Shown one piece after another: positions 1 to 64,000 of a DNA stretch of 64,000 nt; position 1 is the stretch's first letter, and each line of letters starts with the position of its first letter. The notes under the pieces were generated by a model. The model saw nothing but the letters and a program-made list of their open reading frames with translations, made no database searches and was not told where the DNA came from. The stretch is from positions 124,001 through 188,000 of the forward strand of contig JAKOUY010000037.1 in assembly GCA_029782355.1 (NCBI GenBank). Reading direction: 5' to 3'. A program made the translations under genes and the position numbers. Origin of the DNA: Actinomycetes bacterium (lineage in GTDB: Bacteria > Actinomycetota > Acidimicrobiia > Acidimicrobiales > Ilumatobacteraceae).

Positions 1-43
1 GTCGCTGCGGCAGGAACCAACGACGTGAGAGTGACCGTCGCCC

Positions 44-238
44 TTACCACTCGCCTCGCCGCCGAACCCCACCCACCGCCACCCGCAGCACCAACAGCAA
101 GACGGCCGCAACCATGAGAGCCGGCAGGACTTGTGCCAGCAGCTTCCAGGCGATGTAGACCCCGGCTGCTGTGGCGAGCAGTGTCAGCACTGCCCGCCAC
201 AGCTTGGAGCTGAGTCCTTCAGGACTGGGATAGGACAT
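44..238 (-). CDS. small membrane protein, function unknown
   Basis: A 64-residue protein with one long or two short hydrophobic segments (about residues 14-53), ending in a basic tail with consecutive arginines. I do not recognise the family. It is the last of three small minus-strand genes (with those at 270-575 and 592-990) in the acquired segment. Small membrane proteins like this are common next to integrated plasmids and phages, but no transfer or integrase gene is visible inside the window. It starts at ATG 238. Moderate confidence that it is a gene; no function can be given. Confidence 0.45.
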   Translation of the reverse strand: MSYPSPEGLSSKLWRAVLTLLATAAGVYIAWKLLAQVLPALMVAAVLLLVLRVAVGGVRRRGEW

Positions 239-269
239 GACCGTGTGTTCCTGCCAAGCACTCGTTGGT

Positions 270-575
270 TCAGGCGCTTGGGTCCAGGTCGTCGTGTGGC
301 CAGCGTCGGGTGACGATGACGTTCCGGGAACGGTGGGAACTGGCTCGGGTGCTGGTCGAACCGGTGGTGCTCCGTCCGGCTGCCTCAGTCATGGCGACAA
401 AGGCATCACGGGTCAGGTCATGCAGACGACGTTGGGCCTCCAGGGATTGGAGACGCAGCGCTGTCAGCCGAGAGGTGTGCTCCAGCTCATCGTCGTGGTG
501 TCCGATGCCGAAGCCGAACAGGAAGGCTCCGGTCAGGGACATGACGGTGAGCAGCAGGAAGAGGATCAGCAGCAT
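270..575 (-). CDS. small membrane-anchored protein, function unknown
   Basis: A 101-residue protein. Residues 1-25 form one hydrophobic helix rich in Leu and Phe, followed by an acidic stretch, a heptad-like helical region (about residues 30-65) and a Ser/Thr/Arg-rich tail. The pattern is an N-terminal membrane anchor with a short cytoplasmic coiled coil. The ATG at 575 has GGAAGGAG about 6 nt upstream on the minus strand, which supports translation. It lies between two other small genes of the same strand, probably in one transcript from the 991-1091 divergent region. No family recognised. Confidence 0.5.
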   Translation of the reverse strand: MLLILFLLLTVMSLTGAFLFGFGIGHHDDELEHTSRLTALRLQSLEAQRRLHDLTRDAFVAMTEAAGRSTTGSTSTRASSHRSRNVIVTRRWPHDDLDPSA

Positions 576-591
576 GGCTCGCTCCTTCCTC

Positions 592-990
592 TCAGCGCCG
601 TGATTCGCGGCAGTAGTCGGTGACGAGATCAGCGATGATCTCGCCCTTGCCCAGGCGAGCCATGTCGCTGAAGAACTTCAGCTCGTCAGCCAGGAAGGGA
701 TCGTTCTGTGCCAAGACTGCGCTGTACTTGGACAGCATCGCCTGACCTGTCATTGCTTCCCGGACAACTCGATCCACTTCCTGGCTCTTGACCGTGGCGA
801 CGACCGACTCGGCAACGACTTCCGCTGTACGGACAATCTCACGGGCTTGGGTGCGAGCAACACTGAGCTGAACCGCTCGCTGCAGGACGGCCAGCTCCTT
901 AGCTGCCCGGCGGTCCGCCGGACGAACGCTCGGCACTGGCAACGAGGATGCGGCTGGGGCCAGCCGCTGGAGGTTGGTGGATGGGGACAT
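592..990 (-). CDS. hypothetical helical protein
   Basis: 132 residues from ATG 990. This start was chosen because AGAGGA lies 3 nt before it; the open frame runs further upstream, but that part is low-complexity, Arg-rich and lacks a ribosome site. The product has a Pro/Ala-rich N-terminus, then a charged, predominantly helical body (about residues 25-125) without Cys or membrane segments. It is transcribed away from the regulator-like gene at 1092. No known domain recognised. It is probably cargo or structural baggage of the integrated element. Confidence 0.5.
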   Translation of the reverse strand: MSPSTNLQRLAPAASSLPVPSVRPADRRAAKELAVLQRAVQLSVARTQAREIVRTAEVVAESVVATVKSQEVDRVVREAMTGQAMLSKYSAVLAQNDPFLADELKFFSDMARLGKGEIIADLVTDYCRESRR

Positions 991-1058
991 TGGTTCCTCT
1001 CTGACCATCGACGGGTGTGTCGGTGGGCAGACATCACCTTCCGATATGTCCGGGTGGT

Positions 1059-1080
1059 GGGGATAGGCGAACCAATCCCC
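1059..1080. promoter_or_regulatory. inverted repeat, possible operator in divergent promoter region
   Basis: GGGGAT at 1059-1064 and its exact reverse complement ATCCCC at 1075-1080 flank a 10-nt spacer, 11 nt before the ATG of the regulator-like gene. A partial copy (GGGGACATTGGTTCC, 984-998) overlaps the start of the opposite gene. The position fits autoregulation of the divergent pair. This rests on symmetry and place only. Confidence 0.3.
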
Positions 1081-1091
1081 AAGATGTGGAC

Positions 1092-1844
1092 ATGGCAGTG
1101 GACATTGATCGGACACTGGAACAGCTGAAGAAGTTGCGGGAAGGCCGAGGCCTTCGCGCTGATCGCCTGGCTGGAAGTCCAGCCGTGCTGTCGTCGCTCG
1201 CGACCAGCGACCCGGAAGAAGGGCTGCAGGCCCTGCAGCTGATCGTGCAGCGCATGGGTGACGGTGAGCGCACCCGCGCTCTACGCGTCGACTTCGGATG
1301 GGACCTCGACGAGCTGCTCGGCCGGGCACCGTCGAGTCGAGAGCTGGACTACCTAGGCGAACGCCGGCAGACCTACGCCAGCCTGGTGGGCCGTGACGTG
1401 AAGACACTGAGCCGTTGGTCAGATCAGACGTTGGCAGAGCTGAGAGCCAAGCTGCTGGCTGACCAGTTCGATGGGAACGTCATCATCACGGCAGGAGTGA
1501 AGAGCCGACGGACAGTCGGTGTTGACGTGATTCGATACGAAGCCAGTGACGACGAGTGGCGGCATGGCACTAGCACGGCGTACAAGAACCCGGACGACAG
1601 CTCGCTCCCATTGGTGCTGTACGGCTTCCCACGGGACTGGAGACCAAAGAGCATCCGCTTCGTCATCGCCTTCACCGACAAGGAGGACCAACCGAAGGAA
1701 GTGTGGGCGCTGGTGGCCGACACGGTGCTCGATGTCGGCTTCGGGCATGAGCGGCATCCCGTCGAGATGGTCGACGGCATGGCTAGGTGCAGGATCGAGA
1801 ACCCGAGGCGGGACCAGCTTTATGGGGTGTGGTGGGGGTGGTAG
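1092..1844 (+). CDS. regulator-like protein of an actinobacterial uncharacterised family
   Basis: 250 residues from ATG 1092. The open frame runs further upstream but only over non-coding-like sequence across the inverted repeat. The first 110 residues are helical with a Leu/Arg-rich repeat pattern, followed by a segment (about residues 95-120: VGRDVKTLSRWSDQTLAELR) that looks like the recognition part of a helix-turn-helix. The C-terminal 120 residues are beta-rich with many aromatics, ending in Trp-Gly-Trp. I recall similar N-terminal regions in Streptomyces hypothetical proteins but cannot name the family. The location at the head of the oxygenase/ATP-grasp block suggests a regulator or sensor. 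That is inference. Confidence 0.6.
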   Translation: MAVDIDRTLEQLKKLREGRGLRADRLAGSPAVLSSLATSDPEEGLQALQLIVQRMGDGERTRALRVDFGWDLDELLGRAPSSRELDYLGERRQTYASLVGRDVKTLSRWSDQTLAELRAKLLADQFDGNVIITAGVKSRRTVGVDVIRYEASDDEWRHGTSTAYKNPDDSSLPLVLYGFPRDWRPKSIRFVIAFTDKEDQPKEVWALVADTVLDVGFGHERHPVEMVDGMARCRIENPRRDQLYGVWWGW

Positions 1845-1868
1845 CAGACTGAAGTCTCGTACCGCCGC

Positions 1869-1897
1869 TCGACAGCCGACCGACAATGTATTATATT
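1869..1897 (+). promoter_or_regulatory. promoter of the 2OG-Fe(II) oxygenase gene
   Basis: TCGACA (1869-1874), a 17-nt spacer and TATATT (1892-1897) match the -35/-10 pattern of the housekeeping sigma factor. The oxygenase ATG is 10 nt after the -10 box, so the transcript would be leaderless or nearly so. A shifted -10 reading (TATTAT, 1889-1894) is also possible. Confidence 0.5.
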
Positions 1898-1907
1898 AGA
1901 GATCGAG

Positions 1908-2852
1908 ATGAGAGCGAAGAAAATTACTCCGATAGTAGATCTCTCCGGCGATACGTCCGAAGCTTTCTGCACGGGTCAGAACGATCCGGCTTTGGTCAGT
2001 CGCCTGCAAAATCAAATCTCCGAGAAGGGATTCGTGTATGTTCGTCCTTCTTCGGCGACCTTCGCCTCGATTGAAGAGTTGCGACGCTATAGTCTGTCCT
2101 TCTTCCTACAGCCAACTCGCTTAAAACGGAAAGTCAGCCTCAGGCCGGGGGCGTATCGAGGATGGACCCCATCTGGCGTAGAGACGGCTGATGGGCGAAG
2201 ACAGCCGGACATCAAGGAGATACTGTCCTTCGGGAACGGCGGCAAGAATGAGGCCGGATGGTATGCGAAGAACCGATTTCCAGAGGGCCTGCCGGAGATT
2301 GAGCGGAGCGTGGGCGAATGTCTAGAAAACCTGTCGCGAACGATGGACGACATTTCCGAGGTTCTGGCGAGCGCGTTTCCCGAGCCGTTCGGACACGCCA
2401 GTGATCTATTTCGTGAACCTCTCGATATCTTGAATATTAACTATTACCAGCCGAGCAAAGGCCCCTCATCGCCTACTATGAATGTGGGGAGTCACAAGGA
2501 CTTCGGCTTCATGACTCTGATTTCTCCGATGCCCGGTGGATCCTCCGGACTACAACTCTCAATCGCTGGTCGGTGGAGGAACGTCAACCTGCCAGCCGGC
2601 ACCTTGCTGCTTGTATTTGGTGAACTGGCCGAGGCCTGGACGCAGTCCATCATTCATGCCCCGGTTCATCGAGTTAACGGATTTGGTGCATCGCTTGACC
2701 GCGTTTCACTGGTGTACTTCAGATCCCCAAATCCTGCCCAGGTAATTCCCACCTCACGACGCTCACGGACCGTCGGCGAGTTTCTTCTAGACCGGCTTCG
2801 TTCTGTTCGAGCCGACCGCAGACCTCGTCTCGACGCAAATGTTCGCAACTAG
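1908..2852 (+). CDS. 2-oxoglutarate/Fe(II)-dependent oxygenase, isopenicillin N synthase family
   Basis: A 314-residue non-haem iron oxygenase. The facial triad is visible as His196-x-Asp198 and His254, and the co-substrate motif as Arg265-x-Ser267. The fold order (N-terminal variable region, then double-stranded beta-helix about residues 170-275) and length suit the isopenicillin N synthase/plant DIOX family. Members hydroxylate, desaturate or cyclise small molecules or peptides using 2-oxoglutarate and O2; the substrate here is unknown. The gene converges on the ATP-grasp gene, sharing the palindrome CTAG in which each strand reads its own TAG stop. Lower GC than the chromosome indicates transfer. 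With the ATP-grasp and methyltransferase genes it may form a tailoring cassette. Confidence 0.85.
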   Translation: MRAKKITPIVDLSGDTSEAFCTGQNDPALVSRLQNQISEKGFVYVRPSSATFASIEELRRYSLSFFLQPTRLKRKVSLRPGAYRGWTPSGVETADGRRQPDIKEILSFGNGGKNEAGWYAKNRFPEGLPEIERSVGECLENLSRTMDDISEVLASAFPEPFGHASDLFREPLDILNINYYQPSKGPSSPTMNVGSHKDFGFMTLISPMPGGSSGLQLSIAGRWRNVNLPAGTLLLVFGELAEAWTQSIIHAPVHRVNGFGASLDRVSLVYFRSPNPAQVIPTSRRSRTVGEFLLDRLRSVRADRRPRLDANVRN

Positions 2853-3748
2853 GCGATTAGAGCCTGTTGACAGATGGACCGGTAGAACGCGCACGCTGCA
2901 TCCCGATGGAAGCTCCCCAGTCCAGCAAAATTCTCAAAACAGATTCCTGAGTTCAACTCGAGCACCATTGTGTCGCCGCCTCTGATCGTTACAACGTCCA
3001 CGGCGCAGACTGAGAGGCCTACGATGTTGGCCGCGCGCAGCGCCATGCGCATAGCCGCCGAGTCGGGTGGAAACAGCTCGACTGCAGATACCTTGGCGCC
3101 TAGGCAAAGGTTAAACATTGGGAGCGCGTTGGTGTCGAGGTTTGCGGTCTTGCGATAGCTCAGGTGGCAAACGTCTGCGAGGATTAAGTATCGGTCCTCA
3201 TGGATAATGTCCAGTTTCGGCTGCACCAATATTCCGGAGTGCCTTCGAAGTAACTCCAGCCCAGCTTTGTAAGCAGTGTCCAAATCAAAAAAGACATCGA
3301 CGTCGACACCGGATGTGCCGTCATTTGGCTTTAGGACGACCGGATAGGTCGCCCTTATAAGAGCGTTGAAAAGCACCTCGTTGGAAGGCGTACTGCTAAT
3401 CCACGCCTGCCGCACCGGTTCTAGGACGAGCTGAGAGTCTACGCACGGAATGCTGCTGCGTCGTAGGAGGTCAGCAGTCGCAGCCTTGTCATTAGCAATC
3501 TGCGAAGCCACGCTCGTGTTAAGTGAAAACTGGAAGCCATAGCTGCGGAGAGTGTTCCGGCCAAGGCACGTTTCGGTCATCCAGCCGCCGTAGTAGTCAG
3601 AGTAGCGGGCCCCGAGTGTCCTGGCAATGGACTCCAAGGCCACATTTAGGTACCTGCGTGGTCCGGTCGGCGGTATGGCGCTCTCGTGCTGCACCGACTC
3701 AGAATAGCTCGTTGCTGAGACGAAGCGGCCGACTGCGAGCTGCGACAA
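2849..3748 (-). CDS. ATP-grasp ligase, D-Ala-D-Ala ligase/RimK-like fold
   Basis: A 299-residue ATP-grasp protein. The central domain shows the ATP-binding strand and glycine loop (VVLKPNDGTSG, Lys140). The C-terminal metal site is Asp251 with Glu264 and Asn266 in LELNSG. A DK motif near residue 87 is typical of short ATP-grasp ligases. Such enzymes form a carboxylate-amine (amide) or ester bond through an acyl phosphate; some modify ribosomal peptides. The frame opens at TTG 3748 with no strong ribosome site; the N-terminal about 25 residues are uncertain. A Cys-rich short ORF ends 33 nt upstream on the same strand. The substrate is unknown. Confidence 0.8.
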   Translation of the reverse strand: MSQLAVGRFVSATSYSESVQHESAIPPTGPRRYLNVALESIARTLGARYSDYYGGWMTETCLGRNTLRSYGFQFSLNTSVASQIANDKAATADLLRRSSIPCVDSQLVLEPVRQAWISSTPSNEVLFNALIRATYPVVLKPNDGTSGVDVDVFFDLDTAYKAGLELLRRHSGILVQPKLDIIHEDRYLILADVCHLSYRKTANLDTNALPMFNLCLGAKVSAVELFPPDSAAMRMALRAANIVGLSVCAVDVVTIRGGDTMVLELNSGICFENFAGLGSFHRDAACAFYRSICQQALIA

Positions 3749-3781
3749 TCCAGTTGCGATGTGGAGGCATCCAATGCCAAG

Positions 3782-4021
3782 TTAGTCGGTCAACGACATC
3801 CCGCCGCACGCGTCACAGCTAAGCACCGAGCAGGGCAGCTCCGTGAGCTCAAGCTTCGTTCGCTCTTCGCGATGCGCGCAGTTAACGCTCGTCGTCGCGA
3901 TCCCGCCGGTGTCGGTGAGCGTCGCTACCCGACATGCTGAGTCAGACACTTCAAGCGACGTGTGCGCCAGACCTGCCACGTACACCGCAGTTCCGCCCAA
4001 TATTGTGGTCGCGATCGACAA
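3782..4021 (-). CDS. candidate short Cys-rich peptide upstream of the ATP-grasp gene
   Basis: A 79-codon frame on the ATP-grasp strand, opening at TTG 4021 (GTG at 3985 or 3979 are alternatives) and ending 33 nt before the ATP-grasp start. Its third positions are mostly G or C and its composition is protein-like rather than Arg-rich. The last 20 residues hold three cysteines in CSVLSCDAC followed by Gly-Gly, after an acidic, Leu-rich stretch. This shape (leader plus Cys-rich tail, next to an ATP-grasp ligase, methyltransferase and oxygenase) resembles a modified-peptide precursor, but I recognise no known leader. It could equally be chance or a decayed gene; a second minus frame just upstream (from ATG 4083) also looks protein-like. 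Confidence 0.35.
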   Translation of the reverse strand: MSIATTILGGTAVYVAGLAHTSLEVSDSACRVATLTDTGGIATTSVNCAHREERTKLELTELPCSVLSCDACGGMSLTD

Positions 4022-4220
4022 GAACGACGGTCACCACGACCGATCAAGTCCACGTCGGGTAGCCCGAGAAGGATCTCGCGCATCCCCAGAGGAACCCGAT
4101 TCCAAGACGGCCTCCGTGATCCGGTACGGGCGAGCGGCAGCGGATACGAACCGACATCACTGGTCCGGTGCATCCCTTACGCACGAGCACGAGTCGCGAG
4201 TTGACGAGTGATCTAGGGCA

Positions 4221-4249
4221 TTGACAAAACGCGGAAGACGTCCTATGGT
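4221..4249 (+). promoter_or_regulatory. consensus promoter of the methyltransferase gene
   Basis: TTGACA (4221-4226), a 17-nt spacer and TATGGT (4244-4249). The ATG at 4257 is 8 nt from the last base of the -10 box, which places the transcription start on or beside the start codon: a leaderless mRNA. This rules out the upstream TTG at 4221 as a start codon, since it is part of the -35 box. Confidence 0.7.
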
Positions 4250-4256
4250 CTATGGA

Positions 4257-5057
4257 ATGCCCGACTCTTCGCCGGAACCAGCGCTGTTTTCCGACGGCGA
4301 CGTCGAATATATCCGACTACGAAGCATGGAGGCTGCATATGACGATGAGTCGATAGCTGTCTTCGGGACGATTGGCGTCTCTGCCGGCTGGCGATGCCTC
4401 GACGTAGGCGCAGGTGCAGGCTCCGTCGCGATTGCAATGAAAGAGCGAGCCGGGTCGGTGTGGGCACTTGACATAAATGCTGAACACCTTCGAAAGTTGG
4501 AGTCCGTCGAGTTTCGAGTGATTGAGGCGGATCTCACGGCGGCGCTCGCGCAGTCGGACATTATTCCCGACGGGCTGGACTTGGTGCACAGTCGACTCCT
4601 GTTCGGTCTCTTTCGAGATCCAGTAAACGAGATTCTTGGTCTTTGTAGTCGCTTGAAACCCGGAGGCTGGATATATATCGAAGAGTTCGACGACATCACC
4701 TTCAGTGCAGCGTCTGGAAGCAGACGGTCGATTGACCTACATCGTAAGGTGGTAGATGCCAAGAATGCCGCATGGGCTCGAAAGGGACTCGATAGCTACG
4801 TCGGACGCCAAGTCTTGCAGTGGATTCATTTCGCCGGAATCGAGCGTGCCGAAGCATTCGGGAGTTGCAAGGTAAGACTCAGCGGAACCGATCAAATCAG
4901 GCCGTGGGCACTATCGCTACCTGGCATGCGCGACGCCCTGATCCGCGAAGGTCTTACAAGCGACGAGTTCGAAGAATATCGGGAGCAGCTCGAACGACCC
5001 GGATTCTCCTATCTCAGTCCAACCATGATCCGAACATTCGGGCAGTCTCGTCGCTGA
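4257..5057 (+). CDS. class I SAM-dependent methyltransferase
   Basis: 266 residues. Motif I of the Rossmann-like SAM-binding domain is CLDVGAGAGSVA (about residues 47-58). The acidic residue ending strand 2 (WALDIN, about 72-77), motif II (DGLDLVHSR, about 107-115) and the post-II LKPGGWIYIEE (about 138-148) follow in the usual order. A helical C-terminal part (about 165-260) would form the substrate cap, as in Methyltransf_11/25-type small-molecule methyltransferases. The acceptor is unknown. The start at ATG 4257 is set by the promoter geometry. It is divergent from the ATP-grasp gene and convergent with the PRTase-like gene 50 nt away; low GC like its neighbours. Confidence 0.8.
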   Translation: MPDSSPEPALFSDGDVEYIRLRSMEAAYDDESIAVFGTIGVSAGWRCLDVGAGAGSVAIAMKERAGSVWALDINAEHLRKLESVEFRVIEADLTAALAQSDIIPDGLDLVHSRLLFGLFRDPVNEILGLCSRLKPGGWIYIEEFDDITFSAASGSRRSIDLHRKVVDAKNAAWARKGLDSYVGRQVLQWIHFAGIERAEAFGSCKVRLSGTDQIRPWALSLPGMRDALIREGLTSDEFEEYREQLERPGFSYLSPTMIRTFGQSRR

Positions 5058-5107
5058 AATATCGTTCAGCATATGCGTCACGTGCGACTTGGTTTGAGCT
5101 GTCCATG

Positions 5108-7327
5108 CTACCGCGCCATCAGCGCGGCGATGCGAAGCATCATTTTGACGTACGGATCATCTTGTGCGGCAGTAGTGACTACTTCGGAGAGTGTGAACGG
5201 CAGATTCCCACACGCAATTGCGAACGCGAGTTCCTGACAACTGGCTAGTGGCAGTGGACCTTGAGCCCACTCGCTGATGCACTCCATGAGTTCGGAATCT
5301 GCACCCGGTCCGCGAAGTAGTCCTTTTGGGAATGTGCGAAAGAGGCCATACAAGAAGACGTGGTCATAGTAGGCTTCGAGTGCGGCTCTGACGTCCACGA
5401 CATCGATAGTGCGACCGTTTCTTGAGTCCCTAAACGTCAGAAGTATTCTCTCGGCGGCAGAGGCGGCCGCGGCGAATGCGACCGGCGCGCTGAGTTCGCC
5501 GAAGAACGATCCGAAAGTTCGATGCGTTGCAGGATCCTCCATCGCGCTCGTCCAGTGACGATCGTATGCGAAGGTCTGGTTTAACTCACGTATCCGGTCG
5601 TTTATTTGTACTCGTTGTGAATCGTTACGATCAAACAGCTGTCTGGCGGATCGTAGGAGTTCGGTTTCAATGCAAAATGGGCAACGACTATCGGGGGCCA
5701 TGTAGACCCTGTTAGCAAATCCGATCCCGGCCGAGGTCGGCGTTCTGTATCGGCGAGCAAGGCGCTGTTCTGCGCGAGAGTTCGCGCCAGGGTTAGTGGG
5801 ACTGGATATGTCAGAGCGCGTACCCGACGGCCGCAGCACTAAGACAAACAAGCCGATCGCGGGGTTTGTCCCATTGCCAGGTAAGGCGGCACACCGATAA
5901 TTGATTCGCTCGCGGAACCTTGCGAGCGTCCATCCGCTTACAGCCACCTCGGCGAGGATTAGAGGTTGTCGAGCCGAAATGATCTTTTCGGCGTCCGCTG
6001 CCGAGACGTCGTCACGATCGGTTAGCAGTATTCGCGCTGAAGGCAACGCAAGGGACGCAATCGCGATTCGATGCTCTTGTGCAGACCCGCCCGGTATGAC
6101 TATGAGGTCTGCGTCGGGACTGTGGGCTGACAGCCGATGTGTCGCGGTCTCAACCATCTCTTGGTCAGAATATAGACGCTCAACGTCTATCCAGTAAGCT
6201 CGATGTACCCCCAAAGGGTCCCCTCCGTGGGTGACGAGCGAGTCCGTGCGTTCTACGGCCTCCCAGAAAGGTTTGCCTTCACGTGCGAGCGTGGGCGATA
6301 CTTTGATGCGATTCCATTCGTAGTGCGATCTAACCTCGTATGTCGCAGTATCGATAGCAAGAAGCCCTTTGCCTGCACAACGGCTACACTCTCCCGTATT
6401 CGTCGTCGGCGTGGAAGTGTCCGTCGGGAGCTGAGACGACTTGTGTGAAGACACGGGAAACCGACATAACGAACTATGTTCCTCTCCCTCCTCAGACCCG
6501 GTTGCGTCGACGACTATCACAATTAGGTCGTCGACGCCCTTTAGCGCTTCAAGTGCACGCACAGTCGAACCACTAGAACTGACGGACACTATGAAGACAA
6601 TTCGCTTGTCATCCCCGTGTCGCTCTCGAAGGAGATCGAGCGACTCCGCCAGGTTGCTCGCGGCGGGATAGCCGGCGAAAGCATCTACTGTCAGCGTACA
6701 ACCGTCGAGCGATGCTTGACACCGCAGATGCTCGAGCAGGCTCAGGATGGATCCCGTGTCCGCCACGACAACGTCATGGTTCTTCAGGAGGGGGAGAATC
6801 CAGTCGGCCACCAACGCGATATTCGCCGGTCGGGTCAGCACACTTGCAAATCGTATAAATGAGTCGGCGTGCAAGCCTGATGGTAGTTCAAATACGCAGT
6901 CATCAGCGCGGTATATAGCTCCCGACTCTTCAGCAAGGGCGCTGAGCTCTGCGGATCGGACGAACGCGTTGAGCAACGAACCATCCAGTGGGGATTGGTC
7001 GGAAGGTCCATGGAGGAGGCTACATCCTATTGGCGAACCCATGGGCGAGCGTCCGACTGCCCAGATGTAGCTATTCGGCGCGAGGGTTTCGAGGGCTGGG
7101 GAGCTTTCGAGCCTGCTCAGCGTCTCCGGCGAGGACGTACGCAACACGAGATGCCCGTTGGATCCTACGTGTTGTATTGCTTCCTGGTGTTTTCGAATTT
7201 CGTTGACGAGCCACGAGGAGGCCGGTTTCGGGCTTGGTAACTCAACTATCGCGAGTCGGGAATCGCCGACGTTCATGTGCTCTAGCTCGAGTACGCTTCC
7301 GTGCGTAGCTCGCGAATATAGAATCAT
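5108..7327 (-). CDS. large protein with two degenerate phosphoribosyltransferase-like domains
   Basis: 739 residues. Residues about 145-275 resemble orotate phosphoribosyltransferase: an LPSGLHADSFIRF-type segment, a VVVADTGS strand-loop, and where the PRPP loop belongs (DDxxTTGxT in active enzymes) VSVSSSGST at 247-255, lacking the acidic pair. Residues about 405-475 repeat the pattern with AEVAVSGWT at 459-467, again without Asp-Asp. CxxC pairs at 314/317 and 549/552 could bind zinc. The C-terminal 180 residues are helical. No membrane segment. It overlaps the ATPase gene stop by 4 nt (ATGA), so the two are translationally coupled. Family inferred from motifs; a ligand-sensing or nucleotide-binding role is more likely than classic PRPP chemistry, but this is unproven. 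Confidence 0.6.
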   Translation of the reverse strand: MILYSRATHGSVLELEHMNVGDSRLAIVELPSPKPASSWLVNEIRKHQEAIQHVGSNGHLVLRTSSPETLSRLESSPALETLAPNSYIWAVGRSPMGSPIGCSLLHGPSDQSPLDGSLLNAFVRSAELSALAEESGAIYRADDCVFELPSGLHADSFIRFASVLTRPANIALVADWILPLLKNHDVVVADTGSILSLLEHLRCQASLDGCTLTVDAFAGYPAASNLAESLDLLRERHGDDKRIVFIVSVSSSGSTVRALEALKGVDDLIVIVVDATGSEEGEEHSSLCRFPVSSHKSSQLPTDTSTPTTNTGECSRCAGKGLLAIDTATYEVRSHYEWNRIKVSPTLAREGKPFWEAVERTDSLVTHGGDPLGVHRAYWIDVERLYSDQEMVETATHRLSAHSPDADLIVIPGGSAQEHRIAIASLALPSARILLTDRDDVSAADAEKIISARQPLILAEVAVSGWTLARFRERINYRCAALPGNGTNPAIGLFVLVLRPSGTRSDISSPTNPGANSRAEQRLARRYRTPTSAGIGFANRVYMAPDSRCPFCIETELLRSARQLFDRNDSQRVQINDRIRELNQTFAYDRHWTSAMEDPATHRTFGSFFGELSAPVAFAAAASAAERILLTFRDSRNGRTIDVVDVRAALEAYYDHVFLYGLFRTFPKGLLRGPGADSELMECISEWAQGPLPLASCQELAFAIACGNLPFTLSEVVTTAAQDDPYVKMMLRIAALMAR

Positions 7328-8439
7328 AAAGTTTCAACGCTGCCAATGATCGAAGCGCCCATTTGTGTCTCTTGAATTGGTAGCACTACGCACAGGGTAG
7401 TTCCGACAGAATTCGAGAAATGCTCCTCCCGGACACGAAACGATCCGCCAGAGGATGCCGTCGCCAAGCATCCAACAGTACCAGTGCGTATCGTGCACGC
7501 TCCACCGAGAGCATTGAGAGCCGAGCTGAGATTGTTCAATCCGTGTCCGGCGAGTCTCGTTGTTCCAAATGAATTCGGTTCAGTCTTCGACGTGGAACCT
7601 CGTTGGATCGCGCGATCGACGGCATCGAGCTCGGCAGCATGAGACATGGGATCGAGTGACCATCCCTGATCGTGTCGTCTTGCAATTCCGATTCCGCTGT
7701 CGCTCACCACGATTTGTAGGACTTCGCGGGTTCTGGTTCCGTCTAGTTGTGCCAAAAATTGGCGCCAGTACGATGAGAGTGCGTCTGGAGTCGGCCCTAA
7801 AGTTGAGAGGAGGCTCCCTATCGGGTATCGTCGAATGCTGAGAATTCCTCTCACCAAAGCCGGGTTTGGGTGTGGCTTTGCTGCGGCATGATCGATTACG
7901 TTCCACACGGCCTCCCATATCACGCTTGAGATTTCTCCCCTCAGTCGCTCGGAGTTTCGACTGAGCCCGAGGCCTACAATGTCGAGCCAACTGTCGGTTT
8001 CCAACTCGGTGTCCCTCGCAGTAAACGAGAGAAATTCTCTTCGTGTCTGGATGTTCGGTATGAGATACGCGTTTCCGCGAGCTAGAAATGGTTCGTCCAG
8101 CGGTTGAGCTTCCAATGCGTATGGCAGCTTGCGGTCGATTGATGAAACGATGCGGGCAAAGCCCGAGGTCAGGTGTAGGATTCCGCTCGTCATTAAGTCC
8201 GTCCAGTATTCGCTTCGTAGCCGCGCTGGTCCGACTATTAATTCGCATCGGTCGCCAGCTCGACAGGCAAGTGCGCTACCGAAGAGCGCTGACGCGCCGA
8301 ATCCGCCTTCTCTGAAATGTTGGAGGTTGATCGACAGCATGGCCCGTCCAGCGCTTTCGACGATTTGCCCAACCAGCTCCTCCATACGTACAGGCGGCGT
8401 GTACCGATCGAGATTGATCTTGATTCGCTTTCGTCTCAA
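7324..8439 (-). CDS. GHKL (HATPase_c) ATP-binding protein coupled to the PRTase-like gene
   Basis: 371 residues. The GHKL ATP pocket is complete: N box Glu176/Asn180/His184, G1 box DSGIG (247-251), G2 box GHGLNNL (299-305) and the GTT...LP strand (346-354). The first 160 residues form an unrecognised domain. There is no phospho-acceptor His domain, membrane segment or response regulator, so it is not an ordinary sensor kinase; the Hsp90/MORC/MutL or anti-sigma-type members of the superfamily are better comparisons. The start is TTG 8439: a TAG lies five codons upstream and AGGA about 10 nt before. TTG overlaps the preceding frame's stop (TTGA), and its own stop overlaps the PRTase-like start (ATGA). 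Confidence 0.75.
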   Translation of the reverse strand: MRRKRIKINLDRYTPPVRMEELVGQIVESAGRAMLSINLQHFREGGFGASALFGSALACRAGDRCELIVGPARLRSEYWTDLMTSGILHLTSGFARIVSSIDRKLPYALEAQPLDEPFLARGNAYLIPNIQTRREFLSFTARDTELETDSWLDIVGLGLSRNSERLRGEISSVIWEAVWNVIDHAAAKPHPNPALVRGILSIRRYPIGSLLSTLGPTPDALSSYWRQFLAQLDGTRTREVLQIVVSDSGIGIARRHDQGWSLDPMSHAAELDAVDRAIQRGSTSKTEPNSFGTTRLAGHGLNNLSSALNALGGACTIRTGTVGCLATASSGGSFRVREEHFSNSVGTTLCVVLPIQETQMGASIIGSVETL

Positions 8440-8894
8440 ATCTGGACCGTCCTAGAGGATTTGCGGTGTCGGTACCCGTGGTTCTCGCGAGGTAGGCAGC
8501 CTGCCTGCGCACGCCAAGATCGCCTATGTCCGGCGTCTTTGTGCCGTGAGTGGGAGGTCTGGTCCGGCGCTTTCCGATCGGCATCTTGCGGAGGCATATG
8601 ACGCGACTGGTCGTCAACGATGTCGCAACCTCGGACGGGTAAACGCCGGTGTCGACGACGAATCTGCCGGTGTCGAAGATCTACCACGTATCCGTAGCGT
8701 TCGAGGGCCTCGTCGGCGGCCGCTCCGGTGATGTCGTCTGATGGGGCCATGCCGACGAACTCGAAGGGGTCATGCGTCAGGTACTCACGCAGCGCGACGA
8801 CAGCAGCCTCATGGACCGTGAGGCCATCCCTGCGGGCGCGGCGTTCGAGATCGTCGGCCACCTCTGACGGAAGGGTCACCGTGATCTCGCTCAC
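8436..8894 (-). CDS. ribbon-helix-helix antitoxin-like protein with degenerate C-terminal half
   Basis: 152 residues from GTG 8894, overlapping the HTH gene stop by 4 nt (GTGA). The first about 45 residues match the ribbon-helix-helix DNA-binding fold of VapB-type antitoxins (MSEITVTLPSEVADDLERRA start), and the segment to about residue 70 is the acidic toxin-binding tail. After that the frame becomes Arg/His-rich and unprotein-like. In another minus frame, about 8600-8675, a short run (GRFVVDTGVYPSEVATSL) looks like the first strand of a PIN toxin. The likeliest reading is a vapBC-type pair whose toxin was destroyed at the island junction. Composition shifts from high to lower GC within the ORF. 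The overlap with the ATPase start may be coincidental or may now give coupling. Confidence 0.5.
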   Translation of the reverse strand: MSEITVTLPSEVADDLERRARRDGLTVHEAAVVALREYLTHDPFEFVGMAPSDDITGAAADEALERYGYVVDLRHRQIRRRHRRLPVRGCDIVDDQSRHMPPQDADRKAPDQTSHSRHKDAGHRRSWRAQAGCLPRENHGYRHRKSSRTVQI

Positions 8895-9340
8895 GTCTGC
8901 ATCCTAAGGGACCTCGGTCGGCCGGATGGGCGCAGATTCACGCCGACCTGACTTAGTTCCCGGCCCACTGTCCCGGCGTCGACCCCGTACGTGCGGCCGA
9001 GCACGATCAGAGAGTTGCCCGCCCCGTAGAGCTGGGCGGCTTCCTCGACTTGCTGGTCGGTCATCTTGCGCACGTTGGCCCGACGAGGCACGCCGTGTCG
9101 CTCCAGGTGATCGAGCACCGTGGTGCGGTGGATCCGCCACGACACTGCGAGCTGCCGCACTGACTGACCGTCGAGGTAGTCGGCTACCAGCTGCATGACT
9201 TCGGACTCGGCCAGTCGATGCTGGACCTGTCGGCGGCCGGCGTCGTCGCTAGTCTCTGGTGTTGCGAGCGCAAGCTCATCGGCGTGGGCTCCAGGGTCCT
9301 GAGTGCGCGGGTTCAGAAACCGCGCGGCAAGGACCACCAA
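8891..9340 (-). CDS. double helix-turn-helix protein, recombinase C-terminus-like
   Basis: 149 residues with two HTH units (about residues 50-82 and 95-130) of the kind found at the C-terminus of serine recombinases and in transposon-associated small regulators. Each has the pattern of a helix, a GQSVRQLA- or GNSLIVLG-type turn and a recognition helix with TTV/GTV. The frame is open back to the acyl-CoA dehydrogenase stop at 9374 without a good start (TTG 9340 or GTG 9337), so it may be the stump of a larger recombinase cut at the junction. It overlaps the antitoxin-like gene by 4 nt. High GC suggests an actinobacterial origin distinct from the AT-rich block. Confidence 0.55.
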   Translation of the reverse strand: MVVLAARFLNPRTQDPGAHADELALATPETSDDAGRRQVQHRLAESEVMQLVADYLDGQSVRQLAVSWRIHRTTVLDHLERHGVPRRANVRKMTDQQVEEAAQLYGAGNSLIVLGRTYGVDAGTVGRELSQVGVNLRPSGRPRSLRMQT

Positions 9341-9373
9341 CCCTGGTGCTCGGTCAGTCGCGTCGCCGTGCGG

Positions 9374-10495
9374 TCAGATCATTGCGTCCTGCACGGGTTG
9401 TCCGAGGAGATGCTTGCCGGCGGTCTCGTACATTCGGGGCGACACCATGATGTGCTGCGTGGCGACGTGCACGTCGCGCAGGCAGCGCTGCAGCGGGCTG
9501 TCCTCGAAGACCGCCGAACCACCGGCCGAGGTGTACACGGCGTCGACGGCTCGGGCCGCTGACTCGGCGGCGTGGGCACCGGCGAGGCGCATCGCCAACC
9601 GGTCGTCGAGCGTCACCGTCCGACCGTCCAGGACGCGCTGCCACGACTCGCCCACCTGGTGGCGCAGATAGGCGCGGGCAGCGCCCACGCGTGCCTCGGC
9701 ACGGGCGACCTCGGCTTGCACGGTTCCGGTCTGGGCAAGGGTGCGCTGGCTGAACTGCGGTCGCTTGTCCACCGCCAACTCGGTGAAGGCGTCGATGGCG
9801 TGGCGGGCGATGCCCAGTGCCACGGAGGCAACGCCGATGGCCAGCAGCGTGAAGCTCGGAAACGCCGCGCTCGGCACGGCCACGTAGCGGCGGCCCTCCG
9901 CCGGAACGACACTACGGCCAGCCGGCACGCGGCCGCCTTCGACGCTGAACTCCAGCGAGCCCGTGCCACGGAGCCCGACGGTGTGCCACGTGTCGTGGAA
10001 GGTGACGTCGGCGGCCGGGAAGAACATCACGTGCTGGGTCCCGTCGTCGGTCACCACGCCGCCGGCGATCCACTGGCTGTGCTGGGTGCCGCTGCCCCAC
10101 ATCCAGCGACCGCTGACCACCCAGTGGTCGCCGTCGGCGACGGCTCGCCCGTTGGGCGCAAACACGCCAGCGGCCACGTTGCCCGCCGGTTCGAAGATCT
10201 CGCGAGCGAACGACGGGGGCAGGAACGCACTCATCGACGAGGTCGTGCAGGCGATCATCGTGCACCAGCCCGCCGCGCCGTCGAACGTCGACACGGTCTC
10301 GATCACCTCTATCAGCGTCAACGGGTCGACCTCTGGTCCGCCGTACTCGGCCGGGACGCAGAGCCGCAACAAGCCGGCATCGCGCAGCGCCTCGACGCTG
10401 GCGGCCGGCAGCCGGCGGAGCTGCTCACCCGCTGCGGCGTGCGCGGCCACGATCGGGCCGACCCGCCGGGCGGCATCCACCCACGCCGTGATCAC
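9374..10495 (-). CDS. acyl-CoA dehydrogenase type-2 family flavin-dependent monooxygenase
   Basis: 373 residues from GTG 10495, which overlaps the upstream gene's TGA (GTGA). The N-terminal helical domain (LRDAGLLRLCVPAEYGG, about residues 38-54), the beta-barrel middle and the C-terminal helical domain follow the acyl-CoA dehydrogenase fold. The DGAAGWCTM segment and absence of the catalytic Glu region point to the HsaA/HpaB-like oxygenase subfamily, which uses reduced flavin to hydroxylate aromatic or steroid-derived substrates. It forms a coupled pair with the true acyl-CoA dehydrogenase upstream. The nearby KstD-like gene makes a steroid or polycyclic substrate plausible. This is the first chromosomal-type gene beyond the island. 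Confidence 0.75.
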   Translation of the reverse strand: MITAWVDAARRVGPIVAAHAAAGEQLRRLPAASVEALRDAGLLRLCVPAEYGGPEVDPLTLIEVIETVSTFDGAAGWCTMIACTTSSMSAFLPPSFAREIFEPAGNVAAGVFAPNGRAVADGDHWVVSGRWMWGSGTQHSQWIAGGVVTDDGTQHVMFFPAADVTFHDTWHTVGLRGTGSLEFSVEGGRVPAGRSVVPAEGRRYVAVPSAAFPSFTLLAIGVASVALGIARHAIDAFTELAVDKRPQFSQRTLAQTGTVQAEVARAEARVGAARAYLRHQVGESWQRVLDGRTVTLDDRLAMRLAGAHAAESAARAVDAVYTSAGGSAVFEDSPLQRCLRDVHVATQHIMVSPRMYETAGKHLLGQPVQDAMI

Positions 10496-11715
10496 GAGCG
10501 CCCCTGTGCCAGCTGGGCGTCGGCCCAGGTCATGCCGGTGGTCGGGTCGGTGTCGTGGGGCAACCCGAGCACGCGCTCGGCGATGATGTTGCGTTGCACC
10601 GCCCAGGTGCCACCGCCGATGGTGAGCGCCTGGCTGAACAGGTACCCGTCGAGCCAGCCGGGGTCGAGCAGGTCGCGCCGGGGGCGGGCCGGGCCCAGGG
10701 CCGCGGTGTCCGTGCCAGGCACGAACCCCTCTCCGTCGGCGCCGGTCAGCATCGCCGGGGCGCCGATCACGTCTCGCGCCAGCTCCATCACCCGCTGGCC
10801 GTGGTGATCGGAGAGCAGCTTGCGGATGCTCGCCTCCGGGCCGGGCGGCTCGCCCTTCAACGCCGCAGTCAGGGTCCGCAGGCGGATCAGTTCGAGCACC
10901 GTGTGTTCGCAGTACGCCGCAGCCACCCGCTGGCGCAGCACGGCATCCGTCACCGGACCGTGCGCTCGGATGGCGTCGATCGTCTCCAGCGCCGTCGGTC
11001 CGTTGCCCCATAGCACCCCGCCGCTGCTCAGCGACACCCGCTCGTTGCCGAGGGTCACCTTCGCCAGCCGCCAGCCATCGTGGAGCTCGCCGATGAGCGA
11101 GTCACCCGGCAGCCGGACATCGGTGAAGAACACCTCGTTGAAGGTGTGCCCGCCGGTCATCTCGGTGATCGGTCGGATCTCGATGCCCGGAAGATCCATC
11201 GGGCACACGAAGTAGCTGATGCCGCGGTGCTTGGCGACGTTCGGATCGGTCCGGGCGATGAGGATGCCGAACCGTGCGTACTGCGCCCCGCTGGTCCAGA
11301 TCTTCGAACCGTTGACGACGTACTCGTCGCCATCTCGGACCGCCCGGGTGGCGAGACCGGCGAGGTCGCTGCCGGCGCCCGGTTCGCTGAACAGCTGGCA
11401 CCAGAACTCGGCACCCGAGAGGATCGGGCCGAGGTAGCGCTGCTGCTGGCCGACCGTCCCGGCGTAGAGGATGGTCGGCCCGGCCCAACCGATGCCGATC
11501 GGGTTGACCGGCCGCTTGACCCCGGCGCGGGCCAGTTCGTCGTCGATGATCAGCTGATGGATCGGGTCGGCGTCGATGCCCCACGGGGCCGGCCAATGTG
11601 GCGCCACGTAGCCGGATTCGGCGAGCTCCACCGCCGACGGGGATGGATGGGCGCCGAGCCACTCGCGCACGGCGATGCGCCGCGGGTCGTCGGCGGCAGG
11701 CAGCTCGAAGTCCAC
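10492..11715 (-). CDS. acyl-CoA dehydrogenase
   Basis: 407 residues from GTG 11715, set by a TAGGGT -10 box ending 7 nt before it. The three-domain acyl-CoA dehydrogenase fold is clear: substrate/FAD-binding QLFSEPGAGSDLAGL (about residues 113-127), NGSKIWTSGAQ (about 142-152), GGHTFNEVFF, and the C-terminal FAD-contact SQALTIGGGTWAVQRNII. It dehydrogenates an acyl-CoA at the alpha-beta position and passes electrons to ETF. The tandem arrangement with the monooxygenase-like gene resembles FadE pairs of steroid side-chain degradation in mycobacteria, but the substrate cannot be read from sequence. Confidence 0.85.
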   Translation of the reverse strand: MDFELPAADDPRRIAVREWLGAHPSPSAVELAESGYVAPHWPAPWGIDADPIHQLIIDDELARAGVKRPVNPIGIGWAGPTILYAGTVGQQQRYLGPILSGAEFWCQLFSEPGAGSDLAGLATRAVRDGDEYVVNGSKIWTSGAQYARFGILIARTDPNVAKHRGISYFVCPMDLPGIEIRPITEMTGGHTFNEVFFTDVRLPGDSLIGELHDGWRLAKVTLGNERVSLSSGGVLWGNGPTALETIDAIRAHGPVTDAVLRQRVAAAYCEHTVLELIRLRTLTAALKGEPPGPEASIRKLLSDHHGQRVMELARDVIGAPAMLTGADGEGFVPGTDTAALGPARPRRDLLDPGWLDGYLFSQALTIGGGTWAVQRNIIAERVLGLPHDTDPTTGMTWADAQLAQGRS

Positions 11716-11722
11716 ACGCGCG

Positions 11723-11728
11723 ACCCTA
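11723..11728 (-). promoter_or_regulatory. -10 box for a leaderless acyl-CoA dehydrogenase transcript
   Basis: TAGGGT on the minus strand ends 7 nt before GTG 11715, the spacing that gives a transcript starting at or next to the start codon. No clear -35 box. Confidence 0.45.
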
Positions 11729-11762
11729 TTGGCCGCTCGACCACCCGGCGAGGCGCCGCCGG

Positions 11763-12485
11763 TCAGCCGGTCATGTCGATGGTCATGTCGTACCCGGTCA
11801 GCTCTCGACCACGGGGCAGCTGGATCTTGCGTGCCCCGTCGCGGGTCGGCGAGTCCGGCCAGTACCGAACGGTGAAGCTGTCCGTGGCCTCGTCGTAGTA
11901 GCTGAACGTCAGGTAGAACGTCCCGTGGGGGATCCCGGTGATCGTGAAGGTGCCGTCCTCCTCGATCGCGCCTGCGGCACTGGCCTCCGTCTTCGGGTCG
12001 TACACGCTCGGCGTGAAGTAGTTGGCTGGAACGTCGCCGGTCACCGTCAACCTGCCCGAGATCGTGCTGGTCCGATCGAGGCGGGCATCGAGGCGTGTCC
12101 ACGAATCGGCGCGGAACTCGACGTCCTTGGCCTGGGCCGGGTCGTGCGTGTTCGGGTAGTACTCGTCGACGTAGCCGCCCCACGGCTGGGCGGCGTACGG
12201 CGTGAACCAGACCACGTAGCGGCCCGGCACCACGGAGCCCTCGTACCAGCCGTTGTCGTCGGTGTGCTCGAAGCTGACCATGCCGCTCGGGTACCCGTTC
12301 GCGTCGCGCAGGTACAGCACGGCTTCGGCGAACGCCAGCGGGTTCCCGCGCTCGTCCACGATCCGGCCGCGCCAGTGGGCCAGGCCGTCGGTGGGGTGCC
12401 CGGCTGCTCGGGCGGGTGAGGCGGTGAGCGTGCCGGCTGCGGCCAGCATCACCACCGCCAGCAGGCGGATGGGTCGACGGATCAT
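11763..12485 (-). CDS. secreted protein with carboxypeptidase-regulatory-like repeats
   Basis: 240 residues from ATG 12485 with GGGAGG 5 nt upstream. Residues 1-28 are a Sec signal peptide (basic start, hydrophobic core, cleavage after SPARA). The rest consists of two beta-sandwich modules (about residues 38-125 and 130-240) with the GRIVDERGNPL and ISGRLTVTG openings and GRYVVWF/GTFYLTF strands of carboxypeptidase-regulatory/transthyretin-like domains. These domains usually serve as extracellular adhesive or spacer units. No catalytic domain is attached. The partner is unknown. Confidence 0.7.
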   Translation of the reverse strand: MIRRPIRLLAVVMLAAAGTLTASPARAAGHPTDGLAHWRGRIVDERGNPLAFAEAVLYLRDANGYPSGMVSFEHTDDNGWYEGSVVPGRYVVWFTPYAAQPWGGYVDEYYPNTHDPAQAKDVEFRADSWTRLDARLDRTSTISGRLTVTGDVPANYFTPSVYDPKTEASAAGAIEEDGTFTITGIPHGTFYLTFSYYDEATDSFTVRYWPDSPTRDGARKIQLPRGRELTGYDMTIDMTG

Positions 12486-12615
12486 GGATCCTCCCAGGTC
12501 GGAGTGACGAGACCAGCGTACTCCCGCGGGTCGCCGGTCGCCTGGGCCGCACCCGTCCGATACAGTCACGCCGTTCTTGTAGTCGATGTCAAGTAAGTCG
12601 CCGAGGGGGTCACGG

Positions 12616-14253
12616 ATGAGCGAAGCGCCGCAGCACTGGGACGTCGAGGCCGACGTGGTCGTCCTCGGCAGCGGGGGAGCGGCGCTGGTGGCCGCCCTGT
12701 CCGCCCACCACCACGGCGCGGCCGAGGTGGTGGTCCTGGAGAAGTCGGGCATGGTCGGCGGGACCACGGCGATGTCCGGCGGCATGTTGTGGATCCCGCT
12801 CAACCACCACCAGGCAGCCCACGGGATCGAGGACTCCGTGGACGAGGTGGTCGACTACCTCGACGCCATGGCCCCCGGCCTGCTCGACCCGGACACCGTC
12901 TCGGGATTCCTGGAGGGTGGTCCGGAGATGGTTCGCTTCCTGGCCGAGCACACGCCGGTCCGGCTCCGCCTGTTCACCGGCTTCCCCGACTACCAGCCCA
13001 ACCTGATCGGCGCCAAGGCCCATGGCGGGCGATCGCTCGACCCCGAGGCCTACCCGTTCGACGAGCTCGGTCCCGCCGCCAGCCGGGTCAACCCGCCGAA
13101 GGCCGGCCTGCCCAAGCTGACCAGCCGGATGGAGGACTACTACGGCGAGGTGGGGCCGGAGGAGCTCGAGGAGCGGAGGCGGCGCGACTTCCGCGGTCAG
13201 GGTCAGGCATTGATCGGCTCGTTGTACCGCGGCATCCTCGACCGCAACATCCCCGTGCACTTCGAGACCCGCGCCCGCCAGCTGTGCACCGAGGCCGGGC
13301 GTGTCGTCGGCGTGACCGCCGAGCAGGGCGGGCGGATCATCCGGGTCCGCGCCCGCCGGGGCGTGATCATCTGCACCGGCGGCTTCGAGTGGAACGAGCA
13401 GCTGGTCAAGGCGTTCCTGCGTGGCCCGATGACCGGGCCGATCAGCGTGCCGGAGTGCGAGGGCGACGGGTTGCTGATGGCCATGGAGGTCGGCGCCAGC
13501 CTCGGCAACATGTCCAACGCGTGGTGGATGACGTCCAGCAAGGAGTCCTCCGCCACCCGCCGGGGCAGCGTCAACAGCTACCTGCCCAGCCAGGTCGAAC
13601 GGACCTATCCCGGGTCGATCATGGTCAACCGTGCCGGGCGCCGGTTCGTCAACGAGGCCTTGAACTACAACGCCATCGGCTTCGTCCTGCACAACTACGA
13701 CGCCGACCGCTACGAGTTCCCCAACCTGCCGTTCTGGCTGATCTTCGACAGCCGCTTCGCCAGCCGCTACCGCCTGTTCACCAGCCGGCCCGGTGAACCG
13801 GTGCCGTCGTGGACGGTGAGCGCCGACACCCTCGACGAGTTGGCCGCTGCCGTGGGCCTCGATCCCCACGGCCTGGTGCGGACCGTCGCCCGGTTCAACG
13901 CCGACGTCGCCGCCGGGCACGACGACGAGTTCGGCCGCGGCGACAACACCTACGACAACTTCTGGGGTGACCAGTCGTTCCCGGCGCCGTACTCGACGCT
14001 GGGCCCGATCGATCAGCCGCCGTACCACGCGATCCTGATGGAGGCCGGGGTCAACGGGACCTGCGGCGGTCCCCGGGCCAACGGGGATGCTCAGGTCCTG
14101 GATTGGACCGGCCGGCCGATCCTCGGGCTGTACGTCGGCAGCAACACCATGTCGGCGGTGACGGCCGGCGGCTACGGCGGTGCGGGCGGCACCATCGGGC
14201 CGGGCATGACCTTCGGGTACCTCGCCGGGCGCCACGCGGCGCGGCAGGCCTGA
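12616..14253 (+). CDS. FAD-dependent oxidoreductase, 3-ketosteroid delta-1-dehydrogenase-like
   Basis: 545 residues from ATG 12616, chosen over ATG 12586 because AGGGGG lies 7 nt before it. The N-terminal dinucleotide fold has VVVLGSGGAALVAALSA (about residues 15-31), followed by GGTTAMSGG (about 46-54). The C-terminal FAD signature GGYGGAGGTIGPGM is near the end. This is the fumarate reductase/KstD flavoprotein family. In KstD enzymes it introduces the 1,2 double bond in ring A of 3-ketosteroids. Length and motifs fit, but related enzymes use other enones, so the exact substrate is uncertain. Transcribed divergently from the secreted protein gene. Confidence 0.75.
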   Translation: MSEAPQHWDVEADVVVLGSGGAALVAALSAHHHGAAEVVVLEKSGMVGGTTAMSGGMLWIPLNHHQAAHGIEDSVDEVVDYLDAMAPGLLDPDTVSGFLEGGPEMVRFLAEHTPVRLRLFTGFPDYQPNLIGAKAHGGRSLDPEAYPFDELGPAASRVNPPKAGLPKLTSRMEDYYGEVGPEELEERRRRDFRGQGQALIGSLYRGILDRNIPVHFETRARQLCTEAGRVVGVTAEQGGRIIRVRARRGVIICTGGFEWNEQLVKAFLRGPMTGPISVPECEGDGLLMAMEVGASLGNMSNAWWMTSSKESSATRRGSVNSYLPSQVERTYPGSIMVNRAGRRFVNEALNYNAIGFVLHNYDADRYEFPNLPFWLIFDSRFASRYRLFTSRPGEPVPSWTVSADTLDELAAAVGLDPHGLVRTVARFNADVAAGHDDEFGRGDNTYDNFWGDQSFPAPYSTLGPIDQPPYHAILMEAGVNGTCGGPRANGDAQVLDWTGRPILGLYVGSNTMSAVTAGGYGGAGGTIGPGMTFGYLAGRHAARQA

Positions 14254-14257
14254 CCCG

Positions 14258-14416
14258 TCACACGAGCGGCGGGCGGGTGAAGCCGTGGAGATTCAGCATC
14301 CAGGTACGAGGTGCCACCGTCCGCATCGCCGCCGGGTAGCCCTGGACCGGCGCGGCGCCATCGCCCTTGGGGATCTGCGGGTGGCCGCCGGCCAGCAGCC
14401 TCACCGCGGGATCCAT
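14258..14416 (-). pseudogene. 52-codon remnant, DUF1801-like N-terminus
   Basis: A short minus-strand frame starts at ATG 14416, two bases after the stop of the 3-hydroxyacyl-CoA dehydrogenase gene, and ends at TGA 14258. Its first about 31 residues (IPKGDGAAPVQGYPAAM core) resemble the opening of DUF1801/YdhG-like proteins as I remember them; the rest (RTVAPRTWMLNLHGF) does not continue that domain. It is therefore either a deletion remnant or a very small coupled protein. The match is from memory, not a search. Confidence 0.35.
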
Positions 14417-14418
14417 CG

Positions 14419-15312
14419 TCAGCTCCGGTAGTCGTAGAAGCCGCGCCCGGTCTTGCGGCCGAGGAGGCCGGCCTCGACCATCCGGCTGAGCAACGGCGGC
14501 GGGGCGTACAGCGGTTCCTTGAACTCGGTGTACATCGACTCGGCGACCGCCATCGTGGTGTCCAGGCCGATCAGGTCGGTGAGCGCCAGCGGCCCGAGCG
14601 GGTGGGCGCAGCCGTGGACCATGCCGGCATCGATGTCGGCCGAGGTGGCGAACCCCGACTCGACCATCCGGATCGCCGACAGCAGGTAGGGGATGAGCAG
14701 GGCGTTGACCACGAAGCCGGCCCGGTCCTGGGAGTGGATCACGTTCTTGGACAGGTCGTCACTGGTGAATGCCTGGGCCCGAGCGACGGTGTCCTTCGAC
14801 GTCATCAGCGACGGCACCAGCTCGACCAGGGGGAGGACCGGCACCGGATTGAAGAAGTGGATGCCGATCACCTGCTCGGGACGCGTCGTCGCCGTGGCCA
14901 GCTTCATGATCGGGATCGACGAGGTGTTCGACGCCAGGATCGCCGTCGGCGAGGTCAAGGTGGCGTCCAGCCGCTGGAACGCGGCGACCTTCAGGGCCGG
15001 GTCCTCGGCGATGGCCTCGACCACCAGCTCGCAGCCGGCCAGCTGATCCCACTCGTGGGTGAAGTCGAGCCGCTGGCGGGCCGCGTCGTGGTCGGCCTCG
15101 GCCAGCTTGCCGCGGCGCAGCGCGCCGGCCAGCGATCCCTCGACGCGAGCCTGGCCGCGCTCCGCCGCGCCCGGATCGGCCTCGACCACCACCACCTCGT
15201 GACCCGAGCGGGCGCAGACCTCGGCGATGCCCGAGCCCATCAACCCGCAGCCGAGCACGCCGACCCGAGTGATCCGGTGGTCGACGGTTGGCGCTTCGGC
15301 GGTCGCAGGCAT
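14419..15312 (-). CDS. 3-hydroxyacyl-CoA dehydrogenase (3-hydroxybutyryl-CoA dehydrogenase type)
   Basis: 297 residues, close to the 280-290 usual for monofunctional enzymes. The NAD-binding start VGVLGCGLMGSGIAEVCA lies at about residues 18-35. The substrate segment IHFFNPVPVLPLVELV holds the catalytic His (about residue 145) with the conserved Glu further on, and the C-terminal helical domain ends in GRKTGRGFYDY. It oxidises (S)-3-hydroxyacyl-CoA with NAD(P)+ in fatty acid or polyhydroxybutyrate-related metabolism. The start ATG 15312 follows a TAGATT -10 box by 6 nt, so it is probably leaderless. Confidence 0.9.
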   Translation of the reverse strand: MPATAEAPTVDHRITRVGVLGCGLMGSGIAEVCARSGHEVVVVEADPGAAERGQARVEGSLAGALRRGKLAEADHDAARQRLDFTHEWDQLAGCELVVEAIAEDPALKVAAFQRLDATLTSPTAILASNTSSIPIMKLATATTRPEQVIGIHFFNPVPVLPLVELVPSLMTSKDTVARAQAFTSDDLSKNVIHSQDRAGFVVNALLIPYLLSAIRMVESGFATSADIDAGMVHGCAHPLGPLALTDLIGLDTTMAVAESMYTEFKEPLYAPPPLLSRMVEAGLLGRKTGRGFYDYRS

Positions 15313-15318
15313 CCGCTC

Positions 15319-15324
15319 AATCTA
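15319..15324 (-). promoter_or_regulatory. -10 box for a leaderless 3-hydroxyacyl-CoA dehydrogenase transcript
   Basis: TAGATT on the minus strand, 6 nt before ATG 15312. No convincing -35 box. Confidence 0.45.
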
Positions 15325-15351
15325 GGTCGGTGGCGCACCACCGGGGACGGG

Positions 15352-16569
15352 TCAGCCGCCCCCGATCAACTGGCGGAGCGAGTCGTCGCGCCCGCCGAGG
15401 ACCGTGGCCGCGTCGGCGCCGATCCAGTCGGCGCAGGCGGTGAGCAGTGCGGCGGTGGGCACCACGGGAGCGACATCGCCGTCCAACAGGCTGCCGAAGT
15501 CGACGCCGCCGTACAGGCCACCATGCACCGCCGGCCCGAACGCCAGCGCCAACCCGCCGGCACCGTGGTCGGTTCCGCCACTGGCGTTCTCGGCCACCCG
15601 GCGGCCGAACTCGCTGATCGCCACGGTCACCACCCGGGCGGCGTCGCCGGATCGGTCGAGCGCGTCGAGGTAGGCGGCGACGCCGGTGGCCAGGTCGGCG
15701 AGCAGGCCCTTCTGCTCGGCGAGCTGATCGGCGTGGGTGTCGAACCCGCCGGCATTGACCACGACCAGCCGGGTGGTGGGCGAGTGGGCGATGATCTGGG
15801 CGGCGGTCTGCAACGTGGCGGTGATCCCCGCGGCACCATCGGTCGGTGGCACCTCGGTGTCCTCCTCCGGGTCGGCGGTGACGATCCGGTCGAAGGCCTG
15901 CACGGCTCCGACCGTGCGGGTGTACGCCTCCTGGATGGCCGCGACCAGCTCGTCGGCGGCCGGTGGCGTGGCCATCGCCTGCAGGGTGGCGGCGTCGAGC
16001 GCAGCGGGGAAGCGTAGGCCGGCCGGCGTCAGGACGACGGCCGGCTGGATGCGCGCCCCGACCGCCACCGGGGCACCACCGGCGAGCGCCACGGCGTCCA
16101 ACGGGCCGAACCCGCCGGCCAGCGTGTCGGCCCACCGTCCCAGCCAGCCGGTGGTCAGCTGCATCTGATCGGCGCGTGCCCAGCGGTCCATCGACACGAA
16201 GTGCGAGCGATTCGGCTCGGCGAACCCCACGCCGTGCACCGCGGCGACCTGGCCGCGACGCCACCGGTCGACGAGCGGGGCCATCGCCCCGTGCAGGGCG
16301 TAGCCGTCGAGGCCGACATCGATCACCTCGTTGTCGGCCAGCGCCAACGTCGGGCGGGCGTCGTGGTAGGCGCCCGCCGCGGGAACGAGCGTGTTCAGCC
16401 CGTCGTTCCCACCGTTCAGTTGGACGAGCACCAGCACCCGCTCGCCCGTGGCGCCACCGCGGCGTGCCGGCCCGGCCGCGCTCATCGGCAGGTGACGGGT
16501 CAGCGCCCCGCTCACGACCAGCCCGCCCGTCCAGGACAGGAAGTTCCGTCGAGTCAGTGGCGTGCTCAT
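15352..16569 (-). CDS. DUF1501 family secreted protein (Tat signal)
   Basis: 405 residues from ATG 16569, overlapping the DUF1800 gene's stop by 4 nt (ATGA). The N-terminus has a twin-arginine motif (TRRNFLSW) before a hydrophobic stretch, so export in folded form is likely. The body has the alkaline-phosphatase-like features of DUF1501: LNGGNDGLNT near residue 54, the GGFDTHADQ motif (about 260-270) and SEFGRR (about 318). Members are almost always encoded next to DUF1800 proteins, as here; their biochemical role is unknown. Confidence 0.85.
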   Translation of the reverse strand: MSTPLTRRNFLSWTGGLVVSGALTRHLPMSAAGPARRGGATGERVLVLVQLNGGNDGLNTLVPAAGAYHDARPTLALADNEVIDVGLDGYALHGAMAPLVDRWRRGQVAAVHGVGFAEPNRSHFVSMDRWARADQMQLTTGWLGRWADTLAGGFGPLDAVALAGGAPVAVGARIQPAVVLTPAGLRFPAALDAATLQAMATPPAADELVAAIQEAYTRTVGAVQAFDRIVTADPEEDTEVPPTDGAAGITATLQTAAQIIAHSPTTRLVVVNAGGFDTHADQLAEQKGLLADLATGVAAYLDALDRSGDAARVVTVAISEFGRRVAENASGGTDHGAGGLALAFGPAVHGGLYGGVDFGSLLDGDVAPVVPTAALLTACADWIGADAATVLGGRDDSLRQLIGGG

Positions 16570-17867
16570 GACAGCAGGAACTCCGGGCTCACCAGGGCGG
16601 CCGCCAACCGGCGGGCCGGCTCGCGTACCGTCGACAGGGCCGACCACGTGGTCGGTGACAGGGGTCCGGGCAGCCCCAACTGCCGGGCGACATCCGCGGC
16701 CGAACCGTCGGCGCACGCCGCCAGCACCGGCGAGTCCGGCGGCGTCGCTCGGGCCACCAGCGCGGCGAGCTGGGTTCGAGCGACCATCGTGCTGGTCGCC
16801 AGCCAGGCCCGCCCTCCCGGCCATCCGGCCACGTTGGGCGGCAGCAGCGGCACGTGCCCGGTGGCGACGATCACCTTCGGTGGCACGGGCGGCGCGGCCC
16901 CGGTGACTCGCCGGGCGGCCAGCAGCCAGGTCATCGGAGCCAGCAGGATCGGGGATCCCCGCCCGGCGAGACCGAGGCGCAGCGCCGCGCCGACGGCCGC
17001 CGGGAGGCGATGGCCGGACGACACGTAGGCGTCGGCGATGGTGGCGACGTCGTCGTCGTGCGCCGCCCCGAGGTACTCGGCGGCGATCCGCGTCGCCACG
17101 AACGTGGCGTGGGCCGGGTGCGCGACGATGGCATCGACGACGCCGTCCACGTCGTGCACACCGCTCACGCCGAGCAGCGTCTGGGGGCGGTCGTCGTGGC
17201 TGCGGCGGTCGAAGCCGACCTGCCCGACGCGCCGTGGGGCGCGCACGTACCAGCCCGTCAACGCCCGGGATGCGGCCTGCACGTCGGCCTCGGTGTAGTG
17301 GCCGACCCCCAAGGCGAACAGCTCGAGCAGCTCACGCCCGTAGTTCTCGTTGGGATGCTCGGCGGTCGAGTCTCGGCCATCGAGGTACCACAGCATCGCC
17401 GCGTCGCGGCTGACCGCCTTGAGCAGCTCCGGGAACGGGCCGTCGGTGGACGCTTGGTACAGGCGGATCTGGCGGGCCATCAGCTCGAGGTTGCGGACCT
17501 TGTCGAGCGAGCTGACCAGCCAGCCGTGGAGCGTCATGGTCAGCCGCTGCTCGAGCGGGCGGGGCGAATCGAGCTGGTGGGTCAGCCAGGCGGCGATGAT
17601 CCGCCCGGCCTCCCGGCGCGGCTTGTCGATGGTGGCGAAGTCCTCGCCGGCCCAGGGGATCGGGGTGGTGGCGACGCCGGCCGCGTCGGGATCGGTCAAC
17701 CGGCGGAGCGCCGCCTCGATCCCGCCGCCGACGTGGCCGGACAGCTCGGCGGCCGTCGCCCCGAATCCGGCGCGGCGGTACAGCCAGGCGATGGCCTCGA
17801 TGTCCGACCTGGTCGCCGGCCCGGTTCCGGCCGTGCCCGGCCGAGGGTGCGTGGTGATGATGCCCAT
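16566..17867 (-). CDS. DUF1800 family protein
   Basis: 433 residues from ATG 17867, preceded by GGAGGA. Typical features are the LYRRAGFGA opening (about residues 29-37), the LTMTLHGWLVSSL segment (about 104-116), NENYGRELLELFALGVGHYTE (quoted as NENYGRELLELF, about 173-184) and the C-terminal PPNVAGWPGG. Clear signal peptide not seen; DUF1800 proteins often lack one and may travel with their DUF1501 partner. The two genes overlap, so they are co-translated. Function of the pair is not established. Confidence 0.85.
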   Translation of the reverse strand: MGIITTHPRPGTAGTGPATRSDIEAIAWLYRRAGFGATAAELSGHVGGGIEAALRRLTDPDAAGVATTPIPWAGEDFATIDKPRREAGRIIAAWLTHQLDSPRPLEQRLTMTLHGWLVSSLDKVRNLELMARQIRLYQASTDGPFPELLKAVSRDAAMLWYLDGRDSTAEHPNENYGRELLELFALGVGHYTEADVQAASRALTGWYVRAPRRVGQVGFDRRSHDDRPQTLLGVSGVHDVDGVVDAIVAHPAHATFVATRIAAEYLGAAHDDDVATIADAYVSSGHRLPAAVGAALRLGLAGRGSPILLAPMTWLLAARRVTGAAPPVPPKVIVATGHVPLLPPNVAGWPGGRAWLATSTMVARTQLAALVARATPPDSPVLAACADGSAADVARQLGLPGPLSPTTWSALSTVREPARRLAAALVSPEFLLS

Positions 17868-17949
17868 GACCAGGATCCTCCATCATCCAGGTAAGAGCCG
17901 GTCATGACTGCGGTGTACATCGGGTAGGTGGGTCGCGGCTAGCGTGTAG

Positions 17950-17972
17950 CGGACCGCGCAGTCTGCGGTCCG
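17950..17972 (+). promoter_or_regulatory. stable hairpin in the 5' leader of the cold-shock gene
   Basis: CGGACCGC (17950-17957) and GCGGTCCG (17965-17972) form a perfect 8-bp stem with a 7-nt loop, 18 nt before the csp start and 8 nt before its ribosome site. It could be a temperature-responsive or stabilising leader structure, or simply an upstream terminator. Confidence 0.45.
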
Positions 17973-17990
17973 AAATCGGGAGAGACATTC

Positions 17991-18191
17991 ATGGAAACCG
18001 GCACCGTCAAGTTCTTCAACGCTCAGAAGGGCTACGGATTCATCTCCCGCGAGGGTGGAAGCGACGTGTTCGTGCACTTCTCGAACATCGACATGAAGGG
18101 CTTCAAGACCCTCGAGGAGGGCCAGCAGGTCGAGTTCGAGATCGGCCAGGGTCGCAAGGGCGACGAAGCGCTGAACGTCCGGGCGGTCTGA
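17991..18191 (+). CDS. cold shock protein, CspA family
   Basis: 66 residues, the standard single-domain length. RNP1 (KGYGFIS) and RNP2 (VFVHFS) nucleic-acid-binding motifs lie at residues 13-19 and 26-31. The protein binds single-stranded RNA/DNA as an RNA chaperone. ATG 17991 has GGGAGAG 6 nt upstream. A hairpin precedes the ribosome site, and a GC-rich hairpin overlaps the stop codon. Stand-alone gene between divergent/convergent neighbours. Confidence 0.95.
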
Positions 18192-18197
18192 CCGCCC
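18181..18197 (+). terminator. hairpin at the end of the cold-shock gene
   Basis: GGGCGGT and ACCGCCC form a 7-bp stem with a 3-nt loop spanning the csp stop codon. No U-tract follows, as is common in high-GC actinobacteria. It lies between two convergent genes. Confidence 0.45.
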
Positions 18198-18204
18198 CGC
18201 GGCG

Positions 18205-19236
18205 TCACCCGCCGCGCCACCACTCCAACGGCGTCCGGTCACGCCGCCCGCTGAACGGCAGGGGCTCGGCGCGCCCGGAGTTGGCCGCCGAGGCGTACGC
18301 CGCGCAGGTCACGTCCAGGACCAGCCGGCCGAACGCTGCGTCGATCAGCGGGGCGCGTCCCCGCGCCACGTCGTCGACCAGCGCGGCCATCTGCTGGGCG
18401 TAGCCGAACGCCTCGATCTGCGGCAACGGTCCCGCCGGCTCGGGCAGGTGCACCGGCGTTCCGTCGCGCTCCAACGTCGGCAGCGGCTGGAGCTCGGCGC
18501 GGACCACGCCATGGTCGCCCGCCACCTGGACGTCCCACTGCGGATCGCCGGGGTGCTGCCAGCTGCTGACCACCTGGGCCCGGCGGCCGTCGGCGAACGA
18601 CAGGGTCACCTCGGCGTGCTCGTCGCTGCCGTGGCCGGGCCCGCCGCGCAGGTCGGCGCGCACCGCCACGGGCTCACCCAGACCGCCGAGCCGGGCCACC
18701 AGCAGGACCACGGCCAGGGGGTGGGCGCCGAGGTCGAACAGGCACCCGCCGCCCCACTCGGGAGTGGTGAACGCGCCCCAGGTGGGCAGCGGCTGCAGCG
18801 TTCGGGCCTCCAGGTGGCGCAGCGGACCGAGCCGGCCGACCTGGCCGAGCAGCGTCACCACCGCCGGAGCGAAGGCCAGGTTCTCGGCGTACAGCAGTCG
18901 ATCCCCGTGGATCCGGGCGGCCGCCACCAGCCGATCGGCGTCGGCCAGCGTGGTGCACAGCGGCTTCTCCAGCAGCACCATGGCTCCGGCCTCCAGCAGG
19001 CGCACGGCGTCGTCGGCGTGCTGGGCGGGCGGGGTGGCCACCACCACCAGGTCGGCGCCGCCCGGCAGTTCGCCGTAGTCCACCACGGCGGCGCCCGGAC
19101 ACCACTCGGCCACCGCCCGGGTGGCCCGCTGGCGGGTCCGCGAGGCGACGGCGACCACGGCGTAGCCGTTCAGCCGCGCCGCGGCGGCGTGGGCCCCGGC
19201 GATCATGCCCGCGCCGCACAGGGCGACGGTGGTCAC
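18205..19236 (-). CDS. Gfo/Idh/MocA family oxidoreductase
   Basis: 343 residues from GTG 19236. The N-terminal Rossmann fold has ALCGAGMIAGAHAAA (residues 5-19), the second half of the fold shows VVVATPPAQHADDAV, and the EKP motif (LLEKPL) carries the conserved Lys near residue 93. The C-terminal alpha/beta domain includes GGCLFDLGAHPL, with the active-site His. It should oxidise or reduce a sugar-like or cyclic alcohol with NAD(P); substrate unknown. The start is 4 nt after the stop of the F420-type oxidoreductase gene, so the two are probably one transcript. Confidence 0.8.
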   Translation of the reverse strand: MTTVALCGAGMIAGAHAAAARLNGYAVVAVASRTRQRATRAVAEWCPGAAVVDYGELPGGADLVVVATPPAQHADDAVRLLEAGAMVLLEKPLCTTLADADRLVAAARIHGDRLLYAENLAFAPAVVTLLGQVGRLGPLRHLEARTLQPLPTWGAFTTPEWGGGCLFDLGAHPLAVVLLVARLGGLGEPVAVRADLRGGPGHGSDEHAEVTLSFADGRRAQVVSSWQHPGDPQWDVQVAGDHGVVRAELQPLPTLERDGTPVHLPEPAGPLPQIEAFGYAQQMAALVDDVARGRAPLIDAAFGRLVLDVTCAAYASAANSGRAEPLPFSGRRDRTPLEWWRGG

Positions 19237-19240
19237 CGGG

Positions 19241-20194
19241 TCACTTCCCGGCCAGCTCGGCCACCACCGGGGCGAGGCCGTCGACGTCCTCGGCGCCGAC
19301 GATCACGTAGCTGAACCCCCACCGCTCGCGACGCGCCAGCAGATCCTCGACGATCGACGCCGGGCTGCCCACCAGGGCGAACGGGGTCTGTTCGACCATC
19401 GATGCCTCGGCGCCGATCATCGCCGCGATCGCCGAGCAGGTCCCGGCGCGGTCGTCGGTGAGGTTGACGATGAAGGCGCGGATGTTCCACTCGATCTCGT
19501 CGGCGCGCCCGCCGGCCGCCGCCCGAGCCACGGCGACCTTGTCGTCGACGGCCTCGGCGGTCATCGTGGCGAAAGCCTCCGGGCCCACTCGGCCGGCGTG
19601 CATGGTGGCGTTGATCCCGACGATGTCGGCCTGGCGGGCGGCGATGCCCAGCACCCGCTTCCCGCCGCCCCCGATCAGGATCGGTGGGCACGGGCGCTGG
19701 ACCGGCACGGGCGAGCCGGTGTACCCGGTGATCCGGTAGTGGGTCCCGTCGTGGTCGAAGCGCTCGCCGCTCATCGCCCGGCGGATGATCGTCAACCCCT
19801 CCTCGAACCGGTCGACGCGCACGCCGGGGGCGTCGTAGGGGATCCCCGACTGCTCGTAGTCCGTGGCCATCCATCCGGCACCGATCCCGATCTCGAGGCG
19901 GCCGTCGCTGAGCAGGTCCAGCGTGGCCAGCTCCTTGGCCAGGACGACGGGATGCTTGTAGTCGTTGTCGAACACCAGCGCCCCGACGCGCAGGTCCTCG
20001 GTGACCGCGGCAGCCACCGACAGCGCCGGCATCGGCGCCAGCGAATCGTCGAAGTGGTCGGGCATGGTCAGCACGGCATAGCCGCGGTCCTCGCACCGCC
20101 GGGCGAGATCGCGCCACTCGGCGGCGGTCGTGGCCTGACGGGCCTGGACGCCGAAGCGGAACGGTCGGGGAGCGGGGGAGCTGGTCGCGGGCAT
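19241..20194 (-). CDS. LLM-class F420-dependent oxidoreductase
   Basis: 317 residues from ATG 20194, 7 nt after a TACCGT -10 box. The luciferase-like TIM barrel is shown by the opening FRFGVQ, LTMPDHF (about 44-50), the ATLDLLSDGRLEIGIGAGW segment (about 90-108, quoted in part as SDGRLEIGIGAGW) and PPILIGGGGKRVL (about 172-184). The features agree with the TIGR03621-type subfamily known from actinobacteria, which use reduced coenzyme F420. Substrate unknown. Transcribed with the Gfo/Idh/MocA gene downstream. Confidence 0.85.
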   Translation of the reverse strand: MPATSSPAPRPFRFGVQARQATTAAEWRDLARRCEDRGYAVLTMPDHFDDSLAPMPALSVAAAVTEDLRVGALVFDNDYKHPVVLAKELATLDLLSDGRLEIGIGAGWMATDYEQSGIPYDAPGVRVDRFEEGLTIIRRAMSGERFDHDGTHYRITGYTGSPVPVQRPCPPILIGGGGKRVLGIAARQADIVGINATMHAGRVGPEAFATMTAEAVDDKVAVARAAAGGRADEIEWNIRAFIVNLTDDRAGTCSAIAAMIGAEASMVEQTPFALVGSPASIVEDLLARRERWGFSYVIVGAEDVDGLAPVVAELAGK

Positions 20195-20201
20195 GCGCCG
20201 A

Positions 20202-20207
20202 ACGGTA
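20202..20207 (-). promoter_or_regulatory. -10 box for a leaderless F420 oxidoreductase transcript
   Basis: TACCGT on the minus strand, 7 nt before ATG 20194. Confidence 0.45.
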
Positions 20208-20242
20208 CTCGGGGGTGCCGTCCCCCCGACGTGACGCACCAG

Positions 20243-20248
20243 TAGCCT
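20243..20248 (+). promoter_or_regulatory. -10 box for a leaderless penicillin-binding protein transcript
   Basis: TAGCCT, 8 nt before ATG 20257. The two divergent -10 boxes (this and 20202-20207) lie only 35 nt apart. Confidence 0.45.
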
Positions 20249-20256
20249 CGCCGTCG

Positions 20257-22545
20257 ATGCGCCCGGTGGCCTGGATCTCCCGCTCGGTGCTCACCGTCTT
20301 CGCCGCGGCGGTGCTGCTGGCCGGCACGGTGGTCGGGGTGCTGCCTCGGGTGTGGCGGATCGCCAACGCCCACACCCAGGTGCCCGTGGTGCTGCCGGAC
20401 TTCGCCCCGCTCTCGCAGCGCTCGATGGCCTACGACGTCAGCGGCAAGACGGTGATCGCCATCTACGAGCGGGAGAACAGCCAACCGGTCAAGCTCAACC
20501 AGGTGCCCCGGGACGTCATCTCGGCATTCCTCGCCGTGGAGGACTCGGAGTTCTACCACCACAACGGGTTCAACCTGCGTGGGTTCGTGCGCGCCGTGCT
20601 GTCCAACGTGTCCTCCGAGGCGCCGACCCAGGGTGCCAGCACGATCACCCAGCAGGTGGTCAAGAACGAGTACCTCGCCGGCCTGCCGCGCGACGGGCGC
20701 TACAAGATCCTCCAGGCCAAGTACGCGATGTCGCTGGAGAACAAGCTGACCAAGAGCCAGATCCTGGAGCGCTACCTCTCCACGGTCTACTTCGGCAACA
20801 ACGCCTACGGGTTGCCGGCGGCGGCCGAGACGTACTTCAACAAGGACGTCAGCAAGCTCACGTTGCTGGAAGGCGCCTTCCTGGCCGGGCTGGTCCGCTC
20901 ACCGAGCGGCTACGACCCGATCCGCCGCCTGGAGCGCTCCCGGGCCCGATTCCGTCAGGTGATGGACCGCCTGGCCATCGAGCAGCTGGTGCCCGAGGAC
21001 CAGGCCAAGCAGATCGCCGAGACCTTCCCCCTGCCGGAGACCACCTATGCCCCGTCCACGCTGGCCGGGGTCAAGCCGACGTACTTCAGCGAGGCGATGA
21101 AGGACTTCCTGCTGACCCGCTCGAACATCCTCGGCGACACCGAGCAGGAGCGGGCCAACCAGCTGTACCGCGGCGGGCTGCGCATCCAGACCACGCTGAA
21201 CCCGTCCCTGCAGGCCGCCGCCGAGCAGGCCCGGCTGGTGCTGCCGGCCACCAAGCAGGGCTTCGACGCGGCCATCCTGTCGCTCGACGTCTCCTCCGGG
21301 GCGATCCGCGCCATGGTCGGCGGTCCGGGGTTCCAGCGCGGCACCAGCGAGGTCAACATGGCCCTCCAGCCGCGCCAGACCGGGTCGAGCATCAAGCTGT
21401 TCATCCTCGCCGCGGCCCTGCAGGCCGGGGCCACACCGAAGGACATCCTCGACGGGCAGAAGCCGTGCTCGCTGCCCAGCGAGGCGGGCAAGCCGTTCGT
21501 CATCGAGGGCGGTGTGGCCGGGTTCGTCGGACCACTCGAGCGTCAGACCTGGCTGTCGGTCAACTGTGCCTTCAGCCGCTTGGCGCAGATCGTCGGGCTC
21601 AACCGGGTGGTCGACACCACCTACCGGATGGCCGATTCGGCGTACCTCAACCGCACCCTGCCGCGCAACGTGCGTACGCCGATCATGCCCTACGCCAGCT
21701 TCGCCACCGGGGCCAACGAGATGAGCCCGCTGGACATGGCCTCGGGCATGCAGACCCTGGCCAACCAGGGCCTCCACCACCAGCCCTACTACGTCGAGGT
21801 GATCAAGCGGGTCGACGGCTCGGTGCTCTACCAGCACGACGACCCCGGCACCCAGGTGCTCGACCGCGGCGTGGCGCTCACCGAGATCAACATCCTCAAG
21901 GGCGTGCTCACCCAGGGCACCGCCCGCTCGCTGGCCTCGTTCGCCCGCACCCGGCCCTCGGCCGGCAAGACCGGCACGCAGGACAAGAACACCAACTCGT
22001 GGTTCGTCGGGGCCACCCCGCAGCTGGCCACCGCGGTGTGGGTCGGCGATCCGAAGGGCTACACGCCGATGGACGGGATCCCCGAGTTCGTCCGCGCCGG
22101 GGTGCGCAAGGTCCAAGGCGGCACCTTCCCGGCCAAGATCTGGGGCACCTACAGCGCCACCGCCCTGCAGAACGCCCCGGCGCTGGACTGGCCGGCCCCA
22201 CCGGCGTCGGCTCGCGGGCCGGCGCGGTTGTACCTCCCCGGCAACGAGTGCCTGGCCCGCTCGGTCGGCCCGGCGGCCCCGGCCGGCCCGACGCCGACCA
22301 GCAAGCCGGCCGCCCAGCCGTTCCGGGCCACCCGCCAGACCACCCCGCCATCCACCACCGTGCCCACCGGGACCACCAAGCCCGGTCGGCCGGGCCGCCC
22401 GCGGACGCCCACCACCGCACCCCGGCCGGCACTGCGCCCGCTGCCGGGCGGGACCACCATCCCGCCCGACATCCTCGACCCGCGGGCCCCGCTGCCGTCG
22501 GTGGACCTTGGCGTGATCGTCTACCCATGCGGCCAGGTGCCGTAG
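20257..22545 (+). CDS. bifunctional class A penicillin-binding protein
   Basis: 762 residues from ATG 20257. One N-terminal membrane anchor (about residues 9-30). Transglycosylase (GT51) domain: catalytic Glu in VEDSEFYHHNG and the GASTITQQ motif. Transpeptidase domain: SSIK at 377-380 (nucleophile Ser377), SVN as the second motif, and KTG at 571-573. A Pro/Thr-rich extracellular tail (about 640-735) follows. It polymerises and cross-links peptidoglycan on the outer face of the membrane. No PASTA domain. Alternative upstream start at 20215 is ruled out by the -10 box. Confidence 0.95.
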   Translation: MRPVAWISRSVLTVFAAAVLLAGTVVGVLPRVWRIANAHTQVPVVLPDFAPLSQRSMAYDVSGKTVIAIYERENSQPVKLNQVPRDVISAFLAVEDSEFYHHNGFNLRGFVRAVLSNVSSEAPTQGASTITQQVVKNEYLAGLPRDGRYKILQAKYAMSLENKLTKSQILERYLSTVYFGNNAYGLPAAAETYFNKDVSKLTLLEGAFLAGLVRSPSGYDPIRRLERSRARFRQVMDRLAIEQLVPEDQAKQIAETFPLPETTYAPSTLAGVKPTYFSEAMKDFLLTRSNILGDTEQERANQLYRGGLRIQTTLNPSLQAAAEQARLVLPATKQGFDAAILSLDVSSGAIRAMVGGPGFQRGTSEVNMALQPRQTGSSIKLFILAAALQAGATPKDILDGQKPCSLPSEAGKPFVIEGGVAGFVGPLERQTWLSVNCAFSRLAQIVGLNRVVDTTYRMADSAYLNRTLPRNVRTPIMPYASFATGANEMSPLDMASGMQTLANQGLHHQPYYVEVIKRVDGSVLYQHDDPGTQVLDRGVALTEINILKGVLTQGTARSLASFARTRPSAGKTGTQDKNTNSWFVGATPQLATAVWVGDPKGYTPMDGIPEFVRAGVRKVQGGTFPAKIWGTYSATALQNAPALDWPAPPASARGPARLYLPGNECLARSVGPAAPAGPTPTSKPAAQPFRATRQTTPPSTTVPTGTTKPGRPGRPRTPTTAPRPALRPLPGGTTIPPDILDPRAPLPSVDLGVIVYPCGQVP

Positions 22546-22570
22546 GGCGCGGCGCGGCTAGAAACGTGTC

Positions 22571-23275
22571 GTGAACGGACCTGCGCTGCTGGCGCTGCAG
22601 ACCATCGACTCCCATCTCGACCAGATCGAACATCGCCGCAAGCGCTTGCCGGAGGTCGCCCGCCACCAGGACGCGATGACGGCGGTCTCCGCCCTGCAGC
22701 GCCGCCTGGCCGAGCTGCGCCAGCGGATCGAGGCGGCCGAAGCGGCCATCGGCGCAGCCGAGCGGGAGTCGGCGTCGATCACCGCCAAGCGGACCCGCCT
22801 GGAGGGCCAGCTGAAGACGGTGATCTCACCCCGCGAGGCCGAAGCGCTGATGCACGAGATCGAGGTCCTGACCGCCAAGCGCGGCGAGCAGGACGACCTC
22901 GAGCTCGCCGCCCTCGACGACGCGTCCGCCGCCGAGGCCGAGATCGCCACCGTCGAGTCCGAGCTGCACGAGGCCGTGGCCGCCGGCGAGGTTGCCGCCG
23001 CCGAGCTGGCCGTCGCTCACCGGCAGCTGGACGACGAACGGGACACGACGGCTGCCGAGCGGCCCGGAGCCGTGGCCCGCCTCAGCCCGACGGAGCTGGC
23101 CACCTACGAGCGAATGCGGCCGCAGTACGACGGGGTCGCCGTGGCCAAGCTCGACGGCCAGCGGTGCACGGGCTGCCACCTCGACCTGTCCCGCGCCGAA
23201 GCCGATGCCGTGCGGGCCCTACCCGCCGACGAGGTCGGCGAGTGCCCGCAGTGCAACCGGCTGCTCGCGCGCTGA
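22571..23275 (+). CDS. coiled-coil zinc-ribbon protein (C4-type, zf-RING_7 family)
   Basis: 234 residues from GTG 22571. Residues 1-165 form a long antiparallel coiled coil rich in Ala, Glu and Arg. The C-terminus has a zinc ribbon with CTGCH and CPQCN pairs (about residues 199 and 226). The architecture is that of the widespread CdsZ/CT398-like family implicated in RNA or envelope-associated processes; no precise function is established in actinobacteria. It precedes a small membrane protein and a histidine phosphatase in the same direction with gaps of 10 nt and -4 nt, suggesting one operon. Confidence 0.8.
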   Translation: MNGPALLALQTIDSHLDQIEHRRKRLPEVARHQDAMTAVSALQRRLAELRQRIEAAEAAIGAAERESASITAKRTRLEGQLKTVISPREAEALMHEIEVLTAKRGEQDDLELAALDDASAAEAEIATVESELHEAVAAGEVAAAELAVAHRQLDDERDTTAAERPGAVARLSPTELATYERMRPQYDGVAVAKLDGQRCTGCHLDLSRAEADAVRALPADEVGECPQCNRLLAR

Positions 23276-23285
23276 CGGGCCGGCC

Positions 23286-23768
23286 GTGTTCCTGTGGTTC
23301 GTGGCCACCGCGGTCGCGGCGGTGTGGTTCGTGTTCCGCGACGAGCGCTTCGACTACCGCCTGCTGGCGGTCGGGGCGGTGCTGCCAGGCTCGATCGACA
23401 TGATCGGCGGCGTCGCCCGCTGGGCCCACAGCCTCACCGTCGCCGTCATGCTGCTGGCCATCGTGATGGTCAGCACTGGTCGGCGCCCGGTTCGCCGCCT
23501 GGCCCTCGGCCTGCCCATCGGCATGCTGCTGCATCTGGTGTTCGACGGGGCGTTCGCCAACACCCGGGTGTTCTGGTGGCCGTTCTCCGGCGGGTGGGGG
23601 CACTCCCGGACGCCCGAGCTGGCTCGCGGCTGGTGGAACCTCGTGCTGGAGGCGGCCGGTGCGCTGCTGATCTGGCGCGGGATACGGTGGTTCGGGCTGG
23701 CCGATCCGCAGCGGCGCGCCGCCCTGGTGCGCCACGGTCGGCTGACCCCGAGCGGAGCGCACCGATGA
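23286..23768 (+). CDS. integral membrane protein, function unknown
   Basis: 160 residues from GTG 23286. Four hydrophobic segments (about residues 1-17, 24-40, 48-63, 73-90) and a weaker one near 115-130. Conserved-looking charged and His residues (RDERFDYR, LHLVFDG, WGH) sit at helix ends, reminiscent of the YdjM/metal-dependent-hydrolase-like membrane family. Evidence for an enzyme activity is weak. Its stop overlaps the next gene's start (ATGA), so it is coupled to the phosphatase. Confidence 0.7.
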   Translation: MFLWFVATAVAAVWFVFRDERFDYRLLAVGAVLPGSIDMIGGVARWAHSLTVAVMLLAIVMVSTGRRPVRRLALGLPIGMLLHLVFDGAFANTRVFWWPFSGGWGHSRTPELARGWWNLVLEAAGALLIWRGIRWFGLADPQRRAALVRHGRLTPSGAHR

Positions 23769-24331
23769 CCAAGCTGTTCCTCCTCCGACACGGGCGAACC
23801 GCGGTCAATGCCGACGGCCGGATGCAAGGACTGATCGACGAACCGCTCGACCAGGCCGGACGGGCCCAGGTCGAGGCGGCGGCGCGGCACATCGGCACCC
23901 CGGATCTGGTGGTGTCCAGTCCGTTGCTGCGCGCCCGCCAGACCGCGGAAGCCTTCGGCGTGCCCTACGAGGTCGATCCGCGTTGGGTGGAGATGGACTA
24001 CGGCGTGCTCGACGGGCGACGCCTGGCGGACATCGACCCGATGATCTGGGTTCGCTGGCGGGAGGACCCCTCGTTCCGTCCGGACGGCGGCGAGAGCCTG
24101 GTCGAGCTCGACCAACGGGTGGCCGCGGCCTGCCAGTCGCTGTGCCTGCAGGTCCCCAACGGCTCGGTGGTCGTCACCACCCACGTCACCCCGATCAAGT
24201 CGGCCGTGGTGTGGGCGTTGCATGCCTCGGCCGACCTGCACTGGCACCTCCGTGTCGATCAGGCCACCCTGACCCGCATCGAGGTCGGTCCCGGCGGACC
24301 GGTGCTGGTCAGCTTCAACGAGACGATGTGA
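23765..24331 (+). CDS. histidine phosphatase family protein (phosphoglycerate mutase-like)
   Basis: 188 residues. The catalytic RHG triad is LLRHGRT (His8). The second Arg is in RARQTAEAF (about 60-68), the acid/base Glu in WVEMDYG (about 75-81), and the second His in TTHVTPIKS (about 142-150). Members remove phosphate from small metabolites or act as mutases; the alpha-ribazole phosphatase and phosphoserine phosphatase subgroups look similar, so substrate remains open. It lies just upstream of the RNase P RNA, whose promoter must be in or near its 3' end. Confidence 0.85.
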   Translation: MTKLFLLRHGRTAVNADGRMQGLIDEPLDQAGRAQVEAAARHIGTPDLVVSSPLLRARQTAEAFGVPYEVDPRWVEMDYGVLDGRRLADIDPMIWVRWREDPSFRPDGGESLVELDQRVAAACQSLCLQVPNGSVVVTTHVTPIKSAVVWALHASADLHWHLRVDQATLTRIEVGPGGPVLVSFNETM

Positions 24332-24354
24332 TCGGCTCCTAGCATGGGGGCCGA

Positions 24355-24709
<355 letters not shown>

Positions 24710-24710
24710 T

Positions 24711-24731
24711 CACCGCGCACCCGCCGCGGTG
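24711..24731 (+). terminator. hairpin immediately after the RNase P RNA
   Basis: CACCGCG (24711-24717) and CGCGGTG (24725-24731) form a 7-bp stem with a 7-nt loop, 2 nt after P1 of rnpB and between convergent genes. No U-tract. Confidence 0.55.
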
Positions 24732-24740
24732 GCGACTGGG

Positions 24741-25649
24741 TCAGCAGGCGGGGGTCAGGTACTCGTAGACCAGGCTGTTGTCGTGCGGGGTCTCCATGTT
24801 GGTCTTGAAGCGCACGCCGTTCTCGTCGCCGCCACCGACCACCAGCAGCTGGGCGCCGAGCAGGCCGAACTGGCTGGGGATGGCCGTCACCACGGGGATC
24901 TCGGTCAGCGGCGGCCCCGCCGGGGCAACGGTGGTGGTGCTCGACACCGGGAGCGGCACGCCGGCGTTGGTGGCGTCGGCTGCGCTGACGTACCCGCCAG
25001 GGCGGGCCGTGTTGGCGTGCAGGGCCAGCAGGGCGGCGTGGCGGGAGGCGTTGAGGGCCACGGCGACGACCTTGCCACGCAGGTCGACGGTGTTCAGCGT
25101 GCCGACCATCTCCTGGCAGGTTGCTGCGGCGAGCGACTCCAGGCCGTACAGCAGGTTGAGCACGTCCCGCTTGGGATCGTCGCTGGCCGGGATCTTCTTG
25201 GTTGGATCGCCCGTGGTGATGCGGGCCATGGCCGGCCCGGTGATGGTGGCGGCGAGGCGCGGGTTGGCGCACGTCCACGCCGTGCCGCCGGCGGCGGTGG
25301 TCAGGGCGCCGAGTGCCGTGACGTGGGCGGCGTGCTCGTCACGCAGCCGCTTGGCCATCTCGTCGTTCGACGCGTCGAGCAGCTCGGGCTTGCCGATGAC
25401 CTGGTCGTAGACGTCGACCAGCGACTGCGACACCGAGGCCGCGGTCCGCAGGCGGACGACATCGTTGATCGTCGCCGTGGGCAGATCGGTGCCGGACGGG
25501 GCCTGGCCGACACGGGTCGGGGAACCGCTGAGATCCTCGCCGCAGGCGGCGACGATCACCGCGGCAGCGGCGGACAGCCCGCCGAGGGCGAGCAGGCGCC
25601 GGCGGCTGACCGGCGTGGCGAGCGGGTTGGCGGGGTTGGTCACGGTCAT
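24741..25649 (-). CDS. exported ferritin-like protein (lipoprotein or Tat substrate)
   Basis: 302 residues from ATG 25649. The N-terminus has SRRRLLALGG followed by a hydrophobic stretch and AACG, so it is either a Tat signal or a lipoprotein signal with Cys at about residue 37. The remaining sequence is mostly helical with spaced Glu and His residues (AAHVTALG, LYGLESLAAATCQEM, ASRHAALLAL) consistent with a ferritin-like four-helix bundle (DUF4439-like). It overlaps the upstream ferritin-like gene by 4 nt. Role in iron or redox chemistry at the cell surface is inferred from the fold only. Confidence 0.65.
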   Translation of the reverse strand: MTVTNPANPLATPVSRRRLLALGGLSAAAAVIVAACGEDLSGSPTRVGQAPSGTDLPTATINDVVRLRTAASVSQSLVDVYDQVIGKPELLDASNDEMAKRLRDEHAAHVTALGALTTAAGGTAWTCANPRLAATITGPAMARITTGDPTKKIPASDDPKRDVLNLLYGLESLAAATCQEMVGTLNTVDLRGKVVAVALNASRHAALLALHANTARPGGYVSAADATNAGVPLPVSSTTTVAPAGPPLTEIPVVTAIPSQFGLLGAQLLVVGGGDENGVRFKTNMETPHDNSLVYEYLTPAC

Positions 25650-26212
25650 CCCTTCGTGGCCACCGCAGCGGCTTCCTTGGCGACGAGCAGTTCGTCCAGC
25701 GAGGTCGAGCCCATCAGGTCGGCGAGCACGACGCCGTGGCGGGCCTCGGCGACGGCGATGGAGGCCACCAGCGTGCCGGCATCGGTGGATGCCAGGGTGG
25801 TCAGGGCCTGCTGATGGGTGGCGACCAGCTGCGATTCCAGCTGGTAGCCGGCGGCGGCGAGGGCCTTGGTGTCACCGGTCATGGTCGCCGCGCCGAGGCC
25901 GGTCCCCGGGGTCTGCCCGGCGTTGCGCCCCAGCATCCCGGTGATCGACTGGGCGTAGGCGTCGTGGGCGTCGCGCAGCACGCTGAACACGGTGACGGCC
26001 ACCTCGTCGGTGCCCTTGACGGCGAGCGCCGCGGTGTACAGGTCGCGAGCCTGCAGCTCCAGCCCTTGCAGCACCGCCAGGGTGGCGGTGTCATCGCCGG
26101 TGGGACGCTGGGGTGGGGTGGTGGTCGAGGTGGTGGTGGGGCCGCTGCCGTTGGTGGTGTCCGGGGTGCTGACCCCGGCCACGCGGGCACCTGCCATCGC
26201 TTCGTGTTCCAC
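25646..26212 (-). CDS. ferritin-like helical protein
   Basis: 188 residues from GTG 26212, chosen because AAAGGA lies 8 nt before it; ATG 26197 is the alternative. After a Thr/Pro-rich linker (about residues 20-40) come four helices with LQGLELQARDLYTAA, VLRDAHDAYAQS, LESQLVATHQQA and VAEARHGVVLADL, which supply Glu and His at spacing typical of ferritin-like di-iron or degenerate bundles. No signal peptide. Coupled by ATGA overlap to the exported ferritin-like protein, suggesting a working pair. Confidence 0.65.
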   Translation of the reverse strand: MEHEAMAGARVAGVSTPDTTNGSGPTTTSTTTPPQRPTGDDTATLAVLQGLELQARDLYTAALAVKGTDEVAVTVFSVLRDAHDAYAQSITGMLGRNAGQTPGTGLGAATMTGDTKALAAAGYQLESQLVATHQQALTTLASTDAGTLVASIAVAEARHGVVLADLMGSTSLDELLVAKEAAAVATKG

Positions 26213-26284
26213 TCGTCGGGTCCTTTCGAGATGCACGTCGTCTCGGCCCACCAGCCTGCACGGTGGCGGTGGAGCAGAGCAATT

Positions 26285-27733
26285 CTAGAAGTCGAGGGCG
26301 GAGAGGTCGGGGATCCAGCGCCGGCTGCGGGCCACCGCCTCGTGCCACTGCTGGCGATCGAGAGTCCCGTCGGGTTCGACCACCCGATCGGCCTGCCAGG
26401 CCGCGGCGACGTCGTCGAAGCCGTTCCACATGCCGACCGCCATGCCCGCCAGGAACCCGGCCCCGAGGGTGGTGGCATCGAGGTAGCGGGCGACCTCGAC
26501 CACCCGGCCGGAGGCATTGGCCACGGCGCGCACGAACGTGGGGTTCGCCGCCATCCCACCGTCCACCCGCACCCGGTCGATGGACGAGCCGAGATCGGCA
26601 GCGGCCGCCTCGATCAGATCGGTGCCGCGATGGGCGACGCCTTCCAGGACGGCGCGGACGACTTCGGGCCGGCCGCTGCCGCGAGTCAGCCCGAACAGCG
26701 CCCCGCGGGCCCCGTAGTCCCAGTTCGGCGTGCCCAGGCCGAGCAGCGCCGGCACGTAGACCACGCCGCCCGTGTCGACGCACTGGGCGGCGACGTCGTG
26801 GCTGGCCGCCGGGTCCTCGAGCAGGCCGAGGTCGTCCACCAGCCACTCGACGTTGGTTCCGGCCGACAGCATGATCGCCTCGATGCCCCACACCCGCTGC
26901 CCGTTGCGGCTCCAGGCGACGATGGGAAACGTGCCCTGGCCGCTGCGCCCGGCGGTGTGCGGGGCACCGCCGCCGGTGACCGTGTCGAGCATGCCGCCGG
27001 TGCCGAAGGTGATCTTGGTGGCTCCGGGTCGCACGCAGCTCTGGCCGATCAGGCTGGCCTGCTGGTCACCGATCAGCGCGGCGATCGGCGGGGCACCCGG
27101 CAGCGCGGTGGCCTCGCCGATCAGGCCGGTCGAGTCGACCACGGTGGGCAGCATCCGTCGGGGGATCCGCAACGCGTCGCACACGCTGCTCGACCAGTCC
27201 GAGGCGTCGGGCTCCAGCAGTCCGCTGACCGCCGCGTTGCTCGGGTCGGTCACGTGCACCGCGCCGCCGGAGAGGCGCCAGGCCAACCAGCTGTCGACGG
27301 TGCCGATGCACAGGTCGGCCGTGCGACCTGGATCGTGCTGGTCGAGCAACCAGCGGGCCTTGGTGGCCGACTGGTTGGGAGCCACGGCGATGCCGTGCTC
27401 GGCCTTCAGCGTGATGCAGTCGAACACGGTGCGCAGGTCCTGCCAGCCCAACGCCGGCCCGACCGGCACGCCGGTGGCCCGGTCCCAGACGACGGTGGAA
27501 GCCCGCTGGGTGCTGATGCCGACGGCCTGCACGGGGCCCCCTTGGCGAGTCAGGGCCTCCGTCGCCAACTCGACGGCCACGTCGGCCAACTGAGCGGCGT
27601 CGAACTCGACCATCCCCGGGAACGGGCTGTCCGGTGCCAGCCGCCGGGCGCAGAGATGGTGGATCGTGGCGTCGTGGTCGACCACGCCGGCGCGCAGTCC
27701 GGACGTGCCGACGTCGATGACCAGCACGCTCAC
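26285..27733 (-). CDS. FGGY-family carbohydrate kinase
   Basis: 482 residues from GTG 27733 (GTGA overlap with the membrane protein gene). The phosphate-1 loop is VIDVGTSGLRAG (about residues 5-16), with GISTQRASTVVWD (about 68-80), GDQQASLIGQ (about 224-233), FGTGGMLDTV, and the adenosine-binding RVDGGMAANPTFVRAVAN (about 383-400). It phosphorylates a polyol or sugar. The neighbouring glycerol-3-phosphate dehydrogenase makes glycerol or a similar triol a reasonable guess, but a more canonical glycerol kinase lies at 61.4-63.0 kb. Confidence 0.8.
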   Translation of the reverse strand: MSVLVIDVGTSGLRAGVVDHDATIHHLCARRLAPDSPFPGMVEFDAAQLADVAVELATEALTRQGGPVQAVGISTQRASTVVWDRATGVPVGPALGWQDLRTVFDCITLKAEHGIAVAPNQSATKARWLLDQHDPGRTADLCIGTVDSWLAWRLSGGAVHVTDPSNAAVSGLLEPDASDWSSSVCDALRIPRRMLPTVVDSTGLIGEATALPGAPPIAALIGDQQASLIGQSCVRPGATKITFGTGGMLDTVTGGGAPHTAGRSGQGTFPIVAWSRNGQRVWGIEAIMLSAGTNVEWLVDDLGLLEDPAASHDVAAQCVDTGGVVYVPALLGLGTPNWDYGARGALFGLTRGSGRPEVVRAVLEGVAHRGTDLIEAAAADLGSSIDRVRVDGGMAANPTFVRAVANASGRVVEVARYLDATTLGAGFLAGMAVGMWNGFDDVAAAWQADRVVEPDGTLDRQQWHEAVARSRRWIPDLSALDF

Positions 27734-28164
27734 GGCGCGCTCCGCTCGGCGCTCGGGACGAAGCCGCGGCGGCGCAGCAGCCCGCCCAGGAGGCCGCCGA
27801 GCAGCCCGGCCCCACCCACGAGGGTCAGCTTCAGCACGATCCCCAGCCAGTTCACCGATCGGCCGCGGGCCAGCTTGATGGCCACGAACACCGCGTCCGT
27901 GAGCACGTACGTGCCCACGGCGGTGACGATGGCGTGACTGAGCGGGAGGTTCTTGCGCTGGGCCCAGGCGGCCAGCGCCCCGCCGAGGACGAAGCCGAGG
28001 ATGGCGAGGATCACCAGCAAGGAACGCACCGGCGACGAGCTGACCAGCAGCTCGGCGATCCCGGTGGCCAGCAGGCCGATCACCAGGGCGACGACCCCAC
28101 CGGACACGATGGCCGGGACGTCCCATCGGCCGGCGGGCGGCCGTTCGGCGGTGGTCACGGCCAC
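27730..28164 (-). CDS. small integral membrane protein
   Basis: 144 residues from GTG 28164 with GAGGAG about 5 nt upstream. Four hydrophobic segments (about residues 19-40, 48-66, 75-95, 107-130), the last Gly-rich, and a short basic tail. No recognised family. It overlaps the AGPS-like gene upstream by 10 nt and the kinase downstream by 4 nt, so it belongs to the glpD-type operon. Might be a facilitator or scaffold; nothing in the sequence decides. Confidence 0.6.
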   Translation of the reverse strand: MAVTTAERPPAGRWDVPAIVSGGVVALVIGLLATGIAELLVSSSPVRSLLVILAILGFVLGGALAAWAQRKNLPLSHAIVTAVGTYVLTDAVFVAIKLARGRSVNWLGIVLKLTLVGGAGLLGGLLGGLLRRRGFVPSAERSAP

Positions 28165-29642
28165 GCTGCTCCTCGCGTCGGGGTGGTGGTCAACCCGAGC
28201 TTGCCCGGGTTGAGGATGCCCGCCGGATCGAGGGCGTCCTTCAGCTTCTGTAGCACGCCCAGCGCACCCGGGTGGGCATCGGCCACGAACCGGTGGCGGT
28301 TGAGCCCGACGCCATGGTGGTGGGAGAGGGTCGCGCCGGCCGCCAGCGCTGCACCCTGGCCGGCATCCCACATGGCCACGTAGGTGGCGTCCACCGCGCC
28401 GGGCGGTGGCGTGGCGACGAAGGTGAAGTACAGGCAGGCGCCGTCCAGGTAGCTGTGCGACAGGTGGCACGAGGCCAGGCGGGCATGGTCGACGGAGCGC
28501 AGCGCCGAGGTCGCCGCGTCGACGACGTGATCGAGGCGCGACCACGGCGCGGCGACCTCCATCGTGTCAACGACGAACCCCTTGCGAGTCAGGGCCTGCA
28601 GGGCGCTGGTGTCGTTGCGGTGCGCCAGCCAGGCGTCCACCGGTGCACGGCCGAGGTCACGCCATGGTGCGCACTCCTCGGCGACCACCTGCATCGTCGC
28701 CTCGACCATCACCCGGTCACCCTCGTCCAACACGATCAGGGCGCACCACGAACCGTCGCCACCGTGGCTGCGCTGGGTCTCGGTGGCGTCGTACAGGCGC
28801 AGCACGGCCGGCGTCGCGCCGCGCCGCAGGATCCGCCGGCAGGTCTCGACGCCGGCCGACCAGGTGCCGACCGCGTAGGCCGCCCGGCGCTCGACCTCCG
28901 CCACGGGGTGCGCCCGCAGCGTGACGGACGTGATGATGCCCAAGGTGCCTTCGCAGCCGACGAACAGCTGGGTCAGATCGGGGCCCACCGCGGCGGCGGG
29001 CGGGTCGCCGACGCGCACCACCGACCCGTCGCTGAGGACCACCTCGAGGGCGGCCACCATGTCCTCGATCTTGCCGTAGCGGGTGCTGTACTGGCCGGCG
29101 CCACGGCAGGCGACCCACCCGCCCACCGTCGCCAGCTCGAAGCTCTGCGGGAGGTGCCCGACGGTCAGGCCCCAGGTGGCCCGCAACTCGTCCTCGAGGT
29201 CCGGTCCGAAGGTGCCGGCGCGGACCTCGACCAAGCCGGACGGCTGGTCGACGGCCACCACCCCGGTCAGCCCGGTGAGGTCGAGGATCACCCCGCCCGC
29301 CGCGGGCACCGAGCCGCCGGACACCCCACTGCGCCCACCGGCGGCGGTGACGGCGACGCCCGCGCCGTGGCACGCCCCGACCACCGCGGCCACCTGGGCG
29401 GTCTCGGCGGGCCGGCACACCGCCGCGGCGCGGTGGGCGACCTCGCCGGCCAGCGCCCAGTGCATGGCCAGCGGCCACCAGTCCCGGCTGGCCTCGGCGG
29501 TTTCCCGGACGTCGGTCGACGTCGGGCAGATCGCCGCCAGCCGACCGAGCAGTTCCCAGGGGAGCGCGGCCGGCTCGCCGAGGCGCGACCGGGTCCCCGC
29601 CAACTCGATGGGCGGCACGGGTCGGGCTGAGGCCTCGGTCAT
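28155..29642 (-). CDS. FAD-binding oxidase, alkyldihydroxyacetonephosphate synthase-like
   Basis: 495 residues. The FAD-binding PCMH domain has GGRSGVSGGSVP (about residues 99-110), GHLPQSFELATVGGWVA (about 155-171) and YGKIEDMV (about 182-189), all close to the hallmark motifs of alkyl-DHAP synthase. The C-terminal SHHHGVG (about 448-454) is the triple-His active-site segment of that enzyme. AGPS exchanges the acyl chain of acyl-DHAP for a fatty alcohol to make ether lipid precursors; bacterial relatives may act on other 2-hydroxy acids. The start overlaps the glpD-like stop (ATGA). Placement beside a G3P dehydrogenase supports a glycerophosphate-linked role. Confidence 0.75.
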   Translation of the reverse strand: MTEASARPVPPIELAGTRSRLGEPAALPWELLGRLAAICPTSTDVRETAEASRDWWPLAMHWALAGEVAHRAAAVCRPAETAQVAAVVGACHGAGVAVTAAGGRSGVSGGSVPAAGGVILDLTGLTGVVAVDQPSGLVEVRAGTFGPDLEDELRATWGLTVGHLPQSFELATVGGWVACRGAGQYSTRYGKIEDMVAALEVVLSDGSVVRVGDPPAAAVGPDLTQLFVGCEGTLGIITSVTLRAHPVAEVERRAAYAVGTWSAGVETCRRILRRGATPAVLRLYDATETQRSHGGDGSWCALIVLDEGDRVMVEATMQVVAEECAPWRDLGRAPVDAWLAHRNDTSALQALTRKGFVVDTMEVAAPWSRLDHVVDAATSALRSVDHARLASCHLSHSYLDGACLYFTFVATPPPGAVDATYVAMWDAGQGAALAAGATLSHHHGVGLNRHRFVADAHPGALGVLQKLKDALDPAGILNPGKLGLTTTPTRGAAWP

Positions 29643-31390
29643 CGCTCGGCCGCGCCGGGTTGCACGGCGGCCTGCTCGGCTGCGCCGGGTTGCATGGCGG
29701 CCTGCTCGGCCGCGCCGGGTTGCACGGCGGCCTGCTCGGCCGCGCCGGGTTGCACGGCGGCCTGCTCGGCCGCGCAGTGATCGACGTACGCGGCGACCTG
29801 CCGGGCGGTCTCGGCCTCGTCCCACCCGAGCTCCACGGCGAGCAGCGCGGCCACGTCGGGCGCGGCGCGCACCGTGGCGGCGCGGTCGAACAACCGGGCG
29901 CGCGTCCGGCGGGCGAGCACGTCGTCCAGCGTGGTGGCCTGCTCGGATCGCACCGCGTACACCGCCTCGGCACGCCGGTAGGGAAGGCCGGGCACCAGCG
30001 GCTCGGCCAGATCGGGTCGTTCGCCGGCGATGGCGTCGATCTCGGCCGCCAAGGTCCCATACCGCCCGGCCAGGTGGGCCTGCGGCGAGTCCGGTGGGGG
30101 AGCGGTGAAGCCGGCACCGCCGAGCAGGGTCAGGCGCTTGGTGCGGGAGCGGCGCCGCCACCGAGCGAGCCGTCCCCCTCCGTGCAGCAGCTCCACCACC
30201 CGGTCCACGGCGTCCTCGGCCATCTCGCGGTACGTGGTCAGCTTGCCGCCGGTGACCGTGACGACGCCGCGATCGACCGAGACCCGGTGCCGCCGGGACA
30301 GGTCCGCCGTGCGCCCCGACGTGTCCGACCCGGCCACCAGCGGGCGCAGCCCGGCCCAGCTGGCGCTGACCTCCGCCGGCGACAGCGGCTCGACCAGCGA
30401 GGCGTTCAGCGCGCCGAGGACGTACTCGACATCGGCGGCCGTGCAGGCCGGGTCGTCGAGCGGGCCGTCGTAGTCGGTGTCGGTGGTCCCCACGTAGGTG
30501 TGGGTGAAGGTCCCGTCCGGCCGAGCGCCCGTGGGCACGACGAACAGGCTGCGCTTGTCCTTCGGCACCGGGACCACCACGGCGATGTCGTTGCGGACCC
30601 GGTCCCACGGCACGGTGAGGTGCACGCCCTTGGCCGGGCGCAGGGCGGTGACCTGGGCCGTGCCGCCGATGGTCTCGACGCCGTCGGCCCACACCCCGGC
30701 GGCATTGAGCAGGCACCGCGTCCGAACCACCAGCTCGCGCCCGTCGGTTCGAACGACGGCACCCTCGATCCGCCCGGACGCATCCCGGCGGACCCCGGTG
30801 AGCTCGGCCCGGTTGACGACGGCCGCACCGCGGTTGGCTGCCGTGCGCGCCACCGTCAGGCACAGCCGGGCGTCGTCGGCCGTGGCGTCGTAGTACAGGT
30901 AGGCCGCGGCCACCCGCTGGCGGGGCATGGTCGGCAGGTGGCCCATGGCCGCCTCGGCACCAATCCGCCGGTGGAACCGCCCGATGCGCCACCCGCCGGT
31001 CAGGTCGTACATCCACAGTGCCGACCCGAAGGCCCGGGCGATCTTGCGCGACACCACGCCGTGCTTGGTGAGCACCGGGATCATGAACGGCAGGACGCGC
31101 ACCAGGTGCGGGGCATTGCGCATCAGCCGGCGGCGCTCGTGCAGGGCCTCGTACACCAGCCCGATCTCGCCCTGCTGCAGGTAGCGCAGGCCACCGTGGA
31201 CCAGCTTGGAGCTCTTCGACGACGTCCCCGAGGCGAAGTCGTGGCGCTCGACCAGGGCGACGCGCAGACCGCGGCTGGCGGCGTCCAGGGCCGCTCCGGT
31301 CCCGGTGATCCCACCCCCGACGACCAGGACGTCGAACGAGTCGCGCTCCAGCCGGCGGACAGCCGCGGCGCGGTCGAACGGGCCGGTCAT
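29639..31390 (-). CDS. glpD: glycerol-3-phosphate dehydrogenase, FAD-dependent
   Basis: 583 residues. The dinucleotide fold VLVVGGGITGTGAALDAA (about residues 21-38), the family signature FASGTSSKSSKLVHGGLRYL (about 52-71) and the C-terminal helical domain with DVLARRTRARL are typical of the aerobic GlpD. It oxidises sn-glycerol 3-phosphate to DHAP at the membrane and gives electrons to quinone. The last about 44 residues are a low-complexity tail made of a ten-residue repeat not found in the core family. First gene of a four-gene operon; divergent from the Fur/PerR gene. Confidence 0.9.
   Translation of the reverse strand: MTGPFDRAAAVRRLERDSFDVLVVGGGITGTGAALDAASRGLRVALVERHDFASGTSSKSSKLVHGGLRYLQQGEIGLVYEALHERRRLMRNAPHLVRVLPFMIPVLTKHGVVSRKIARAFGSALWMYDLTGGWRIGRFHRRIGAEAAMGHLPTMPRQRVAAAYLYYDATADDARLCLTVARTAANRGAAVVNRAELTGVRRDASGRIEGAVVRTDGRELVVRTRCLLNAAGVWADGVETIGGTAQVTALRPAKGVHLTVPWDRVRNDIAVVVPVPKDKRSLFVVPTGARPDGTFTHTYVGTTDTDYDGPLDDPACTAADVEYVLGALNASLVEPLSPAEVSASWAGLRPLVAGSDTSGRTADLSRRHRVSVDRGVVTVTGGKLTTYREMAEDAVDRVVELLHGGGRLARWRRRSRTKRLTLLGGAGFTAPPPDSPQAHLAGRYGTLAAEIDAIAGERPDLAEPLVPGLPYRRAEAVYAVRSEQATTLDDVLARRTRARLFDRAATVRAAPDVAALLAVELGWDEAETARQVAAYVDHCAAEQAAVQPGAAEQAAVQPGAAEQAAMQPGAAEQAAVQPGAAER
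29644..29775. repeat. 30-bp tandem repeat, 4.4 copies, inside the glpD-like 3' end
   Basis: Four full 30-nt units (29644, 29674, 29704, 29734) and a 12-nt partial copy. The units are identical except for two C-to-T changes in the second. On the minus strand each encodes a ten-residue unit of the type AAVQPGAAEQ. Copy number changes would keep the reading frame. Confidence 0.9.
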
Positions 31391-31438
31391 CGGCCGCCCA
31401 GTGTAGGGAGCGCGGTCACCGCCCTCGCCTAATCTGCA

Positions 31439-31472
31439 CGAGTTGCGAACTCGCAGATCGTGCGAGTACGGT
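31439..31472 (+). promoter_or_regulatory. promoter and probable Fur/PerR operator
   Basis: The inverted repeat CGAGTT-GCG-AACTCG (31439-31453) covers a -35-like TTGCGA (31443-31448). An 18-nt spacer leads to TACGGT (31467-31472), 7 nt before GTG 31480. A metal-responsive repressor bound there would block its own operon. Confidence 0.55.
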
Positions 31473-31479
31473 CGGGGTC

Positions 31480-31941
31480 GTGCGCAACCCGGCTGAGCTG
31501 ACCGATGCGTTCCGGGCCAAGGGGTGGAAGGTCACCCCGCAGCGCCAGCTGCTGTTCCGCCTGCTGCACGACACCGACCGCCACCCGACCGCCGACGCGC
31601 TGTTCGTCGAGGCCAGCGGGCAGATGCCCGGCATCAGCCTGCGCACCGTCTACCAGACCCTGAACGACCTGGTCGCCATGGACGAGCTGCACGTCGTGAA
31701 CATCGGCGGATCGACCCGCTTCGACCCGAACACCGCGGCCCACCAACACGCCGTCTGCTCGGCCTGTGGCACCATCCGCGACGTCTACCTGTCCGGCGTC
31801 GACGGCCTCGGCGTCGCCGAGGTCGACGACTTCCACCCGCAGCGGACGCGCATCACCGTCACCGGTGTGTGCGGTCGTTGCGCCGATCTCACACCAACCC
31901 GTCGGCCCACCGGGTCGCACCACAAGGAGAACCAGCAATGA
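31480..31941 (+). CDS. Fur-family metal/peroxide-responsive repressor (PerR-like)
   Basis: 153 residues from GTG 31480. The winged helix ([12 protein letters not shown] and [13 protein letters not shown]) spans about residues 17-75. The dimer domain has [10 protein letters not shown] and a second CxxC (CGRC) that form the structural zinc site, and further His/Asp residues for the regulatory metal. In PerR-type members, H2O2 oxidises a metal-ligand His and releases DNA. Operon context with rubrerythrin supports the peroxide-sensing type. Its own promoter carries a palindrome over the -35 box. Confidence 0.85.
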
Positions 31942-32351
31942 GCCTGCACGGCACCAAGACCCACGAGAACCTCAAGGAAGCGTTCGCCGGCGAGAGCCAG
32001 GCCAACCGCCGCTACCTGTGGTTCGCCCAGAAGGCCGACGTCGAGGGCTACCCGGACGCCGCCGCCCTGTTCCGCAGTGTCGCCGAGGGTGAGACCGGCC
32101 ACGCCCACGGGCACCTCGAGTACCTCGCCGAGGTCGGCGATCCGGCAACCGGCGAGAAGATCGGCGACACCGAGGACAACTTCCGTTCGGCCGTCGCCGG
32201 CGAGACCTACGAGTACACCCAGATGTACCCGGGCTTCGCCAAGACGGCCCGCGAGGAGAACCTCGACGAGATCGCCGACTGGTTCGAGACGCTGGCTCGC
32301 GCCGAGAAGAGCCACGCCGGCCGGTTCCAGCAGGGCCTCGACGCGCTCTGA
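31938..32351 (+). CDS. rubrerythrin, short form without rubredoxin domain
   Basis: 137 residues. The di-iron four-helix bundle has the Glu/His ligands in [40 protein letters not shown] and [11 protein letters not shown]. It reduces hydrogen peroxide to water. The usual C-terminal rubredoxin (two CxxC) is absent, so it needs an outside electron donor; the Fe-S protein downstream is the natural candidate. The start overlaps the Fur/PerR stop (ATGA). Confidence 0.9.
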
Positions 32352-32375
32352 TCCACCCCACCACGTGATCCATCG

Positions 32376-32412
32376 CCGCGAGGGTCGGGGCCGCCGGGCT
32401 CCGACCCCGCGG
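32376..32412 (+). terminator. hairpin between rubrerythrin and the Fe-S gene
   Basis: CCGCGAGGGTCGG (32376-32388) pairs with CCGACCCCGCGG (32401-32412) with one bulge and a 12-nt loop. It may terminate part of the transcription or protect the rubrerythrin mRNA, giving more rubrerythrin than downstream protein. Confidence 0.45.
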
Positions 32413-32450
32413 CGCGCCACGCCCGCCCACCACCGCCGCACGGAATCGAC

Positions 32451-33773
32451 ATGACCACGATCTACGACCCGAAGAACCCGCTGTACACCGACGAGGCCGA
32501 CGTGCGCGCCGAGCTGACTCGCGTCTACGACCTCTGCCACGGGTGCCGGCTGTGCTTCAAGTTCTGCACGTCGTTCCCGTCGCTGTTCGAGATGATCGAC
32601 CAGCACGAGGACCAGGACGCCGGCCGGTTGACCCCCGCCCAGCAGGACCGGGTGGTCGACGAGTGCTTCCAGTGCAAGCTCTGCTACATCAACTGCCCGT
32701 ACATCCCCGAACTGCACGAGTGGGCGCTGGACTTTCCCCGGCTGATGCTCCGAGCCGACGCCATGCGCCACGCCACCAAGCAGGTGTCCGTCCGCTCGCG
32801 GCTGACCGATTCGATGATGGGCCGTACCGACATGATGGGCAAGGTCGCCACCGCCGCCGCCCCGCTGGCCAACCGGGTGGTCGGTGCCAAGCCCGGCGGT
32901 CTGTTGCGCAAGGTCATCGAGAAGACCGCAGGCATCTCCAGCGTCCGGCTCCTGCCGCCGTACGCCAAGCAGCGCTTCAGCACCTGGTTCAAGAAGCGCC
33001 CGGCCGTGCGCCTGGAGCGCCGCCAGGGCACGGTCGCGGTGTTCCCGACGTGCCTGGTGGAGTACCAGCAGCCCGCCATCGGGCACGACCTGGTCAAGGT
33101 CTACGAGCGCAACGGCATCGAGTGCACGCTGGCCGGCAACACCGGGTGCTGCGGCGCGCCGTGGCTGCACGCCGGCGACGTCGCCCACTTCACCAAGGTG
33201 GCCACCGACAACGTCGCCGCCCTGGCCGACCACGTCCGCGCCGGCAACGACATCGTCGTGCCCCAGCCGACGTGCGGGTACGTCCTGAAGAAGGACTACG
33301 TCGACTACGTGGGCGGGGCCGACGCCGAACTGGTGGCCCAGCACACCTACGACGCCGCCGAGTACCTGATGAAGGTGCACAAGGGCGAGGGAACCGCCCT
33401 GGACACCGAGTTCCCCGGCGAGGTCCCCCAGACCATCGCCTACCACACGCCCTGCCACCTCAAGGCACAGAACATCGGCCTGAAGAGCCGCGACCTGATG
33501 AAGCTGACCGGCGCCTCGATCAAGCTGGTCCAGCAGTGCAGCGGGATCGACGGCATGTGGGGGCTGCGCGCCGAGAACGCCGGGATCAGCGTGCCGATCG
33601 CCAAGAAGCTGGCTGCCGAGCTGGACAAGGCCGGCTGCCAGCAGGTGGCCGGGGACTGCCATCTGGCCAACACCGCCATCGCCGAGCAGACCGGCGCCCA
33701 CCCGCAGCACCCCCTGCAGGTGATGGCCCGGGCCTACGGCATCCCCGAGGAGCCGGCCGGAGGCCACGCGTGA
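32451..33773 (+). CDS. HdrD/GlpC-like iron-sulfur protein
   Basis: 440 residues. Two 4Fe-4S clusters are set by Cys29/32/35/39 and Cys72/75/78/82. The C-terminal half holds the heterodisulfide-reductase type domains: a full CCG motif (TGCCGAP, about residue 228) and, after HTPCHLK (about 331), a second site reduced to QQCSGIDG. It should pass electrons, with one cysteine-rich catalytic cluster intact. Such proteins are regularly encoded with rubrerythrin and DUF3501. Its stop overlaps the DUF3501 start (GTGA). A role as electron donor to rubrerythrin is inferred from this conserved context. Confidence 0.8.
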
Positions 33774-34393
33774 CCCGGGCGCTGACCATCGACGACATCG
33801 CCGACCTGCGCGCCTACGAACGGGAGCGGGCCGAGCTGCGCCCGCGGATGATCGAGCTGCGCCGGATTCGCCGGGTGGCGCTCGGCACGCTGGTGTCCGT
33901 GGCCTTCGAGAGCCGCGAGACGATCCGCTTCCAGATCCAGGAGATGGCTCGCGCCGAGCGGATCGTCACCGATGCCGGGATCGCCGAGGAGCTCGACGCC
34001 TACAACCCGCTGGTCCCCGAGGCCGGTCAGCTGCGCGCCACCCTGTTCCTCGAGCTGACCAGCGACGAGCAGATGCGCGAGTGGCTGCCCAAGCTCGTGG
34101 GCATCGAGACCCATCTGGTCATGGAGCTGGCCGACGGCACGGCGGTGCGCTGCACCGTCGACCCGGGCCACGCCGCCCAACTGACGCGCCCGCACACCAC
34201 CGCAGCGGTGCACTACGTCGGCTGGGAGTTGACCCCGCAGCAGGTCAGCGCGTTCGGCCCGGGTGCCCGGCTGGTGGTCGACCATCCGGCGTATCGCGAG
34301 TCGGCCGAGCTGCCGGCGAGCACGATCGCCGAGCTGGCGGCCGACCTGGCCGCCGACCGACCCGGCGCCACGTCCGCCGAGAAATCCGCCTGA
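33770..34393 (+). CDS. DUF3501 family protein
   Basis: 207 residues from GTG 33770. The opening [16 protein letters not shown] and the segment [19 protein letters not shown]-like (about residues 38-60; MARAERI follows) are characteristic of DUF3501, which is almost always found beside rubrerythrin and HdrD-like Fe-S proteins. No cofactor motif or membrane segment. Function unknown; probably an accessory factor of the peroxide-defence operon, of which it is the last gene. Confidence 0.8.
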
Positions 34394-34486
34394 ACCCCTG
34401 GTCAACGGGTCCGGAGCAGACCTAGATTCGATCCCGCGTGTCGACCATGGGGGTCGCCAGGCGATGACAGTTGGGGGCGTGAGTTC

Positions 34487-34726
34487 GTGTCTGCCAAGCA
34501 GATCCAGTGGCGTGAGCTCGGTGCGTGTCGCGGCCTGGAGCCGGACATCTTCTATCCGGACGACGAGGACGACGGCGTGACGGCCAAGGCGGTGTGCGCC
34601 GAGTGCGGCGTGCGCGTCGCCTGCCTGGAGTACGCCCTGGCCAGCCGGGAGAAGTCGGGCATCTGGGGCGGCGCCACGGAGCGGGAGCGCCGGCGGATGA
34701 TCCGTCAGCGGCGCCGCTCGGCCTGA
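34487..34726 (+). CDS. WhiB-family iron-sulfur transcription factor
   Basis: 79 residues from GTG 34487. The four cluster-binding cysteines are Cys14, Cys37, Cys40 and Cys46 (C-x22-CxxC-x5-C), followed by the G-I-W-G-G turn (58-62) and a basic helix (TERERRRMIRQRRR) for DNA contact. WhiB proteins bind a 4Fe-4S cluster that senses oxygen or NO and act with the housekeeping sigma factor. The type (WhiB1/2-like) cannot be assigned safely. Found only in actinobacteria and their phages. Confidence 0.93.
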   Translation: MSAKQIQWRELGACRGLEPDIFYPDDEDDGVTAKAVCAECGVRVACLEYALASREKSGIWGGATERERRRMIRQRRRSA

Positions 34727-34747
34727 CCTGCCGGGGGAACGGACCCG

Positions 34748-34753
34748 TAACCT
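34748..34753 (+). promoter_or_regulatory. -10 box for a leaderless trpD transcript
   Basis: TAACCT, 7 nt before ATG 34761. Confidence 0.5.
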
Positions 34754-34760
34754 GTCGGCC

Positions 34761-35822
34761 ATGCCGACGCTGGAGGACCTGGGTGGGTGGCCGGAGCTGC
34801 TCACCACACTGCTGAACCGCCAGGACCTGGCAGCGGGCCATGCCCGCACGGCGATGGCCACGATCCTGGCCGGCGAGGCCACCCCGGCCCAGCTGATCGG
34901 GTTCGTCGTCGCCCTGCGCGCCAAGGGGGAGACGCCCGAGGAGATCTCCGCGCTCCTCGACGCGGTGCTGGAGGTGGCCACGATCGTGCCGCTCGGCGAC
35001 GAGCTGCGTGACCGGGCCGTCGACATCGTCGGGACGGGCGGCGACCGCAGCCACTCGATCAACGTCTCCACCATGGCCGCCCTGGTGGTGGCCGGGGCCG
35101 GGATCCCGGTGTGCAAGCACGGCGCCCGGGCGGCGTCCTCGCAGTGCGGCACCGCCGATGTGCTCGAGGCCCTCGGCGTCGCCGTCGAGCTGGCGCCGCT
35201 CGGTGTCAAGCAGTGCGTCGACGACGCCGGGTTCGGGTTCTGCCTGGCACCTCGCTATCACCCGGCGTTCCGCTACGCCGCGCCGAGTCGCAAGGAGATC
35301 GGCATCCCGACGGTGTTCAACCTGCTCGGCCCGATGGCCAACCCGGGCCGGGTCCGCCGCCACGTCATCGGCACCGCCAACCCGGCGGTGGCCGAGCGGA
35401 TGCTGGCGTCGCTGCGCCTCCACGGATCGCGGCGGGCCTGGGTGGTCCACGGTCAGGGGCTCGACGAGTTGACCACCACCGGCCCGTCCACCGTGCTGGC
35501 GCTGGACGACGACCGGGTGCGCTCCTTCACCGTCGACCCGATCGCCCTCGGGTTGGCCCCGGCCGTGCCGGAGGAGCTGGTCGGCGGGTCACCGGCGCAC
35601 AACGCCGAGGCGGTGCGCCGCGTGCTGGCTGGCGAGCACGGCGCCCACCGCAACATCGTGCTGCTCAACGCCGCAGCCGGGATGATCGCCGGCGGCCGGT
35701 GCGAGACGCTGGAGGACGGCCTGACCCTGGCTGCCGACTCGATCGACTCCGGAGCTGCGGCCCGGGTGCTCGCCCGGGTGATCGAGGTGTCCCAGCAGGC
35801 TGCCGTCACCATCGGCACCTGA
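34761..35822 (+). CDS. trpD: anthranilate phosphoribosyltransferase
   Basis: 353 residues. The PRPP-binding loop DIVGTGGDRSHSINVST (about residues 88-104), KHGARAASSQCGTADVLEALG (quoted as KHGARAASSQCG, about 117-128) and FCLAPRYHPAFR (about 160-171) are diagnostic of class IV phosphoribosyltransferases. It joins anthranilate and PRPP in tryptophan biosynthesis. No other trp gene is adjacent, so the pathway is dispersed. Start ATG is set by the -10 box. Confidence 0.95.
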   Translation: MPTLEDLGGWPELLTTLLNRQDLAAGHARTAMATILAGEATPAQLIGFVVALRAKGETPEEISALLDAVLEVATIVPLGDELRDRAVDIVGTGGDRSHSINVSTMAALVVAGAGIPVCKHGARAASSQCGTADVLEALGVAVELAPLGVKQCVDDAGFGFCLAPRYHPAFRYAAPSRKEIGIPTVFNLLGPMANPGRVRRHVIGTANPAVAERMLASLRLHGSRRAWVVHGQGLDELTTTGPSTVLALDDDRVRSFTVDPIALGLAPAVPEELVGGSPAHNAEAVRRVLAGEHGAHRNIVLLNAAAGMIAGGRCETLEDGLTLAADSIDSGAAARVLARVIEVSQQAAVTIGT

Positions 35823-35833
35823 TCCTGCGGGCC

Positions 35834-36670
35834 ATGGCCGTCATCAGCGTGCCGGCGTCCACGGCGAACCTCGGCAGTGGCTTCGATGCCCTCGGCATGG
35901 CGCTCGAGCTGCGCGCCGTGATCGGGCTCCCGGGGTCCGTGCCCGGGCCCGGCGGTCGCCTCGTCGAGCCCGGCCACCCAGCGGCCGTGGCCTTCGCGGC
36001 AGCCGGGGGTGAGGGGGTGCCGTGGGTTCGCTCGCCGATCCCGGCTGGGCGCGGCCTGGGCTTCAGCGGAGCGATGCGCGTCGGCGGGGTGGTCGCCGCT
36101 CACCACCAGCAGCATCCGGATCGCCCGCTGCCGGCGGCCGAGCTGCTGGAGATCGCCGTCCGCTTGGAGGGACACGCCGACAACGCGGCGGCGTCGATGC
36201 ACGGTGGCGTGGTCGTCGCCGCCGGCGATCGCGTCGTGCGGGTCCCGCTGGCGCTCGACCCGGTCGTGGTGGTGTGGGTGCCCGATGCCGCCCAGACCTC
36301 CACCGACCACAGCCGGCGAACGTTGCCGTCCACGGTCAGTCTGGCCGAGGCGACGTTCAACGTCGGGCGGGCGGCGTTGCTGGTCGCTGCCCTGGCAACC
36401 GGGCGCACCGCCGACCTGCGCGTGGCCACCGAGGACCGGCTGCACCAGCAGATCCGCCTGCGCGCCGTGCCGCACAGCGCCGCGGCCCTCGACGCCGCCC
36501 TGGCCGGTCCGGCGTGGGCTGCGTGGCTGTCGGGCAGCGGTCCGAGCGTCGCCGCGCTGTGCGATCGGCGCGACGCGCTCATCGTGGCCGACGCGCTGCC
36601 CGCCACCGGGAGCACCAAGCTCCTCGACGTGGCGGGCGACGGCGTCACGCTGCTCGACGACGCACCGTGA
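35834..36670 (+). CDS. thrB: homoserine kinase
   Basis: 278 residues from ATG 35834, 11 nt after trpD. GHMP-kinase motifs are visible: VPASTANLGSGFDALGMAL (residues 6-24), the phosphate loop SPIPAGRGLGFSGA (about 65-78, with the usual PxxxGLGSS here as PAGRGLGFSG) and the C-terminal LSGSGPSVAAL (about 234-244). It phosphorylates homoserine for threonine biosynthesis. The Phe in the loop where most have Ser is a small deviation. Other GHMP kinases are possible but the N-terminal motif favours ThrB. Confidence 0.85.
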   Translation: MAVISVPASTANLGSGFDALGMALELRAVIGLPGSVPGPGGRLVEPGHPAAVAFAAAGGEGVPWVRSPIPAGRGLGFSGAMRVGGVVAAHHQQHPDRPLPAAELLEIAVRLEGHADNAAASMHGGVVVAAGDRVVRVPLALDPVVVVWVPDAAQTSTDHSRRTLPSTVSLAEATFNVGRAALLVAALATGRTADLRVATEDRLHQQIRLRAVPHSAAALDAALAGPAWAAWLSGSGPSVAALCDRRDALIVADALPATGSTKLLDVAGDGVTLLDDAP

Positions 36671-36683
36671 GCAGTGGGTGACT

Positions 36684-36712
36684 TGACGGCGAACGAGCGT
36701 TCGGTGTTGAAT
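36684..36712 (+). promoter_or_regulatory. promoter with LexA/SOS box
   Basis: TTGACG (36684-36689), a 17-nt spacer and TTGAAT (36707-36712). CGAACGAGCGTTCG (36690-36703) fills the spacer and matches the Gram-positive LexA operator CGAAC-N4-GTTCG exactly. The ATG is at 36724, giving a very short leader. Confidence 0.8.
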
Positions 36713-36723
36713 CGAACAGACGT

Positions 36724-38373
36724 ATGGCCGGCTACGTCCAAGCCTCCCTCGACGACCTGGGGACCCCGCTCGCCGACGTGACCTTCTGCGTGCTCGACCT
36801 GGAGACCACGGGCGGCGACCGGGGGACCGACCGGATCACCGAGATCGGCGTCGTGAAGGTCCGTGGGGGCGAGCTGCTCGGCACCCTGCAGACCCTGGTC
36901 CACCCGGAGGTACGCATCCCCCCGGCCATCACCGTGCTGACGGGGATCACCGAGGCGATGGTCGCCGAGGCGCCGCGCCTCGACGCCGTGCTGCCCACCG
37001 TGCTCGAGTTCCTCGAGGGGGCCGTGCTGGTCGGCCACAACGTCCGCTTCGACGTCGACTTCCTCAACGCCGCGCTGGCCCGGCGCGGCGACCCACCGCT
37101 GCGCGGCCGGGTGGTCGACACCCTGGCACTGGCTCGCCGCCTGGTGCGCGACGAGGTGCCCGACTGCCGGCTGGGCACGCTGGCCACCCGCCTCCGACTG
37201 ACCACCCGGCCCACCCATCGGGCCTTCGACGACGCCATGGCGACCACCGAGCTGCTGCACCTGCTGCTCGAGCGGGCCGCCACCTGGGGCGTGCTCGGCC
37301 TGGACGACCTGCTGGCGCTGCCGCGGCTCGGTGGCCACCCGCAGGCGGCCAAGCTGCGCCTGACGCGCGGCCTGCCGCGCGCCCCGGGCGTCTACCTGTT
37401 CCGCGATGGCCGCGGCGAGGTGCTGTACGTGGGCAAGGCCACCAACCTGCGCGACCGGGTGCGCAGCTACTTCGGCAGCGACGACCGCCGCAAGATCGGA
37501 GCGCTGCTGCGCGAGACCGCGTCGATCAGCGTCGAGGAGACCGCCGACGTCCTGGTGGCCGAGGTCCTCGAGGCCAGGCTGCTGCGCCAGCTGCGGCCGC
37601 GGTACAACCGCGCCGGCACCCAGTGGCCCATGTACTGCTACGTGCGTCTCACGGTCGACGAACCGTGGCCGCGCCTCGTCGTCTCGACCAGTGCGGCGTC
37701 GGCCGGGTTGGTGCTCGGCCCGCTGCCGTCCCGGCAGGCGGCCACGTTGGCCGTCGAGGCCTTGCACACCGTGTTCCCGCTGCGCCGGTGCACCGCCCGG
37801 CTCGGCCCGCGCCGGCGCGTTCCGGCGGATGCCTCGCCGTGCACCGCCCACCAGCTCGGCCGGGCCTACTGCCCGTGCTCGGGCACAGCCGATCCGGTGG
37901 CCTACCGGGCTCTGGTCGACGAAGTCGTCCGAACCCTGCGGACCACCCCGCAAACCGTGATCGACCGCTTGGGGCGGCGGATGGCCGATCTGGCCCGCCA
38001 GCGGCGCTACGAGGAGGCCGCCGCCGTGCGCGACCGGGCCCAGGCCTTCGCCGGGCTGGTCCAGCGGACCTCGACGATCGACCAGCTCCGCCGAGCCGGG
38101 CGGATCGTCGCCCGCCTCGGCGACACCACCGTGGAGATCGTCGACGGGGTCCTGGCCCGCTATCAACCCGCCGGGCGGTTGGCCGCCTCGCTCAGCGTCG
38201 CCCCGCCACCAACCGGTACCGGCCCGGTTGCGAAGGAGGCGGTCGACGAGATGCTGGTCATCGCCCGGGCTTTGCAGCGGCGGGCGAACGGCCGGGTGCT
38301 GGTCTGCGACGGCGAGTGGGCCAGCACCGTGCCGCGGGTCGAACCGCCGACCCGGCTGGCCCGGGCCGGCTGA
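36724..38373 (+). CDS. DEDDh exonuclease fused to a UvrC-like GIY-YIG nuclease
   Basis: 549 residues. N-terminal DnaQ-like 3'-5' exonuclease: Exo I DLETTGG (about residues 23-29), Exo II GHNVRFDVDFL (about 103-113), Exo III with HRAFDDAMAT (about 166-175, the DEDDh His and Asp). Then a GIY-YIG domain (GVYLFRDGRGEVLYVGKATNLR spans about 222-243; key GVYLF and LYVGKA), and a C-terminal UvrB-contact-like helix (LARQRRYEEAAAVRDRA). The fusion is a known actinobacterial DNA-repair architecture. An SOS box in its promoter shows DNA-damage induction. Annotated in mycobacteria as UvrC-like or Cho-like. Confidence 0.9.
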   Translation: MAGYVQASLDDLGTPLADVTFCVLDLETTGGDRGTDRITEIGVVKVRGGELLGTLQTLVHPEVRIPPAITVLTGITEAMVAEAPRLDAVLPTVLEFLEGAVLVGHNVRFDVDFLNAALARRGDPPLRGRVVDTLALARRLVRDEVPDCRLGTLATRLRLTTRPTHRAFDDAMATTELLHLLLERAATWGVLGLDDLLALPRLGGHPQAAKLRLTRGLPRAPGVYLFRDGRGEVLYVGKATNLRDRVRSYFGSDDRRKIGALLRETASISVEETADVLVAEVLEARLLRQLRPRYNRAGTQWPMYCYVRLTVDEPWPRLVVSTSAASAGLVLGPLPSRQAATLAVEALHTVFPLRRCTARLGPRRRVPADASPCTAHQLGRAYCPCSGTADPVAYRALVDEVVRTLRTTPQTVIDRLGRRMADLARQRRYEEAAAVRDRAQAFAGLVQRTSTIDQLRRAGRIVARLGDTTVEIVDGVLARYQPAGRLAASLSVAPPPTGTGPVAKEAVDEMLVIARALQRRANGRVLVCDGEWASTVPRVEPPTRLARAG

Positions 38374-38411
38374 GGGCGAGCGGCGAGCCGCGCCGGGGAC
38401 GCGGCGATCGG

Positions 38412-38417
38412 TACCGT
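38412..38417 (+). promoter_or_regulatory. -10 box for a leaderless NYN-protein transcript
   Basis: TACCGT, 6 nt before GTG 38424. Confidence 0.4.
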
Positions 38418-38423
38418 GGCGGT

Positions 38424-39626
38424 GTGGCCCGGCCCGACGAGCACCCACCCACCGCGGCGCTCGGTCGAGCCGTGGAGTTCGCCGTCTCCGCCGTGGCGGC
38501 CCGCCGCGGCACGCTCGACGAGCAGTCGGTCCCGGCCGAGCTGCGCCCATGGCTGCGCCGCGCCCACCTCGGCACCGCCGGTCGGCGCGCCGTTCGGCGG
38601 ATCCTCGACGCCGACGACGACCTGCGCCGCACCGTGGCCGCGCTGGCCTCGCCGGATCTGGTGGACGAGATCGGGTTGCTGTGGTTGCGCCGGCCGGCGG
38701 GGTGGGAGGACACGGTCGACGTGCTGCTGGGCGAGGGGGGCGGCGGCGCCACGCCGTCCGAGCGTCGCCGCCGCCAGCGGGCCGAGTCGGCCGCTGATCG
38801 CTGGCAGGCCGAGGCCGAGCGGCTCCGCCGACGGCTGGTGGCCAGCGAGGCCGGGCGCGACGATGCCCTTGCCGGTCTCGCCGCGACGGCCGCGCAGCTG
38901 GACGCCCAGCGTGCCGAGTGGGCCGCGGCGATGTCCGCCGCCGACCGCCGGCTGGCGGAGGCCATGGCTCGCCATCAGGTGCTGGCGGTCGAGCGCGATG
39001 CGGCCCTGGCCCGCCTGGCAAGCTCCGAGGCTGCGTCGGCGGCCGCGGTCGACGGGTTGCGCCGGGCGGTGACCGAGGCCGAGTCGGCGCGCGACGCGGT
39101 CCTGGCCGAGCGGGCCGCCGGTGAGCTGCCGTTGCTGGCCCGGGTGCTGCCCGGTGTGTCCCGGGCGCGCCCGGCGCGCCGCCACCCGATCGGCCTGCCC
39201 GGTGGGCTGCGCGCCGATGCACCGGCTGCCACCGAACACGTGCTGCGGACCGCGCAGGTGGTCGTGCTGGTGGACGGGTACAACGTGGCCAAGCTGGCGT
39301 GGCCCGAGCACCGCCTGGACGACCAGCGCGAGTTGCTGGTCGAGGCGGCCGAGCGCGTCGCCCGCCGGTGGGGAACGGAGATCGTCGTGGTCTTCGACGG
39401 CGCCGAGGTGGTCGGCGCGGCGACGGCGAGCCGGCGGGTGGTGGCGGTGACGTTCTCGCCCGCCGGGGTCACGGCCGACGACGTGCTCCGCCGGCTGGCC
39501 GCAGCCCTGCCGGCCGATCGCCCGGTGGTGGTGGTCACCGACGACCGGGCGATCATCGCCGACGTCCGCCGGCTGGGCTGCAACGTGCTGCCCAGCGCAG
39601 CGTTTGCCGCCACCGCCAACCGCTGA
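38424..39626 (+). CDS. coiled-coil protein with C-terminal NYN (YacP-like) RNase domain
   Basis: 400 residues from GTG 38424. Residues about 1-100 are helical, about 110-230 form an Arg/Ala/Glu-rich coiled coil, and about 272-395 make a NYN/PIN-like domain with VVVLVDGYNVAKL, VVVFDGAEVVG and VVVVTDDRAIIADVR, which place the expected Asp residues for metal. NYN proteins such as YacP/Rae1 cleave RNA. The long coiled coil suggests oligomerisation or ribosome association. Targets unknown. Confidence 0.8.
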   Translation: MARPDEHPPTAALGRAVEFAVSAVAARRGTLDEQSVPAELRPWLRRAHLGTAGRRAVRRILDADDDLRRTVAALASPDLVDEIGLLWLRRPAGWEDTVDVLLGEGGGGATPSERRRRQRAESAADRWQAEAERLRRRLVASEAGRDDALAGLAATAAQLDAQRAEWAAAMSAADRRLAEAMARHQVLAVERDAALARLASSEAASAAAVDGLRRAVTEAESARDAVLAERAAGELPLLARVLPGVSRARPARRHPIGLPGGLRADAPAATEHVLRTAQVVVLVDGYNVAKLAWPEHRLDDQRELLVEAAERVARRWGTEIVVVFDGAEVVGAATASRRVVAVTFSPAGVTADDVLRRLAAALPADRPVVVVTDDRAIIADVRRLGCNVLPSAAFAATANR

Positions 39627-39709
39627 GGCGCGCAGCCGGCGGAACCGCGTGACACCCCTCGTGGACGATGACGAGCGAGGCACCGACTCACTCGCCGAGG
39701 AACACGACC

Positions 39710-39958
39710 ATGAACCACCACGTCACCCCGCCATCCGCACCGGCACCCCCGCCGTCCGTGCCGCCGGTCAGCACCACGATCAGCTGCGCGACGTGCGAGC
39801 TGCGCGACTCGCCGGCGTGCGCCGACTGCGTGGTCAGCTACGTCCTGGATCACGACGTGCCGGCGCCGCTCACGCTCACACCGGACGAGGCCCGGGCCGT
39901 GGCGCTGCTGTCGGCCGCCGGGCTGGTGCCTAGCCTTCGCCACCGTGAGGCCGCCTGA
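39710..39958 (+). CDS. small protein with two CxxC pairs
   Basis: 82 residues from ATG 39710, with GAGG 9 nt upstream. Pro-rich first 25 residues, then SCATCELRDSPACADCVV (about residues 28-45) with two CxxC pairs 7 residues apart, then a helical acidic tail (TPDEARAVALL). The spacing suits a small zinc or iron site. No family recognised. It overlaps the QueG gene by 14 nt. Confidence 0.6.
   Translation: MNHHVTPPSAPAPPPSVPPVSTTISCATCELRDSPACADCVVSYVLDHDVPAPLTLTPDEARAVALLSAAGLVPSLRHREAA
39931..39936 (+). promoter_or_regulatory. -10 box for a leaderless queG transcript
   Basis: TAGCCT, 8 nt before GTG 39945, inside the 3' end of the small CxxC gene. Confidence 0.4.
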
Positions 39959-41105
39959 CCCACCGCCACCGCCGGTGGACCACGCCTACCTGAGCGGGCT
40001 CGGCCACCTGGCGGTCGATCACGGGGTGACCCACTGGGGCGTGGCCCCGGCCGGGATCCTGCAGCGCGCCCGCCAGGCGCTGGTCGACCGGGCCGAGGCC
40101 GGCCTGGCCGACACCATGCAGTTCACCTACCGCAACCCGCAGCGCTCGACCGACCCGAGCCAGGCGGTGCGCGGCGCCCAGGCCGTGTTCGTCGCTGCGC
40201 TGCCGTACCCCGCCGACGCCGACGAGCACGCCCCCACCGGGCAGTCGGGACCCGACGGTGCTGGCCCGTCGGGCCCGCCGTGGCGGGGGGAGATCGCCCG
40301 CTACGCCTGGGCCGATCATGGGGGCACGCTGCGGCGTGCGCTGGCGGCCGTCGTCGAGCGCCTGCGTGCCGATCGGTTCCGGGCGGTGGCCGTCGCCGAC
40401 GACAACAGCCTGGTGGACCGGGAAGCCGCCTACCTCGCCGGGCTCGGGTGGTACGGCAAGAACGCCAACCTGATGCTCCCGGGCGCCGGCAGCTGGTTCG
40501 TGCTCGGCAGCGTGATCACCACCGCCCCGCTGCCGGCGAGCCACGCCCCGGTGGCCGACGGGTGCGGGTCGTGCCGCCGGTGCCTCGACGCCTGCCCGAC
40601 GGGCGCCATCATCGCCCCCGGGGTGGTCGACGCCCGCCGGTGCCTGTCGTGGGTCCTCCAGCGGCCCGGCGATCTGCCCACCGATCTGCGCCCGGCGGTC
40701 GGGACGCGGCTCTACGGCTGTGACGACTGCCAGACGGCGTGCCCGCCCACCGTGGTCTTCGGCCGGACCCGGGACCGCGACCGGGCATCGGCGCAGCGGC
40801 CCGACCTCGCCGACCTGTGCACCTCGCTGCCGCTCGTCGAGCTGCTCGAGTGGGACGACGACGCGATCCTGGCCGCGTGGGGACGCTGGTACCTCGCCGA
40901 CCGGGACCCACGATGGGTCCGCCGCAACGCCATCGTCGCCCTCGGCAACGCCCTGGCGGGAGCGGGACCCGCGCCGGCCGGAGACGGTGCCCATCGGGCA
41001 CGCGCCCGCTCCGTGCTGGCTGGCTACGTTGACGGGATCGATCCGTTGCTCGCCGACCACGCCCGCTGGGCCATCGAGCGCGCCGGTTCGGCGGGTCTTG
41101 CGTGA
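39945..41105 (+). CDS. queG: epoxyqueuosine reductase
   Basis: 386 residues from GTG 39945. The corrinoid-binding N-terminal half includes LADTMQFTYRNPQRSTDP (about residues 46-63) and DNSLVDREAAYLAGLGWYGKN (key DREAAYLAGLGWYGKN, about 150-165). Two ferredoxin-type clusters follow: CGSCRRCLDACPTGAI (about 206-221) and CDDCQTACP (about 259-267). The enzyme reduces epoxyqueuosine in tRNA to queuosine with cobalamin. No other queuosine genes are in the window. A C-terminal HEAT-like segment is present. Confidence 0.92.
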   Translation: MRPPDPPPPPVDHAYLSGLGHLAVDHGVTHWGVAPAGILQRARQALVDRAEAGLADTMQFTYRNPQRSTDPSQAVRGAQAVFVAALPYPADADEHAPTGQSGPDGAGPSGPPWRGEIARYAWADHGGTLRRALAAVVERLRADRFRAVAVADDNSLVDREAAYLAGLGWYGKNANLMLPGAGSWFVLGSVITTAPLPASHAPVADGCGSCRRCLDACPTGAIIAPGVVDARRCLSWVLQRPGDLPTDLRPAVGTRLYGCDDCQTACPPTVVFGRTRDRDRASAQRPDLADLCTSLPLVELLEWDDDAILAAWGRWYLADRDPRWVRRNAIVALGNALAGAGPAPAGDGAHRARARSVLAGYVDGIDPLLADHARWAIERAGSAGLA

Positions 41106-42226
41106 AGCATCTCCTGGTCACCAATGACTTCCCGCCGAAGATCGGCGGCATCCAGTCGCTGCTGTGGGAGTGGTGGCGGCGCTTGCCGGCCGATCGATTC
41201 GCCGTGCTGACCAGTCCGTACGAGGGGGCGGCGGCCTGGGATGCCGCCCAGCCGTACCACATCGAACGTGTTCCAGAGCCGGTGCTGCTCCCGCATCCCC
41301 TGATGGTCCGGCGGGTCAACGAGCTCGCCGAGCGGGTCGGTGCCGAGCTCGTCGTGCTCGACCCGGCGGTCCCGCTCGGGATCATCGGTCCGTCGCTGAA
41401 CCTGCCCTACGACGTCGTCGTCCACGGGGCGGAGGTGACCGTGCCCGGCCGCCTGCCGGGGTCCAAGCAGGTGCTCGGCCGGGTGCTGCGTCACGCTCGC
41501 CACATCGTCGCCGCCGGTGGGTACCCCGCGGCCGAGGCCGTCCACGCCGCCGGCCGCCCGTTGCCCATCACCGTGGTGCCACCCGGGGTCGACACCGATC
41601 GCTTCGTGCCGCTCGACCAGGCCGAGCGGCGTCGGGCGCGGGCCCGCTTCGGGCTCGACACCGACGCCGAGCTGATCGTCGGCATCAGCCGGCTGGTGCC
41701 GCGCAAGGGATTCGACACGGCCATCCGCGCCGTCGCCAAGTTGGCCGTCCGCCGCCCTCGGCTGGTGCTGGCCATCGCCGGAGCCGGCCGCGACCGCCAG
41801 CGCCTGGAACGTCTGGCCACCCAGCTCGGTGCGCCGGTGCGCTTCCTCGGTCGGGTGGACCACGACGACCTTCCCGGCCTGTACGGCTGTGCCGACGTGT
41901 ACACGATGCTGTGCCGCAACCGGTGGGGCGGCCTCGAGCAGGAGGGCTTCGGCATCGTCTTCCTGGAGGCTGCGTCGTGTGCCGTGCCCCAGGTGGCCGG
42001 ACAGTCCGGTGGGGCAGCCGAGGCGGTGGTCGACGGCCAGACCGGGATCGTCATCGACCAGCCCGACGACGTCGACGCCGTGGCCGGGGCGTTCGAGCGG
42101 CTGCTCGACGACCCGGCGGCGGCCCGGGCGATGGGCTGTGCCGGCCGGGAGCGGGCCGTGGCGGAGTTCTCCTACGACGTCCTCGCCCACCGGCTTGGTG
42201 TGGCCCTCGGCGCCTTGCCAGCATGA
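41102..42226 (+). CDS. GT4 glycosyltransferase, PimB-like mannosyltransferase
   Basis: 374 residues from GTG 41102 (GTGA overlap with queG). N-terminal NDFPPKIGGIQSLL (residues 8-21) is the acceptor-side glycine loop; GISRLVPRKGFDTAI (about 195-209) and EGFGIVFLEAASC (about 281-293) are the GT4 donor-binding segments, with the EX7E pair Glu281/Glu289. This pattern is closest to PimB, which adds the second mannose to phosphatidylinositol mannoside from GDP-mannose at the membrane. Lipid specificity is inferred. Confidence 0.8.
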   Translation: MKHLLVTNDFPPKIGGIQSLLWEWWRRLPADRFAVLTSPYEGAAAWDAAQPYHIERVPEPVLLPHPLMVRRVNELAERVGAELVVLDPAVPLGIIGPSLNLPYDVVVHGAEVTVPGRLPGSKQVLGRVLRHARHIVAAGGYPAAEAVHAAGRPLPITVVPPGVDTDRFVPLDQAERRRARARFGLDTDAELIVGISRLVPRKGFDTAIRAVAKLAVRRPRLVLAIAGAGRDRQRLERLATQLGAPVRFLGRVDHDDLPGLYGCADVYTMLCRNRWGGLEQEGFGIVFLEAASCAVPQVAGQSGGAAEAVVDGQTGIVIDQPDDVDAVAGAFERLLDDPAAARAMGCAGRERAVAEFSYDVLAHRLGVALGALPA

Positions 42227-42233
42227 ACGGACG

Positions 42234-42725
42234 ATGAACCCACCCCCCGGCGGACGCGACCCGATCGTGGTCACCGATCTGGCCGGCACCTGCCTGTTCG
42301 CCGTCGCCGGTGCCGTGGCCATCGCCAGCCGCCACGGCTGGTCCGATGCCGTGCTCGTGGTCGTCTCCCTCGTGCTGTTCGCCGTCGGGGTGGGTGTCGC
42401 CCTGTGGGCCTACGCCGTCGCCGTCGAGCGGTCGCGCACCGACGAGATCGCCGTGGCCGGGCTGTACCTGCTGGCCGGACCGGTGGCGCCGCGGTCGGTC
42501 AAGGTGCGGATGAACCTGGCCGTCGTGGCGCAGGTGATCATCGCCCTGGTGGTCGCCATCGCCGGGGCGTCCGGGTTGCGCCACGGCCAGAAGAACGTCC
42601 TCGCCTTCGCCGCCCTGGTGCCGATGTTCGGGGTCGGGATGAACGGCCTGTGGGCAGCCAAGCGGGGCTCGTTCGGTGCTCGGCAGGTGGTCGAGAGACG
42701 GCGCAGCGGCCGAAAAATCGGCTAG
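42234..42725 (+). CDS. integral membrane protein, function unknown
   Basis: 163 residues from ATG 42234, 7 nt after the glycosyltransferase. Four hydrophobic segments (about residues 12-32, 38-60, 96-113, 122-140). A basic tail ends the protein. No catalytic motif. In many actinobacteria a small membrane protein sits between a Pim-type glycosyltransferase and an SRPBCC gene, as here. Function not known. Confidence 0.75.
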   Translation: MNPPPGGRDPIVVTDLAGTCLFAVAGAVAIASRHGWSDAVLVVVSLVLFAVGVGVALWAYAVAVERSRTDEIAVAGLYLLAGPVAPRSVKVRMNLAVVAQVIIALVVAIAGASGLRHGQKNVLAFAALVPMFGVGMNGLWAAKRGSFGARQVVERRRSGRKIG

Positions 42726-42734
42726 AACACAGGT

Positions 42735-43169
42735 ATGGCCGAAACGGCAACGCAGACCATCTCGATCGCCGCACCGCCCGACCGGGTGTGGGCCATCGCC
42801 GCCGACGTCGAGCGCTATCCGGAGTGGGCCAAGGACGTCAAGGACGTCACCGTACGCAGCCGCGATGACGACGGCCGGCCGATCGACGTCGAGTTCCGCG
42901 CCTCGGCCCTCGGGCGCAGCACGCACTACACCCTGCGCTACGACTACACCTCGGCTCCGGGTTCGCTGGCCTGGAACATCGTCCGCGGTGACATCACCCG
43001 ACGGATCGACGGGGCCTACACCTTCAGTGCCTCGCCCACGGGCGGCACCGACGTGCGCTACGACCTGATCATCGAGCTGGCCGTCCCGCTGCCCGGGTTC
43101 GTCAAGCGGCGGGCCGAGGTGCGCATCCTCAACACCATGCGCGAGCTCAAAGAACGCGCCGAGTCGTGA
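42735..43169 (+). CDS. SRPBCC (START/polyketide-cyclase-like) protein
   Basis: 144 residues. The helix-grip fold is indicated by ISIAAPPDRVWAIAADVERYPEWAKDVKDV (key APPDRVWAIAADVERYPEW, about residues 12-30) and the C-terminal amphipathic helix (VKRRAEVRILNTMRELKERAES). Members bind hydrophobic ligands in a deep pocket. The position next to the PimB-like gene suggests lipid handling, without proof. The stop overlaps the glucokinase start (GTGA). Confidence 0.8.
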   Translation: MAETATQTISIAAPPDRVWAIAADVERYPEWAKDVKDVTVRSRDDDGRPIDVEFRASALGRSTHYTLRYDYTSAPGSLAWNIVRGDITRRIDGAYTFSASPTGGTDVRYDLIIELAVPLPGFVKRRAEVRILNTMRELKERAES

Positions 43170-44110
43170 GCCTGCCCCGCCTGGGCATCGACATCGGCGG
43201 GACCAAGTGCCTCGGCGTGGTGCTCGGCGAGGACGGGATGCGCCTGGCCGAGAGCCGCCGCCCGACGCCGCGCGGCGCGGCGGCCATCGTCTCCTCGCTG
43301 GCCGCCCAGGCCGAGGAGCTGGCTGGCGAGGTGGGCGGGGTGGCCTCGGTCGGCATCGGCATGCCCGGGCTGGTCACCCGCGACGGGGTGATCAAGGCCT
43401 CGCCGAACCTCGTCGACGTAGCCGACTTCCCGGTCGGCCGGATGCTGTCGGAGCGCCTCGGTCGGCCGGTCGAGGTGGACAACGACGCCACGTGTGCGGT
43501 GGCCGCCGAGTGGCGTGTCGGGGCCGCGGTCGGCCGGACCGACGTCATCATGGTCACCCTCGGCACCGGCATCGGCGGGGGCATCGTGGCCAACGGGCGG
43601 CTGGTCCGGGGGGCCAACGGGTTCACCGGGGAGATCGGCCACGTGGTCGTCGACCCCGACGGCCCGCCCTGCCCCTGCGGCCGCCGCGGCTGCTGGGAGC
43701 GCTACGCCTCGGGCTCCGGCCTGGCCCGCCTGGCGCGCGAGGCGGCCGTCGGCAAGCGCTTGAAGCGGATCGTCGAGCTGGCCGGAGGCGATCCGGAGAA
43801 CGTCCGCGGCGAGAACGTCCAGGCCGCGGCACGCGAGGGTGATCCCGACGCCCTGGCCGTGGTCGACCTGTTCGGCAAGTGGGTGGCGCTCGGGCTGGCC
43901 AACCTGACCAACGTGCTCGACCCGCAAGCGTTCGTGCTCGGTGGCGGCCTGGCCGCATCGGCGGACCTGTACATCGGCCCGATCCAGAAGTGGTTCACCC
44001 GCCTGCTGTACGCGCCGGAGTTGCGCCCCCATCCGGATCTGACCTTTGCCGTGCTCGGCGAGTACGCCGGCGCGGTCGGCGCCGCGCTGCTGGCCGAGGT
44101 CCATCACTGA
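43166..44110 (+). CDS. ROK-family glucokinase
   Basis: 314 residues from GTG 43166. Phosphate-1 loop GIDIGGTKCLGVVL (residues 7-20), catalytic Asp in VEVDNDATCAVAAEW (about 102-116), ROK zinc motif with EIGH...CPCGRRGCWE (about 152-175). It phosphorylates glucose or a similar hexose with ATP or polyphosphate. It has no DNA-binding domain, in contrast to the next gene. Translationally coupled to the SRPBCC gene. Confidence 0.88.
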   Translation: MSLPRLGIDIGGTKCLGVVLGEDGMRLAESRRPTPRGAAAIVSSLAAQAEELAGEVGGVASVGIGMPGLVTRDGVIKASPNLVDVADFPVGRMLSERLGRPVEVDNDATCAVAAEWRVGAAVGRTDVIMVTLGTGIGGGIVANGRLVRGANGFTGEIGHVVVDPDGPPCPCGRRGCWERYASGSGLARLAREAAVGKRLKRIVELAGGDPENVRGENVQAAAREGDPDALAVVDLFGKWVALGLANLTNVLDPQAFVLGGGLAASADLYIGPIQKWFTRLLYAPELRPHPDLTFAVLGEYAGAVGAALLAEVHH

Positions 44111-44121
44111 CGGCCCCACCG

Positions 44122-45408
44122 ATGACCGTCAACGGCTCGTCGTGGCCGCCACCGCCAGGCGCCCAGGGGGCCGACCGCCTCGACATCCGCCGGCACAACC
44201 TGTCCGTGGTCCTGCGCCTGCTGGCCGCCGGCGGGCCGCGTTCCCGAGCCGGTCTGGCCACGTCCACCGGGCTCACCAAGGCCACGGTCTCCAGCCTGGT
44301 GGGCGAGCTGATGTCCCGCCGCCTGGTCCGCGAGCGGGGGCCGGAGGGTGGTCAGCGGCTCGGCCGCCCGGCGACGCTGGTCGAGCTGGACGGCTCGCAC
44401 GTGGTCACCCTGGGGGTCGAGCTGAACGTCGGCCACGTCCGCGTGCTCGGGGCCGATCTGCGCGGCCGGTCGGTGTACGAGCACCGTCAGGACCTGCACG
44501 GGGACACCCGCCGGGTCGACGAGGTCGTCGACCAGCTGGTCGTCCAGGTCAACCAGGCCGTCGACGACCTCGTCGCCCGGCAGTGCATCGTCGCCGGCGC
44601 CAGCGTGGCCATCCCCGGCATCGTCGACGGCGAGCGTGGCGTGGTCACCTTCGCCCCGAACCTGGCCTGGCGGGGTGTCCCGCTGCGCCAGCTGCTCGCC
44701 GGGCGGCTGCGGCTGCCGGTCGAGCTGGCCCTGTTCAACGAGGCCAACCTCGGTGCCGTGGCCGAGCATCGCGCCGGCGGTCACGGCGCGGCCGACGACC
44801 TCGTGTACATCCTCGCCGCCGACGGGGTGGGGGCGGGCGTGATCGTCGGTGGGGCCCTGGTGCTGGGGGTCGGTGGCGCCGCCGGGGAGCTGGGCCACAC
44901 CACCGTCCAGGCCCGCGGTCGGCGATGCACCTGCGGGAGCCGCGGCTGCTGGGAGACCTTGATCGCCGCCCGCGGCCTGCTGCACGAGACGATGCCCGAC
45001 CGGGCCGACGGCCTGCTGAGCGGTGGGCGGCTGAGCGCCGACGACGTCGTCGCCGCGGTCACGGCCGCGGCGCACGCCAAGGACGGAGCGGTGCTCGAGG
45101 GGCTGCGCAGCTACGGGCGCTGGCTGGGGATCGGGCTGGCCAACGTGATCGACACCTTCAATCCGGGGGTGGTCGTCCTCGGCGGGTTCCTGCCGGACAT
45201 CGCCCCGTGGGTGCTGCCGGCGGCGCAGGAAGCGGTGATCCGCCACTCGCTGGCGGACTCGGCGCGGGCCTGCCGGATCGAGCTGACCCGCCTCGGGTTC
45301 TCCCCGTCGGCCAAGGGCGGGGCGATCGTGGCCGCCGAGCGGATCTTCGCCGACCCGACCGTCGTGGCCGCCGCCGGTGGGCGTGTGCCGGTTGACACAC
45401 CGAGTTAG
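44122..45408 (+). CDS. ROK-family transcriptional repressor (NagC/XylR type), probable inositol-operon regulator
   Basis: 428 residues from ATG 44122. The winged HTH is at about residues 20-85 (SRAGLATSTGLTKATVSSLV). The ROK sugar-binding part follows with the zinc motif ELGHT...CTCGSRGCWE (about 257-278); the ATP loop is degenerate, as in repressors. It should bind a sugar-like effector and release DNA. A 7-bp palindrome of the XylR/NagC type (GTTAGTT-N9-AACTAAC) begins in its own stop codon, in the promoter of the inositol operon, so it most likely controls that operon. Confidence 0.88.
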   Translation: MTVNGSSWPPPPGAQGADRLDIRRHNLSVVLRLLAAGGPRSRAGLATSTGLTKATVSSLVGELMSRRLVRERGPEGGQRLGRPATLVELDGSHVVTLGVELNVGHVRVLGADLRGRSVYEHRQDLHGDTRRVDEVVDQLVVQVNQAVDDLVARQCIVAGASVAIPGIVDGERGVVTFAPNLAWRGVPLRQLLAGRLRLPVELALFNEANLGAVAEHRAGGHGAADDLVYILAADGVGAGVIVGGALVLGVGGAAGELGHTTVQARGRRCTCGSRGCWETLIAARGLLHETMPDRADGLLSGGRLSADDVVAAVTAAAHAKDGAVLEGLRSYGRWLGIGLANVIDTFNPGVVVLGGFLPDIAPWVLPAAQEAVIRHSLADSARACRIELTRLGFSPSAKGGAIVAAERIFADPTVVAAAGGRVPVDTPS

Positions 45409-45426
45409 TTTGGACTATGAACTAAC
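45392..45426 (+). promoter_or_regulatory. promoter and ROK-type operator of the inositol operon
   Basis: TTGACA (45392-45397), an 18-nt spacer and TATGAA (45416-45421). GTTAGTT (45404-45410) and AACTAAC (45420-45426), with a 9-nt spacer, cover the region from mid-spacer past the -10 box. The ATG of iolE is at 45430, 8 nt after the -10 box: leaderless and occluded by any bound repressor. Confidence 0.75.
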
Positions 45427-45429
45427 TGC

Positions 45430-46323
45430 ATGATCGGCACGCCGCGCCCCGTCACGGCGCGGCTGGCGGCCGCCCCGATCTCATGGGGGATCTGCGAGGT
45501 CCCCGGGTGGGGTCCGCAACTCAGCCCGGAGCGGGTCCTCGGGGAGATGCGCCAGCTGGGCATCACCGCCACCGAGCTCGGCGCGATCGGCTGGCTGCCC
45601 ACCGACCCGGCACGAGCCCGGGACCTGCTCGACCGCTACGGGCTGTCGCTGATCGGCGGGTTCGTCCCGCTGGTCCTGCACGACCCGGCGCGTTCGGCCG
45701 AGTCGCTCGAGTCGGCCCGGGCCACCGCGGCGACGCTGGCCGCGGCAGGCGGGCGGTACTTCGTCACCGCGGTGGTGTCCAGCCTGTCCAGTTGGGACCG
45801 TCCGGCCCTCGACGCGGCGGCCTGGTCCCTGCTGCTGGCCAACCTCGACGCCGTCGACGCCGTCGCCGCTGACCACGGGCTGGTGCAGGCGGTGCACCCG
45901 CACGTCAACACGCTGATCGAGACCGCCGAGGAGTTCGAGCGGTTCGTCGCCGGCTGCGCGGCGCGCTTCACCCTGGACACCGGGCACCTCCTGCTGGGCG
46001 GCGCCGACCCGCTGGACGTCGCCCGTCGTCATCACGATCGCACCGCCCTGGTGCACATCAAGGACGTCGACGCCCGGGTCGCGGCGCGCCTCGGCGGCGG
46101 TGAGCTGAGCCTGATGGAGGCCGTCATCGCCGGGTTGTTCCCGTCGGCGGGCCAGGGCAGCGCCCCGATCGCCGCCACCGTGACCGCGCTGGAGGACGCC
46201 GGATACGACGGGTGGTACGTGCTCGAACAAGACGTCTCGCTGACCGAGATCCCCGCCGAGGGTGCCGGGCCCTCGACGGGGGTGCAGGCCAGCATCGAGT
46301 ACCTTCAGTCTCTGGATGCGTGA
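45430..46323 (+). CDS. iolE: inosose dehydratase-like sugar isomerase/epimerase
   Basis: 297 residues. The TIM-barrel opening AAPISWGICEVPGWG (about residues 14-28) is typical of IolE. Metal ligands are visible in VHPHVNTLIET (about 156-166), FTLDTGHLLLGG (about 179-190) and ALVHIKDVD (about 205-213). IolE dehydrates scyllo-inosose to a diketone in inositol breakdown. It is the first gene of the operon and follows the ROK-controlled promoter directly. Confidence 0.85.
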   Translation: MIGTPRPVTARLAAAPISWGICEVPGWGPQLSPERVLGEMRQLGITATELGAIGWLPTDPARARDLLDRYGLSLIGGFVPLVLHDPARSAESLESARATAATLAAAGGRYFVTAVVSSLSSWDRPALDAAAWSLLLANLDAVDAVAADHGLVQAVHPHVNTLIETAEEFERFVAGCAARFTLDTGHLLLGGADPLDVARRHHDRTALVHIKDVDARVAARLGGGELSLMEAVIAGLFPSAGQGSAPIAATVTALEDAGYDGWYVLEQDVSLTEIPAEGAGPSTGVQASIEYLQSLDA

Positions 46324-46383
46324 CGCGCGCCAGTGAAACCGCCGGCTCGCCGGCACCCAATCCACATTCCACAAGGGGGAACG

Positions 46384-47361
46384 ATGAAGACAAGCCGGCT
46401 CGCTCTGGCTTCCGTAGCAACTGCCGCGGTGGCACTCGCCGCCGTCAGCACCGCGTCGGCAACGACGCCGCCCACCACGCCGGCCAGCGGGGGTTCGGGC
46501 AAGATCACCATCGCCATGGTCACCCACAGCGACGACGGCATCTTCTGGTCGGTCGTCAAGAAGGGCGCCGAGGCTGCCGCCAAGAACCTGGGCGTCGACC
46601 TGAAGTGGGAGGCCTCGAACAACGACAGCGCCAAGCAGGCCCAGATGGTGGAGGCCGACGTCGCCGCCAAGGTCAGCGGCATCGCCGTCTCGCTGGCCGA
46701 CCCGGCAGCGCTCTCCGGCCCGGTCAAGGCCGCCGTCGCCGCCGGCATCCCGGTGGTCACGCTGAACTCCGGCTCGGACAAGTTCAAGGAACTGGGCGCC
46801 ATCACCCATGTCGGCCAGGACGAGAAGGTGGCCGGCAACGGCGCCGGCGAGAAGTTCAAGGCGGCTGGTGCCAAGAAGCTCCTGTGCATCATGCAGGAGC
46901 AGGGCAACGTCGGTCTGCAGGCCCGTTGCGACGGCGCCAAGGAGACCTTCGGTGGTGACGTGACCATGATCAACACCTCCGGCGACGCCGACCAGACCAC
47001 CTCGCAGAGCGAGATCAAGGCCGCCATGCAGGCCGATTCGTCGATCGACGCGGTGTTCGCCACCGGGCCGGTCGGCGCGGTGCTGGCCGTCAAGGCCGCC
47101 GAGGAGTTGGGCGTCAAGCCGATGATCGGCTCGGTCGACCTCAGCGACGAGCTGCTCGCCGACATCGCCGACGGCAAGGTGGCCTTCACCATCGACCAGC
47201 AGCAGTACCTCCAGGGCTACCTGTCGGTGCTGTTCCTGTACCTGTACATCACCAACGGCAACACCGTCGGTGGCGGCCTGCCGGTCTACACCGGCCCCGG
47301 CTTCGTCACCAAGGACAACGTCGCCCAGGTGAAGGCGCTGGTCGCCTCCGGTACCCGCTGA
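46384..47361 (+). CDS. periplasmic-type sugar/inositol-binding protein of an ABC importer
   Basis: 325 residues from ATG 46384 with AAGGGGG 4 nt upstream. Signal peptide (about residues 1-25, ending ASA), Thr/Pro linker, then the type-I binding fold: ITIAMVTHSDDGIFWSVVKKGAE (key THSDDGIFWSVVKKG), VDLSDELL and QQQYLQGYLSVL. No lipobox Cys seen, so anchoring may rely on another feature. Captures a sugar or cyclitol outside the membrane; myo-inositol is inferred from the operon. A strong hairpin follows the gene. Confidence 0.85.
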   Translation: MKTSRLALASVATAAVALAAVSTASATTPPTTPASGGSGKITIAMVTHSDDGIFWSVVKKGAEAAAKNLGVDLKWEASNNDSAKQAQMVEADVAAKVSGIAVSLADPAALSGPVKAAVAAGIPVVTLNSGSDKFKELGAITHVGQDEKVAGNGAGEKFKAAGAKKLLCIMQEQGNVGLQARCDGAKETFGGDVTMINTSGDADQTTSQSEIKAAMQADSSIDAVFATGPVGAVLAVKAAEELGVKPMIGSVDLSDELLADIADGKVAFTIDQQQYLQGYLSVLFLYLYITNGNTVGGGLPVYTGPGFVTKDNVAQVKALVASGTR

Positions 47362-47401
47362 GTCGGGTGATCTGACCGGCTCCACGGAGCCATCACACGA
47401 A

Positions 47402-47433
47402 CCGGCCGGGGATCCTCAGGGGTCCCCGGCCGG
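47402..47433 (+). terminator. perfect hairpin between binding-protein and permease genes
   Basis: CCGGCCGGGGA (47402-47412) and TCCCCGGCCGG (47423-47433): an 11-bp perfect stem with a 10-nt loop, no U-tract. It probably acts as partial terminator or 3' shield so that binding protein is made in excess over the membrane parts. Confidence 0.6.
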
Positions 47434-47469
47434 TGCCGTACCGTGCGCACAGAACGACAGGGGGATGGG

Positions 47470-49541
47470 ATGAGCACGACGGAAGCAGCTGCGGCACCGG
47501 CCGACTCCGAACCGCGTGACGAGCGCATCGCCTTTCGCGGTCCGATGCAACGCCTGCTGATCTCGCCCGAGATCGGCGCGATCGTCGGCGCCACCTTGGT
47601 ATGGGCACTGTTCTGGGCCACCGGCCAGCAGTTCGGTGAGGCCTCGGCCACCCTCAGCTGGCTCGACGCCGCCGCCCCGTTCGGCATCATGTCGGTGGCC
47701 GTCGCCCTGCTGATGATCGGCGGCGAGTTCGACCTGTCGTCCGGCGTGATCGTCGGATCGACGGGCATCTTCGTGGGCATCTTCGCCCAGCGGTTCATGG
47801 GCAACGGTGGGCCGCTGTGGATGGCCATCGTCCTGGCCTTCCTGGCCGCGGCCTGCATCGGCTGGATCAACGGCTGGTTGGTCAACCGGACCGGGCTGCC
47901 GAGCTTCATCGTCACCCTGGCCACGTTCTTCGTGCTCCGCGGCGTCAACCTGGTGTTCAGCAAGCGGCTGATGAACAAGGTCATCGTCGAGAACATCAAC
48001 GGCGAGACCATCAAGGACATCGCCGGGTTCCAGTGGTGGTTGTCCGACAAGTGGAACTACAAGGCGGCATCGTTCGGCTGGCGCAACCAGGTGTTCTTCG
48101 GCCTCGTGCTGGCCGGAGCCGTCCTGCTGGTGGCCGGGCTGCTGGAGCAGTCGCTGAAGCGCCGCACCGACCGCCCGCCGGCGTGGGCGCCGGTCGGCAC
48201 CGTGGTCGGTCTGGCCGCCACCGTGCTCGGCATCGTCCTGGCGCACACCACCGACGGGGTCGGCGCCAACCTGCTGGCCGGGCTGGTCGGCCTGCTCGGG
48301 GCCGTCGTCGCCACGGTGTCGTGGGCGGCATGGCGCTACGAGACCCACGGTCCGACGGGGACGTTCTCCCTGACCGGTCGGGCGCTGCTGCTCACCATCG
48401 TGGGCGCGGCCTGCGTGCTGCTGGCCTGGCTGGTGACCCGGCCCCTGAAGCTCGACGATCGCCGCCAGCTGCTGTCGATCCCGCCGCACGCCATCAAGGT
48501 GCTGATCGGTGCGGTGGCCGCCGTGGTGGCCGGCGGCCTGGCCCTGCGCTACGCCCTCGGCAAGCTGCTGCGGGCTCGTTCCGGTGGGCAGACGGTCGGC
48601 GCGCTGGCCGTGCCGCGCGTCGCCGTGATCACCGCCATCGCCGCCGGCCTCGGGCTGACCACCGTCATCGTCTTCCTGCAGATGGCGACGGTGCAGGGAT
48701 TCCGGGCCATCGTGCTGATCGGGCTCGGTGTCCTCGGCATCGTCCTGCTGCTGGTGGCCAAGGGTGCGGCGCGCAAGACCTCGACACGCGCCCAGCTGCT
48801 CCCTGGGCTGATCGCCGTGGTCGCCATCGTCGGCTACGCCGTCGTGCTGCGCGCCGACTCGCACGCCGTGCGGTTCCGCGCCGGGCTGTTCACGGTGCTG
48901 CTGCTTATCGCCGCCGCGGTCCTGGCGAACACGATCATCGAGCTGCACCAGGTCAAGCGGGTGGCGTTCGAAACCCGACCGGACCGCGTCGGTCGTGGTC
49001 TGGCCAGCCTCGGCGTGTTCCTGGCCGGGGGCGGCCTGGCGCTGCGCCTCCTGTTCAGTGGCCAGAACATCTACCGCTGGATCGTCTGGTGGCTGGTCAT
49101 CACGGCCGTGGCAGCCTTCGTGCTGTCGCGCACCAAGTGGGGCAACTGGATCTTCGCCGTCGGTGGCAACAAGGAGGCCGCCCGGGCGGTGGGCGTTCCC
49201 GCCGATCAGGTCAAGGTCGGCCTGTTCGTGATGGTCTCGCTGCTCGGCTGCCTGGTCGGGGTGATGACCGCCCTGCGCTTCGGCAGCGTCACCGCCGCCG
49301 CCGGGGTGGGCAAGGAGTTCGAGTACATCATCGGCGCGGTCGTCGGCGGCTGCCTGATGACCGGCGGCTACGGCTCGGTGATCGGCGCCTCGGTGGGGGC
49401 GATGATCGCCCCGATCACGCTGAACGGCATCCCGCTGTCGAAGTGGAACTCGGACAACCGGTTCATCTTCCTCGGCGTCGTGCTGCTGGCCGCGGTCCTC
49501 GTCAACCAGAAGATCCGCAAGAAGGCACAGGAGGCCCGCTG

Positions 49542-49542
<1 letters not shown>
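47470..49542 (+). CDS. ABC sugar permease (CUT2/RbsC-like) with a large internal membrane insertion
   Basis: 690 residues from ATG 47470 (AGGGGG 8 nt upstream). Residues about 30-180 match the first half of RbsC-type permeases ([19 protein letters not shown], key [28 protein letters not shown]). Residues about 530-690 match the second half ([34 protein letters not shown]). Between them lies about 330 residues with eight or so extra hydrophobic segments, roughly doubling the usual 320-400 length. The reading frame is continuous. It imports the sugar captured by the binding protein. The added domain is unrecognised. Confidence 0.85.
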
Positions 49543-50303
<761 letters not shown>

Positions 50304-50306
50304 CCG

Positions 50307-51257
50307 ATGACCGAGCTGGACCTGCTGACCGTCGGGCGAATCTGCACGGATCTGTACGCCGAGCAACTGGGGGTGCCGCTGGCGGAGGTCCGCTCGTTCC
50401 GCAAGTCGGTGGGCGGGACGGCGACCAACGTGGCGGTGGCGGCATCCCGTCTCGGACATGCCGCCGCCGTGTTCACCAAGGTCGGCGCCGACCCGTTCGG
50501 GGACTACGTCGTCGGCGCGCTGGCCGGGACCTTCGGGGTCGACACCCGCTTCGTCGGCCGCCACGACACGCTGCGCACGCCCCTGGCCTTTGCCACCATG
50601 GAGGATCCGGCCGAACCGGTGCTGATCTTCCGACGCGAGCCGCAGGCCCCGGAGATGACCATCACGCCCGACGAGGTCGACCTCGACCTCGTCGCCGCGG
50701 TGCCGATCCTGTGGATCCCGGCTGGGACGCTGGCCGAGGAGCCGAGTCGCTCGACCGTCATGACCCTGCTCGGCCGGCGGGCCAGGCGGGCCCACACCAT
50801 CGTCGACCTGGACTGGCGGCCGGTGCTGTGGGGTGGCGACGTCGACCGCGCCCACCTGGCCGTCGAGGAGGCACTGGCCCACGCCACGCTGGCCATCGGC
50901 AACCGGGCGGAGTGCGAGATGGCGGTGGGGACGCCAGACCCCGACGCGGCTGCCGACCGCCTCCTCGATCGCGGCCTGGACGGGGCGATCGTGAAGATGG
51001 GCGGCGACGGCGTCCTGGTCGCCACCGCCGACGGTGCTCGGCGGCGGGTGCCGCCGCGGCGGGTCGAGGTGGTCTGCGGCCTCGGGGCCGGCGACGCCTT
51101 CGGTGGGGCGCTGTGCCACGGCCTGCTGTCGGGCTGGGACCTGGCTCGCTGTGTCGAGGCGGGCAATGCCGCGGGGGCGATCGTCGCCTCCCGACTGATG
51201 TGCGCCGACGACATGCCCACGGCAGCGGAGATCGACGAGGTCCTCGGCGGTGGCTGA
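50307..51257 (+). CDS. iolC: 5-dehydro-2-deoxygluconokinase (PfkB family)
   Basis: 316 residues. The PfkB opening DLLTVGRICTDLYAEQLG (about residues 4-21) is the IolC type, with the substrate loop KSVGGTATNVAVAASRLGH (about 33-51) and the C-terminal GLGAGDAFGGALCHGLL signature holding the catalytic Asp (about 257-273, key GAGDAFGG). It phosphorylates 5-dehydro-2-deoxygluconate. Placement between the importer and the aldolase fits pathway order. Confidence 0.88.
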   Translation: MTELDLLTVGRICTDLYAEQLGVPLAEVRSFRKSVGGTATNVAVAASRLGHAAAVFTKVGADPFGDYVVGALAGTFGVDTRFVGRHDTLRTPLAFATMEDPAEPVLIFRREPQAPEMTITPDEVDLDLVAAVPILWIPAGTLAEEPSRSTVMTLLGRRARRAHTIVDLDWRPVLWGGDVDRAHLAVEEALAHATLAIGNRAECEMAVGTPDPDAAADRLLDRGLDGAIVKMGGDGVLVATADGARRRVPPRRVEVVCGLGAGDAFGGALCHGLLSGWDLARCVEAGNAAGAIVASRLMCADDMPTAAEIDEVLGGG

Positions 51258-52167
51258 CGTGCGGCTGACCGACCAGCAGTGGCTGGGCCTGATCGAGCAA
51301 CGCGCCACCCAGCCGGCGGCCGCCGTGCAGCGGCTGCGTAGCCGGCCGCGCCGCCCGCTGCTCACCGACGGGCGGCTGTTCGTCATCGCTGCCGACCACA
51401 CCGCCCGGGGCATGCTGGGCGTTCCCGGCCAGCCGCTCGTCATGGCCGACCGGCGGCGGATGCTCGACGCCCTGCTGACCACGCTGGCCCACCCGGGGTG
51501 CGACGGGGTGCTGGGCAGTCCCGACGTGCTGGAGGAGCTGGCGCTGCTCGGCGCCCTGGACGGCAAGCTGGCCTTCGGCACCACCAACCGCGGCGGGATC
51601 ATGGGCGCGGCGTGGGAGCTCGACGACCGGCCAACGGCCTACGCCCCGCAGGACCTGGCGGACTGCGGGCTGGACGGCGGCAAGCTGCTGCTGCGCATCG
51701 CCGACGACGACGCCGGCACCGCCACGACCCTGCAATGGGCGGCCGAGACGGTGGGCCAGTGCGCCCGCCTGGGGCTGCCGATCATGGTCGAGCCGTTGCC
51801 GTACCACCATGTCGCCCACCCGGCGGCGCCCGGGACGGCCAAGCTGCTGGACGACGACGACGCACTGATGCGCGCCGTGGCCATCGGCGCCAGCCTCGGA
51901 CACACCGGCTCGGCGACCTGGCTGAAGGTCCCCGCCGGCCGCGACCCGCACCGGATGCTGGCGACCACCACGTTGCCGGCACTGATCCTGGGCGGGAGCC
52001 CGGGTCCCGATCCGCAGGCCACCTACGCCAGCTGGGAGGCGGCCATGGCGGTGCCGAACGTGCGCGGCCTGGTCGTCGGCCGTGCGCTGCTGTACCCGCC
52101 CGACGGCGACGTGGCCGCAGCCATCGACCGAGCGGCCCGTATCGTGAGGCCGAAGGGAGACTGGTGA
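51250..52167 (+). CDS. Cgl0159-type (beta/alpha)8 aldolase-like protein
   Basis: 305 residues from GTG 51250, overlapping iolC by 8 nt. The segments LFVIAADHTARGML (about residues 42-55), GKLAFGTTNRGG (about 105-116) and ALILGGSPGPDP (about 242-253) are typical of the Cgl0159/DeoC-like barrel family found in actinobacterial inositol clusters. It probably cleaves 5-dehydro-2-deoxygluconate 6-phosphate, replacing IolJ. Assignment rests on context plus remembered family motifs. Confidence 0.75.
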   Translation: MADVRLTDQQWLGLIEQRATQPAAAVQRLRSRPRRPLLTDGRLFVIAADHTARGMLGVPGQPLVMADRRRMLDALLTTLAHPGCDGVLGSPDVLEELALLGALDGKLAFGTTNRGGIMGAAWELDDRPTAYAPQDLADCGLDGGKLLLRIADDDAGTATTLQWAAETVGQCARLGLPIMVEPLPYHHVAHPAAPGTAKLLDDDDALMRAVAIGASLGHTGSATWLKVPAGRDPHRMLATTTLPALILGGSPGPDPQATYASWEAAMAVPNVRGLVVGRALLYPPDGDVAAAIDRAARIVRPKGDW

Positions 52168-53081
52168 TGGCCGGGACACGCTTGCACCACCCGGCCGGGT
52201 CGCTGGCCGACGGCTCGTCCAGCGTGGTGTTGACCCCGGAGGCGGCCGGGTGGACGTACTGCGGGCTCGAGGTGATCGAGCTGGCGCCGGGCCGGCGGCA
52301 CACGATCTCGCTCCAGGGGCGGGAGGCCGCGGTGCTGCCACTGTCGGCCACCGACGTGACCGTGACCATCGACAGCGAGGAGTTCCGGCTGGAGGGGCGG
52401 AGGTCCGTGTTCGCCCGCGTCACCGATTTCGCCTACGCCCCACTGGGCGCCGACGTCACGCTGCGAGCACCCGGTGGGGGAGCGGTGGCGCTGCCCTCGG
52501 CGCGCTGCACGGAGCGGCTGACACCGCGCTACGGCGCGGCCGACGGCGTGGCCGTGGAGATCCGCGGCGCCGGCCCGGCCACCCGCCAGGTGACCAACTT
52601 CATGAGTCCCGAGGTGTGGCCGCACGCCAGCAAGCTGATGTGCGTCGAGCTGCTGACCCCCGACGGCAACTGGTCGTCCTACCCGCCGCATCGCCACGAC
52701 GACTCGGTGGAGTGCCCGGTGAACAACGAGGAGATCTACTACTTCCGCATCGGCACCGCCGGGACCACCGACTACAGCGCCGACGGCTTCGGCCTGCACC
52801 GGACCTACACGCCGCCCGCCGCCGACGGCACCGTCGAGATCGACGAGCACGTCACGGTGGCCGACGGTGACGTGTTCTGCGTGCCACGCGGCTACCACGG
52901 CCCGTGCGTCGCCGCGCCCGGCTACCCGATGTACTACCTGAACGTGCTGGCCGGTCCGGGCGGCCAGCGGAGCATGGCGTTCTGCGACGATCCCACCCAC
53001 CACTGGGTGCGCGACACCTGGGCGTCGATGCCCACCGACCCGCGTTGCCCGATGACCACCAGCCAGGGAGTGTGCCCATGA
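52167..53081 (+). CDS. iolB: 5-deoxy-glucuronate isomerase
   Basis: 304 residues, start within the previous stop (TGATG). Cupin metal site: PPHRHD (about residues 172-177), NNEEIYYFRI (about 185-194) and the second His in FCVPRGYHGPCVAAPGYPMYYLN (key PRGYHGPC). The C-terminal DDPTHHWVRDTW is an IolB hallmark. It isomerises 5-deoxyglucuronate to 5-dehydro-2-deoxygluconate. Confidence 0.92.
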   Translation: MAGTRLHHPAGSLADGSSSVVLTPEAAGWTYCGLEVIELAPGRRHTISLQGREAAVLPLSATDVTVTIDSEEFRLEGRRSVFARVTDFAYAPLGADVTLRAPGGGAVALPSARCTERLTPRYGAADGVAVEIRGAGPATRQVTNFMSPEVWPHASKLMCVELLTPDGNWSSYPPHRHDDSVECPVNNEEIYYFRIGTAGTTDYSADGFGLHRTYTPPAADGTVEIDEHVTVADGDVFCVPRGYHGPCVAAPGYPMYYLNVLAGPGGQRSMAFCDDPTHHWVRDTWASMPTDPRCPMTTSQGVCP

Positions 53082-54262
53082 CGACATCGCCGCGAGCACC
53101 GCTGCGGATCGGCGTGATCGGATTCGGCTGGATGGGTCAGGCGCACAGCCGCGGCTGCCGGCGAGCGCCCAGCTACTTCCACGACGGCGCCTACCAGCCG
53201 GTGCTCAGCATGGTCAGCGACACCGTGGCCGAGCGGCGAGACCTCGCCGTCGGCTCGTTCGGGTTCGCTGCGTCGACGGCTGACTGGCACGAGCTGGCCA
53301 GCAGCCCGGAGGTCGACGTGGTCATAGTCACCGCGCCGAACATGATGCACGTCGAGATGGTCGAGGCCGCGGCAGCAGCCGGCAAGCACGTGTTCTGCGA
53401 GAAGCCGGTTGGTGGGACGCCGGCCCAGACGGTGCGCGCCGAGGCGGCCGCCCGGCGAGCCGGGGTGAGCTCGGGTGTCGGCTACAACTACCGCTGGGCG
53501 CCGATGGTGCAGTACGCCCGCCACCTGGTGGACAGCGGCCAGCTGGGCACGATCACCAACTACTGCGGACGGTTCTTCTCGATGTACGGCAGCGATCCGC
53601 TGGGGTTGCTGTCGTGGCGGTTCCTCGTCGACCAGGCCGGCCACGGCGTCTCGACCGACATCCTCAGCCACTCGGTCGACCTGGCCCACTACCTGATCGG
53701 GCCGATCACCCGGCTGGTGGGCACCGGCGAGACGTTCATCCGCCAGCGCCCCCTGCCCACCGCCGGCGGGACGCACTACGACCGCGGCAGACCGGGCGAC
53801 CCCACCGGCGCGGTGACCAACGAGGACTACGCGGCGATGATGTGCGTGTTCGCCAACGGCGCCCGCGGCACCTTCGAGACCTGCCGCTCGATGGTCGGAC
53901 CGGAGAGCCAGAACGCCTTCGAGATCTACGGCACCCTGGGCAGCGTCACATGGAACTTCGAGCGGATGAACGAGCTGCGCGTCTACCTCGCTGGCGATCA
54001 CCGCCATACCGGCTACACCACGGTGTTCGGCGGTGACCGCTTCGCCCCGCACGGCAACTTCGTGCCCGGGTCGGCCAACGGCATCGGTTTCGAGGACCTC
54101 GTGTGCATCGAGGACCACGAGTTCCTGCAGGCGGTGGCCACGGGCACGCCCTATGTACCCGGGTTCGCCGAAGCGGTGCAGTACGTCAGCGTCCAGGACG
54201 CCCTGCTGCGCAGCTGGCAGTCGGGTGCGTGGGTCGACGTCACGGATCTCCGAGAGGACTGA
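53078..54262 (+). CDS. Gfo/Idh/MocA oxidoreductase, inositol 2-dehydrogenase-like
   Basis: 394 residues from ATG 53078 (ATGA overlap with iolB). Rossmann opening IGVIGFGWMGQAHSRG (residues 11-26), VVIVTAPNMMHVEM, the EKP motif VFCEKPVGGT (about 107-116), and the catalytic segment DILSHSVDLAHYLIG (about 195-209) with His. At 394 residues it is longer than typical IolG (about 340), so it may act on an inositol isomer or inosose. It is the only dehydrogenase in the operon and so the best IolG candidate. Confidence 0.78.
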   Translation: MTTSPRAPLRIGVIGFGWMGQAHSRGCRRAPSYFHDGAYQPVLSMVSDTVAERRDLAVGSFGFAASTADWHELASSPEVDVVIVTAPNMMHVEMVEAAAAAGKHVFCEKPVGGTPAQTVRAEAAARRAGVSSGVGYNYRWAPMVQYARHLVDSGQLGTITNYCGRFFSMYGSDPLGLLSWRFLVDQAGHGVSTDILSHSVDLAHYLIGPITRLVGTGETFIRQRPLPTAGGTHYDRGRPGDPTGAVTNEDYAAMMCVFANGARGTFETCRSMVGPESQNAFEIYGTLGSVTWNFERMNELRVYLAGDHRHTGYTTVFGGDRFAPHGNFVPGSANGIGFEDLVCIEDHEFLQAVATGTPYVPGFAEAVQYVSVQDALLRSWQSGAWVDVTDLRED

Positions 54263-54263
54263 C

Positions 54264-56126
54264 ATGCGAACCGTCCGCCTGACCACCGCCGGCGCCATCG
54301 TCCGCTGGCTGCTGGCCCAGCGCACCGTCGACCACGACGGCGTCGAGGTTCCCGTCTTCCCGGGCGTGTTCGGCATTTTCGGGCACGGCAACGTCACCAG
54401 CCTCGCCGTCGAGTTGCAGGCCGTCCAGGACCGCCTGCCCACCTGGCGCGGCCAGAACGAGCAGGGCATGGCCCTGGCCGGGGTGGCGTTCACCAAGGCT
54501 CGCCGGCGGCGCCAGATCATGGTGGCCACGTCGTCGATCGGGCCCGGGGCGCTCAACATGGTCACCGCGGCCGGCGTAGCCCATGCCAACCGCCTGCCGC
54601 TGCTCCTGCTGTGCGGTGACACCTTCGCCAGCCGGATCCCCGATCCGGTGCTGCAACAGACCGAGCACTTCCACGACCCGACGATCACCGTCAACGACGC
54701 CTTCCGCTCGGTGACCCGCTACTGGGACCGGATCACCCGGCCGGAGCAGGTGGTGTCCTCGCTGCCCCAGGCACTGTCGGCCATGTTGGACCCGGCCACG
54801 TGCGGGCCGGCCATGATCGCCCTGCCCCAGGACGTCCAGGCGATGGCCTACGACTTCCCGGAGGCGTGCTTCGCGGTGACCGTGCACGAGCCGCGCCGGC
54901 CCCGGCCCGACGTCGCCCAGCTGCGTCGCGCCGCCCAGGTGCTGGCCCAGGCCAAGCGACCGTTGATCATCGCCGGCGGCGGCGTGCGCTACAGCGGCGC
55001 CGAGCACGCCGTGGCCGCCTTCGCCGCCGCCCACCGGGTGCCCGTGGTCGAGACGGTGGCGGGCAAGGCCACGCTGCTGGCAGCGGACCCGCTGAACTGC
55101 GGCCCGGTCGGCGTGACCGGGTGCGAGTCGGCCAACCACCTGGCCGCCCGCGCCGACGTGGTCCTGGCCATCGGCACCCGGCTGCAGGACTTCACCACCG
55201 GATCGTGGACGATCTTCGCCAACCCGGCGACCACGTTCGTCGGCGTCAATGCCGCGCCCTTCGACGCCGTGAAGCACCGGGCGATGCCGGTCATCGGCGA
55301 CGCCCTGGTGGCGGTGGAGGAGCTCGACGCCCTGCTCGGCGACTACCGGGCGCCAGTGGGGTGGGCTCGGGAGGCGACTCGCCAGCGCCGCGGCTATCAC
55401 CAGTACATCGACTCGATCGCCGCCCCCTCGGCCCTGGCGCCGAGCGGCCTGCCGACCTACGCCCAGGTGGTCGGGGTGCTCGACCGGGCCCAGCAGCCCG
55501 GCGACTACGCCCTGACCGCCGCCGGGGGGTTCCCCGGGGAGCTGAACAACGGCTGGCGGGCCCGGCAGACCCACAGCTTCGACTGCGAGTACGGCTTCAG
55601 CTGCATGGGCTACGAGCTCTCCGGGGCCTGGGGGGCGAAGATGGCCCTGCCCGACCACGAGGTCATCACGTTCTGCGGTGACGGGTCCTACCTGATGATG
55701 AACAGCGACCTGTACAGCAGCGTGCTGGCCGGACACAAGCTGATCGTCGTGGTCTGCGACAACGGTGGCTACGCGGTGATCAACCGGCTCCAGGTGGGTC
55801 AGGGCGGCAAGCCGTTCAACAACCTGCTGGCGGACACCCGCCACGTCGGCCGCCGGCCGGCGCGGGTCGACGTCGCCGCCCACGCCGCGTCGATGGGCTG
55901 CCTGGCCGAGCACGTCGGCTCGCTCGACGAGCTCGATGCGGCCGTCCAGCGCGCCCGCCAGGCGGACCGGACGACGGTCATCGTGATCGACACCGACCCG
56001 TACTCGTGGACCGAGGGGGGCGCGTTCTGGGAGGTCGGTGTGCCCGAGGTCAGCACCCGGGCCACGGTGCGCACCGCCCGCCGGGCGATGACCGAGGGCA
56101 AGCGCGCCCAGCGCGTCGGGCATTGA
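54264..56126 (+). CDS. iolD: 3D-trihydroxycyclohexane-1,2-dione hydrolase
   Basis: 620 residues. ThDP-enzyme layout: N-terminal GIFGHGNVTSLAVEL with catalytic-type Glu in RGQNEQGMA (about residues 65-73), middle domain, and C-terminal ThDP motif GDGSYLMMNSDLYSS (about 472-486). The motifs and length are specific for IolD. It opens the ring of the diketone made by IolE. Last gene of the inositol operon; its stop overlaps the next start. Confidence 0.93.
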   Translation: MRTVRLTTAGAIVRWLLAQRTVDHDGVEVPVFPGVFGIFGHGNVTSLAVELQAVQDRLPTWRGQNEQGMALAGVAFTKARRRRQIMVATSSIGPGALNMVTAAGVAHANRLPLLLLCGDTFASRIPDPVLQQTEHFHDPTITVNDAFRSVTRYWDRITRPEQVVSSLPQALSAMLDPATCGPAMIALPQDVQAMAYDFPEACFAVTVHEPRRPRPDVAQLRRAAQVLAQAKRPLIIAGGGVRYSGAEHAVAAFAAAHRVPVVETVAGKATLLAADPLNCGPVGVTGCESANHLAARADVVLAIGTRLQDFTTGSWTIFANPATTFVGVNAAPFDAVKHRAMPVIGDALVAVEELDALLGDYRAPVGWAREATRQRRGYHQYIDSIAAPSALAPSGLPTYAQVVGVLDRAQQPGDYALTAAGGFPGELNNGWRARQTHSFDCEYGFSCMGYELSGAWGAKMALPDHEVITFCGDGSYLMMNSDLYSSVLAGHKLIVVVCDNGGYAVINRLQVGQGGKPFNNLLADTRHVGRRPARVDVAAHAASMGCLAEHVGSLDELDAAVQRARQADRTTVIVIDTDPYSWTEGGAFWEVGVPEVSTRATVRTARRAMTEGKRAQRVGH

Positions 56127-57349
56127 GCGCCAGCGAGGTGGGACCGGTGGCCGGCGTCGGCGCGGATGGCTCGGGTGGTGCCCCCGGTGAGTCCTCGCGG
56201 CGGGCCACCAACCTCGAGCTGTTCCTCGACCTGGTCTTCGTCTTCGCCGTCACCCAGATCGCCACCACGATCGAGCACCACCTCACCGTGGGCGGTGTGC
56301 TCCAGGGTCTGCTGGTGGCCTTCCTGGTGTGGTGGCTGTGGACCCAGTTCGCCTGGACGGGAACGGTCGTCGATCTCGACGGGCGTGGCCTGGCCCAGCT
56401 GGTGATCGTCGTCGGCATCGCCCCCACGCTGGTGATGGCCGCAGCGATCCCGCGCACGCTGGACGGCGATGCCGGGGCGTTCGGGGTCAGTTACGTGTGC
56501 GCCCAGGCCGTGGCCCTCGGCCTGCTCGGGTGGAACATGCGCCGCACGACCCACGAGCGCCGCACGTTCCTCAGCTACGGCGGCCTGGCCGGCATCGCGC
56601 CAGTGGTCGTGCTGGCCGGGGCCCTGCTCGAATCGCCGATGCGCTGGTGGTTGTGGGGTGTCGCAGCCGCGCTCGGCGTGGGTGGAGCACTGGCGACCGG
56701 GCGCTGGCAGAGCGGGCCGGGCTGGGCGGTGGACCCCGGGCACTTCTCCGAACGGCACAGCCTGTTCGTGATCATCGCCCTCGGCGAGGTCCTGGTGGGC
56801 GTGGGCACCGTCGTCGTCGAGCAGGACCTGCGCGCCGGGGAGATCGCCGGGCTGCTGGCCAGCGTGGCCCTCGCCGGAGCGCTGTGGTGGACCTACTTCG
56901 CCTTCGTCCCGCGTGTCGTCGAGCACAGCCTGGCGCGGGCCGACGGTCCGCAGCGCAGCCGGGTGGCCCGCGACCTGTGCTCGTTCCTGCACTTCCCGCT
57001 GGTGGTCGGCGTGATCCTGACCGCCGTCGTCGTCCATCGGGTGATGGAGGGTCCCGGGGTGCCGCTGGATGCCCCGCACCGCTGGCTGGGGGTCGCCGCG
57101 GTGGCGCTGTTCCTCGGCGGGTTGATGGGGATGCACCTCCGGGTCAGCCGCGGGGTCGCCCCGGAGCGGATCGTCGCCCTCGTGGTCGTCACCCTGCTGG
57201 CGCTGCTGATCGGACCGCACCTCGCAGCTGGCTGGGCGTGCGTGGCCATCGCCGCCGTCCTGGTGGCGACGCACCTGGTGACGCTGGCCCAGTTGGAACG
57301 CCGCCAGCGGCGCGGTGAGATCCGCGCCCGCGCCCGCTCGGCCTCATAG
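56123..57349 (+). CDS. low temperature requirement protein A (LtrA) family membrane protein
   Basis: 408 residues if started at TTG 56123 (TTGA overlap with iolD); GTG 56138 is an alternative. Ten or more membrane segments. The opening RRATNLELFLDLVFVFAVTQ (20 residues, about 29-48) and FSERHSLFVIIALGEVLVGV are diagnostic of LtrA. The role is unclear; named after a Listeria cold-growth mutant. Not obviously linked to inositol use, though it may be co-transcribed. Confidence 0.85.
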   Translation: MSASEVGPVAGVGADGSGGAPGESSRRATNLELFLDLVFVFAVTQIATTIEHHLTVGGVLQGLLVAFLVWWLWTQFAWTGTVVDLDGRGLAQLVIVVGIAPTLVMAAAIPRTLDGDAGAFGVSYVCAQAVALGLLGWNMRRTTHERRTFLSYGGLAGIAPVVVLAGALLESPMRWWLWGVAAALGVGGALATGRWQSGPGWAVDPGHFSERHSLFVIIALGEVLVGVGTVVVEQDLRAGEIAGLLASVALAGALWWTYFAFVPRVVEHSLARADGPQRSRVARDLCSFLHFPLVVGVILTAVVVHRVMEGPGVPLDAPHRWLGVAAVALFLGGLMGMHLRVSRGVAPERIVALVVVTLLALLIGPHLAAGWACVAIAAVLVATHLVTLAQLERRQRRGEIRARARSAS

Positions 57350-57366
57350 GACCGCCCCCGGCCCGC

Positions 57367-57876
57367 TCAGCCGGCCGGACTCGCCCGGAAGTTGGCCCGA
57401 GCTTCCTCGATCTCCTGCCAGGCGGCCTCACGCCCGGCCAACCCGGCGGTGGCCGAGGACTTGCCCGGCTCCAGCGCCTTGTAGACCTCGAAGAAGTGCT
57501 GGATCTCCTCCACCAGCTGCGGGGTCAGATCGGCGAGGTCGCGCACGTTCTCCCAGCGCGGCTCACGCGGCGGCACACAGATGATCTTGGCGTCCTCGCC
57601 GGCCTCGTCCTGCATGTACAGCACGCCCAGCGGGCGAGCGGCGACCCACACCCCGGGATAGACCGGGTCCTCCAGCAGCACCAGGGCGTCGAGCGGATCG
57701 CCATCGCCGCCGAGCGTGTCGGGGATGTAGCCGTAGTCGGCCGGATAGGTGGTGGCCGTGAACAGCCGCCGATCGAGGAACACCCGGCCGGTGTGATGGT
57801 CGATCTCGTACTTGTTGCGGCTGCCGCGGGGGATCTCGATCACCACGTGGATGCTGTCGGCGGGCAGGGAGTCCAT
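57367..57876 (-). CDS. ppa: inorganic pyrophosphatase
   Basis: 169 residues from ATG 57876. Family I features: IEIPRGSRNKYEID (about residues 14-27), ADYGYIPDTLGGDGDPLDAL (20 residues, about 46-65, with the metal-binding Asp residues) and the basic KYE/RK contacts. It hydrolyses pyrophosphate in the cytoplasm. Upstream open frame is not used as it lacks a good start. Converges with the LtrA gene, 17 nt apart. Confidence 0.95.
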   Translation of the reverse strand: MDSLPADSIHVVIEIPRGSRNKYEIDHHTGRVFLDRRLFTATTYPADYGYIPDTLGGDGDPLDALVLLEDPVYPGVWVAARPLGVLYMQDEAGEDAKIICVPPREPRWENVRDLADLTPQLVEEIQHFFEVYKALEPGKSSATAGLAGREAAWQEIEEARANFRASPAG

Positions 57877-58041
57877 CCATCCATCGTGGCAGACGGCCGT
57901 CGGCGTCCCGTCATGGCGGCGGTCGATCGAGAGCCGCCGACGACCGCAGCGCACGGTGGGTCACGCCTCGGACGCACCCGGGCTCCACGCCGGGGCTGCG
58001 CCGTCGTGGCAATGCGCCGGGCCGCGACGGGGAGGCGGCGT

Positions 58042-58047
58042 TAGCCT
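58042..58047 (+). promoter_or_regulatory. -10 box of a probably leaderless aminotransferase transcript
   Basis: TAGCCT, 9 nt before ATG 58057. The rest of the 177-nt divergent gap to the pyrophosphatase gene shows no other clear signal. Confidence 0.45.
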
Positions 58048-58056
58048 GGACCCACT

Positions 58057-59259
58057 ATGGAGTTCCGTCGCATCAGCAACCTGCCGCCGTACGTGTTCAC
58101 GATCATCAACTCGCTGAAGATCGAGGCACGCCGGGCAGGGGTCGACGTGGTGGATCTCGGCTTCGGCAACCCGGACATCCCGTCTCCGGAGATCGCCGTG
58201 GAGAAGCTGGCCGAAGCGGCGCACATCGCCCGCAACCACCGGTACTCGCTGAGCCGGGGCCTGCCCAAGCTGCGCGAGGCCTTCGTCAGCATGTACCAGC
58301 GCAACTGGAACGTCGAGCTCGACCCGGAGCTGGAGGTGACCAACACCATCGGCTCCAAGGAGGGCTTCAGCCACCTGATGTGGGTCCTCCTGGACCGGGG
58401 CGACGCGGCCATCGTGCCCAGCCCGAGCTACCCGATCCACATCTACGGTCCGCTGTTCGCCGGGGCCGACCTGCGCCAGGTGCCGATGCGCCACCTCGCC
58501 GACCCACGGGTGCAGGACTTCACCAGCGACTTCTTCGACAGCCTGACCACGGCGTACGAGGTCGGCTGGCCCAAGCCGCGCGTGCTGGTGATCAGCTTCC
58601 CGCACAACCCGACGGGCGCCGTGGTCGACCTCGACTTCATGCAGAAGGTCGTCGACTTCTGCCGGGAGCGGGGGATGATCGTGGTCCACGACTTCGCCTA
58701 CGCCGACGTGGGCTTCGACGGCTACGTCCCCCCCAGCATCCTGCAGGCCGAGGGCGCCAAGGAGTGCGCCGTCGAGCTGTACAGCATGACCAAGAGCTTC
58801 TCGATGGCCGGGTGGCGCTGCGCCTTCCTGGCCGGCAACCGTGAGGTGGTCCAGGCGCTGGTCAAGTTGAAGAGCTACCTCGACTACGGCAGCTTCCAAC
58901 CCATCCAGATCGCCGCCACGGTGACGATGAACGAGGCGGCCGACTACCCGAAGGAAGTGTGCGCCATCTACCAGGGCCGCCGCGACGCGCTGATCGACGG
59001 GCTGGGCCGGATCGGCTGGGACATCCCCAAGCCGAAGGGATCGATGTTCGTCTGGGCCCCGATTCCCGAGCCGTACCAGGAGATGGACTCGGTCGAGTTC
59101 TGCTCGCACGTCGTCACCGAGTGCGAAGTGGCCCTGTCCCCGGGGGTCGGCTTCGGACCGGGCGGCGAGGGCTTTGCCCGCTTCGCCCTGATCGAGAACG
59201 AGCAGCGCATCGCCCAGGCCGTGCGCAACCTGAAGAAGGGCCTGACCAAGCTTGGCTGA
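58057..59259 (+). CDS. class I aminotransferase, AlaC/alanine-type
   Basis: 400 residues. PLP fold type I: substrate loop GFGNPDIPSP (about residues 35-44), FPHNPTGAVVD (about 186-196), PLP-binding SMTKSFSMAGWR with Lys (about 245-256). Closest to the AlaC/AlaA and LL-DAP-aminotransferase-like groups. It probably makes alanine or a related amino acid from its keto acid. It overlaps by 8 nt an ACT-domain protein that may regulate it. Confidence 0.85.
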   Translation: MEFRRISNLPPYVFTIINSLKIEARRAGVDVVDLGFGNPDIPSPEIAVEKLAEAAHIARNHRYSLSRGLPKLREAFVSMYQRNWNVELDPELEVTNTIGSKEGFSHLMWVLLDRGDAAIVPSPSYPIHIYGPLFAGADLRQVPMRHLADPRVQDFTSDFFDSLTTAYEVGWPKPRVLVISFPHNPTGAVVDLDFMQKVVDFCRERGMIVVHDFAYADVGFDGYVPPSILQAEGAKECAVELYSMTKSFSMAGWRCAFLAGNREVVQALVKLKSYLDYGSFQPIQIAATVTMNEAADYPKEVCAIYQGRRDALIDGLGRIGWDIPKPKGSMFVWAPIPEPYQEMDSVEFCSHVVTECEVALSPGVGFGPGGEGFARFALIENEQRIAQAVRNLKKGLTKLG

Positions 59260-60061
59260 CGGCGCGCCGGGTGCCGTGCCCGGCGAGGTTCCGTCCGCTC
59301 AGCTGTACGAGGTGCGGGTGTGGTTGCCGGACCGGCCGGGCGCGCTGGGCGACGTCGCCGGGCGGATCGGGTCCGTCGGGGCCGACGTCGTCGGGATCGA
59401 GATCCTCGAGACCGGTGGCGGGAGCGCGATCGACGATCTCACGGTTTCGCTCCCGGCCGACGTGTCCGTCGACCGCCTGCTGGAGGCCATCGGCCGGGCT
59501 CATGGGGTGGCGGTCGAGGAGATCGTCTGCCTGACGCGGCCGCGGCCCGACGCCGCGGTGGCCGCCCTGGAGGTGGTCGCCGCGGTGGCTGCCGCGCCCG
59601 CGGCGGAGCGGTTGGCCCGGCTGTGCGACGAGTTGCGCACGTTCATCGACGGCGAATGGGCCGCGGCGATCGACACCGCCGGAGCGGGGGCCTTGGCGCG
59701 CAGCGGTCAGATCCCCGACCTCAACTGGCTGGTGGCCTTCCTGCGCGGTGCCCGGCATCTGGGTGCGCCGCTGGGCTCCGACCGGCGCGGGAACCGGGGC
59801 GGCGATGCCGGCGGTCCGGCGGGCGGTCCGCCCGGCGGCCAGGGTGGCAGCCGGGATCACCGCGGTGGCCCTGGCGGTGCCCCGCTCGACAGCCTGGGTG
59901 ACGGTGCCGGTTCGGCCGAGACGACGCCGGGCGACATCGTCTGGTGCGAGTTGCCCCGGCACGGCGCGGCGGTCGCCAGCGGGCGCAGCGGCCGCGTGTT
60001 CCACGCCCGGGAGCGGGACCTGGTGCGGCGGATCGGCGAGATCGTCGACCGCCTGGTGTAG
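59252..60061 (+). CDS. ACT-domain regulatory protein with Gly-rich linker
   Basis: 269 residues from TTG 59252 (8-nt overlap with the aminotransferase gene). Residues about 18-88 form an ACT domain (WLPDRPGALGDVAGRIGSVG, key DRPGALGDVAGRIG), which binds amino acids. A GAF-like or HTH-free middle (about 95-170) is followed by a Gly/Arg/Asp-rich linker (about 175-215) and a small C-terminal part with DIVWCELPRHG and a basic helix. No catalytic motif. An amino-acid sensor for the adjacent pathway is inferred. Confidence 0.75.
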   Translation: MADGAPGAVPGEVPSAQLYEVRVWLPDRPGALGDVAGRIGSVGADVVGIEILETGGGSAIDDLTVSLPADVSVDRLLEAIGRAHGVAVEEIVCLTRPRPDAAVAALEVVAAVAAAPAAERLARLCDELRTFIDGEWAAAIDTAGAGALARSGQIPDLNWLVAFLRGARHLGAPLGSDRRGNRGGDAGGPAGGPPGGQGGSRDHRGGPGGAPLDSLGDGAGSAETTPGDIVWCELPRHGAAVASGRSGRVFHARERDLVRRIGEIVDRLV

Positions 60062-60082
60062 GCCGCCGGCCGGCGGCGCCGC

Positions 60083-61414
60083 TCAGCGGGCCAGGTCGGA
60101 GGCGGAGACGAACTCGAGGCGGCGGGCCTCGGCCATCAGGGCGTCGCGGTGATCCGGATGGGCGATGCCGATCAGCGCCAGGGTGCGCTCGCTGACCGTC
60201 TTGCCGCGCAGCTCGGCGACACCGAACTCGGTGACCACCTTGTCGACGGTGTTCTTCGAGGTCGTCACCGCGTCGCCCGGGGCCAGCTGGGGCACGATCC
60301 GGCTGACCGTGCCACCCCTTGCCGTCGAGTGCAGCACCATGAAGCCCTGGCCACCGTCGCTGTACATCGCCCCACGGGCGAAGTCGACCTGACCGCCCGA
60401 CGACGAGTAGTACCGCCCACCGATCGTCTCCGACGCGCACTGCCCGAGGAAGTCGACCGCCAGGGTGGCGTTGACCGAGACGAAGTTCCGCTCCCGGGCG
60501 ATGATCAGGGGGGAGTTGACGTAGCTGACGCTCCACAGCTCGACGGCGGCGTTCTCGTGCAGGAAGTCGTACAGCCAGTGGGTCCCGAGGGAGAAGGTGC
60601 CGATCATCTTCGTCCGGTTGTGCACCTTGCGGACGCCGTTGACCACGCCGAGCTCGACCAGGTCGACCATCCCGTCGCTGAGCAACTCGGTGTGGATGCC
60701 CAGATCCCGGTGATCGCGCAGCGCCGACATGATCGCGTTGGGGATCGCCCCGATCCCGGTCTGCAGGCAGGCCCCGTCGGGGATCCGTTCGGCGACGTAG
60801 GCGGCGATGCGGTGGTCGGCGTCGTCCATCGGCGCCGGGGGGACCTCGACCAGCGGTCGGTCGACCAGCGTCCAGCCCTCGACCTGGCTGATGTGCAGCT
60901 GGTTGCGGCCGAACGTCCGCGGCATGTTCGGGTTGGCCTCGAGGAAGAACCGGGCTCGGCCGATGAAGCTGCTCGTGTAATCGGCGCTGACCCCGAGACT
61001 GAAGTACCCGTGACGGTCGGGCGGCGTGGAGGCGGCCAGCACCAGCGGATCGGTGGTCCGCGAGCGCATCAACGAGTAGACCTCGCTGAAGTGGTTGGGC
61101 ACCAGCTCGACCTGGCCACGCTCGTAGTACGGCCGGGTGACGTGCGACAGGAAGTACGACAGGTGGCGCATCGACCGGCCGTAGCGACCGTCCAGGTAGC
61201 CGCGGTCGTGCAGGGCGTGCATCTGGTGGACATCGATCGTGCCGTCACGCCCGGCAGCGACCGCGCCCTCGACGATGTCGAGCAGCTCGACGGGCTCACC
61301 GTTGGCCAGCGGGATGACGATGTCGGTGTGGCCGCCGGCGTCGCCAGCCAGCAGATCGAGGACGTCCTCGGCCGGGCGGGCCCGGCGGGAGACCGCGGTG
61401 GCGGCCGGGCTCAT
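60083..61414 (-). CDS. acetyl-CoA hydrolase/transferase family CoA-transferase
   Basis: 443 residues, start overlapping glpK stop (ATGA). N-terminal HTDIVIPLANGEPVELL, the CoA loop LQTGIGAIPNAIMSAL (about residues 213-228), the Glu-containing HTELLSDGMVDL (about 240-251), and the C-terminal VVTEFGVAELRGKTV (about 410-424) fit 4-hydroxybutyrate/acetate CoA-transferases. It moves CoA between acyl groups or hydrolyses acetyl-CoA. Why it is coupled to glycerol kinase is unclear. Confidence 0.85.
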   Translation of the reverse strand: MSPAATAVSRRARPAEDVLDLLAGDAGGHTDIVIPLANGEPVELLDIVEGAVAAGRDGTIDVHQMHALHDRGYLDGRYGRSMRHLSYFLSHVTRPYYERGQVELVPNHFSEVYSLMRSRTTDPLVLAASTPPDRHGYFSLGVSADYTSSFIGRARFFLEANPNMPRTFGRNQLHISQVEGWTLVDRPLVEVPPAPMDDADHRIAAYVAERIPDGACLQTGIGAIPNAIMSALRDHRDLGIHTELLSDGMVDLVELGVVNGVRKVHNRTKMIGTFSLGTHWLYDFLHENAAVELWSVSYVNSPLIIARERNFVSVNATLAVDFLGQCASETIGGRYYSSSGGQVDFARGAMYSDGGQGFMVLHSTARGGTVSRIVPQLAPGDAVTTSKNTVDKVVTEFGVAELRGKTVSERTLALIGIAHPDHRDALMAEARRLEFVSASDLAR

Positions 61415-63015
61415 CGGGTGGCCCAGCCTCGCGACCGGCCGACGGCCTCGCGCCACTGGGCGTGGGCCAGGTCCACGAGCTGGCGGCTGGTCGGATCGGG
61501 GTTCGGGGCGAACGAGCGCTGCTCGACCCACTCCGCCCTGATCGCCTCGAGGTCCGGCCAGACGCCCTCGGCCAGCCCGGCCAGGTAGGCCGCGCCACGG
61601 GAGGTCGTCTCGTGATCGATGCCGCGGCGAACGGTGACACCCAGCTGGTCGGCCTGGGTCTGGAGCATGTCGTCCATGACCGAGGCACCGCCGTCGACGC
61701 GCAGATCGGCGATCGCCACCCCGGACGCCGCGGTCATCGCTTCCACCACGTCGCGGGTCTGGTAGGTCATCGCCTCGACGGCCGCCTTGGCGATGTGCGC
61801 GGCCGTGGTGCCGCGGGTGATCCCGATGATCGTTCCCCGGGCGTGCGGGTCCCACCACGGCGCGCCGAGCCCGGTGAACGCCGGGACCAGGTAGACCCCG
61901 CCGTTGTCGGGCACCGTGGCCGCCAGCGGGCCGATCTCCGCTGCGGCCGAGATGATCCCCAATCCGTCGCGCAGCCACTGCACCGCCGCACCGGTGACGA
62001 AGATCGCCCCTTCCAGGGCGTACGCGGTGCTGCCGTCGGCCAGGGTCCAGGCCACCGTGGTCAACATGCCCTCGGTGGGCGGGGGGCAGCTCGACCCGAC
62101 GTTCAGCAGGACGAAGCTGCCGGTCCCGTAGGTGTTCTTGGCCATGCCCGGCGTCAGGCAGGCCTGGCCGAACAGCGCGGCCTGCTGGTCGCCGGCGACG
62201 CCGGAGATGGGGATCCCGGCCGGAACCCCGCAGGCCGCCGAGGTCAGCCCGAGTCGTCCGCTCGACGGGCGGACCTCGGCCAGGGCGTGCGCGGGGACGC
62301 CGAACAGGTCGCACAGCTCGCCGGACCAGCGCAGCTCGCCGATGTCGTAGAGCATCGTCCGGCTGGCGTTGGTGGGGTCGGTGGCGTGCACCTCGCCGCC
62401 CGTCAGGTTCCAGATCAGCCACGAGTCGACCGTGCCGAGGGCCAGCTCCGGGCCGGTGGGCAGGTCGCGGTGGCGCAGCATCCACTCGAACTTGCTGGCC
62501 GTGAAGTACGGGTCGAGCACCAGCCCGGTGCGCGCCCGGACCACCGGGAGCAGGCCGAGGTCGTGCAACTCGGCGCAGCGCTCGGCCGTTCGCCGGTCTT
62601 GCCAGACGATCGCCCGCCCGAAGGGTTGGCCGGTGCGGCGGTCCCAGGCCACGGCGGTCTCCCGCTGGTTGGTGATCCCGATGGCGGCGATCCGGCCCGG
62701 CCCGACCTGGGCGGTGACGTCGTCGACGACGGCGTTCAGCGTGGCCACCACGGCCTGCCAGATCTCCCCGGCGTCGTGCTCGACCCAGCCGGGCTGCGGG
62801 TAGTGCTGGGTGAACTCCTGGTAGCGGGCGGCCAGCTGGCCGCGGCCCGGAGCGATGGCCCGGGAGCGGACCCCGGTGGTGCCGGCGTCGATGGCGATCA
62901 CGACGTCCGCTGTTGCCGGCTGCCCGGTGGCCGCGCCGGGTCCCGGCCGGCGCACCGTGCCGGGCACCTGGTCGCTCACCTCGTCGGACAGGACCTCGGT
63001 CACGTCGCCGCTCAC
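61411..63015 (-). CDS. glpK: glycerol kinase
   Basis: 534 residues from GTG 63015, set by TAGCGT ending 7 nt before it; GTG 63024 overlaps that -10 box. About 37 extra residues precede the usual opening VIAIDAGTTGVRSRAI. Other motifs are GITNQRETAVAWD, GVAGDQQAALFGQ, KNTYGTGSFVLLN and RVDGGASVMDDMLQTQAD, all close to canonical GlpK. It makes glycerol 3-phosphate from glycerol and ATP. It follows a small membrane protein and precedes the CoA-transferase in the same direction. Confidence 0.92.
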   Translation of the reverse strand: MSGDVTEVLSDEVSDQVPGTVRRPGPGAATGQPATADVVIAIDAGTTGVRSRAIAPGRGQLAARYQEFTQHYPQPGWVEHDAGEIWQAVVATLNAVVDDVTAQVGPGRIAAIGITNQRETAVAWDRRTGQPFGRAIVWQDRRTAERCAELHDLGLLPVVRARTGLVLDPYFTASKFEWMLRHRDLPTGPELALGTVDSWLIWNLTGGEVHATDPTNASRTMLYDIGELRWSGELCDLFGVPAHALAEVRPSSGRLGLTSAACGVPAGIPISGVAGDQQAALFGQACLTPGMAKNTYGTGSFVLLNVGSSCPPPTEGMLTTVAWTLADGSTAYALEGAIFVTGAAVQWLRDGLGIISAAAEIGPLAATVPDNGGVYLVPAFTGLGAPWWDPHARGTIIGITRGTTAAHIAKAAVEAMTYQTRDVVEAMTAASGVAIADLRVDGGASVMDDMLQTQADQLGVTVRRGIDHETTSRGAAYLAGLAEGVWPDLEAIRAEWVEQRSFAPNPDPTSRQLVDLAHAQWREAVGRSRGWATR

Positions 63016-63022
63016 ACCGAGC

Positions 63023-63028
63023 ACGCTA
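63023..63028 (-). promoter_or_regulatory. -10 box for a leaderless glpK transcript
   Basis: TAGCGT on the minus strand, 7 nt before GTG 63015. Confidence 0.5.
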
Positions 63029-63123
63029 CTGGCCGGGTCCGCGGAGCACGTGGGTGACCTGGGGTGACGCGAGTCAACTGCCGAGACCGGGGGTCGGCGG
63101 TGGGGCGGGGCGCGGTCCGCCGG

Positions 63124-63495
63124 TCAGCGCCGCGAGCCGGGGGAGCGGGTTCCCTTGGGCGTCGTCCGCCGGGTCGGGGCCGGACCCGGCCGGTGCCCCG
63201 TCGCGGTGCCGGATGTCCGCCCGCTCCCGCCGCCGGCCGCGGCCCGCTTGGCCGCCTCCCGGGCCGCGGTCTCCGCCCGCAGCTGGCGCAGCGACTTGCG
63301 CTGGTAGCCGAACTTGGCCAGCACCGCACCCATCGCCACGTAGAACGACCCGCCGACCACCACGGCGATGGCGTTGGCCAGACGCTGCTCGGGCTTGGAG
63401 AGGGCCACGAGCACCGGCCCGGCGATGGCCGTCAGCAGGGCCCACTCGATGAGCAGACGCCGCCACGGGATCGGGCGGGAAGCATCCCACGCCAT
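63124..63495 (-). CDS. small two-helix membrane protein with basic tail
   Basis: 123 residues from ATG 63495. Two membrane helices (about residues 13-32 and 40-60), then a heptad-like basic stretch (RKSLRQLRAETAAREAAKRAA-like, about 66-88) and a Ser/Thr/Arg/Pro tail of low complexity. No family recognised. It stands between the PFP gene and glpK; no functional link is evident. Confidence 0.65.
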   Translation of the reverse strand: MAWDASRPIPWRRLLIEWALLTAIAGPVLVALSKPEQRLANAIAVVVGGSFYVAMGAVLAKFGYQRKSLRQLRAETAAREAAKRAAAGGGSGRTSGTATGHRPGPAPTRRTTPKGTRSPGSRR

Positions 63496-63534
63496 CGGCG
63501 ATCGTCCCCGGAACGGTCTTGGCTCGGCCGCCGG

Positions 63535-64000
63535 TCAGTGGGCCGGTCCGGTCGCCGCGCCGAGCGGCTGGCCGATCGAGGCGAGCATCTCGGTGAACCA
63601 CGGCTCGTCGACGTCGAAGTGCTTGCCGCCGGCAATGCGCTCGAACTCGATGGCCCGCAACTCGCCGCCGCGCTCGATGTCATGGCCGATCACCCCGGAC
63701 ACACCGGCCAGGGCCCGGTCGACGGCGAGTGCGGTCATCTCCTCGATCAGTGCCAGGTCGGCGGCGTTCGAGGCCGCCGAGCGGCTGAAGTAGCCGGACT
63801 TCTGGACCATGTGCTTCTGGGCGCCGAGGCGGGCGCTGAACTGCTTGGCGAACCACGAACCCGGGTTGATCGTGTCCAGCTTGACGTGGCCGAACGCATC
63901 GCGCTGGATCTGAGCGCCTTCGGCCTCCAGCTCGGCGATGACGTCCTCGACGCCGGCGCCCTCCGACAGGAAGATGTTCACCGAGCCGATCTCGTCCATG
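63535..64000 (-). CDS. pyrophosphate-dependent 6-phosphofructokinase, C-terminal part (cut by window edge)
   Basis: At least 155 residues are visible, open to the right window edge. The segment QKSGYFSRSAASNAADLALIEEM (key SGYFSRSAASNAADL) and GVSGVIGHD match the C-terminal half of PPi- or ATP-dependent phosphofructokinases of the Pfp group, as does LDTINPGSWFAKQFS. It would phosphorylate fructose 6-phosphate. The catalytic N-terminal half (GGDG/PKTIDND region) lies outside. The ATG at 63999 is just an internal Met. Confidence 0.82.
   Translation of the reverse strand, partial: MDEIGSVNIFLSEGAGVEDVIAELEAEGAQIQRDAFGHVKLDTINPGSWFAKQFSARLGAQKHMVQKSGYFSRSAASNAADLALIEEMTALAVDRALAGVSGVIGHDIERGGELRAIEFERIAGGKHFDVDEPWFTEMLASIGQPLGAATGPAH

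Follow-up and report, generated by a model that had tools for sequence, protein, structure and literature searches.

The window, which is the whole stretch of 64,000 nucleotides analysed here, encodes a far-diverged member of PDC-M65, a phage-defence candidate in PADLOC-DB 2.0.0, comprising a GHKL-type ATPase (protein A) and a protein with tandem domains resembling orotate phosphoribosyltransferase (OPRT; protein B). The pair is probably a little-studied anti-virus system, a role assigned from its genomic context. Whether the two proteins form one mobile anti-phage (anti-mobile-element) module of a divergent PDC-M65 branch, switched by the ATPase and sensing nucleotides, we regard as an even call. 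Gene A (7324..8439) has a TTG start with AGGA upstream and encodes 371 aa, and gene B (5108..7327) encodes 739 aa. Both genes lie on the minus strand, as do all features of A and B given below, and ORF analysis of the window confirmed the 4-bp ATGA overlap that had been claimed in the earlier note.

When compared to the PADLOC models at E 1 or better, each protein matched a single one: A matched PDC-M65A (E 5.8e-7, residues 162-322, i.e. 161 of 371) and B matched PDC-M65B (E 2.1e-7, residues 131-266, i.e. 136 of 739). Both matches are weak and partial, and the two proteins are therefore considered distant members. A match of A, a match of B and adjacency on the same strand were all present in the window, and the partial coverage of the models might fall short of PADLOC's own call cut-offs. 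At E ≤1e-5 the PDC-M65 models were matched by 66/66 A and 11/12 B proteins (the window's in both sets), with the window proteins sharing 12-21% (A) and 13-17% (B) identity with the aligned rows. The window pair resembles PDC-M65 in that its genes lie side by side, in the same order and with matching sizes, but it has a second CxxC pair and has not retained the RFNDGxIQA segment, and its branch relatives keep the acids of the second phosphoribosyltransferase (PRTase) domain. It forms a divergent branch together with the pairs of Cupriavidus necator pHG1 and locus L110. The term "PDC-M65" was absent from the open-access papers searched, and among the titles and abstracts listed in literature searches none concerned such an A/B pair. 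The proposal of an undescribed system is thereby narrowed: the family is catalogued as a candidate but, so far as the literature searches reached, uncharacterised, and what is new is the anatomy of the pair (a GHKL ATPase with a putative tandem OPRT-like pseudoenzyme) and a far-diverged branch beyond the well-sampled family.

Structures were predicted for whole A and whole B, each alone, as had been proposed beforehand, and a PRTase fold was found in B. In the predicted model this fold is formed by residues 347-544 (5696..6289), which VIA-align superposed on the APRT/OPRT structures 1l1r (Z 12.1) and 2yzk_B (Z 12.0), the top superposition (Z 12.1) covering 153 residues with an rmsd of 3.0; hhalign aligned the same domain to the OPRT profile (P 1.2e-3, probability 20%). 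The PRTase nature of the first domain (residues 112-275; 6503..6994) is less sure, with an hhalign match to the OPRT profile at the OPRT-like hood motif FELPSGLHADSFIRF (P 2.1e-4, probability 46%, 41 columns only; N- and C-terminal controls P 0.74 and 0.49) and an order of helices and strands that, in our reading of the predicted model, is alike in both domains; VIA-align barely covered this region. The two PRTase-like folds suggested earlier were thus recovered with unequal certainty. Aligned directly with each other, the two domains gave a marginal match (P 0.0072, with a probability of 5%, against P 0.017-0.098 in the controls). Ranked by E-value, the Foldseek rows for B were headed by 4gxr, which has the fold of an acyl-CoA synthetase (7.3e-5, rmsd 27), with OPRT second, and the B profile gave no match to PDB chains by sequence at E 5. 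Searching BFVD with B returned long rows of low score, together with a PRTase from a Marseillevirus (prob 1.00, E 1.6e-3), and no full-length relative. A point against the anti-phage module is that B showed no domain of a toxin or nuclease, with 0 Pfam families matched in 12 B proteins at E 0.05. Compared to PyrE (TIGR00336), B shares the hood motif in its first domain and the fold in its second, but is a tandem protein, lacks the acids of the first PRPP loop and carries extra N- and C-terminal parts.

An acidic pair in the PRPP loop is a signature of PRTases, including OPRT. In loop 1 of B (residues 243-255; 6563..6601) the acids are replaced by V247-S248 while the phosphate-loop part SSGST is retained, and S248, D190 and F157 are invariant in 72/72 B proteins. 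Loop 2 (residues 455-467; 5927..5965) has A459-E460 at the acidic pair, so the earlier statement that both loops lack the pair holds for loop 1, but in loop 2 one acid is kept. With no acid in loop 1 and one in loop 2, B was not filed as an active PRTase; three of the four acids by which PRPP would be held are missing, so that binding of a ribose-phosphate ligand without catalysis of transfer is expected for at least the first domain. It is conceivable, if unlikely, that B is active nonetheless, the second domain transferring or removing a phosphoribosyl group as a PRPP- or nucleotide-consuming effector, the first being regulatory and A in control. The cleanly predicted PRTase fold comes from the second domain, the pHG1 and L110 relatives retain DD in loop 2, by which catalysis in the window branch could still occur, and the window B is the sole one of 72 alignment rows with any acid at this pair; however, the 71 other rows have D/E at neither position. 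Both CxxC pairs noted previously were located, C314/C317 (6377..6388) being found in 65/72 B proteins. The second, CPFC (C549/C552; 5672..5683), is a mark of the window branch, common to pHG1 and L110, and the window alone has both of its cysteines among the 72 rows.

The coupling of the two genes is supported by their homologues elsewhere. A adjoins B in 78/80 genome loci, and separate A and B profile searches of 275 genomes of one order retrieved the same 7 genomes, with the genes adjacent in 7/7. The junctions of 85 pairs comprise 4-bp overlaps (29), 1-bp overlaps (20), gaps of 0-30 bp (28), other overlaps (7) and one unresolved case. The only homologues found apart were a C-terminal B fragment without A in Caballeronia (L016, excluded from alignments and counts) and the two remaining loci of the 80, in which the contig begins at or near the B start. 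The pairing is near-obligate, and the distribution is sporadic and in varied bacteria, with further searches giving 1/249 genomes (the search centre itself) and one clear match in 396 genomes.

Close relatives of the window pair were scarce. None was found by tblastn of B against plasmids and phages at 1e-5, by tblastn of A against plasmids at E 1 or by a search with B of viral contigs, and a search with B of 61 genomes (source genome included) returned its own gene only. The first relatives appeared in a plasmid search at the limit of E 10, which gave five records, two of them the same C. necator plasmid; a Niveispirillum match (L006) from this search was dropped as a chance match. A profile of the window branch matched 4/300 genomes of one order, of which three, G513 and the weakly matching G442 and G550, are true members; G458 was not accepted, being a 110-residue frame containing a stop. 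In the window's own phylum, the second of two matches (E 5e-4, 37 positions) was likewise not accepted. The window-branch search of viral contigs gave 165 pattern matches and 0 relatives, and no DNA resembling the Pantoea dispersa pair was found in the E. coli genomes searched.

The A/B pair sits on mobile-looking DNA. Genes A and B have GC contents of 0.546 and 0.566, and their GC3 of 0.548 and 0.588 compares with 0.941 for a gene 4 kb away, in agreement with the AT-richer island described before, as are the adjoining RHH and HTH genes. Within ~11 kb upstream of the window start, a serine recombinase, a coupling protein, Replic_Relax, ArdA and an OLD-like ATPase are encoded; direct repeats of at least 14 bp marking island ends were not found between L142:4500-7500 and window 8000-11000. 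No relatives of the window neighbours (2OG oxygenase, ATP-grasp, methyltransferase, RHH, HTH) were seen beside other pairs, and these genes are therefore not counted as parts of the system.

Elsewhere, type I restriction-modification (RM) genes lie within ~10 kb of the pair in 14/93 loci (11/86 once near-identical loci are removed). Further neighbours at some loci include Avs1, Qat, GajA, an oligonucleotide cyclase, viperin, PDC-S46, a IIG RM enzyme and TIR and ubiquitin-like genes, and in several loci the pair lies amid ordinary metabolic or transport genes. The check for defence islands gave a divided answer: defence genes occur near pairs at some loci but also in the control, which consisted solely of far neighbours (>6.5 kb) of the pairs, and the data accordingly show islands and no sharp local enrichment. 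As described in PMC2292703, MORC/paraMORC GHKL ATPases occupy RM neighbourhoods, as A does at some loci, and have helicases, nucleases and methylases as their usual companions; "phosphoribosyl" is absent from the main text of that paper. The pairing, the defence-rich neighbourhoods, the mobile islands, the sporadic distribution and the invariant altered pocket support, by context, the earlier proposal of a conflict (anti-phage) module, possibly nucleotide-sensing. Decidedly improbable, in our view, is that the pair is a regulatory or metabolic module outside defence, serving the supply of pyrimidine/thymidylate, which mobile elements carry and which lies near defence genes only through the gathering of cargo. 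The OPRT-like domains of B, the loci without obvious defence neighbours and the thymidylate synthase ThyX adjoining the pair in 6 loci would suit such a module, but its sporadic distribution and the repeated placement of pairs near RM genes argue against it. ThyX, present in these 6 loci only, all in rhizobia-like alphaproteobacteria by name, may be a local addition; it also speaks for the nucleotide link of the anti-phage module, as a hint at pyrimidine/thymidylate metabolism in one lineage.

Protein A keeps a complete GHKL ATP site, as had been claimed, with all boxes of the superfamily present (N box, DxGxG, GxGL). In an alignment of 66 A proteins, the window's among them, E176 and N180 of the N box (residues 176-184; 7888..7914), D247, G249 and G251 of DSGIG (G1 box, residues 247-251; 7687..7701), G300 and L301 of GHGLNNL (G2 box, residues 298-304; 7528..7548) and also R197 are identical in 66/66, and G298 in 65/66. 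The Pfam HATPase_c match falls short of the family cut-off (E 0.0045), no Pfam phosphoacceptor (DHp) match was found in A, and a PDB sequence search gave nothing credible. In the predicted model (pLDDT 73), residues ~121-358 superpose on GHKL structures with Z 8-10.8; the N-terminal part was barely covered by VIA-align. That A is a SpoIIAB/RsbW-like protein kinase phosphorylating B, e.g. at S248 in its altered PRPP loop 1, in partner-switching signalling and not an ATP-driven machine, is very unlikely: SpoIIAB is the closest fold to the predicted model (1tid_A, Z 10.8, 135 aligned, 24% identity, 1.8 over the next row) and S248 is invariant, but GyrB ranks first in Foldseek, histidine kinases, topoisomerase VI, MutL and GyrB reach Z 8-9, no SpoIIAA-kind partner was seen, and the pocket serine may merely bind phosphate. 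Unlike the anti-sigma kinases, A is extended at its N terminus by ~120 residues and is paired with a pseudo-PRTase.

For the nucleotide-sensing anti-phage module, we infer a physical A-B complex in which A would change conformation with ATP and B would be a pseudoenzyme, both OPRT-like domains of which would retain the pocket frame, the first also that segment of the PRPP loop which binds phosphate. The candidate ligand is PRPP or a pyrimidine nucleotide. The complex would be quiet in the healthy cell; upon infection, altered nucleotide pools or a phage product would change what B binds, and ATP turnover by A would release the activity of the complex, perhaps via the C-terminal helical part of B, so that phage replication or the cell would be stopped. 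To our knowledge, it would be new for infection to be read by a nucleotide-sensing pseudoenzyme that a GHKL ATPase drives, and the invariant residues of A and B offer ready mutants for testing. A more specific version, which we hold rather unlikely, has the ATPase reading a tandem dead OPRT that monitors pyrimidine/PRPP pools, their disturbance by phage shutting down nucleotide supply or DNA synthesis, with a second, chemically unrelated thymidylate synthase (ThyX) serving in some lineages as built-in self-protection. If true, this pool monitor would represent a new immune principle. Among the matches listed in a literature search on ThyX and defence, all concern the ThyX enzyme. A thyA gene was found elsewhere in 3/3 ThyX-carrying genomes checked.

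Gene A, which encodes the GHKL-type ATPase (7324-8439, minus strand; 371 aa, TTG start codon preceded by AGGA), and gene B, encoding its partner resembling a tandem orotate phosphoribosyltransferase (OPRT; 5108-7327, minus strand; 739 aa), share the overlap ATGA. The GHKL boxes are present in A, and B comprises two phosphoribosyltransferase (PRTase)-like stretches, PRT1 and PRT2, as well as two CxxC pairs. On sequence grounds chance can be ruled out, since the frames are intact at such length with their motifs conserved. The ATP site of A is conserved throughout the family, with E176, N180, R197, D247, G249, G251, G300 and L301 identical in all 66 aligned A proteins including that of the window. 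The GC content of the two genes is 0.55-0.57 and their GC3 0.55-0.59; a comparison gene at 12586-14253 has a GC3 of 0.94.

A and B are paired across genomes. A search of genome contigs gave 161 pattern matches, 130 of which encoded a relative, and A adjoins B in 78 of the 80 loci kept as the best of these 130. The two relative loci lacking A (L046 and L067) both start at or near the start of B on the contig, and A is cut by the contig edge in two others (L025 and L045) and found in two pieces at L043 and L048. A was also present at all 11 plasmid loci having a whole B (counting L007, where B is two genes) and at both viral-contig loci, in two pieces at one of them (L097). When A and B profiles were searched separately in 275 genomes of one order, the identical seven genomes were recovered, with the genes adjacent by coordinates in 7/7. 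Overlaps of 4 or 1 bp were found in 49 of 85 pairs, where the in-frame start nearest the stop of A was taken, a choice that favours short distances. The A genes in two frames lie beside full-length B genes (L097:5302-6500, L048:8372-9612 and L043:172-1376), and the split may represent a frameshift, a sequencing error or decay. On a Spirosoma plasmid (L007:7558-9884), the annotation splits B into two overlapping genes, for an N-terminal protein of 138 aa and a main protein of 637 aa, a hint that the N-terminus could be a separable domain.

In Pfam, A gave a sub-threshold HATPase_c match and B none, and 12 B proteins had no Pfam matches at E 0.05. The PADLOC models of the phage-defence candidate PDC-M65 were matched by both window proteins (PDC-M65A by A, 5.8e-7; PDC-M65B by B, 2.1e-7), by 66/66 A proteins (best 4.4e-162) and by 11 of the 12 B proteins (best 2.8e-261). 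Given these matches of the relatives, the window pair is, judged by sequence, a distant member of this catalogued candidate. The PDC models reportedly stem from a 2024 preprint by Payne with a title on defences embedded within immune systems. The name PDC-M65 was absent from the open-access papers searched; PMC11514479 employs the label "phage defence candidate" (PDC). Figure legends of PMC13092281 include a PRTase among validated E. coli systems and a HATPase among predicted systems, either of which may or may not belong to the A-B family. GHKL ATPases of restriction loci are described in PMC2292703, whose main text mentions no phosphoribosyl enzymes.

The predicted structure of A (pLDDT 73, pTM 0.78) matched SpoIIAB best (Z 10.8), followed by histidine kinases, topoisomerase VI, MutL and GyrB (Z 8-9); Foldseek placed GyrB on top, with no matches at E <=0.001. 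The predicted structure of B (pLDDT 71, pTM 0.53) aligns with APRT/OPRT chains over residues 347-544 (1l1r: Z 12.1, rmsd 3.0, 153 residues). By Foldseek E-value, OPRT ranked second (probability 1.00) after an acyl-CoA synthetase chain, 4gxr (7.3e-5), which is not a fold match because its TM was 0.12 and its rmsd 27. Against an OPRT profile built from 30 PyrE-like sequences, PRT1 scored P 2.1e-4 (probability 46%, 41 columns, hood motif) and PRT2 P 1.2e-3 (probability 20%, 102 columns), compared with P 0.74 for the N-terminal and 0.49 for the C-terminal part of B; PRT1 matched PRT2 directly only marginally (0.0072). Kinship with OPRT is thus established, and from the structure alignment and profile scores the second PRTase domain is predicted with certainty and the first is likely.

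The acidic-pair positions of the PRPP loops were assigned by the PRPP-loop signature. Loop 1 of the window protein reads FIVSVSSSGST, with V-S in place of the acidic pair and the phosphate-binding segment retained as SSGST. The altered loop reflects conservation rather than decay, since D190, F157 and the Ser that occupies the second acidic site are identical in 72/72 aligned B proteins. In loop 2 the pair is A-E in the window and D-D in both the Cupriavidus necator plasmid pHG1 and L110; the 71 other proteins of the alignment have no acid at either position. A tree of 94 B proteins set the window and pHG1 apart from the others as one group on very long branches with support 96, a quick-method result whose long-branch placement is unsure by the tool's own warning. 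Their B proteins share 19% identity over 624 columns. L110 is a third member of this branch and has the second CPxC pair in common; the 71 other aligned proteins all lack a CxxC in this region of B.

The A-B family is sparse. Pseudomonadota and Bacteroidota account for most of its loci, and other phyla for single ones. The genome of the window is presumably actinobacterial, judging by its GC and its genes. In the order of the Caballeronia genome carrying L055, 7 of 275 genomes were positive, in that of the Bosea genome carrying L027 only the search centre itself (1/249), and in the window's phylum 2 of 396 genomes matched, the window being the only clear match.

Type I restriction genes lie within ~10 kb at 14 of 93 loci (11 of 86 without near-identical loci). 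Avs1, nuclease genes, Qat, GajA and LmuB neighbour the pair at some loci, as do TIR, dgt and ubiquitin-like genes; two neighbour genes match an oligonucleotide cyclase, and viperin neighbours occur with PDC-S46 and a IIG enzyme. Other loci have ordinary neighbours. For 246 near genes, 221 and 194 PADLOC models were matched (two sets), against 42 for 121 far genes, figures that count models rather than genes and compare with far rather than random genes. Because defence genes occur among the matches listed for the far genes too, the defence genes around the pairs constitute defence islands on a 20 kb scale.

In rhizobia-like alphaproteobacteria, to which this adjacency is restricted, ThyX adjoins the pair in six loci, upstream in L008 (4630-5568), L009 (4468-5406), L010 (4646-5584), L056 and L058 and downstream in L027. 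In the three of these six genomes searched, the adjacent ThyX is the sole ThyX and ThyA is encoded elsewhere, so ThyX is an accessory enzyme accompanying the pair in these genomes. ThyX together with the OPRT-like domains points to pyrimidine nucleotides. A defence role of some kind is probable for the pair; that it is an ATPase-switched nucleotide-sensor module is an evenly balanced proposition, and a complex of A with B, its ligand, trigger and effector are presumed.

The context of the A-B pairs is mobile and rich in defence genes. Ahead of the window, the same contig (L142) encodes within 11 kb upstream a large serine recombinase, an IS3-type transposase, an M78 peptidase, an HTH regulator, the antirestriction protein ArdA, a Replic_Relax protein and a TrwB-like coupling protein. 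Beside ArdA, an OLD/AriA/AbiLi-like AAA_15 ATPase (L142:11069-12616, minus strand; ~5.4-6.9 kb upstream of the window start) is a possible further defence gene. The window pair would thus flank one end of a transfer-type mobile island whose cargo serves defence and counter-defence; the ends of this island were sought and not found. The interval that separates the pair from the transfer genes encodes a 2OG-Fe(II) oxygenase (DIOX_N + 2OG-FeII_Oxy; 1908-2852, plus), a RimK-like ATP-grasp protein (2849-3748, minus) and a methyltransferase (4221-5057, plus), all with a GC of ~0.55-0.56 and possibly a small biosynthetic cargo. One gene (8436-8894, minus) has an RHH antitoxin-like N-terminus, and its remainder seems to be foreign or out of frame. 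It shares 4 bp with gene A, which follows it in place of a toxin gene. This RHH gene is itself overlapped by 4 bp by the gene of a small HTH protein (HTH_38; 8891-9340, minus) that weakly matches Cbp1, a CRISPR repeat-binding model of NCBIfam (E 1.2e-4).
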